A stretch of 35,116 bases of DNA. It comes from Gemmatimonadales bacterium. Its GTDB lineage: Bacteria; Gemmatimonadota; Gemmatimonadetes; Palauibacterales; Palauibacteraceae. The stretch covers positions 1 through 35,116 of the forward strand of contig JAUVMT010000003.1 of the NCBI GenBank assembly GCA_030600085.1. Reading direction: 5' to 3'. Below, piece by piece: positions 1 through 35,116 of the stretch. The position numbers were made by a program, and so were the translations under genes. Within the stretch, counting starts at the first letter, position 1. Each line of letters starts with the position of its first letter. Under the pieces are notes generated by a model. It worked only from the letters and a program-made list of their open reading frames with translations, was not told the origin of the DNA and ran no database searches.

Positions 1-110
1 ACCGAGGGGGCCCAGTCGTCCGCTTCGGCAAGGCGCGACGACGAGGCGTAGCAGCGCTACTTCGAGGAGGAGCAACGCCGCCGAGCGGAATGAATCGGCC
101 CCCGAATGAC

Positions 111-137
111 AGCGTGACTTCTGAGACGGTACACTAG
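111..137 (+). repeat. Dispersed direct repeat copy 1 (agcgtgacttctgagacggtacactag), upstream of fabZ
   Basis: 26/27 nt identical to 2870-2896; ends 28 nt before the fabZ ATG. Confidence 0.85.
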
Positions 138-165
138 ACCGGACCAGGCAGCCGCAGGGAAGAGG

Positions 166-624
166 ATGACCGAAACGAGCTCGAGCCAGCCGACGATGGA
201 CGTTCAACAGATTCTCGAGTTCCTGCCTCACCGCTATCCGATGCTTTTGGTGGACCGCATCCTCGAGGTCGAGGAGGGAGAGCGAATCGTGGGGCTCAAG
301 AACGTGACGATCAACGAACCGTTCTTCAGCGGCCACTTCCCGGGCCATCCGATCATGCCAGGTGTGCTGATCGTGGAGGCGATGGCGCAGACCGGCGGAT
401 TGCTGATGATGAGTGAGATGGAGAATGTGGCGGAGAAGGTCATCTACTTTATGTCGCTGGACGACGTGAAGTGGCGAAAGCCGGTGGTTCCGGGCGATCA
501 GTTGATCTTCGAGGTCGAGCTCGTCAAGCGGCGCCGAACGATCCTGAAAATGCATGGCGTGGCCAAGGTCGATGGGGTGACAGTGGCGGAGGCCACGATG
601 ATGGCGACGGTGATGGATCGGTGA
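166..624 (+). CDS. fabZ: 3-hydroxyacyl-[acyl-carrier-protein] dehydratase FabZ
   Basis: 152 aa; [37 protein letters not shown] hot-dog dehydratase signature; AGGGAAGAGG Shine-Dalgarno just before the ATG. Confidence 0.97.
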
Positions 625-657
625 GCCGAGACCTCGGCGTTCGTGTCGGAGTCTGAC

Positions 658-789
658 GTGCCACTCCACAAGCTGCGTGAGCAGCGCAAGAAGCTGGGCG
701 CGGGCGCCAAGCGCGCCCCCCGCACGGTAACGCTCCTGGTGCTTCTCGTCCTCGTGTTCCTTCTTATGTACTACCTCGGGAGTGTCTAG
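658..789 (+). CDS. Small single-TM membrane protein (43 aa), not in the supplied ORF track
   Basis: GTG start; MPLHKLREQRKKLGAGAKRAPRTVTLLVLLVLVFLLMYYLGSV: basic N-terminus then a hydrophobic helix; overlaps the nadB start by 8 nt. Confidence 0.6.
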   Translation: MPLHKLREQRKKLGAGAKRAPRTVTLLVLLVLVFLLMYYLGSV

Positions 790-2419
790 CGAGACGCACT
801 CCACCCATCCGCCTCACGTTGCGCGGCGCGCGGAGGATTCGAAAGTGACCCGGATCCACACGGATGTGCTCGTCGCCGGCAGCGGAATCGCCGGTCTCAC
901 CTTTGCGCTCAAGGCCGCCGAGTTCGCCCGCGTGGTTCTCGTGACGAAGAAGAACCGGGTGGAATCCGCGACCAACTATGCCCAGGGTGGCGTGGCGGCG
1001 GTGTTCGCGAAGGAGGATGCGTTCGCGCTTCACGCCGGGGATACCCTTCTCTCCGGTGCCGGCCTCTGCCACCGTCGCGCGGTCGAGGAGCTCGTGCGCG
1101 AGGGCCCCGAACGAGTCCGGGAGCTGATCGAGTGGGGCGTCAGGTTCAGCCGGGACGGGGTGTCTTTCTCGTTGGGACGAGAGGCGGGACACAGCGCACG
1201 CCGCATCGTTCACGCGGAGGACCTGACGGGAAGCGAGATCGAGCGCGCCCTTCTGGCGGCCGTGTCGGCGAAGCCTCAGATCCAGATGTTGCAGGACCAC
1301 TTCCTCTGGAAGCTCGCGGCGGTCACGGAGCCCAGTACCTTGAGACCTCGTTGCGGAGGGGCGCTCGTCCTCGATGTGTCGAACCAGCAGTGGATAGAGG
1401 TGGAGTGCCGGGCCGTCCTGCTGGCGACGGGCGGGTGTGGCAGACTCTACCGGCACACGACCAACCCCGAGATAGCGATGGGCGACGGAGTGGCCATCGG
1501 TTGGGAGGCCGGGGCTGCCGTGGCGAACCTCGAGTTCGTGCAGTTTCACCCGACCGCCCTCTATCCGACGGGCGATCAGGCCTTCCTGATCTCGGAAGCC
1601 GTGCGCGGAGAGGGAGCGGTGATCCGGAACCGCGGCGGCGACCCGTTCATGGATCGCTACCATCCGGCGGGGTCGCTGGCCCCCCGGGACATCGTGGCGC
1701 GTGCCATCGACGCCGAGATGAAACGCAGCGGGGAGCCCTACGTCCACCTGGATCTGAGTGATCTGGATGCCGAGCGTGTGCGCGCTCGCTTTCCGAACAT
1801 ACTGCGCGGATGCGCGGAGCGAGGAATTCGAATTCCCGAAGAGCCAATTCCGGTCGTGCCTGCGGCGCACTACCAGTGCGGCGGCCTCTTGGCGGACTGG
1901 GACGGCCGTACCTCGCTCGCCGGACTGTATGCAGCGGGCGAGGTGGCCTGCACCGGAGTACATGGCGCCAACCGTCTCGCGTCGAACTCGCTGCTGGAGG
2001 CCGTCGTCTACGCGGAGCGGGCGGCCCGGCGGGTGGAAGCCGATCTGCACGCAGTATCAGGCGTACCCCTTCCTTCGGCGACGAGTCTACCCGGGCTCCG
2101 TGCGGAGGGCGAGGATCCGGCCTCGATCGAGGAGCGGGTACGGGATGTCATGTGGGCGAACGTGTCGATCGTCCGATCAGATGAGAGGTTGAGCGTCGCT
2201 CGCAGGGAGTTGGATGGGCTCGTGAAACTCCCGCTCGCGCGCGACGGAACAGCTTCCGGGGCGATGTACTCCCGCCAGGTCGAGTTCGCCCGCGAGGTCG
2301 CCCGCCTCATCGTGCGCTGCGCGCAGCGGCGTCGGGAGAGCAGAGGTCTCCACTTCACGGAGAGCTATCCGCACCGGGACAGCGAGCGATACTTGCGAGA
2401 TACCGTCCTGGCGCGGTGA
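782..2419 (+). CDS. nadB: L-aspartate oxidase NadB
   Basis: FAD-binding GSGIAGLTFAL, TNYAQGGVAAV, HPTALYP, GLYAAGEVACTGVHGANRLASNSLLE; start GTG 782 (alternative GTG 845). Confidence 0.95.
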   Translation: MSSETHSTHPPHVARRAEDSKVTRIHTDVLVAGSGIAGLTFALKAAEFARVVLVTKKNRVESATNYAQGGVAAVFAKEDAFALHAGDTLLSGAGLCHRRAVEELVREGPERVRELIEWGVRFSRDGVSFSLGREAGHSARRIVHAEDLTGSEIERALLAAVSAKPQIQMLQDHFLWKLAAVTEPSTLRPRCGGALVLDVSNQQWIEVECRAVLLATGGCGRLYRHTTNPEIAMGDGVAIGWEAGAAVANLEFVQFHPTALYPTGDQAFLISEAVRGEGAVIRNRGGDPFMDRYHPAGSLAPRDIVARAIDAEMKRSGEPYVHLDLSDLDAERVRARFPNILRGCAERGIRIPEEPIPVVPAAHYQCGGLLADWDGRTSLAGLYAAGEVACTGVHGANRLASNSLLEAVVYAERAARRVEADLHAVSGVPLPSATSLPGLRAEGEDPASIEERVRDVMWANVSIVRSDERLSVARRELDGLVKLPLARDGTASGAMYSRQVEFAREVARLIVRCAQRRRESRGLHFTESYPHRDSERYLRDTVLAR

Positions 2420-2871
2420 AGGTGCTCATCCTGGCGGTAGGAAAACCGGGAGCGCTCCTCGTGTCCGCGATCAGGGAGTACGAGACTCGGGCAGGTCGTT
2501 ATTTCTCCTTGGACGTGATCGAGGTGCCGGCCGGCAAGGGGGAGCATGGCCCGGAAGCGGAAGCCCAGAGGCTTCTCGACCGAGTACCGGAGGGCTTCGA
2601 CGTCGTGGCGCTCACGCGAGAGGGGAAGAGGATGAGCTCGAAGGGCTTGGCGCGATATCTCTCGGCTCTCGGTCTGCATCGGCGGCCGGGCGTGGCCTTT
2701 CTCGTTGGCGGCCCGTTCGGGCTCGCGGAGTCGGCTCTCTCCAGCGCGGAGCACAAACTCTCGCTTTCCGCCATGAGCTTGCCACGCGATCTCGCCCGTC
2801 TGCTTCTGGCCGAACAGGTCTATCGCGCCGGGACGATTAGTCGCGGACAGCCCTACCACAAGGGGAGCTAG
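2416..2871 (+). CDS. rlmH: 23S rRNA (pseudouridine1915-N3)-methyltransferase RlmH
   Basis: 151 aa SPOUT family; ALTREGKRMSSKGLA, FLVGGPFGL, LLLAEQVYRAGTISRGQPYHKG; GTGA overlap with nadB. Confidence 0.95.
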   Translation: MKVLILAVGKPGALLVSAIREYETRAGRYFSLDVIEVPAGKGEHGPEAEAQRLLDRVPEGFDVVALTREGKRMSSKGLARYLSALGLHRRPGVAFLVGGPFGLAESALSSAEHKLSLSAMSLPRDLARLLLAEQVYRAGTISRGQPYHKGS

Positions 2872-2896
2872 CGTGACTTCTGAGACGGTACGCTAG
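2870..2896 (+). repeat. Dispersed direct repeat copy 2 (agcgtgacttctgagacggtacgctag), upstream of the SAM methyltransferase
   Basis: 26/27 nt identical to 111-137; starts inside the rlmH stop codon and ends 9 nt before the next ATG. Confidence 0.85.
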
Positions 2897-2905
2897 GTCG
2901 AGCAC

Positions 2906-3649
2906 ATGGGGGATCCTGGGAGGGCGGAGTGGTTCCGCCATTGGTTCGGCGAGGAGTATCTGCGACTGTACCCTCACCGCGACCAGGCCGAGGCGGCGGC
3001 GGCCGTGCGGCTGTATCTCGAGGTCTCCGGTCCGCCCCGGGGGCGGTCGCTCGACCTGGCCTGCGGCGAGGGAAGGCATCTGCGGGAGCTCAGGCGGGCG
3101 GGGGTCGATGCCGTGGGCCTCGATCTGTCGCTGCCGCTCCTTCGCCTTGCCCGCCGCTCCGAGACGCCGCCCTTCCTCCTCGTTCGGGCGGACATGCGGA
3201 GACTGCCCTTTCGGGATGCGTCGTTCAGCGCCGTGACCAGCTTCTTCACATCCTTCGGCTACTTCGCCGCCGCGGAGGAGGACGTGGAGGCGGCGCGTGA
3301 GATTCGGCGAGTGCTGGCGCCTGGGGGCCGGTTTCTTCTCGACTACTTGAACGCGGCGCACGTGAGGGCGGCTCTGGTGCCGGAGGAGATGTTGGACTTG
3401 GATGGAGGCTCGGTGCACGTGACTCGGAGCATCGAGGGCGACGTGGTGGTGAAGCGGATGCGGATCTCGAGCGGGGAGGGCGGTCGGCCCAGCGAGCACG
3501 TGGAGCGTGTTCGGCTGTACGCGCCGGAAGAGCTCGAGACGCTCCTGGCCTCCGCAGGGCTCGTCCCCACGGATCGTTTCGGCGATTACGAGGGCGCTCC
3601 CTTCGCGCCGTCATCGACTCGCCTGGTACTGGCGGGACACGCCGAATGA
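2906..3649 (+). CDS. Class I SAM-dependent methyltransferase, coupled to bshC
   Basis: SLDLACGEGRHLRELRRAGVDAVGLDLS motif I; RVLAPGGRFLLDYLN; 4 bp ATGA overlap with bshC. Confidence 0.88.
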   Translation: MGDPGRAEWFRHWFGEEYLRLYPHRDQAEAAAAVRLYLEVSGPPRGRSLDLACGEGRHLRELRRAGVDAVGLDLSLPLLRLARRSETPPFLLVRADMRRLPFRDASFSAVTSFFTSFGYFAAAEEDVEAAREIRRVLAPGGRFLLDYLNAAHVRAALVPEEMLDLDGGSVHVTRSIEGDVVVKRMRISSGEGGRPSEHVERVRLYAPEELETLLASAGLVPTDRFGDYEGAPFAPSSTRLVLAGHAE

Positions 3650-5277
3650 GCGGGCAGCCGCGGCTCGAGCACGCAGCCTTCGGGGCTACGGGCTCTCTGG
3701 GGTCGCGCTTTGCGGCCGGCGACGCGGCGGCCGTGGACCTCTTCCCGCCGTCGCTGCGCGGACGGAGTGAGTCCGGGGACGGTGCGGGGTCGCCCGCCCT
3801 TCCGCCCTCCTGCGAAAGCCCGGCGCTGACGGCCGACGTCTTCAACGCCTCCTCGCCCGCCGCCGCCGCCAAGCTGCGCTCCATCCTCGCCGGAGAAGGG
3901 GCGCTCGTCACGACCGGACAGCAGCCGTGCCTCCTCCTCGGCCCGCTGTTCGTCCTGTACAAGGCGATAACGGCGATCCGGCTGGCTGCGGTGCTCGAGC
4001 GGGAACTCAGGTGCCCGGTGCTCGCGCTCTTTTGGGTGGCCTCGGACGATCACGATTGGAAAGAGTTGGGCACCACACACCTGATCGACACATCCAACGC
4101 GCTTCGGAGTTTCCGGCTGAGCCCGCCCGAGGGGCGAGAGCAGCTGTCGGTCGGCCAGACAACGCTGGATGGCTCGATCCATGACTTGCTGGCAGAAGTT
4201 CGTGAAGTGCTTCCGCGGTCTGAGTTTATCAATCAGTATCTGGAGTTGTTCGGAGATACATATCGACCGGGCCGAAGCGTCGGCCGCGCGTTCGGCGAAG
4301 CGCTGACGGGAGTGCTGGAGGGACGCGAGCTGGTCTGGCTGGACTCGGCGGCGCTCGAGGTCAAGCGCGCCTTGGCGCCCCTTCACACACGCGCGCTGCG
4401 GCACGCCGCCTCGGCGGCGGCGGCGGTGACGAGCTCCACCGAGCGGGTACGGGAGGCAGGCTTCGAGCCTCAACTGGCCCTCCCCGACGGCGCCAGCAAC
4501 GTGTTCTACGATGACGGCCGCGCGCGCCGGCGGATCTACGTGGCGGGCGATGTCGCGCGACCGGGGAAAGAGGGCGGCGAGCGCCAGCTGGCCGAGCTGC
4601 TCGCTGAGGTCGAGCGATCTCCGGAGTCATTCGGGCCGAGCGCCGCACTGCGCCCGGTTGCGGAGTCCTGTCTCCTGCCGGTCTCTGCCTCGGTGCTCGG
4701 ACCGGCCGAGGTCGCGTATTGGGCCCAGCTCCCGGGTCTGTTCGAGTGGGCGGGTATCGGCATGCCCCGAACCGTGCCTCGCACGGGCTGGACGGCGATC
4801 GAGGCCAAGGTGGCCAAGGTCCTGGATGCGCTCGAGCTGGACCCTGGTGAGCTGTCGGATGGTGGGGCGGAGGTCGTGGAGCGATCCGTGCGCGGGGGAA
4901 GGCCTGAAGCAGTGGCTCGAGCCTTGGAGGAGGCGGAAGCGGCCCGAGAAGGCGCATTCGACCGCATCCTCGAGGCCCTCTCGGCTGAGATTCCCGGGAT
5001 CCGCGCCACGGCGGAGAAGGCACGGGCAGGTGCGCGAAAAGCTGCCCGGCAGCTCGAGAAAGCGGTGGATGCGAGCGTGCTCGAGCGGCAATCCGTGTTG
5101 CGCCGCAAGATCGAGAAAACGGCCCTCCATCTCTATCCGGCTGGTGCTCCCCAGGAGCGGATCTTGAATCCGCTCTACTATCTCGCGCGCTACGGTCCGG
5201 CCTTCCTCGAGAGCCTGGACCGGGAGGTGGAGACCGCGGTAGAAGAGTACGTTGCCCAGCTCGACAGGGCGCTCTAG
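3646..5277 (+). CDS. bshC: Putative cysteine ligase BshC (bacillithiol biosynthesis)
   Basis: 543 aa; LVTTGQQPCLLLGPLFVLYKAITAIRLA, CPVLALFWVASDDHDWKE, C-terminal ILNPLYYLARYGPAFLESL. Confidence 0.92.
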   Translation: MSGQPRLEHAAFGATGSLGSRFAAGDAAAVDLFPPSLRGRSESGDGAGSPALPPSCESPALTADVFNASSPAAAAKLRSILAGEGALVTTGQQPCLLLGPLFVLYKAITAIRLAAVLERELRCPVLALFWVASDDHDWKELGTTHLIDTSNALRSFRLSPPEGREQLSVGQTTLDGSIHDLLAEVREVLPRSEFINQYLELFGDTYRPGRSVGRAFGEALTGVLEGRELVWLDSAALEVKRALAPLHTRALRHAASAAAAVTSSTERVREAGFEPQLALPDGASNVFYDDGRARRRIYVAGDVARPGKEGGERQLAELLAEVERSPESFGPSAALRPVAESCLLPVSASVLGPAEVAYWAQLPGLFEWAGIGMPRTVPRTGWTAIEAKVAKVLDALELDPGELSDGGAEVVERSVRGGRPEAVARALEEAEAAREGAFDRILEALSAEIPGIRATAEKARAGARKAARQLEKAVDASVLERQSVLRRKIEKTALHLYPAGAPQERILNPLYYLARYGPAFLESLDREVETAVEEYVAQLDRAL

Positions 5278-5320
5278 TGCTACACGCGCGGCTGTCACAA
5301 CTCCAAGGGTATTCGGATCG

Positions 5321-5620
5321 ATGACGCTCTTTTGGGCCCTCATGGTCGTCGTATTGATTCTGCTGATCCCGCTCCTGGCGATCGTGATCGACTCGCAGAT
5401 CGGTCAGGCGCTCGCCCGGCGCATCTCTCGCGAACCGCCGCCGGGTGAGCTCGAGGCTCGCGTGGATGCGCTGGAGGGCGAGCTCAGATACCTGACGGAG
5501 TCGGTCGAAGGCTTGCGTGATGAGTCGGTCTTCATCCGTGCTCTCGTGGAGGGCAGAGGCGAGCCGCGGGATGCGCTGCCGCCCGGGGGGCAAGGAGCGG
5601 CGCGCGAATCCGGTGACTGA
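5321..5620 (+). CDS. Small membrane-anchored protein with C-terminal coiled-coil-like segment
   Basis: From ATG 5321: MTLFWALMVVVLILLIPLLAIVIDSQIGQALARR TM helix, then GELEARVDALEGELRYLTESVEGLRDE heptad-like region. Confidence 0.65.
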   Translation: MTLFWALMVVVLILLIPLLAIVIDSQIGQALARRISREPPPGELEARVDALEGELRYLTESVEGLRDESVFIRALVEGRGEPRDALPPGGQGAARESGD

Positions 5621-7181
5621 GGGAGCCGGACGCTCCTCAAGCCGGGAAAGCCGGAGCGCCGCTTCAGTCGGCGCGGGAATACTCGTCAGCCGCCTGACCG
5701 GCTTCCTTCGCGATCTCGTCATTGCCCGCTTCTTCGGTACGATGGTGGCCGCTGACGCCTATGCGGCGGCAATCAAGATCCCCAACGTGCTCCGCAACCT
5801 CCTCGGCGAGGGCTCTCTCTCGGCCGCGTTCGTGCCGGTCTACAGCTCGCTCCTGGAAGGCGATCGGGCCGAGAGCGAAGCGCCCGCCCTTCTGGCGCGG
5901 CGAGTGCTCGGCCGGTTGGTGCTGCTGGCCGGCGTTCTCTCCGCGCTCGGCGTGGTGCTGGCGCCGTGGCTGACTCGTATCGTGGCACCCGGCTTCGACG
6001 CCGAGACGTCGGCCCTCACGACCCAGCTCGTGAGGATCCTGTTCCCGATGGCCGGGGTCATGATCCTCGCGGCCTGGTGTCTCGGTGTGCTGAACAGCCA
6101 TCGCCGGTTTTTCCTCCCGTTTGCGGCTCCGGTGCTGTGGAACCTCGCTCAGGTAGCGGGACTCCTCCTGGGTGCCCGTTTCGGCTGGAGCCCGCTGATT
6201 CAGGTCCTTGCCTGGTCGACGCTGGCCGGGAGCCTGCTCCAGCTGGGTGTGCAGGTGCCGACGGCGCGCAGACTGGCCCGGGGCGTTCGTCCGCTGCTGG
6301 ATCGCGGTTCGGAGCCCGTTCGGCGAGTCATGCGCAACATGGTACCGGTGGCCGCGAGCCAGGGGATCTTCCAGGTCGCCAGTTTTGCGGACGTGATCCT
6401 GGCGAGCTTCCTGCCCGCCGGGGCGGTTGTCGGCCTGTACTACGCCCAGCGCCTGGCGTATCTGCCGTTGAGCGTCTTCGGCGTCTCCGTCGCGGCAGCG
6501 GCGCTTCCGGAGATGTCCCGGCAGACGGGACCCGAAGCGCTGCGCCCCAGGCTCGTGAACGGGTTCTTCCAGATCCTCTACTTCGTGCTTCCCGCGGCGA
6601 TCGCCCTGATCCTGTTCGGTGATCTGGCGGTCCGTATCGTCTTCCAGCGCGGGGCGTTCGACGAATACAGCACGCAGCTCGTGAGCGGAATCCTAATCGC
6701 GTATTCGGTCGGACTCGTCGCCACGAGCTCGGTCAAGCTCTTCGCCGGGGGCTTTCACGCCATGCAGGACACCAGGACGCCGATGCGCTTTGCTGCGATC
6801 TCCGTCGCTTCAGGGATCGCCCTCGGGGCCTCGGCGATGCTGCTGATGCGCGGTGCCGGCTACGGGGCGCTGTCAGCGGCCGGGCTGGCGCTCGGAGGCT
6901 CGGCGGGCGCGTGGCTGAACCTGCTCCTGCTGTGGTCAGGTCTCCGCCGCCGCGTGGGCGTCCTGTTCGGAGCCGCAGCGCTCCGGCCGCTCGTACGCCT
7001 CTGCGTAGCGGCGCTGGCGGGCGCGGCCGCCGGATCCGTAGCCAGGCTCGCGCTGACCGCGAGGATCCACCCGGAGACCACGATCGGGGCGGCGGCCGTG
7101 CTGACCGGAACGCTACTCGCTGCCGGTGTAGTGTACCTGTCGATCGTCCGTAGGCCCCCCCGTCCGATCTCCGATGGCTGA
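5613..7181 (+). CDS. murJ: Lipid II flippase MurJ (MviN family)
   Basis: GILVSRLTGFLRDLVIARFFGT, ADAYAAAIKIPNVLRNLLGEGSLSAAFVPVYS; probable GTG start 5613 overlapping the upstream stop. Confidence 0.93.
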   Translation: MTEGAGRSSSRESRSAASVGAGILVSRLTGFLRDLVIARFFGTMVAADAYAAAIKIPNVLRNLLGEGSLSAAFVPVYSSLLEGDRAESEAPALLARRVLGRLVLLAGVLSALGVVLAPWLTRIVAPGFDAETSALTTQLVRILFPMAGVMILAAWCLGVLNSHRRFFLPFAAPVLWNLAQVAGLLLGARFGWSPLIQVLAWSTLAGSLLQLGVQVPTARRLARGVRPLLDRGSEPVRRVMRNMVPVAASQGIFQVASFADVILASFLPAGAVVGLYYAQRLAYLPLSVFGVSVAAAALPEMSRQTGPEALRPRLVNGFFQILYFVLPAAIALILFGDLAVRIVFQRGAFDEYSTQLVSGILIAYSVGLVATSSVKLFAGGFHAMQDTRTPMRFAAISVASGIALGASAMLLMRGAGYGALSAAGLALGGSAGAWLNLLLLWSGLRRRVGVLFGAAALRPLVRLCVAALAGAAAGSVARLALTARIHPETTIGAAAVLTGTLLAAGVVYLSIVRRPPRPISDG

Positions 7182-9036
7182 GTCGAAGAGAGAGCAACTC
7201 AAAAGCCAGATAGGCCGCCTTCCCACCGGGGCCGGCGTTTACATGTTTCGGGACTCCCGGAGCAGGGTTCTCTACATCGGCAAAGCGAAGTCTGTGCGCG
7301 CGAGGGTGAGGAGCTATCTGAGCGCCGAGCGGGACCCCTCTCCGAAGCAGCGACAAATGGCGCGCCGCATGGCTTCGGTGGAGAGCTATGTGGTGGAGTC
7401 AGAGGCCGAGGCGCTTCTGCTGGAGTGGAATCTGATCCGGGAGTACCATCCGCCGTTCAACATCCAGCTCAGGGATGACAAGAGCTATCCCTACATCCGG
7501 GTGACGCTCGGAGAGCCCTTTCCGAGGGTTTTGGTGACGAGGCGTCTCATCCGGGATGGGAGCCGGTACTTCGGTCCCTATACGAACGTCGGCGCGATGA
7601 GGAGCGCGCTGCGCGCGATCAAGGAGCTCTACACCGTCCGAAGCTGCCACTACGAGCTTCCCAAGAAGCTGCCGCCCCGTCCATGCCTCGACTACCACAT
7701 CGGCCGCTGCAAGGCGCCGTGCGCCGGCTACCAGACGGAGGAAGACTACCGGGGCATGATCGAGGAAATCCTGGAGGTTCTGGGTGGCCGCACCGGCGCG
7801 GTTCGCCGCCGCGTTCGCGACAAGATGAAGGGGGCGGCGGACGCCATGGAGTACGAGCGGGCAGCCGAGCTCCGAGATGTGTTGCGGGGGCTCGAGACGA
7901 TCGAACGGCGGCAGGCCGCCGTCGACCATCGCGGGGGTGAGCACGACGTCGTGGGGCTCCGCCGTGAGGGCACCCTGGCGTGCGGCGTCATTCTTAAGGT
8001 GAGGGAAGGGCGCCTTCTCGGACGCGAGATCCATTTCCTCCAAAACGTGGGCGACGAAGAGGACTCGGAGCTCACAGCCGTTCTGGTGAGCGGCCATTAC
8101 CTCCGGCGGCAGGACCTTCCGGCCGAGCTCCTCGTCCCGGAAGACTTTCCGGACCGGGAGCTGATTCAGGAGCACCTGTCCGCGCGGCGAGCCGGCCCGG
8201 TGCGCGTGCACGTGCCTCAGCGGGGCACCAAGCGCCGCCTCGTCGAGCTGGCCGCCGCCAACGCCGCCGACCTGCTGAGGGAGGAGCGTCTTCGGCTCGA
8301 CGCGATGGGGGAGGCGGGCACGCCGAGCGACAGCGCCGCGGGCGTTCCGGCAGCGGCGAGCCGGCTGGCGGAATCATTGGAGCTTCCCGCCCCCCCGCGG
8401 CGGATCGTATGCTTCGACATATCCACCCTCGGCGGCTCGGCGTCGGTAGGCAGCGCGGTGTGGCTCGAGGATGGAAAGCCCATCTCGGATGAGTACCGGA
8501 GGTTCCGAATCCGCGAAGTGCCCGACGGCGAGACGGACGATTACGCGATGATGCAGGAAGTGGTCGGACGCTACTTCGATCGTAGAGTAAGGGAGGCTCG
8601 GGACCTGCCCGACCTCGTGCTGGTGGACGGCGGCCGCGGCCAGCTCGCCGCAGCCATGCAGGCGATGGAGGCGGCCGGCGCATCCGATCTGCCAGCGGTG
8701 GCGCTCGCCAAGCGTGAAGAAGAGGTGTACCGTCCGGGCGAGCCGGAACCGCTCCGACTCGATCGACGCGACCCGGGCCTGCACTGGCTCCAGCGCGCTC
8801 GGGACGAAGCGCATCGGTTCGCTCTCGCCTACAACCGCACGCTGCGGCGACGCCGGCTTCTCAGATCCCGTCTCTCCGAGATCCGCGGTGTCGGACCGGC
8901 CCGTGAGCAAGAGCTGCTCCAGCGCTTCGGCAGCCTCGAGGCGATTCGGGGTGCGACGCTCGACGAGCTGGCGGCCACGCCGGGCGTCGGTCCGGGCACG
9001 GCCGAGCGCATTCTCGCGGAACTCGCGGAGGGATAG
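7174..9036 (+). CDS. uvrC: Excinuclease ABC subunit UvrC
   Basis: 620 aa; GIY-YIG domain GAGVYMFRDSRSRVLYIGKAK, CLDYHIGRCKAPC, LVLVDGGRGQLAAA, C-terminal HhH repeats. Confidence 0.97.
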   Translation: MAESKREQLKSQIGRLPTGAGVYMFRDSRSRVLYIGKAKSVRARVRSYLSAERDPSPKQRQMARRMASVESYVVESEAEALLLEWNLIREYHPPFNIQLRDDKSYPYIRVTLGEPFPRVLVTRRLIRDGSRYFGPYTNVGAMRSALRAIKELYTVRSCHYELPKKLPPRPCLDYHIGRCKAPCAGYQTEEDYRGMIEEILEVLGGRTGAVRRRVRDKMKGAADAMEYERAAELRDVLRGLETIERRQAAVDHRGGEHDVVGLRREGTLACGVILKVREGRLLGREIHFLQNVGDEEDSELTAVLVSGHYLRRQDLPAELLVPEDFPDRELIQEHLSARRAGPVRVHVPQRGTKRRLVELAAANAADLLREERLRLDAMGEAGTPSDSAAGVPAAASRLAESLELPAPPRRIVCFDISTLGGSASVGSAVWLEDGKPISDEYRRFRIREVPDGETDDYAMMQEVVGRYFDRRVREARDLPDLVLVDGGRGQLAAAMQAMEAAGASDLPAVALAKREEEVYRPGEPEPLRLDRRDPGLHWLQRARDEAHRFALAYNRTLRRRRLLRSRLSEIRGVGPAREQELLQRFGSLEAIRGATLDELAATPGVGPGTAERILAELAEG

Positions 9037-9041
9037 GCCTC

Positions 9042-9245
9042 GTGAGGAGCGCGGGTCTTTGCGGAGCCTGCCGCTTCGGCCGGCCGATCCGAAGCGACCG
9101 TGGCTCGAAGTTCCTTCTTTGCGAGCGATCGCGGAATGACCCGCGCTACGTGCGCTATCCGCGGCTGCCGGTCCATCGGTGCCCGGGTTACGCCCCCGAC
9201 GTCTCCGAGGAGGCCTCGCGACGCCTACCGCTCGAGGACGATTGA
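9042..9245 (+). CDS. Small conserved-looking Cys4 protein (67 aa)
   Basis: GTG start; LCGACRFGRPIRSDRGSKFLLCERSRNDPRYVRYPRLPVHRCPGY with CxxC...C...C; TGATG junction with gltX. Confidence 0.75.
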   Translation: MRSAGLCGACRFGRPIRSDRGSKFLLCERSRNDPRYVRYPRLPVHRCPGYAPDVSEEASRRLPLEDD

Positions 9246-10693
9246 TGGTCCGCACCCGATTCGCCCCTAGTCCGACCGGCTCGCTTCACCTCGGCAACGC
9301 CCGTACGGCGGCACTCAACTGGTTATACGCACGCCAGCAGGGCGGTGCCTTCATCCTCCGTTTCGAGGACACGGACCTGGAGCGCCACGTGGAGGGCGCC
9401 GAGCGCGACATCCAGCACGCGCTCGAGTGGCTGGGGTTATTTCCAGATGAGGGACCGTTCGCCGGCGGGGAGCATGGGCCGTATCGGCAGAGCGAGAGGG
9501 TGGAGATCTACCGCGAGCATGGCGAACGTCTGCTCGCCGAAGGCCGGGCGTATCGTTGCTACTGCACGCCGGAGGAGCTGGAGGCCCGCCGAACGGAAGC
9601 GAGAGCCGGGAAGCGTCACGTGCGCTACGACGGCCGCTGCAGAAAGCTGTCGTCCGAGGAGAAGGCACGCCTCATCGCCTCCGGACGCCCCGCTTCCCTC
9701 CGTTTCCGGGTCGAGCCGGGCGTTATTCACTATCGAGATCGCGTGCGCGGCGAACTGACGGTGGAGGGTGAGCAACTCGGAGATCAGGTCATCCTCCGTT
9801 CCGATGGGAGGCCCACCTACAACTTCGCGGTCGTTGTCGACGATCTCCACATGGGGATCACGCACGTGATACGCGGGGCCGGTCATCTCTCCAACACGCC
9901 CAAGCAGGTGTTGTTCTACGAGGCCCTAGGGGCCGTCCCTCCCGAGTTCCTTCACCTGCCGTCGGTCTTGGCTCCGGGCGGAGGTAAGCTCTCGAAACGT
10001 GCCGGCGCGCCTGGGCTGCTGGAATACCGTGATCAGGGATACCACCCGGAGGGTCTCCTCAACTACCTCTCCCTCCTCTCTTGGTCCAGCTCCAGCGGGA
10101 AGGAGGTGCTGTCGCGAGATCAGCTGATCGCGGAGGTCGATCTGGGTCGGATAGGTGCCGCCAATCCGGAGGTCGATCCTGAGAAGCTGCGTTGGTTGTC
10201 CGGCCAGCACTACCGGCACGAGTCGATCGACGTGCTGGAACGAGGCCTCCGCGACCGATTGGCGGGCCGGTTCGAGCTGGAGGCTCGGCAGCTTCGGGCG
10301 CTCGCGGAGGTTCTGCGGGAGCGCATACAGATCCTCGCCGACGCCGATCCTGTCTGTGAGCTCGTTCTCCCGGAGCCGGATCTCTCGAGCTCGGACGCCG
10401 TGGAGGCGTTCCGGGAGCGGATGGCGGGTCGGGCGCTGCGCCAGGTGGCGCAGCGGTGGGAAACCGTACAGAGCTGGGCACGGGCTGAGCTGAAGGAAGA
10501 GCTCGCCGCCGCGGGACAGGAGGCGGGTCTCAAGGGCCGTCCCCTCTATCACCCGGTCCGTGCCGCGCTGACCGGCGCCGTCCAGGGTCCGGATGTCCCC
10601 GACGTGGCCTACATCCTGGGCCGGGAGACGACGGCCGCGCGTCTGGCGGCCGGGCTTGCAGCTGCGGAGGACGGCGCGGCCGGGGGACCGTGA
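9245..10693 (+). CDS. gltX: Glutamate-tRNA ligase
   Basis: RFAPSPTGSLHLGNARTAALNWLYAR (HIGH-type), GGKLSKRAGA (KMSKS-type), CYCTPEEL zinc region. Confidence 0.96.
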   Translation: MVRTRFAPSPTGSLHLGNARTAALNWLYARQQGGAFILRFEDTDLERHVEGAERDIQHALEWLGLFPDEGPFAGGEHGPYRQSERVEIYREHGERLLAEGRAYRCYCTPEELEARRTEARAGKRHVRYDGRCRKLSSEEKARLIASGRPASLRFRVEPGVIHYRDRVRGELTVEGEQLGDQVILRSDGRPTYNFAVVVDDLHMGITHVIRGAGHLSNTPKQVLFYEALGAVPPEFLHLPSVLAPGGGKLSKRAGAPGLLEYRDQGYHPEGLLNYLSLLSWSSSSGKEVLSRDQLIAEVDLGRIGAANPEVDPEKLRWLSGQHYRHESIDVLERGLRDRLAGRFELEARQLRALAEVLRERIQILADADPVCELVLPEPDLSSSDAVEAFRERMAGRALRQVAQRWETVQSWARAELKEELAAAGQEAGLKGRPLYHPVRAALTGAVQGPDVPDVAYILGRETTAARLAAGLAAAEDGAAGGP

Positions 10694-11835
10694 CCTCCTT
10701 CTCCCTCGAGTGCGGCGCGTGTGGAGAGAGGATGGAGGCCGCGCCCGGCGCATCGGTCTGCCCGGCATGCGCGAAGCCTCTTCTCGTACGCTATGCCCTC
10801 GATGGAATGGATGGGCCGGCGCTCATCGAGAGATGGAGCCGGCGGTTGTGCGACGTCGGCATGTGGCGCTTCCGCGAGATCCTCCCCATCGCCCCCGGTG
10901 AGACGCCGGTGAGCCTCGGAGAGGGCGCGACGCCACTTCTGGCTCTCCGCGGTATCGACGGCCTGCAGGGGTTGCGCGCGTACGTGAAGGACGAGGGACG
11001 GAATCCCACAGGAAGCTTCAAGGATCGCGGGCTTTCGGCAGCTGTTACGCGGGCCGTTCTGGGCGGAGCCTCATCCTTCGTCATCCCGAGCGCGGGAAAC
11101 GCCGGAGTCTCGCTGGCGGCCTACGCGAGCCGGGCGGGGAAGAGGGCCCGCGTCTACCTTCCGGAGGACACCCCCGAGATGGTCGTGAGGCGAACGCGGG
11201 CGGCGGGTGGTGAGGTGCGGCCCGTCGATGGCCTGATTACCGACTGCGGTGCGAAAGCACGTGAATACGCGGCCCGCACCGAGGCCTTGGATCTCTCCAC
11301 CCTGCGCGAGCCCTACCGAATCGAAGGCAAGAAGACGATGATGCTCGAGATCGTGCAGGCGCTCGGCTGGAGTGCGCCTGACGCGATCGTCTATCCGACG
11401 GGCGGCGGAACCGGATTGATCGGTAGCTGGAAGGCGCTCGGCGAGTTGGCGGCGATGGGCATCGCGGCGGCCACCACGCGCTGCTACGCGGTGCAGGCGG
11501 ATGGTTGCGCCCCGATCGTTCGAGCCTTCGGCAAAGGTGCGCTCGCGGCCGAACCGTGGATTGGGGCGCGGACCCGGGCCTATGGCCTCAGGGTTCCGTT
11601 CGGGTTGGGCGATTCGTTGATCCTGAAGGCGCTGCGGGAGAGCGGAGGAGAGGCGCTCGCCGTCTCCGACGAGGAATCGGAAGCGGCCGCCGTCGAGCTG
11701 GGGAAGGCCGGCGTCAGCGCTTCCGTCGAAGGCGGCGCGACGCTGGCGGCCGCGCTGCGCCTGAGGGAAGAGGGAAAACTCGTCGATGGCGAGACGGTCG
11801 TTCTCTTCAACACGGCGCACGCCCTCGTCTACTGA
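10690..11835 (+). CDS. thrC: Threonine synthase (PLP-dependent)
   Basis: N-terminal zinc ribbon CGACGERM...CPAC; EGRNPTGSFKDRGLSAAV PLP lysine motif; GGGTGLIGSWKA; GTG start with 4 bp overlap. Confidence 0.92.
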   Translation: MTSFSLECGACGERMEAAPGASVCPACAKPLLVRYALDGMDGPALIERWSRRLCDVGMWRFREILPIAPGETPVSLGEGATPLLALRGIDGLQGLRAYVKDEGRNPTGSFKDRGLSAAVTRAVLGGASSFVIPSAGNAGVSLAAYASRAGKRARVYLPEDTPEMVVRRTRAAGGEVRPVDGLITDCGAKAREYAARTEALDLSTLREPYRIEGKKTMMLEIVQALGWSAPDAIVYPTGGGTGLIGSWKALGELAAMGIAAATTRCYAVQADGCAPIVRAFGKGALAAEPWIGARTRAYGLRVPFGLGDSLILKALRESGGEALAVSDEESEAAAVELGKAGVSASVEGGATLAAALRLREEGKLVDGETVVLFNTAHALVY

Positions 11836-12007
11836 GGAGCAGGTCTACCGGGGAGCAGCGCTGACACGGACGGGCAGCTGCCGAACCCGGGTGCGGGAAC
11901 CGCGTCCGCAGCGGATCCGCGAGGCGAGGCGGCGGGTAGGAGGAGCCTGGTAGTGTGGGCCGACCGGGGTACTGGCGTGGGGGACGGATGCGGTCGAAGT
12001 TGCCTGC

Positions 12008-12027
12008 CGGCGGCCACGTGGCCGCCG
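12008..12027. other. Perfect 20-nt palindrome CGGCGGCCACGTGGCCGCCG (potential 8-bp stem with ACGT tetraloop)
   Basis: Equals its own reverse complement; lies in the 235 nt intergenic region 44 nt before the TPR ORF; no T-tract follows. Confidence 0.8.
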
Positions 12028-12070
12028 ACCGGCGGGATTACATGAACTCGAGACAGGGAAGTCCCAGCAA

Positions 12071-13420
12071 ATGAACAACTCAGGAGCGACCGTTCGGTCT
12101 CTCGCCATCGCCATGGCCCTGGCGGCTGGCGCCGTCGCCCCCGCCGACCTTACGGGACAGGAGGACGAGTGCCGGCTCGTGTCAAACGCTTCGACCGAGG
12201 GGGCCGTCGAGAAGCTGACGACGGCCGGCGAGACGCCGGACCCGGCGGCCCAACGGGCGCTGTTCGCGGAGGCGCTGGGGGACCTGCAGTCGGAGATTCA
12301 GGACGACGACGATCCCACGGCGTTGTGGCTGGCGGCCGAGGCGAATATCGGGCTGGGCGACTTCGAGGCGGCCGATGCCCTGTTGAGCCGATTTGTCGGC
12401 ACGAACCCGGCCTGCCAGGAACGCTCGGACAACTCGAGATTCAACGCCTGGGCGACGGCGTACAACGAGGCGATCCAGCACTACCAGGCGGGTGACACGG
12501 ACGAAGCGCTCGCCGCCTTCGTCAGTGCGAACGCGATCAAGAAGGACTCGCGGGCCTTCAACAACGCCGGGCTTCTGTATCAGAACCTCGATGACGAGGC
12601 AGCCGCGATCGAGCAGTTTCGGGGTGCCGTCGAGGCGGACGATCCCAGCGATCAGGCTCGGGACGCGTCGCTCAACCTGGCCGAGGCGCTGCGATCAGCC
12701 GACCGGGGCGCCGAGGCGATCGAGATGCTGCGGCTCTTTGCCGAGGCGCACCCGAACGACTTGATGGCCGAGATGAACTACGCCGTGGCCCTTACGATAG
12801 AGGGCGATCCGGCCTCGGCCCAGCCGACGTTCACCAAGCTCCTGTCACGCGACGACCTCACGGTCGAGCAGTGGAACCAGGTGGGAGTGGGACTCTACGA
12901 GGCCGAGTCTTTCGGAGACGCAGTCACCGCCTTCCAAAAGGCCCGTGCCTTGAATCCGTACGATCGTGATGCCCTCAACAATACGGCCACCTCGGCGCTC
13001 GAAGCCGGTGAGGTGGAGCTCGCGGCAGAGCTCAGCGGGTTGCTCGTCGAGAGGTATCCGTACGACTTCGATGCCTACACGCTGCTGGCCAACACGGCCA
13101 GCCAGACGGACAATGCGGCCTTCGCCCTTCAGGTCATTCAGGAGCGCGGCAGCCTGGTCTTCAGCCTCGAGAACGTCCAACTCCGGGAGCGGGGGGAGAA
13201 CGCGTACGTGGTGGAGGGTCTGGTCATGGGGCGAAGTGAGGAGGCCGGCGGCCAGGTCACCGTACCGATCGAGTTCCTGGACGAGCAGGGGGAGGTAGCC
13301 GGTACGGAGCACCTTCAGCTCGTCATTCCGGCCAACGGGGAGACCGAGATCTTCCAGGTAGAGCTGACGAGCGGCGTGCCCATCGCGGGCTTTCGCTTCC
13401 AGAAGGTCGCGAGCGGCTAG
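12071..13420 (+). CDS. Secreted/periplasmic TPR protein with C-terminal FxLYD-like beta domain
   Basis: Signal-like N-terminus VRSLAIAMALAAGAVAPADL; repeated TPR-like helices (AFNNAGLLYQNLDDEAAAIEQFRGAVE; AVTAFQKARALNPYDRDALNNTATSALEAGE); C-term VVEGLVMGRS...FQVELTSGVPIAGFRFQKV. Confidence 0.85.
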   Translation: MNNSGATVRSLAIAMALAAGAVAPADLTGQEDECRLVSNASTEGAVEKLTTAGETPDPAAQRALFAEALGDLQSEIQDDDDPTALWLAAEANIGLGDFEAADALLSRFVGTNPACQERSDNSRFNAWATAYNEAIQHYQAGDTDEALAAFVSANAIKKDSRAFNNAGLLYQNLDDEAAAIEQFRGAVEADDPSDQARDASLNLAEALRSADRGAEAIEMLRLFAEAHPNDLMAEMNYAVALTIEGDPASAQPTFTKLLSRDDLTVEQWNQVGVGLYEAESFGDAVTAFQKARALNPYDRDALNNTATSALEAGEVELAAELSGLLVERYPYDFDAYTLLANTASQTDNAAFALQVIQERGSLVFSLENVQLRERGENAYVVEGLVMGRSEEAGGQVTVPIEFLDEQGEVAGTEHLQLVIPANGETEIFQVELTSGVPIAGFRFQKVASG

Positions 13421-13451
13421 TCGCCACGCCTCTGCTCGGGTCCAGCGGCGG

Positions 13452-13931
13452 ATGACCGGCAACGGGCGACGAAGCCGCAGGGTGGCGTCCACCCACGACG
13501 GGACGTCGCAATGCGAGTCGTGCGGGCGGGAGCGGCCCGAGGCATCGACCTACTGTCCTTGGTGCGGCCTGCTCGATCATCCACAGGTCTGCTCACGTCA
13601 TCGGAGCAACATGGCGTTCCACCGGTGCGCGGTATGCGGGTTGAACCTGTGCTCCGAGTGCCGCCGCGGAAGGCGGCGTACGGCATTATGCCGGGACCAC
13701 GAGCAGGTGCGGCTGATCTCCGGGTGGGCCGAGGCCGCACGGCGCACGGACGAGGCCGAGGCCGAGGTCCTGGCTGGTCGGCTGAGGGTGGCGGACGTGG
13801 ATGTTCAGGTCTTCTCCCAGAAGGACCATGCCAACGTCGTGGCATTGGGCGCGCTGGCCCTTGTAAGGGTGCTCGTTCCAGTCTTCCAGCTCCAAGAGGC
13901 TCAGCGGGTTCTGACCTCGGAGACCTCCTAA
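13452..13931 (+). CDS. Zinc-ribbon / B-box-like Cys-rich protein with C-terminal DUF2007-like domain
   Basis: CESCGRERPEASTYCPWCG, CSRHRSNMAFHRCAVCGLNLCSECRRGRRRTALCRDH; EAEVLAGRLRVADVDVQVFSQ...VRVLVPVFQLQEAQRVL. Confidence 0.78.
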   Translation: MTGNGRRSRRVASTHDGTSQCESCGRERPEASTYCPWCGLLDHPQVCSRHRSNMAFHRCAVCGLNLCSECRRGRRRTALCRDHEQVRLISGWAEAARRTDEAEAEVLAGRLRVADVDVQVFSQKDHANVVALGALALVRVLVPVFQLQEAQRVLTSETS

Positions 13932-13994
13932 CCTCGCCATGCAAAGCCGGATCGGAAAGACGAGTTGCGGGCTCGCCGCCGCCGGCCCTCCGGA

Positions 13995-15275
13995 ATGATC
14001 CGGGTCGCACAGGTCCGAAAGGGCTCCATCGGAGCCAACCTCGACATCCAGGTCGGTTCGAGTCTTCTCCGCCTCAACGGAGAGAGACTGCGGGACGCCC
14101 TCGATCTCCAGTACCTGGAAGCCGCCGAGCTCGTGGAGCTGGAGGTGGAGTTGCCCGGCGGCCGGCGCATCACGTACGAGATCGAGAAGGACGACTCGGA
14201 GTCTCTCGGGTTGGTGCCGGAAGCCGATCCGATCCGGCGCTGCACGAACGCATGCCCTTTCTGCTTCGTCAAAGGGAATCCAAAGACAGAGAAGCTGCGG
14301 ACCACCCTCTACATCAAGGACGACGACTACCGGCTTTCCTTCATGTACGGGCATTACGTGACGCTGACGAACCTGAGGGAGGAAGACTGGGAGCGGATCG
14401 AGGAGCAGCGTCTGTCGCCCCTTTTCGTAAGCGTGCATGCGACGGATCCGGAAGCGCGAGCGAAGATGCTCGTGAACCCGAGGTCTCGGGAGATCAACGA
14501 ACAGCTGGATCGGCTCGAGGCCGCCGGGATCGCCATTCACGCCCAGGCGGTGCTCTGCCCCGGCGTCAACACCGGTCCGGTGTTGGACCGGACGATCCTC
14601 GAGTTGTACGAGCGCGGCGATTCGGTGCTCTCGCTCTCGGTCGTGCCGGTAGGCCTCACTCGGTTCAACCAGAATTCGGGCGTCCGGCCCATGGACCCGG
14701 AAGAGAGTGCGCGCGCGCTTCGCCAAACAGCCCCGATCCGTGGACGAGCGCTCGAGGAGCGTGGGTACGCCTGGTGTTACGCATCCGATGAGATGTTCCT
14801 CTCGGCCGGGCTGGATGTGCCCGGACGGGAGTACTTCGACAACGAGGAGCTGGTCGGCAACGGTGTCGGAGCGATCTCGGGGCTCCGCGAGGCCGTCCGT
14901 GCCGACCTGCCGCGCCTTCCCAACCTCACCGGGCGCACGATCCTCCTCGCCACCGGCACCGCGATGGAGCCGACCCTCGTGGAGCTCGGCCGTGAGCTGC
15001 AGGCTGCGTGCGGCGTGGAGGTCAGAACGGCCGCCGTCCCCAACTCGATGTACGGGCCACAGGTGACGAGCGCCGGCTTGATCTCTGGAACCGACTACCT
15101 GGACGCGCTGCGTGCCAGCGAACCGTACGATCTGGCGATTCTCTCCCAATCGGCGGTCAACGAGCGCGGCTTCTTTCTCGACGATGTCTCGCTGGACGAC
15201 GTTCGAGCCGGCGTCCCGGGCGCCGAGATTCGCGCGGGTGACCACGTGACGGACGTTCTGCTGAGATGGCACTGA
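13995..15275 (+). CDS. DUF512 family protein (PDZ-like N-terminus, radical-SAM-like CxxxCxxC)
   Basis: RRCTNACPFCFVKGNPKTEKLRTTLYIKDDDYRLSFMYGHYVTLTNL, LFVSVHATDPEARAKML, AVLCPGVNTG, LSVVPVGLTRF; ATG 13995 preferred over 13965. Confidence 0.9.
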   Translation: MIRVAQVRKGSIGANLDIQVGSSLLRLNGERLRDALDLQYLEAAELVELEVELPGGRRITYEIEKDDSESLGLVPEADPIRRCTNACPFCFVKGNPKTEKLRTTLYIKDDDYRLSFMYGHYVTLTNLREEDWERIEEQRLSPLFVSVHATDPEARAKMLVNPRSREINEQLDRLEAAGIAIHAQAVLCPGVNTGPVLDRTILELYERGDSVLSLSVVPVGLTRFNQNSGVRPMDPEESARALRQTAPIRGRALEERGYAWCYASDEMFLSAGLDVPGREYFDNEELVGNGVGAISGLREAVRADLPRLPNLTGRTILLATGTAMEPTLVELGRELQAACGVEVRTAAVPNSMYGPQVTSAGLISGTDYLDALRASEPYDLAILSQSAVNERGFFLDDVSLDDVRAGVPGAEIRAGDHVTDVLLRWH

Positions 15276-16630
15276 GCCCCGCCCCGCCAAAGGCTGGACT
15301 CGCCGAGGTTGCGACCGTGGCGATCGTCGGACGACCCAACGTCGGGAAGTCGACGTTGTTCAACCGAATCGTAGGTCGGCGAGTGGCGATCGTGGCCGAA
15401 GAGCCGGGGGTGACGCGCGACCGCCAATTCGCCACGGCCGAGTGGGGAGGCTGTTCCTTCTTGCTCGCGGACACCGGCGGCGTCACGGATGCGCCCGGGC
15501 GGGGGATCGATGCGGAAGTCCAGCAGCAGGTGCTCGCGGCCATCGATCATGCGGACGTCATCCTTTTCGTCGTCGACGGCCTGGAGAGCGTGACGCCGGT
15601 CGACCTGCACGTCGCCGACCTCCTTCGGACCTCGGGCACGCCAGTGCTGTTGGCGGTGAACAAGGTGGACGAGCCCGTCGGATCGCTCGCTCACATCGAG
15701 TTCTACGAGCTGGGGCTCGGCGAGCCCGTGCAGGTGGCGGCGCTCTCCGGCAAGCAGAGCGGCGACCTCCTCGACCGGCTGATCCGACTGCTCCCGGAGA
15801 GCAGGGCCGAGGCCGAGCAGGCCTACGATGTGAGCCTGGCGGTCATCGGCAAGCCGAACGTGGGGAAGTCCAGCTACGTGAACCGGCTTCTGGGCCAGGA
15901 TCGCGTGATCGTCGCCGAGGAGGCTGGGACGACGCGTGACGCGATCGACACGTACCTGGATCTCGAGGGCGTCCGGGTCCGTCTGGTCGATACGGCGGGC
16001 CTCCGGCGTCGCTCGCGGGTGCAAGGCGAGCTCGAGTTCTACAGTCGCCTTCGTGCGGCCCGGGCGATCGAACGCTCGGACGTCTGTCTCCTGATGGTCG
16101 ATACCCCAGCCGGCGTGACGAACCAGGATTTCCGGATCGGAGAGCAGGCGTGGGAGGCGGGATGCGGACTGGTGCTCGTGGCCAACAAGTGGGACCTGGG
16201 AGAGGATCGCGGGCCCGCCATTCACGCCCAGTTCGAGCGCGACCTTCGCGAGCGCGCGCCTTTTCTCCGCAAGCTGCCGATCATCACGACGTCGGCCTTG
16301 ACCGGTCTCCGTGTCCGAAAGGCCGCGGAGGTGGCGCTCGAGGTGCAGAAGCGACGCCAGCAGCGAATCCCGACGGCCGAAGTAAACCGGGCGCTCGCGG
16401 AGCTCGCGCGACACCTCCAGCCGCCCCAGAGCTCGCGGGGCGAAGTCAAGATCCTGTACGGCACCCAGGTGTCGTCGGCGCCGCCGTTCTTCGTGCTGTG
16501 GCTGAACCGACCCAAGGATCTGGCTACGCACTACATTAGGTACATCGAGAACGGCTTCCGTAATGCTTGGGACTTCCTCGGGACGCCGATCCGGTTCCGC
16601 CTGAAGAGACGGGAAGAGGCACGTAGGTGA
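15266..16630 (+). CDS. der: Ribosome biogenesis GTPase Der (EngA)
   Basis: Two G domains: GRPNVGKSTLFNRI...DTGG...NKVD and GKPNVGKSSYVNRL...DTAGLRRRSRV...NKWD; KH-like C-terminus. Confidence 0.97.
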   Translation: MALSPAPPKAGLAEVATVAIVGRPNVGKSTLFNRIVGRRVAIVAEEPGVTRDRQFATAEWGGCSFLLADTGGVTDAPGRGIDAEVQQQVLAAIDHADVILFVVDGLESVTPVDLHVADLLRTSGTPVLLAVNKVDEPVGSLAHIEFYELGLGEPVQVAALSGKQSGDLLDRLIRLLPESRAEAEQAYDVSLAVIGKPNVGKSSYVNRLLGQDRVIVAEEAGTTRDAIDTYLDLEGVRVRLVDTAGLRRRSRVQGELEFYSRLRAARAIERSDVCLLMVDTPAGVTNQDFRIGEQAWEAGCGLVLVANKWDLGEDRGPAIHAQFERDLRERAPFLRKLPIITTSALTGLRVRKAAEVALEVQKRRQQRIPTAEVNRALAELARHLQPPQSSRGEVKILYGTQVSSAPPFFVLWLNRPKDLATHYIRYIENGFRNAWDFLGTPIRFRLKRREEARR

Positions 16631-17277
16631 GACCCGCGCTACTTGTCATCGCCGCGTATCTGCTGGGTTCGATCCCGTTCGGTTACGCCGCCGGCCGGCT
16701 GGCGCGCATCGATCTCCGGGCTACGGGCAGCGGAAACACGGGGGCGACGAACGTCTATCGATCACTCGGGCTGTGGGGAGCGGTGCCCGTCATTCTGCTG
16801 GACGTGCTCAAGGGCTTCCTGCCCGTGTGGCTGTTTCCGATGTGGGACGGAAAGGCGTGGCCCTATCTGGCGATCGTCTACGGAATCGCGGCTGTGGCGG
16901 GACACGTCTGGTCCGTTTTCCTGCGCCTGCGCGGCGGCAAGGGGGTGGCAACGGCGGCCGGCGTCATGCTGGCATTGGCCCCGATCGCGGCGACGATCGC
17001 AATGCTCGTGTGGGTCGGTCTCGTCCTCATCACCGGGTTCGTGTCCGTCGCATCACTGATCGCCGCCACGCTGATTCCCGTTCTGGCCTACTTCGAGGAC
17101 GCGCCGATCGAGACGATTGTCTTCTCGCTGGGAATCGCGAGCTTCGTCTGGTGGACGCACCGCTCCAATCTGGTTCGCCTCGTCCATGGCGAGGAGCTCG
17201 GATTTCGAGCGGTGCGCCCATTGCGGAGGGCCGGTCGGGAGAAGCCGCGCGAGCCCCCGAAACGGGAGGAGTCGTGA
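16627..17277 (+). CDS. plsY: Glycerol-3-phosphate acyltransferase PlsY
   Basis: AYLLGSIPFGYAAGRL, GSGNTGATNVYRSLG, GGKGVATAAGVMLALAP. Confidence 0.95.
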   Translation: MRPALLVIAAYLLGSIPFGYAAGRLARIDLRATGSGNTGATNVYRSLGLWGAVPVILLDVLKGFLPVWLFPMWDGKAWPYLAIVYGIAAVAGHVWSVFLRLRGGKGVATAAGVMLALAPIAATIAMLVWVGLVLITGFVSVASLIAATLIPVLAYFEDAPIETIVFSLGIASFVWWTHRSNLVRLVHGEELGFRAVRPLRRAGREKPREPPKREES

Positions 17278-18281
17278 GCCGGCCGGTTTGCGTTCTCGGA
17301 GCCGGAAGCTGGGGCACGGCGCTGTCTCACGTGCTGGCCCGAAACGGAGCCAGCACAACCAGCTGGGCTCACAGCGCGGCCGTTGCCGAGGAGATCAACG
17401 GGGACCGTCGCAACACGAAGTACCTGCCAGGGGTCGAGTTGGCGCCGTTCAGAGCTACGACCGTGATCTCCGATGCGGTGGCCGATGCGGGCGTTATCGT
17501 GTGCGTGGTCCCCTCCCACCACGTGCGAGAGGTGCTGGGTCGAGCGAAGCCCGACCTGGCAGGCGAGCTGATCCTGGTGAGTGCATCCAAGGGCATCGAG
17601 GTCGGGACCGACCTGCGGATGAGCGAGCTTTTCTCGGAGGTGCTCGGCGAGGGCACGGCAGCGGATTGCGTGGTGCTATCGGGTCCGAGCTTCGCTGAAG
17701 AGCTTGTGCGGGGACTGCCGACCGCCTGCGCCGCCGCCTCCTCTTCCGAGGCGAACCGACATGAGGTTCAGCGGCTGTTTCAGAACGATCACTTCCGCAT
17801 CTACACGCTTGCCGACGTGGTGGGAACCGAGCTGGGTGGATCGCTCAAGAACGTGATCGCGCTCGCCGCGGGGATTAGCGACGGGCTCCGGTTGGGAAAC
17901 AATGCCCGAGCGGCCTTGATCACACGCGGGCTCGCCGAGATCATCAGGCTGGCGACGCGCCTCGGCGCCGAGGAGCATACTCTGGCTGGCCTCGCCGGGA
18001 TCGGGGATCTTGTCCTGACATGCACCGGCGATCTGAGCCGCAACCGCACGCTGGGCCTGGCAATCGGGGCGGGGCGCTCACTGGACGAGGTGCTGGCGGG
18101 GATGCACAACGTGGTCGAGGGAATCCGAACCACGAGGGCGGCGGTTGAGCTCGCCGGCCGTTATGAAGTGGAGATGCCGATCGCGAGCGCTGTTTACTCG
18201 ATACTATACGAGGGTGTCGCGCCCGCTCAGGCGTTGACGAACCTGATGGCACGGGATCCGAAACCCGAACGCTGGAGCTGA
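17274..18281 (+). CDS. gpsA: NAD(P)H-dependent glycerol-3-phosphate dehydrogenase
   Basis: From GTG 17274: RPVCVLGAGSWGTALSHVLARNG; SASKGIE; LSGPSFAEE; ELGGSLKNVIALAAGISDGL; GIGDLVLTCTGDLSRNRTLG. Confidence 0.96.
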   Translation: MSRPVCVLGAGSWGTALSHVLARNGASTTSWAHSAAVAEEINGDRRNTKYLPGVELAPFRATTVISDAVADAGVIVCVVPSHHVREVLGRAKPDLAGELILVSASKGIEVGTDLRMSELFSEVLGEGTAADCVVLSGPSFAEELVRGLPTACAAASSSEANRHEVQRLFQNDHFRIYTLADVVGTELGGSLKNVIALAAGISDGLRLGNNARAALITRGLAEIIRLATRLGAEEHTLAGLAGIGDLVLTCTGDLSRNRTLGLAIGAGRSLDEVLAGMHNVVEGIRTTRAAVELAGRYEVEMPIASAVYSILYEGVAPAQALTNLMARDPKPERWS

Positions 18282-18286
18282 GCACG

Positions 18287-18640
18287 TTGAACGACCGAAT
18301 CGCAGCCAAGGAGTACTACTCGATCGGCGAGGTGTGTGGGATCACCGATCTCAAGCCGCACGTCCTGCGTTACTGGGAGAGCCAGTTCCCGGTGCTTAAG
18401 CCGACAAAGAACGCGGCCGGAAACCGCGTGTACCGGCGCCGGGAGATCAAGCTCATCCAGCTCCTTCGGCATCTCCTCTACCGCGAGAAGTACACGATCG
18501 ATGGAGCCCGTCAGAAGCTGGATCAACTGCGGAAGCAGGGCAAGTTGGCGAAAGCCTCTCGACTTGCCATGGACGCGGAGATGGTGCGTGATGTGCGCCG
18601 AGAAGTGGATTCACTGGTCGAGGTGCTCGGCTCGGTTTGA
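18287..18640 (+). CDS. MerR family transcriptional regulator
   Basis: TTG start; YYSIGEVCGITDLKPHVLRYWESQFPVLKPTKNAAGNRVYRRREIKLIQLL MerR HTH. Confidence 0.9.
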   Translation: MNDRIAAKEYYSIGEVCGITDLKPHVLRYWESQFPVLKPTKNAAGNRVYRRREIKLIQLLRHLLYREKYTIDGARQKLDQLRKQGKLAKASRLAMDAEMVRDVRREVDSLVEVLGSV

Positions 18641-19449
18641 TCTCGCACCAGACATCCCCGCCGGAAGGCGCCCGTGACGAGGACGCGCGCCCCCTGTTCC
18701 TCTGCACGAACGACGACGGGATCCATGCGTTCGGGCTTGAGCTTCTCATCCAGGCTGCAGGGAAGCTGGGCGAGGTCTTCGTGGTGGCCCCCGACCGTCA
18801 GAGAAGCGCTTCGAGTCAGTCGCTGACGCTGCGCAGCCGCATAACGAAGACAGAGGAGTCCGCCGGTCGGCTCGCGCTGAGCGGCACTCCGACCGATTGC
18901 GTCCTCATCGCCGTCGAGAAGTTGTGCGAGCAGCTATACGAGCGTCCGCCGAAGTTCGTTCTCTCCGGCGTGAATCACGGCCCCAACATGGGCGAAGACG
19001 TTCTCTACTCCGGCACCGTGGCGGCCGCGATAGAGGGCACGATCCTCGGCGTTCCGTCGATCGCCGTCTCCTTCATGGGTCAGGATGACGACCGTTTGGC
19101 CGGCTACGCCGACTTGCTGGAACGCCTCCTGCGGGGTCTCGTCACGAGAGATGACTTTCCCGAGGAGACGCTGTTGAACATCAACCTGCCCGACCTGCCG
19201 GCGAGCGAGGTTCGAGGGTCCCGCGTGACGGTTCTCGATAGTCGCCAGTACGTGGGTTCGGTCAACCGGCTCGATCCGGCCGGCCGTGACGAGTTTTGGA
19301 TCGGGGATGGCACGCCGGACTGGAAGGGGCGCGCCGATTCGGATTTCAGTGCCGTGGATGCGGGGTACGTATCGATCACGCCGCTGCACCTCGATCTCAC
19401 GAACTTTCGGCTCATCGAAAAGGTGAGGAATTGGCCGCTCGAGCTCTGA
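18637..19449 (+). CDS. surE: 5'/3'-nucleotidase SurE
   Basis: FLCTNDDGIHAFGLELL, VVAPDRQRSASSQSLTL, LSGVNHGPNMGEDVLYSGTVAAAIEG. Confidence 0.95.
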   Translation: MISHQTSPPEGARDEDARPLFLCTNDDGIHAFGLELLIQAAGKLGEVFVVAPDRQRSASSQSLTLRSRITKTEESAGRLALSGTPTDCVLIAVEKLCEQLYERPPKFVLSGVNHGPNMGEDVLYSGTVAAAIEGTILGVPSIAVSFMGQDDDRLAGYADLLERLLRGLVTRDDFPEETLLNINLPDLPASEVRGSRVTVLDSRQYVGSVNRLDPAGRDEFWIGDGTPDWKGRADSDFSAVDAGYVSITPLHLDLTNFRLIEKVRNWPLEL

Positions 19450-20081
19450 CCGGCGCCTATCAGAGGGATCGGCACCGCCTCGTCGAGCGATTGCAGGCAT
19501 CCGGCATCGAAGATCTGGCGATCCTGCACGCCTTCGCGTCGGTTCCTCGCCACCGTTTCGTGCCGGAGGCGGTCCGCCAGCGGGCCTACGACAACGCCGC
19601 CTTGCCCATCGGCTACGGACAGACGATCTCCCGGCCAGGAGTGCACGCACTGCATCTTGCGTTCTGCGAGCTCGGTGGCGACGAGCGCGTGCTCGAGATC
19701 GGTACCGGATCCGGCTTCCAGACCGCGCTGCTGTCATTGCTTGCGGGCGAAGTGTACAGCATTGAGCGGGTTCCTGAGCTGGCGGAATCCGCTCGGCAGG
19801 CGCTGCAGGAATCGGGCGTGGATGGCGTGCACCTGGCGATCGGAGATGGAAGCGCCGGCTGGCCGGAGGCCGCGCCCTTCGACGTCATCCTGATTGGGGC
19901 GGCCACTCCCGAGCCTCCCGCCCGTCTATACGGGCAGCTGGCGCCCGGCGGTCGACTCCTGGTGCCGGTCGGTGATCCCGCGCATCAGGAGCTGGTTCGG
20001 GTCCGGGCCCGGGGGGGATCTTTCGACGTGGAGACGATCGATCGCGCGCGCTTCGTGCCGCTCATCGCCGAGTGCAGCTGA
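19431..20081 (+). CDS. pcm: Protein-L-isoaspartate O-methyltransferase
   Basis: VPRHRFVPEAVRQRAYDNAALPIGYGQTISRP, VLEIGTGSGFQTALLSLLAGEVYSIER; TTG 19431 start preferred, overlapping surE by 19 nt. Confidence 0.92.
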   Translation: MAARALTGAYQRDRHRLVERLQASGIEDLAILHAFASVPRHRFVPEAVRQRAYDNAALPIGYGQTISRPGVHALHLAFCELGGDERVLEIGTGSGFQTALLSLLAGEVYSIERVPELAESARQALQESGVDGVHLAIGDGSAGWPEAAPFDVILIGAATPEPPARLYGQLAPGGRLLVPVGDPAHQELVRVRARGGSFDVETIDRARFVPLIAECS

Positions 20082-20722
20082 TGCCCGCCGTGGGTTCGAG
20101 TGCTGGGGCAGGGGAGGCGAGGGGCAAGCCTGGCCCCTTTCGTAGGCTCTATCATTGGGTGCTGGATTGGGCCCACCGTCCCGGCGGCCCCATAGCGCTG
20201 TTCGGCATTGCGGCCGCCGAGTCATTCATCTTCCCGATTCCGCCCGACGTGCTGCTGATTCCGCTTTGTCTCGGAAACCCTCGGCGGGCGCTACGGTTCG
20301 CGGCTTTGTGCACGGTGGGGTCGGTGCTCGGTGCCATGCTGGGCTACCTCATCGGCCTCGGGCTTTACGAGAGCGTCGGACGGCCGATCATGGAGTTGTA
20401 CGGGTACGCCGACGAGTATGCGGCGATCGGCCGGGCCTACCGACAGAACCTGGTCCTCGCGCTGGGTACCGCGGGCTTCACGCCGATTCCGTTCAAGGTG
20501 TTCACCATCGCGGCCGGTGGCTTCCAGGTGCCGTTTCTCCCGTTCGTGGCCGTCACGGCGGTGAGCAGGGGGATGCGCTTCTTTCTCGTGGCCGGCCTGA
20601 TTCGGGCCTTCGGCGAGCCGATTCGGGAGTTCATCGAGCGGTACTTCAATCTCCTCACGCTGGTCTTCACGGTGCTCCTGATTGGTGGCTTCGTGGTTCT
20701 CGGAGTCCTCTCCGCGCGTTGA
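20081..20722 (+). CDS. DedA/VTT (YqaA-like) integral membrane protein
   Basis: GIAAAESFIFPIPPDVLLIPL...GAMLGYLIGLGLY...GFTPIPFKVFTIAAGGFQVPFLPFVAVTAVSRGMRFFLVAGL. Confidence 0.85.
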   Translation: MPAVGSSAGAGEARGKPGPFRRLYHWVLDWAHRPGGPIALFGIAAAESFIFPIPPDVLLIPLCLGNPRRALRFAALCTVGSVLGAMLGYLIGLGLYESVGRPIMELYGYADEYAAIGRAYRQNLVLALGTAGFTPIPFKVFTIAAGGFQVPFLPFVAVTAVSRGMRFFLVAGLIRAFGEPIREFIERYFNLLTLVFTVLLIGGFVVLGVLSAR

Positions 20723-20757
20723 CGCTTCCTTCCTTCGGCCGGTAGCTTCCTGAGCCT

Positions 20758-21360
20758 ATGAACCAGAGTGAGACGGCCGGCGACCCGCCGGCAGGGGCCG
20801 AAGAGGCCGAAGCGGCGTTCACGCCCGCGCGGGCGGAGGAGGTCGCAGAACGCGTCAGGCAGCGGCTGCGCGACTATCCGGATTTCCCGCGGCCGGGAAT
20901 TCTCTTCCGGGACGTGATGCCCCTGTTCCAGGATCACGTTCTGTTCTCCGACGTGATCGATGTCCTCGCGGATCATGCCAGCGCGGTCCGCGCGGAGAAG
21001 ATCGCCGGCATAGAGGCTCGCGGCTTTCTATTCGGGGTTCCCGTCGGTCTGCGGCTAGGCGTCCCGTTCATCGCCGTGCGGAAGAAGGGCAGGCTGCCGG
21101 GTGAGACGATCGCCGCCGAATACGCGCTCGAGTACGGCAGCTCCCATCTGGAGCTCCAGGCCGATGCGATCAGGCCCGGCGAGCGTGTTCTGATCATCGA
21201 CGACCTCCTGGCGACGGGCGGAACGGCAGCGGCCACCGCTTCGCTCATCGAAGAGCTCGGCGGCACCGTGGCTGCGCTCCAGGTTCTCGTCGAGCTGGCA
21301 GCTCTCCCCGGAAGAGAAGCGATGAACTCGTACAACATATTTGCGTTACTTACCTTATAA
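20758..21360 (+). CDS. apt: Adenine phosphoribosyltransferase
   Basis: IRDYPDFPRPG-type N-term (LRDYPDFPRPGILFRDVMPLF), GIEARGFLFG, VLIIDDLLATGGTAAA. Confidence 0.95.
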   Translation: MNQSETAGDPPAGAEEAEAAFTPARAEEVAERVRQRLRDYPDFPRPGILFRDVMPLFQDHVLFSDVIDVLADHASAVRAEKIAGIEARGFLFGVPVGLRLGVPFIAVRKKGRLPGETIAAEYALEYGSSHLELQADAIRPGERVLIIDDLLATGGTAAATASLIEELGGTVAALQVLVELAALPGREAMNSYNIFALLTL

Positions 21361-21361
21361 T
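21356..21361 (+). promoter_or_regulatory. Candidate -10 element TATAAT spanning the apt stop codon
   Basis: Exact consensus -10 in a local AT-rich patch (about 21331-21390) ahead of ATG 21395; no good TTGACA-like -35 at 16-18 nt. Confidence 0.4.
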
Positions 21362-21394
21362 CAGTTATCTAACCCTGATAGAGAAGTAGGATAG

Positions 21395-22222
21395 ATGCCC
21401 GGAGCCCTAGCCAAGAAGAAGCGGAAGGACGAGCTCTCCCAGGAGGACCGATTCCTCCAGTCCATCGAAGAGGTAAGCGCGTGGATGAAGGCCCATACGC
21501 GTGCCGTCCTCATGATCTCGGTCGGCCTCGTACTCTTCGTGGGCGGCGTCCTGTATTACCGGAGCTATCGCGAGAGCCTGCGCACGCGAGCGGCGATAGA
21601 GCTGAACCAGCTTCGCGCGACGCTTACGGTCGCTGACGCCGTCCCACGATTGACCGGTTTCGTGGCGCGATTCGACGGGACCCCCGCCGCGACGGAGGGT
21701 CGCTTGCTCCTCGCCAAGATCCAGCTACAAAGCGGACAGCCCCAAGCGGCGCTCAGTATCCTCGGTCCGATCACCTCAGAACCCGTGGATGTCCCGAGTG
21801 GCTACGCCGTCAAGCTCCTTCTCGCCGAAGCGTACAAGAGCGCCGGGGAGTACGAGCGGTCCCTCGACGAGCTGGACGCGATTATCGGCGGCGCCTACGT
21901 GCCCTATCAGCGGCACCGCGCGCTGGCAGAGCGGGGAAGGCTGCTTGCGGCCCTCGGCCGCCTCGAGGAGGCTGCGGTGGCCTACCAGCGCCTCGTGGAC
22001 GACGACAGCGCCACGGATGACCTCTATCGGGTGCGTCTCGGCGAGATCCAGGCCATGATCGCATCGGGCGCGACGCCTCAGCCGACGACGTTCTCGGCGC
22101 CAGCGTCAGCTCCTCCCGAGGAGGGCGTTGGGTCTCTAATGCCGGGAGCGGATGGCGTCGATACGGTATCCACCCCCGACTCCGTGGCCACCGACTCGGC
22201 GCCGGCTGGAGGCTCCGGCTAG
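21395..22222 (+). CDS. Membrane-anchored TPR-like protein (YfgM-like architecture)
   Basis: Cytosolic N-term, TM helix AVLMISVGLVLFVGGVLYY, then helical repeats; low-complexity Ser/Ala/Pro-rich tail; SD AAGTAGGATAG. Confidence 0.75.
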   Translation: MPGALAKKKRKDELSQEDRFLQSIEEVSAWMKAHTRAVLMISVGLVLFVGGVLYYRSYRESLRTRAAIELNQLRATLTVADAVPRLTGFVARFDGTPAATEGRLLLAKIQLQSGQPQAALSILGPITSEPVDVPSGYAVKLLLAEAYKSAGEYERSLDELDAIIGGAYVPYQRHRALAERGRLLAALGRLEEAAVAYQRLVDDDSATDDLYRVRLGEIQAMIASGATPQPTTFSAPASAPPEEGVGSLMPGADGVDTVSTPDSVATDSAPAGGSG

Positions 22223-22364
22223 CGCGGGCCCAGCGATCCGGTCCGACCTGCAACGACCATCCCCGATCCCTTCGACGCCTTTTCACGCCTCTCTGCGCTC
22301 CCAGGGCCTCCGGGTCCGCCCCTAGGCCCCTAGCCCTCGGGGATCTCGGTTTCGCCGTCCTAAC

Positions 22365-22384
22365 GCCTTCTGAGGGCTTTCTTC
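22365..22384 (+). terminator. Weak candidate intrinsic terminator
   Basis: GCCTT-CTG-AGGGC (5 bp, one G-U) followed by tttcttc, downstream of the last plus-strand gene. Confidence 0.3.
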
Positions 22385-22423
22385 CTGTCTCGCGCCTGCC
22401 CTCGAGCCTTCCTTTCAAAAGCG

Positions 22424-22462
22424 GCGCCCGTTCGGTCTTGCATCCCCGTTGGCGAACGGCGC
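22424..22462. other. Long inverted repeat GCGCC(C)GTTCG ... CGAACGGCGC (10 bp stem with one bulge, ~18 nt loop)
   Basis: Direct comparison of 22424-22434 with the reverse complement of 22453-22462. Confidence 0.65.
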
Positions 22463-22477
22463 ATAATGTACATTATG
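22462..22477. promoter_or_regulatory. Perfect 16-nt AT-rich palindrome CATAATGTACATTATG (operator-like)
   Basis: Self-reverse-complementary, in the convergent intergenic gap of a GC-rich genome. Confidence 0.5.
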
Positions 22478-22616
22478 TAAACTAGCGGTAGGCGACGGTC
22501 CCCAACGGTCCGTCCCTTGATGGAAGGTCACATTCCCTTCTCCGGCCTTCTCCGATGCTTCTCACGTCACCTGAGTCGACTCGAGCTAGCTGGTAGTGCG
22601 CGTTGTGAGTTAGAGC

Positions 22617-23447
22617 TCAGAGACGGCCGACGATGCCCTTGAAACGAAGCCACCAGACGCGCCAGATCGCCTCGCGCACGATCCGGCCGGACATCTTGCT
22701 CTCCCCCTCGGCGCGCTCGACGAAGACGATCGGGATCTCGGCGATGTCGAAGCCGGCCTTCCAGGCCCGAAAGTTCATCTCGATCTGGAAGGCATAGCCG
22801 GTGGAGGCGACACGATCGAAGTCGATCGCCTTGAGGACCTCTCGCCGAAAGCACTTGAAACCGGCCGTGCTATCCGTGAGACGGAGGCCGGTGACCCACC
22901 TGGCGTACTTGTTGGCGCCATAGCTCAGCAAAAGCCTGGACATCGGCCAATTCACGACGTTGACCCCTCGGAGGTAGCGGGAGCCCACGACAACGTCGTG
23001 GGACTCGATCGCGCTCAGGAAGTCGCTCAGATAGGCGGGATCGTGCGACAGATCGGAATCCATCTCGAAAAGGACGTCGTATCCGCGCTCCAGGCCTTCG
23101 CGGAAGCCGGCGAGGTAGGCCGAGCCGAGGCCCAGCTTCCCGGAGCGGCGAAGGACGAAGATCCGGTCGCTCCGCCCCGCCATCTCCTCGGCGAGATCCC
23201 CGGTCCCGTCCGGAGAGGCGTCATCGACGACGAGCACGTCGAGTCGGTCGTCTTGCTCGAGGATTCGGGGCACGATCTTCCCGAGGCTCTCCCGCTCGTT
23301 GAACGTCGGGAGCACCACGAGCCCCCTTCCCCCTCCGCTCGCCCCCGTTCGGAGCTCGTCGGGACGTGACTCTCCGGAGCGGGGCTCGCCCGTCGAGGGC
23401 GTCATCCGCTCGTCGACCACGTCGTTCGAGGTCGCGTCTTCACGCAT
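22617..23447 (-). CDS. Polyprenol-phosphate mannosyltransferase-like GT2 (DPM1 family)
   Basis: From ATG 23447: GLVVLPTFNERESLGKIVPRIL, VLVVDDASPDGTGDLAEEM, FEMDSDLSHDPAYL, DSTAGFKCFRREVL. Confidence 0.92.
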   Translation of the reverse strand: MREDATSNDVVDERMTPSTGEPRSGESRPDELRTGASGGGRGLVVLPTFNERESLGKIVPRILEQDDRLDVLVVDDASPDGTGDLAEEMAGRSDRIFVLRRSGKLGLGSAYLAGFREGLERGYDVLFEMDSDLSHDPAYLSDFLSAIESHDVVVGSRYLRGVNVVNWPMSRLLLSYGANKYARWVTGLRLTDSTAGFKCFRREVLKAIDFDRVASTGYAFQIEMNFRAWKAGFDIAEIPIVFVERAEGESKMSGRIVREAIWRVWWLRFKGIVGRL

Positions 23448-24417
23448 CGTCCGGCGTCTTTCCTTTACCGAGGCCGCCGCGCAGGAGCACGGCGATGCCG
23501 AACGCCGCCAGCTCGGAGACGATCGTCCAGAGGCGCGCGAGCACGGCGATCCCCATCGCGGCTGCCGCCGGAAGCGGCGTTGCAATCGTGAGCAGCAGCG
23601 TCATCGCACCCTCCCGAACGATGAGGCCGCCTGGCGTCACGATGGCGAGGTAGCCCGCCACGTAGCTGGCCGCGAAGACCCCGGTGAGCGTCCGGATGTC
23701 ACCCACCGGCGCCTCCGACACCCCCGCGATCAGGAACCAGAGGCCCGCCCCGTAAACCCACCAGGCCAGCAGGAGTGCCACCCCGAGCGTCCAGGAGTAG
23801 GCACCGCCGGTCGGGCGCTCGCGCTCGATCACGGAGGAGACCGCGGGGCCGTCCTCTCGCAGCAGCTTGGCGAGTGCAGCGGTGGCTCGACGAAGGACCG
23901 TCGGGTGAAGGGTCAGGGCGAGCCCGACGGCGAGGCCGATCGGCAGCAGGATAGAGCCTCCGAAGGCGTCTCCGATCCGATTCCCGAGCGTCAGGAGAGC
24001 GGCGGCGATCCCGCTCACCAGCACCACGATCTGGAAGACGAGCGCCGACACGAGCGCCACGGAGCCAGATCGGCCCGTGCTCCGCATGAACGCCGCCAGC
24101 CCCGCCAGCTGCCAGACCTTCCCGGGGATGTAACGTCCCAGGTTGCTGCCGACCCAGGCCGCCACTCCCTCCGGATACCGGACGTCCTCGCCCAATCGGC
24201 GAGCGAGCCAGGTCCACAGGGCCGCCATGCCGAGAAGGTTCACCGTACCAAGCCCGAGGGCGGCGAGAAGCCATCCCGGCCGGGCGCTCCAGGTGCCGCT
24301 CGTCGATCCCCCAAGCTCGGCGAAGGCGCTCCACTGGCCCTGGAGGACGAGCAGGATGAACACAAGCGCCGCGAGCAGGAAGGCGGCGAGCGCGAACCGT
24401 TTCCACCGATCGGTCAA
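23440..24417 (-). CDS. UPF0104 / lysylphosphatidylglycerol synthase TM-domain-like membrane protein
   Basis: Multi-TM; VAAWVGSNLGRYIPGKVWQLAGLAAFM and VTPGGLIVREGAMTLLL motifs. Confidence 0.82.
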   Translation of the reverse strand: MTDRWKRFALAAFLLAALVFILLVLQGQWSAFAELGGSTSGTWSARPGWLLAALGLGTVNLLGMAALWTWLARRLGEDVRYPEGVAAWVGSNLGRYIPGKVWQLAGLAAFMRSTGRSGSVALVSALVFQIVVLVSGIAAALLTLGNRIGDAFGGSILLPIGLAVGLALTLHPTVLRRATAALAKLLREDGPAVSSVIERERPTGGAYSWTLGVALLLAWWVYGAGLWFLIAGVSEAPVGDIRTLTGVFAASYVAGYLAIVTPGGLIVREGAMTLLLTIATPLPAAAAMGIAVLARLWTIVSELAAFGIAVLLRGGLGKGKTPDDA

Positions 24418-24438
24418 GGGGACCCCGTGACCCTCTTA

Positions 24439-26784
24439 CTAGGCGGTTTCGGGTCGCCGCCGGAGCAGCAGCCAGGCGGCGGCGAGCAGGGTGAGAGTTG
24501 CCGTGACGGCGGAGATGATGGCGGAGGCGAAGAACGACGTCGAGCGGAACCTGAAGACCAGCTCGTGTTCCCCTGCGGGCACCTGCACACCGCGAAACGC
24601 GACGTTGGTGCGGTGGATTGGGACCGGACTTCCGTCGATCAAGGCCTGCCAGTCGGGATGGTACACCTCGCTCACGAAGAGAAGGCCGGGTTGCTCGGCG
24701 GACACCGAGAAGACGACCTCGTTCGGCGTGTAGGATCGAACGCTCGCGACTCCGCTGCCGGCCGAGATCTCGCCGTCTTCGTCCGCATCTCGAGATCCCG
24801 ATGGAGAGCCGGCGTACGCCCAAGTCTCCACCACCGCTCGTTCTAGCGGGTCGACGAGTCCCAGGGTGGCGTCCAGCGCAGCCGTCGAGTCATCGACCGT
24901 CACGACGCTCCTCGGGAAGAAGGCGTGCGGCGTCGTGTCCGAGATGCGATAGACCCGACCTTTCCTCGCCTCGGCCGCTTCCGTCAGGAAGGGGAGGTTG
25001 ATCTGCTCGGCCGTGGTGAGGTACTTGAGGTCGAGCAGCGACCACAGGACCCGGCGGCCTCCCAGGTTGGCGTAATCCAGCCCGCCCACCAACCGTTCGT
25101 ACCACTTGAGTCTGAAGTTCTGGCTGCCGGTGACGGCCGGAATCGCGAAGTACATGAGCTCGTTGGGCCGGTAGGAGTCGGGCAGCGGCCATGCCCGTGC
25201 GCCGGGCGCCAGCTGGGTGGCCAGGCTACGCAGCGCCGGGTCTTCCGGAAGCAGCTGTTCCGCGGGGAGCGCGATCAGGTAGCGTCCCGCCACCCGGCCC
25301 ATGTCCAGCGCGCCCAGGATCAGGAGCGCGGCGCAGATCCATTCTCCGATCCGGCGCCGTTCCACCGCTCGAGCGGTGCCCAGCGTGGCGGCCCACACCA
25401 CCAGCCCGATCGTCGCCCCGAAACGCAGTGCCCCGAGAACCTCCGCGGGCGGCTCTCGCGTCCAACCGACGGGAAACCAGGCGTGAAAGGCCCAGCGAAT
25501 CAGGCCCTCCGGCGCGAGTGCGGCCGCGAGCAGAGGCAGCGCCAGCACGCCGGAGCCCAGGAGGATTCTCGGCCAGGGCAGTCCCCCGCCCTCCCTGGAG
25601 TCCGCGATCGCCTGCCATCCGAAGCCGGCGAGCAGAGCCACTGCAAACGTCACGGGACCGAGCATCATCGCCGGGGCTCGAAAGCGTCCGATCAGGGGGA
25701 CCACCGCGTAGGCCAGACGGTGGAGGGGCGTCGCCGCTCCGAGGGCGAAGAGAAGGCCCAGCACCGCCGCTGCGGCAAAGAACCACTGCCGGGGGTCCCT
25801 CCGGCTGCTCAGCAGCCCGATCGCCGCCAGAAGAAGCGGCAGGACTCCGAGGTACTCCGTGTGCAGCTTGAAGGGGTTCGTCCCCCAGTAGAGATCGAGC
25901 GAACCGATCAGGTCGGGAAGCAGGAAAGCCGAGAGCTCCTGAGGCGGCAAGGCCCAGGAGCTGGCGAACGCGTACCCTTCCTGGCCCGGCACGCCGCGTA
26001 CGGCCAACTCCAGCAGCCCGGCCGTGGGCCAGAGCTGCACCGCGCCGACGAGGGCGGCGATGAGGAACGCGAGCGCGTACAGACCTGCGGTGGACAGTAC
26101 GGGGCGCAGCGACCGAGCGTCCCGATACCTGGTCCAGAGGGCGAAGAGGGCGTAAGCGGAGAGTGCCAACGAGGAGAAGTACATCACCTGCACGTGTGGC
26201 GTGAAGATCTGCGCGCCGACGACAAGGCCGAGGAGCAGGAACCAGACCGTTCTCCCACTCCGCATCCCGCGCTCCAGCAAGCCGAATGCGAGCGGGATCA
26301 GGACCATCGCGAACAGGCGCCCGTCGTGACCGCCGTACAGCGTAGAGAGGAGATAGCCACCGAACATGAAGGAGACGCCGGTCACCGCCGAGGCCCACCG
26401 CCCCAGGCCGAACGAGCGTCCCGCGAAGTAGCCGAAGGCGCCGGAGAGGAAGGTGTGGGCCACGAACGTCCAGCCGATGGCGCGGTAGAGCGGCATCGCC
26501 AGGTAGAGCAGGCTTGTCGGATAAAAGACGGGTCCGGGGAGCACGGCGAGGAACGGGAGGCCGCCGTAAACGAACGGGTTCCAGAGGGGCAGGCCTCGCC
26601 CCGCCCTCAGCTCGTCCACCGCGAACTTCCTGAGCTGATAGGCCTGATCCAGCATGTCGGTGCCGAAGAGCATCCGATCGCCGTAGAACACGAACTCGCG
26701 GTAGAGGAAGACGGTCGCGGCCGCCGCCGCGAGCAGGAATCCGACGGTTCCCCACCGACCGGGACGCCGATCGCCGGCGGTCAC
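24439..26784 (-). CDS. YfhO-like large integral membrane protein (probable GT-C type)
   Basis: From GTG 26784; many TM helices, DMLDQAYQLRKFAVDELRAGRGLPLWNPFVYGGLPFLA, C-term YHPDWQALIDGSPVPIHRTNVAFRGVQVPAGEHELVFRFRS. Confidence 0.82.
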   Translation of the reverse strand: MTAGDRRPGRWGTVGFLLAAAAATVFLYREFVFYGDRMLFGTDMLDQAYQLRKFAVDELRAGRGLPLWNPFVYGGLPFLAVLPGPVFYPTSLLYLAMPLYRAIGWTFVAHTFLSGAFGYFAGRSFGLGRWASAVTGVSFMFGGYLLSTLYGGHDGRLFAMVLIPLAFGLLERGMRSGRTVWFLLLGLVVGAQIFTPHVQVMYFSSLALSAYALFALWTRYRDARSLRPVLSTAGLYALAFLIAALVGAVQLWPTAGLLELAVRGVPGQEGYAFASSWALPPQELSAFLLPDLIGSLDLYWGTNPFKLHTEYLGVLPLLLAAIGLLSSRRDPRQWFFAAAAVLGLLFALGAATPLHRLAYAVVPLIGRFRAPAMMLGPVTFAVALLAGFGWQAIADSREGGGLPWPRILLGSGVLALPLLAAALAPEGLIRWAFHAWFPVGWTREPPAEVLGALRFGATIGLVVWAATLGTARAVERRRIGEWICAALLILGALDMGRVAGRYLIALPAEQLLPEDPALRSLATQLAPGARAWPLPDSYRPNELMYFAIPAVTGSQNFRLKWYERLVGGLDYANLGGRRVLWSLLDLKYLTTAEQINLPFLTEAAEARKGRVYRISDTTPHAFFPRSVVTVDDSTAALDATLGLVDPLERAVVETWAYAGSPSGSRDADEDGEISAGSGVASVRSYTPNEVVFSVSAEQPGLLFVSEVYHPDWQALIDGSPVPIHRTNVAFRGVQVPAGEHELVFRFRSTSFFASAIISAVTATLTLLAAAWLLLRRRPETA

Positions 26785-27548
26785 GAGGCGGGCCTTTCCA
26801 GCATGAAGAACCACTGCGGGGAGAGGGCTCGCAGAGCGCCGTCGACGACCGAAGCCGGAAGGGTGCGGAACGACATCCAGGTTCGCTCCCAGGCCGAACC
26901 CCACGTCGTGGAGATCAGATCGTCGATCGCCCGGCGCGTGATGTCTCGCACCCGGAACCCCGGACCTGACATCGCCTGCTGAAGCCGTCCGTAGGAGAGG
27001 TAGCGGATCTCATCGTATCGTCGTCCTCTTCCGCTCGAGCGCAGATAGGCGTTGGCGGCGGCGCTTGGCAACCAGCTCAGAAGCGGGAGCCGGTAGTGGG
27101 GTTCCATGAGGACGTACCGGTTGCCCGCCGACACGAAGGCCTGCCCGCCCGGTCGGAGCACGCGATGAGCCTCCGCGAACAGGTGCCCGTGATCGCTGAC
27201 GTGCTCGTACACGTGGTTCATGATCAGGAAGTCGAGCGCCTCGTCGGCTATCGGGAGGCGAAGGATGTCTCCGCGGACCATGCCCCTGCGCTCAACGATC
27301 GCGTGTTCTGATATCTCTATACCTAAAATAGGCTTAGCGATAGCGGTTTCTAGTATATTCTTGATGATGCCGGTCCCGGACCCGAGGTCGGCGATGCGCT
27401 CGGCCGCGGCCAGCTCGTTCAGGCAGAGCTCGGCGATCACTCGCGCCTTCCGGCGTCGACCCTCGAGGTAGGCGGCGCTGCGCAGTCTCGCCTCGTACCA
27501 GTCGCCGGCTCGCTCCCCTTGGGCCTCCAACGCCGGATCTCGACTCAC
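26781..27548 (-). CDS. Class I SAM-dependent methyltransferase
   Basis: RIADLGSGTGIIKNIL motif I; HVYEHVSDHGHLFAEAHRVLRPGGQAFVS; GTGA overlap with 24439-26784. Confidence 0.88.
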   Translation of the reverse strand: MSRDPALEAQGERAGDWYEARLRSAAYLEGRRRKARVIAELCLNELAAAERIADLGSGTGIIKNILETAIAKPILGIEISEHAIVERRGMVRGDILRLPIADEALDFLIMNHVYEHVSDHGHLFAEAHRVLRPGGQAFVSAGNRYVLMEPHYRLPLLSWLPSAAANAYLRSSGRGRRYDEIRYLSYGRLQQAMSGPGFRVRDITRRAIDDLISTTWGSAWERTWMSFRTLPASVVDGALRALSPQWFFMLERPAS

Positions 27549-28795
27549 GAGCTTCGTTCGCGTGCCTGCGAGCGCGTCGAGAGGCCTGCGTGATATACGG
27601 TCTCGAGCTCCTCCGTGACACGCTCGAGAGAGAAGCGCTCCTCGACGATGGCGCGCCCACGGCGGGCGACGTGGCGCGCCCGCTCCGGGTCACCCGCGAT
27701 CTCGAGGATGGTCTCCGCAAGGGCCTTCGGGTTCGCAGGCGGAACCAGCCAGCCCGTCTCCCCGGGCCGGACGATGTCGGGGATGCCTCCCACAGCGGCT
27801 CCGATCACCGGCCGCTCGAGGCCGAGGGCCTCGAGGAGCACGACACCGAGACCTTCGGTGTCTCCCTTCGCGTCGATCACCGCCGGAAGCACAAAGATGT
27901 CGCACGCCTCGTAATACCCGCGAAGATCACGCTCCGGAACGGACCCGGCAAAGCGGACGTGCCGTTCGACTCCCGCTCTCTGTGCGGTCTCCTGGATCGT
28001 GCTCCTCCACTCTCCTTCGCCGACGATGGTCAGCTCCGCCGGTCTGGCCTCGCGAACGAGAGCGAGCGCTTCAACCAGATACTCCACGCCCTTCCGCTGG
28101 ACCAGACGCCCGACGAATAGCAGGCGCAACGGTCCCGCGCCCGTCAGCGCGGGGCGCCCTTCCCCGCCGGTTGCCGTCAAGCCGGCTGCGAACGGAACCA
28201 CGCTGACGTCGCGGTCGACCAGCGTCCGGACCCTGGCGGCGGTGGCGGAGGAGATCGCGGTGACGGCATCGGCGGTCCGAGCGCTCCAGACGAGGAACGG
28301 GCGGAGCCAGCGAGCGCGGCGTTCTACCCAGTTGATCTCGACGCTGTAGAAGGTGCAGACGAGGGCCGCACGGCCTCCCGACGCGAAGCGGGCGGCGGCG
28401 CCGAACAGGGCGTGAGGCACGGGCCAGTGTACATGCACGACGTCCGGATGCCGCCGTCCCGAACGAGCGGAAGCCCACAAGCCGCCGGCTAAGTACGAGG
28501 GTAGGAGGGCCGCGTGTGCCGGCGAGCGTCTCAGCCGATCCGGCACCGTCTCGTCGTGAGTGAGCGTCTCGCACGATCGAGGCGCGTAGCGAAAGCGCTC
28601 GACCGGTACGCCGCCGATGTGCTGCGACCCGAGCCCCCGGTAGGACGGCGCCAGAATCGAAGCGTCCATTCCGCGCGCCCGTTGGGCGGAGACGAGCGCC
28701 GAGAGCCAGGGTGTGATGACGTCCTCCTCGTAACGCTGAAAGGCCGTGACGATGTGGACGACGCGCAGTCCCTCGACCCGTCCTGGCTCATCCAT
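27545..28795 (-). CDS. Glycosyltransferase family 4 protein
   Basis: PLRLLFVGRLVQRKGVEYLVEAL, VRFAGSVPERDLRGYYEACDIFVLPA, EGLGVVLLEALGLERPVIGAAVGGIPDIV. Confidence 0.92.
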   Translation of the reverse strand: MDEPGRVEGLRVVHIVTAFQRYEEDVITPWLSALVSAQRARGMDASILAPSYRGLGSQHIGGVPVERFRYAPRSCETLTHDETVPDRLRRSPAHAALLPSYLAGGLWASARSGRRHPDVVHVHWPVPHALFGAAARFASGGRAALVCTFYSVEINWVERRARWLRPFLVWSARTADAVTAISSATAARVRTLVDRDVSVVPFAAGLTATGGEGRPALTGAGPLRLLFVGRLVQRKGVEYLVEALALVREARPAELTIVGEGEWRSTIQETAQRAGVERHVRFAGSVPERDLRGYYEACDIFVLPAVIDAKGDTEGLGVVLLEALGLERPVIGAAVGGIPDIVRPGETGWLVPPANPKALAETILEIAGDPERARHVARRGRAIVEERFSLERVTEELETVYHAGLSTRSQARERSS

Positions 28796-28796
28796 G

Positions 28797-30404
28797 TCAG
28801 TCAGCCGCCAGCGGCTCGGGATCGAAGCTCAGCACGAACGTGGGGGGTTCCCCGCCCTCGTAAACGATCTCGAACATCGGCAGGTTCTCGCGCAGCGCCG
28901 GGATCAGGTAGCGCGACGTCGTGCCGCTGATCGCGTCCACCACGACGTAGTCTGCTCCGATCCGCCTCATCCCCTCCAGCACCACCCGCGAGTCCGTCGA
29001 GTACGGATAGAGGTCGCCGCGCCGCCCCGATATCCAGAAGAAGATCCGCGGCTTTCGGCTGACCGCGATGGCATCGGGCGACGTGTTCACGGCCGCCCAT
29101 TCGGCGGCAGCGTAGAAGCTGGCGAACTCCGGTGGGTCACACGGAGCACCGGCCCGGTATTCCGCGAGGCAGCGGACGCTGTCCGGAGTTCGGACGACCG
29201 CGGTGATGGCCGCTCCGATTCCGACGGCCGCAGCGAGGGCTCCCGTCGCCAGGGCGGGCGTCCGGGCGCCCTGCCTACCCCCGGTGAGCCGCCGCCCGAG
29301 CTCCCAAGCGCCGGAGCCGGCATAGGCGAGAATCAGAGGGAGAAGCGGCAGGAGGAATCGCTGGTCCGTCCAAACCACCGGCCACAGAGCCAGCATGAGG
29401 GCGTAGAGCACGGTGAAGAGCTCCGCCGGGCCCAGCCGGCTCATCGAGCGCCGGACCCAACCGCCGAAGGCCAGCCCCGCTACCGCCAGCCCCAGGGCCG
29501 TTAGCACGGCCTCGCCACCCGGGACGGCGCTCCATCCACCGGCGATCGCCCGAGGCAGAATCTCGGAGACGTAGCTCCAGAGGTTCTCGATCCCGCGGAT
29601 CGCAAGGGCGCCGGGACCGGCGGATCCGGCCGCCGGGTCGTACGGGTTTCTCAGCAGCATCTCCTTCAGATAGGTCGGCTGCGAGACGGCTTGGCCGGGG
29701 GCGGCGGAAGCCCAGCGCTGGTAGAGCCACCAGCCGCCTGCCGAGGCCGAGGCGACCGCGGTGGCCAGCGCGAGCCGCCGGGGCTTCCGCTCGAGCGCGA
29801 AGAAGAGGGCGGCCGCTGCAAGGAGTGGGAGTCCGGCTGTGCGTGTCAAGAAGGCCGCCCCTGCCGCCGCAAGACCGAGGAGCAAGGCGGGAGTGATCCC
29901 GTGCCGCCCGTCCTCTCCCGTCGATCCCTGCGCCGCCTGCTCGATCCACAGCAGAGCCGTCAGGACCAAGACGACGAAGAGAGCCTCCGAGAGCACGTAG
30001 TGTGAGTACTCCAGGAGAACTGGTGAGAGGGCGAGCAGACCGGTCGCGACGACGGCAGGGCCACGCCCGACCAGCCGATCGGCCAACCGGTAGCTGAGCC
30101 ACACCGCCAGGGTCGTCAGGATGAGAGACGTAAGCTTGAGCAGCTGAAGCGACCCGAGCGGAGTGAACGCGGCCAGCAGCAGCGGATAGAGCGGTGGATA
30201 CTTGGTGTGGAGAGGCCCGAGGGGGAGGTAGATATCTCGATAGCCCTGCCCGGAGGCCAAGGCCTCGCCGAGAATCATGTATCCCGCGTTGTCGCCTCCG
30301 GAAAACAGCGTGGGGTCGTAGAGAAGGAGGCCCATGACGACGTGCAGGCTCGCGATAGCCAGGCCGATCCGTGAGTCCGTGCTCAGCCGACCGGCCGAGC
30401 TCAC
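28797..30404 (-). CDS. ArnT/PMT-like GT-C glycosyltransferase (integral membrane)
   Basis: From GTG 30404 (535 aa): GGDNAGYMILGEALASGQGYRDIYLPLGPLHTKYPPLYPLLLA, multi-TM; GTGA overlap with upstream gene. Confidence 0.85.
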   Translation of the reverse strand: MSSAGRLSTDSRIGLAIASLHVVMGLLLYDPTLFSGGDNAGYMILGEALASGQGYRDIYLPLGPLHTKYPPLYPLLLAAFTPLGSLQLLKLTSLILTTLAVWLSYRLADRLVGRGPAVVATGLLALSPVLLEYSHYVLSEALFVVLVLTALLWIEQAAQGSTGEDGRHGITPALLLGLAAAGAAFLTRTAGLPLLAAAALFFALERKPRRLALATAVASASAGGWWLYQRWASAAPGQAVSQPTYLKEMLLRNPYDPAAGSAGPGALAIRGIENLWSYVSEILPRAIAGGWSAVPGGEAVLTALGLAVAGLAFGGWVRRSMSRLGPAELFTVLYALMLALWPVVWTDQRFLLPLLPLILAYAGSGAWELGRRLTGGRQGARTPALATGALAAAVGIGAAITAVVRTPDSVRCLAEYRAGAPCDPPEFASFYAAAEWAAVNTSPDAIAVSRKPRIFFWISGRRGDLYPYSTDSRVVLEGMRRIGADYVVVDAISGTTSRYLIPALRENLPMFEIVYEGGEPPTFVLSFDPEPLAAD

Positions 30405-31336
30405 TTCCGCATGTCCCGTCTCAGCGCCTCCACCTCGGCCCTCAGCCCGGCGATCAGCTCGGCGAGGAAGCCGAGCACGAAGAGTCCGAGACCGACGAGC
30501 ACGAGAAGCAGCACGAGGGTGAGCAGCGGCCGGTAGCCCTGACCGAGCACGAATCGGAGGTAGATGGCGATGGCACCGGTGATCGCACCGAGCCCCAGGA
30601 GCGCGAGGCCGGTCATCCCGAAGAAGAGCAGCGGCTTGCGGCCGAAGACGAGCTGAAACCAGACTGCGACCAGGTCCAGTGTGCCGATCAGGATTCGCTG
30701 CCTGCCACCGTATTTCGAGACACCATGCCGTCGGGGATGAAGCTCGACGTCGATCTCCCGCAGGCGGAAGCCGCGATCGTGTGCGAGCACGACCATGTAT
30801 CGATGCCAATCATCCCGCAGCTCCATCTCGTCGATGACGCTTCTGCGAAATGCCTTCATGGAGTTCAGATCGTGCACGGGGACCTGGAAGATCAGACGTG
30901 AGAGCCAGTTGTACACGCCCGACACAAAGCGTTTTTCGTATCGGCCGACCTTGCGGCCGGTGACCAGGTCCGAGCCCTCGTCGAGGGCCCGGACGAAGCG
31001 CGCGATCTCCTCGGGTGAGTGCTGGAGGTCCGCGTCGAAGAGAACCAGGTACTCGCCGCTGGAGGCCTCCGCCCCGGTCAGCAGCGCGTCGGTCTTTCCG
31101 CGATTGGAGCGGTGCGACAGGAAGCGAGCATTGGTGAGGCCGGCCGCCGCGGCGGCTCGGCGTGCCGCCTCCAGCGTTCCATCGGTCGAGCCGTCGTCGA
31201 CGAGTACAACCTCTACGTCGAGGTCGGCGTCGCGCAAAGCGGAGGCGAGCTCGGAGAACAGATCGGGCATGTTGTCCGCCTCGTTGAAGGCGGGCACGAT
31301 CACCGAGGTCTTCGTTTCCGTCTGAGGCTGCGTCAC
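30401..31336 (-). CDS. GT2 polyprenyl-phosphate glycosyltransferase (GtrB/DPM-like) with C-terminal TM helices
   Basis: SVIVPAFNEADNMPDLFSEL, VVLVDDGSTDGT, LVLFDADLQHSPEEI, DLNSMKAFRR; two to three C-terminal TMs. Confidence 0.93.
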   Translation of the reverse strand: MTQPQTETKTSVIVPAFNEADNMPDLFSELASALRDADLDVEVVLVDDGSTDGTLEAARRAAAAAGLTNARFLSHRSNRGKTDALLTGAEASSGEYLVLFDADLQHSPEEIARFVRALDEGSDLVTGRKVGRYEKRFVSGVYNWLSRLIFQVPVHDLNSMKAFRRSVIDEMELRDDWHRYMVVLAHDRGFRLREIDVELHPRRHGVSKYGGRQRILIGTLDLVAVWFQLVFGRKPLLFFGMTGLALLGLGAITGAIAIYLRFVLGQGYRPLLTLVLLLVLVGLGLFVLGFLAELIAGLRAEVEALRRDMRK

Positions 31337-32769
31337 ACCCGCTTGCGCATGCGTGCGGAAAGGATACCCAGCTGATCTCGGTACTTGGCCACGGTCCGGC
31401 GGGCGATCCGCACACCCTCACTTTTGAGGATATCCACGATCGCCTGGTCCGTCAGCGGTCGCCTCGGGTCTTCGTCATCTACCAACTTCTTGATGCGGAC
31501 CCGGATGCCCCGGGCCGAGACATCCTCGCCATAGTCGGTCGAGAGGCCGCTCGAGAAGAAGAACTTGAGCGGATAGACGCCACGAGGCGTCTGCACGTAC
31601 TTCCCGTTCGTCACCCGCGAAACGGTGGACTCGTGCATGTCGATGTGCTCGGCCACCTCTCGCAGCGTCAGCGGCTTCAGGTGCTCGACCCCCTTCTCGA
31701 AGAACTCGCGCTGCCGGTCGACGATGAAGTTCATGACCTTGAGCATCGTCTGCCGGCGCTGCTCGATCGCCTGGATCATCCACTGGGCGCTGTTCAGCTT
31801 TTTCGCGATGAACGTCTTGTTGTCGCCCGTGAACTGGTTCTTGTCGCGTGCCACCTCGCGGTAGGACTGCGAGAGCTTCAAGCGAGGAAGGGACGTGTCG
31901 TTGTGGAAGACATAATACTGATCGTCGATCTTCTCGACGACCAGATCGGGGGTAACGTAATCATTTCCAGCTTCGGCGTGCTTGAGGCCCGGCTTGGGAT
32001 CCAGCTTCGCGATCTCGTCCGCGGCCGTCTGGACCGCCTTGGGAGAGATCCCGTGCTCCTTGGAAAGCTCGCTCCACCTGTGGTTCACGAGCTCCTCGAA
32101 ATGGTCGCAGACGAGGCGGAACGCGAGGCCGTCGATCTCCTCGCGGTCACGCAGCTGTAACAGCAGGCACTCGCGCAGGTTCCGCGCGCCTACCCCGCTG
32201 GGCTCGAACAGCTGAATCATCGCGAGTAGCCGCTCGACCTCCTCGATCGTGAACGGCTCGGTCCGTTCGTCCTCGCCCGCCTCGGACTCGGAGAGATAGC
32301 TGTTGAGTGACTCGACGACCTCTTCCAGAGAGCAGGAGAGGAAGCCTTCGCGGTCGATATTGCCGATGATCTCTTCGCCGAGGAGCAGATCCCGCGGATT
32401 CAGGGGGAGAAGCTGGACCTGGTCCCTCAGGAAGTCCCATAGGTCACGCGAGCTGGCAGGAGTCGGCCTGTAGTATTCGCGCTCCTCGTACTCGGCGCGG
32501 CGGCCGCCGACGTCGAAGCCGTTCAGGAGGATCTCTTCCCAGTCGATCTCGTCGTCTGGTTTTTCGGGGGTTTCCTCCTCCTCCAGCTCCTCTTCCTCCT
32601 CCTCGGTGAGATCGAGGAACGGGTTGTTCTCGAGCTCCTGCTTCAGGTGCTGTTGAAGGTCCAGGAGCGGCATGTACAGGAGATCCATCGCCTGGTAGAG
32701 GCGAGGGTTGACCCTCATCTCCTGTCGCAGGCGCGGTAGTTGGCTCAGACCTATTCGGGAATCGACCAT
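31333..32769 (-). CDS. rpoN: RNA polymerase sigma-54 factor RpoN
   Basis: N-term LSQLPRLRQEMRVNPRLYQAMDLLYMPLLDLQQHLKQELENNPFLDL; DNA-binding VSRVTNGKYVQTPRGVYPLKFFFSSG; RpoN box ARRTVAKYRDQLGI. Confidence 0.96.
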   Translation of the reverse strand: MVDSRIGLSQLPRLRQEMRVNPRLYQAMDLLYMPLLDLQQHLKQELENNPFLDLTEEEEEELEEEETPEKPDDEIDWEEILLNGFDVGGRRAEYEEREYYRPTPASSRDLWDFLRDQVQLLPLNPRDLLLGEEIIGNIDREGFLSCSLEEVVESLNSYLSESEAGEDERTEPFTIEEVERLLAMIQLFEPSGVGARNLRECLLLQLRDREEIDGLAFRLVCDHFEELVNHRWSELSKEHGISPKAVQTAADEIAKLDPKPGLKHAEAGNDYVTPDLVVEKIDDQYYVFHNDTSLPRLKLSQSYREVARDKNQFTGDNKTFIAKKLNSAQWMIQAIEQRRQTMLKVMNFIVDRQREFFEKGVEHLKPLTLREVAEHIDMHESTVSRVTNGKYVQTPRGVYPLKFFFSSGLSTDYGEDVSARGIRVRIKKLVDDEDPRRPLTDQAIVDILKSEGVRIARRTVAKYRDQLGILSARMRKRV

Positions 32770-32780
32770 GGTCTCCCGGT

Positions 32781-32795
32781 GGCGCTGAAAGCGCC
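32781..32795 (-). other. Hairpin GGCGCT-TTC-AGCGCC upstream of the rpoN ribosome-binding site
   Basis: Perfect 6-bp stem with 3-nt loop ending 11 nt upstream of the rpoN start codon. Confidence 0.5.
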
Positions 32796-32993
32796 CTCTT
32801 GGGTTGTTGTTTCCGGCCCGAAACGCCGGTCGGATCCGCTGCAACTGCCGCTCCGTGCAAGAAAATATGGCATTGCGCACGCCGCGGCACGTCCCTTGCT
32901 GCGCCGGGCGTAAACAAGCGCAAGTCGGGTGCCGGGCCGCGCGGGTTCGGAGGTTTCGGGCAGGTTCGGGGGGCTCGGGTCGTTACAAGGACG

Positions 32994-33965
32994 CTAGAGG
33001 CGGAAGTCCTCGCCCAGGTACTTCTGTCTCGCTTTCGGATCGTTGACGAGCTGCTCGGCTGAACCCTCGATGTGGATCTGGCCGTTGAACATGATGTAGG
33101 CGCGGTCGGTGATCGAGAGCGTCTCCCTCACGTTGTGATCGGTAATCAGCACGCCGAGTCCCCTCGCACGCAACTCCGCCACGATACGCTGAATGTCATC
33201 GACCGCGATCGGGTCCACTCCCGCAAACGGCTCGTCGAGAAGCATGAACTTCGGGTTCGTGACCAGCGCCCTGGTGATCTCGAGGCGGCGCCGCTCACCG
33301 CCGGAGAGGGCGTAGGCCTGCTGATCGCGCAGGTGGGCGAGGCCGAGCTCGTCCAGCAGCTGCTCCAGCTGGCGCTCCGCCTCCTTGGGCGCGAGATCGA
33401 GCGTCTCCAGGATCGCCATCACGTTATCACGGACGGAGAGCCGGCGAAAAACGGAGGGTTCCTGCGACAGATAGCCGATCCCGTCCCGTGCCCGTCGGTA
33501 CATCGGGACTGAAGTGATATCGCGTTCGTCGAGGAAGACCTTGCCTTCATCGGCGGAGATGAGGCCCACGATCATGTAGAAGGTGGTCGTCTTCCCCGCC
33601 CCGTTCGGGCCCAACAGGCCGACGATCTCTCCCTGCTCGAGACGAAGGTCTACGTCGTCCACGACTCGGCGGCGCTTGAACGCCTTGACGAGGCCCTGGG
33701 CTCTCAGGACGCTGGCCCCGGCCACACGTTGGGCGGCTCGTAGATCCGCGGTTGGCGAGCCCTCCGGTGCGGCCGCGTCGGGTGGTGGGGGTCGGACCTC
33801 GAGGTCCCGCTCCCGCAGCCGCACTCGCGGCCTCGGAGCTACCGTCACGTCTTCGGCAGGAGCGACGTAGGGTTCGGGCAGGAAAGGTGGTGGTTCGGCG
33901 ACCTCCGTGGATGCGCCAAGCCTCTCCGGATCAAGTGGCGCGAAGGGGTCGAAGGGGAAGTTCAC
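32994..33965 (-). CDS. lptB: LPS export ABC transporter ATP-binding protein LptB (with possible N-terminal extension)
   Basis: [72 protein letters not shown]-term [11 protein letters not shown] 33965 or internal GTG 33725. Confidence 0.95.
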
Positions 33966-35116
33966 GCGTCTCCTCCCTCCGGCGGGCCGGCTGGGATGGA
34001 ATCCGTCGGGGCCGGCGGCGACGAGTCCGGCTCGGCCTCGGCCTCCCCGCCGGGCGAGGCAGGGCCGGGGGCACCAGGCTCGAGGTAGACGCCGATCGCC
34101 CGCACCGCTCTCACCCGTCGAGCCTTCCCCTCCCGGAACTCCACGTCGATCTGCTCCCCGATGAGGTAGTTGCGCGAGAGCGGCCCGCTCGGGCCGGATT
34201 CACCTTCCACCAGGTAGAGCGACCGTGCATCGCCGATGGCCAGCAAGCGCTCGATTGTTTGCTCGGCGGCTGAATCCTCGGGTGACGCGGGGATCGCCTC
34301 CACGCCCGCAGGGACCGGCGCGCCGTCCCCCTCCAGGGCGGATGGTTCGCCGGCGGCCCCCTTAGCGAAGAGGATGATCAAGGTGTCGCCGACGACCCAG
34401 TTGCCCCCATCCGTCGTCCGGGCCGGCTCCCCGAGCGACAGATCGGGGGTCTCGACCTCTACCGCACTGCCCTGCCCGACGGCGACGATGGAGTCGAGTC
34501 GCCCGGCCGTCGCGCCGATGCGGAGCGAGTCCGCGCCCAGAACGTACGACGCGGACGTCGCGAGGGAGCGCCCGGGGCCGAACGCCCAAACTTGGTCCAG
34601 CTCACTCGCGACGAGCTGCGCTCGGATCTCCTCCGAGAGGATCTCGAACCCCTCCCCGACCGCTCGGCCCGAGCCCAGCGCCCGCACTTCATCCAGCTCA
34701 TCATCCGTGAACCGGAGGCGGATGCTGTCGCCCTCGAGCTCGAGGTCCTGCTGTCGAGCGAAGGCGGACCCATAGAGGACACCGGCGCCGGCATCCATGT
34801 CGAAGAACGCGCTGTCCGCCTCAGCGTAGACGTCCGATCGCTCGATCACGACGCCTCCCCAGGCCCAGGCGACGCGCTCTCCGAACATATCGACCCGGTC
34901 AGCGTCGATATCGACGGGCTTTCCCTCTTGGCCCGGCTCCGGGAGGAGGATCATGTGCGGGCGGCCGGTCGCCGTGGTCCGCTCGGCGATGCCGGATACG
35001 GCGCGGAGGAAGGTGACATGCGGGCCGCGAAGGGTGGATCCGGACGCGAGGCGTGTGAGGAGGACATCCCTCCTGGCGATCATGCGGTCGTCGTCCTCGA
35101 AGAAGTCGAGTCGATC
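33962..35116 (-). CDS. OstA/LptA-like protein, 5' end beyond the window
   Basis: Frame stays open to the edge ([22 protein letters not shown]...); [41 protein letters not shown]; adjacent to lptB with ATGA overlap. Confidence 0.75.

Follow-up and report, generated by a model that had tools for sequence, protein, structure and literature searches.

Does the methyltransferase gene that overlaps bshC in a Gemmatimonadales bacterium extend bacillithiol synthesis to N-methyl-bacillithiol? Bacillithiol, a protective thiol, arises in three steps, in which BshA joins GlcNAc to malate, BshB1 deacetylates and BshC adds cysteine. Measurements of N-methyl-bacillithiol exist, to our knowledge, for very few organisms. 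Published work has already described NmbA, what it does and that it is frequent in Gemmatimonadota (PMC6282198, PMC12719100). The locus was studied in a window, the whole stretch of DNA analysed, of 35,116 nucleotides, taken from a genome assembly of 2.25 Mb that is 89% complete and has Gemmatimonadota MAGs as its closest named relatives. The features concerned are as follows.

2416..2871, + strand: rlmH, upstream neighbour of the methyltransferase gene (PF02590, 128 bits)
2906..3649, + strand: nmbA-like class I SAM methyltransferase, predicted bacillithiol N-methyltransferase, 247 aa, ATG start; best solved relative 9RI2
3646..3649, + strand: ATGA, in which the stop of the methyltransferase gene overlaps the start of bshC, read directly from the sequence
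3646..5277, + strand: bshC, bacillithiol biosynthesis cysteine-adding enzyme, 543 aa, ATG start (TIGR03998, PF10079, PF24850)
5517..7181, + strand: murJ, downstream neighbour of bshC, kept in Gemmatimonadota (PF03023, TIGR01695)

Every position originally predicted for the two open reading frames and their shared ATGA was confirmed. The first frame matches Pfam Methyltransf_11 with 67 bits, in agreement with its assignment as a class I SAM methyltransferase, and the second is BshC as proposed, scoring 329.6 bits against a TIGR03998 cut-off of 265.8 and carrying both BshC Pfam domains. The local order, all on the + strand, is fabZ, nadB, rlmH, the methyltransferase gene, bshC, murJ, uvrC, gltX and a threonine-synthase-like gene. 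Elsewhere in the window, a radical SAM-like/DUF512 protein is encoded at 13965-15275, followed directly on the same strand by an EngA-type (Der) GTPase and a glycerol-3-phosphate acyltransferase, and a sigma-54 factor (RpoN) gene lies at 31333-32880 (- strand).

Relation of the methyltransferase to NmbA

Comparison of the 2906-3649 protein with all solved structures by phmmer placed 9RI2, the NmbA of Chlorobaculum tepidum (CT1040, here CtNmbA; PMC12719100), first with 127.8 bits (E 4.7e-36; residues 7-242 of 247 on 14-257 of 266), the next enzyme being TylM1 with 53.7. A profile built from 30 relatives with the window protein at the head gave 240.7 bits for 9RI2 and 98.1 for the next match, and both leads uphold the suggestion that the protein is a relative of NmbA. 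Its identity to CtNmbA in the alignment is 36%, similar to that of the Paenibacillus (35-36%) and Bacteroidota (31-37%) members, groups in which NmbA has been proven or chemically supported (PMC12719100, PMC6282198). By the published definition of an NmbA orthologue (E ≤1e-20, coverage above 80%, identity above 25% and a length similar to CtNmbA; PMC12719100), applied with HMMER in place of BLAST, the window protein classes as one.

Conservation at the residue level was assessed over 124 NmbA-like rows, in which 39 columns are conserved in at least 88%; the window protein has the consensus at all 39 and CtNmbA at most of them. Near-invariant in these rows and common to both proteins are R25, Y119, F120, D146, K183, E200 and R239, with Y119/F120 matching the aromatic pair Y134/F135 of CtNmbA. 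SAM motif I reads SLDLACGEG (residues 48-56) in the window protein and VLDIAxGxG in CtNmbA, the first residue being S rather than V. A quick tree, in which the deep branches are weak, placed the protein in a Gemmatimonadota/Fibrobacterota clade within the group of CtNmbA and the Paenibacillus and Bacteroidota NmbA proteins.

An AlphaFold2 model of the window protein (pLDDT 90.7) also found 9RI2 first by E-value, with TM-scores of 0.70-0.76 that are no better than those for other small-molecule methyltransferases. Since the TM-score does not separate NmbA from such enzymes, structure comparison was set aside as proof of NmbA identity. The outcome is consistent with the report that AlphaFold models miss the unusual topology of the Cap domain in the 9RI2 crystal and misplace its strands (PMC12719100).

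A predicted fold like that of many small-molecule methyltransferases is also what would be expected if the gene encoded a generic SAM methyltransferase with an unrelated function and stood in the same operon by chance. Generic methyltransferase Pfam models do match the protein, and in the NCBIfam search no equivalog model exceeded its cut-off and no NmbA model was among the matches. Against this reading, NmbA leads all other matches by more than 70 bits in the direct search and by 140 bits with the profile; its probability is taken up below with the gene order.

Linkage of the methyltransferase gene to bshC

Methyltransferase matches in a survey of 198 genomes of the same class split into clade A, 43-100% identical to the window protein and present in 96 genomes, and clade B, 31-40% identical and present in 54, with both clades in 8. 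In 88 of the 89 genomes for which a bshC position was listed, the clade A gene immediately precedes bshC on the same strand. The sole exception (G168) is a contig break: the clade A gene ends 69 bases before the contig end, and bshC opens another contig. Every one of the 96 clade A genomes carries bshC, but because 190 of the 198 genomes in the class have it too, co-occurrence alone is weak evidence and the argument was built on adjacency. Similarly, since four-base overlaps are common in operons, only the recurrence of the overlap, and not the single instance, was counted; a 4-base NTGA overlap was present in 57 of 83 neighbouring methyltransferase-bshC pairs, a set that includes close relatives.

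Neither clade is present in some 50 genomes of the class that do have bshC. No relative of the window methyltransferase was found beside bshC in 12 loci without a neighbouring clade A gene or in one further locus (L156), most of which have rlmH directly upstream of bshC and murJ downstream. Because the rlmH-bshC-murJ neighbourhood is otherwise intact where the gene is absent, the methyltransferase gene came or went alone in Gemmatimonadota, gain and loss being indistinguishable. Four genomes from genera g27 and g38 (G022, G050, G071 and G056; loci L167, L168, L171 and L172) have a strong bshC and no BshA-model match at E 1e-75.

For the comparison across phyla, the 80 loci used were picked by their similarity to the window protein and are not an unbiased sample. 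Among loci chosen in this way the pair was adjacent in 14/16 from Acidobacteriota, 4/4 from Fibrobacterota, 5/6 from Hydrogenedentota and 2/3 from Planctomycetota, and one Chloroflexota locus had it adjacent with a gap. It was not adjacent in the loci from Bacteroidota (0/23), Bacillota (0/3) and Ignavibacteriota (0/2); some negatives lie close to the end of a contig. Of the window's other neighbours, none was shared by loci outside Gemmatimonadota, except for one distant NadB match.

Because the pair recurs in 88 of 89 class genomes and in several other phyla, the adjacency of methyltransferase and bshC is more than chance, and the pairing first noted at a single locus is kept well beyond this genome. 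Nor is the family abundant in genomes lacking bshC: none of the 96 clade A genomes is without it, and of 50 carriers of the gene in other phyla, 48 have it. Adjacency on this scale, kept across phyla without the other neighbours, argues together with the bit-score leads against a generic methyltransferase in a chance position, a reading that we consider very improbable.

Predicted pathway and the question of the substrate

The original prediction had correctly noted that the window contains no bshA or bshB. Both are encoded elsewhere in the same genome, bshA on contig C106 (539.7 bits) and bshB1 on contig C149 (221.3 bits), each over its curated cut-off. Together with the two genes in the window, they complete the predicted N-methyl-bacillithiol gene set: bshA, bshB1, bshC and the methyltransferase gene. 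The second-best match to the BshA model, at about 27.6-28.4 kb of the window, is far below the cut-off and is an ordinary glycosyltransferase. A PIG-L family protein on contig C26 (L160:2-1516) was rejected as a second BshB; its only score is on the model for the mycothiol amidase Mca, well under the cut-off, and it is possibly a bacillithiol-conjugate amidase.

Judging by family membership, BshA, BshB1 and BshC would act in turn to yield bacillithiol, and the 2906-3649 enzyme would then methylate the amino nitrogen of the cysteine part once, with SAM as donor. N-methyl-bacillithiol would be the main low-molecular-weight thiol of the organism, and through the 4-base overlap the last two enzymes would be translated together. 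What was computed directly is the homology, the gene order with its conservation and the completeness of the gene set; substrate, product and coupling we infer. Similarity to NmbA, the presence of bshA and bshB1, and conserved coupling to bshC favour the N-methyl-bacillithiol module originally suggested. We consider it very likely that the window carries an nmbA-bshC pair whose methyltransferase makes N-methyl-bacillithiol from bacillithiol in coupling with bshC, and this Gemmatimonadota bacterium probably makes that thiol. The points against are an identity of only about 36% to the proven enzymes, the readiness with which class I methyltransferases change substrate, the S for V in motif I, the weak deep branches of the tree and the undiscriminating TM-scores.

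The clade B proteins (L118-L137) bear on the choice of substrate. They are 23-34% identical to CtNmbA and still have 9RI2 as top match (92 and 75 bits), and the quick tree placed them, on a long branch and with modest deep supports, also inside the CtNmbA-containing group. Most lack R25, A30, D146, K183 and E200, and often Y119 and R239, residues near-invariant in NmbA. None of 23 scorable clade B genes is near bshC, and two clade B genomes (G007 and G019) have no bshC or bshA match.

The strong link to bshC says only that the substrate is pathway-related, and sequence alone reveals no substrate. At about 36% identity to CtNmbA the enzyme might serve the bacillithiol pathway at another step or on another acceptor, such as cysteine before ligation, another atom of bacillithiol, or bacillithiol conjugates. 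We hold this to be improbable, if somewhat less so than a chance neighbour. The residues that CtNmbA and the window enzyme share, and that clade B, unlinked to bshC, lacks, speak for a shared pocket. No N-Me-cysteine was ever observed in C. tepidum, where a strain deleted for nmbA contained unmethylated bacillithiol in the amount previously present as N-Me-BSH (PMC6282198). CtNmbA and P. polymyxa NmbA (PpNmbA) methylate bacillithiol in vitro, and not oxidised bacillithiol, glutathione or glycine (PMC12719100).

Significance and comparison with known systems

The gain lies in distribution and gene order rather than in chemistry, the step being one already demonstrated for C. tepidum and P. polymyxa. 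An nmbA-bshC operon was not found in the main texts of PMC6282198 and PMC12719100 or in a commentary; on the basis of this search of main texts, the gene order is provisionally regarded as the new element, and as a modest addition. The tight pair would be a much stricter marker of N-methyl-bacillithiol makers than homology alone, and cultured Gemmatimonadota with and without the gene offer a natural comparison for the role of the methyl group. For gene-based surveys, clade B is a caution. The thresholds of the published survey were as low as 25% identity and E 1e-20 (PMC12719100); many clade B proteins would pass them, and clade B alone may have put some Gemmatimonadota among the makers. A broader proposal, which we advance tentatively and at somewhat below even odds, is that nmbA-bshC is an old, portable two-gene operon of several phyla coupling the last two steps of N-methyl-bacillithiol synthesis and that clade B methylates a different substrate, in which case loose-threshold predictions would overcount makers in Gemmatimonadota.

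Among known systems, the downstream partner in the window is an orthologue of BshC, over the curated TIGR03998 cut-off and with nothing notable different. The sugar N,N-dimethyltransferases TylM1/DesVI and CypM share with the window protein the class I fold and small-molecule amine acceptors, but reach at most 54 bits to it, and many NmbA-invariant residues are missing (TylM1 row). Paenibacillus NmbA belongs to the same family, the homologues in the tree being 36-43% identical to the window protein; bshC is not beside the gene in 3 of 3 Paenibacillus loci, which do not include PpNmbA itself. CtNmbA shares with the window protein full-length homology, SAM-binding motifs, the near-invariant residues and a genome with bshA, bshB and bshC, and differs in its subclade and in sequence (about 36% identity). 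The two also differ in gene order: in C. tepidum, nmbA (CT1040) and bshC (CT1558) are far apart by locus tag (PMC12719100), whereas the window gene lies directly upstream of bshC and overlaps it by four bases.
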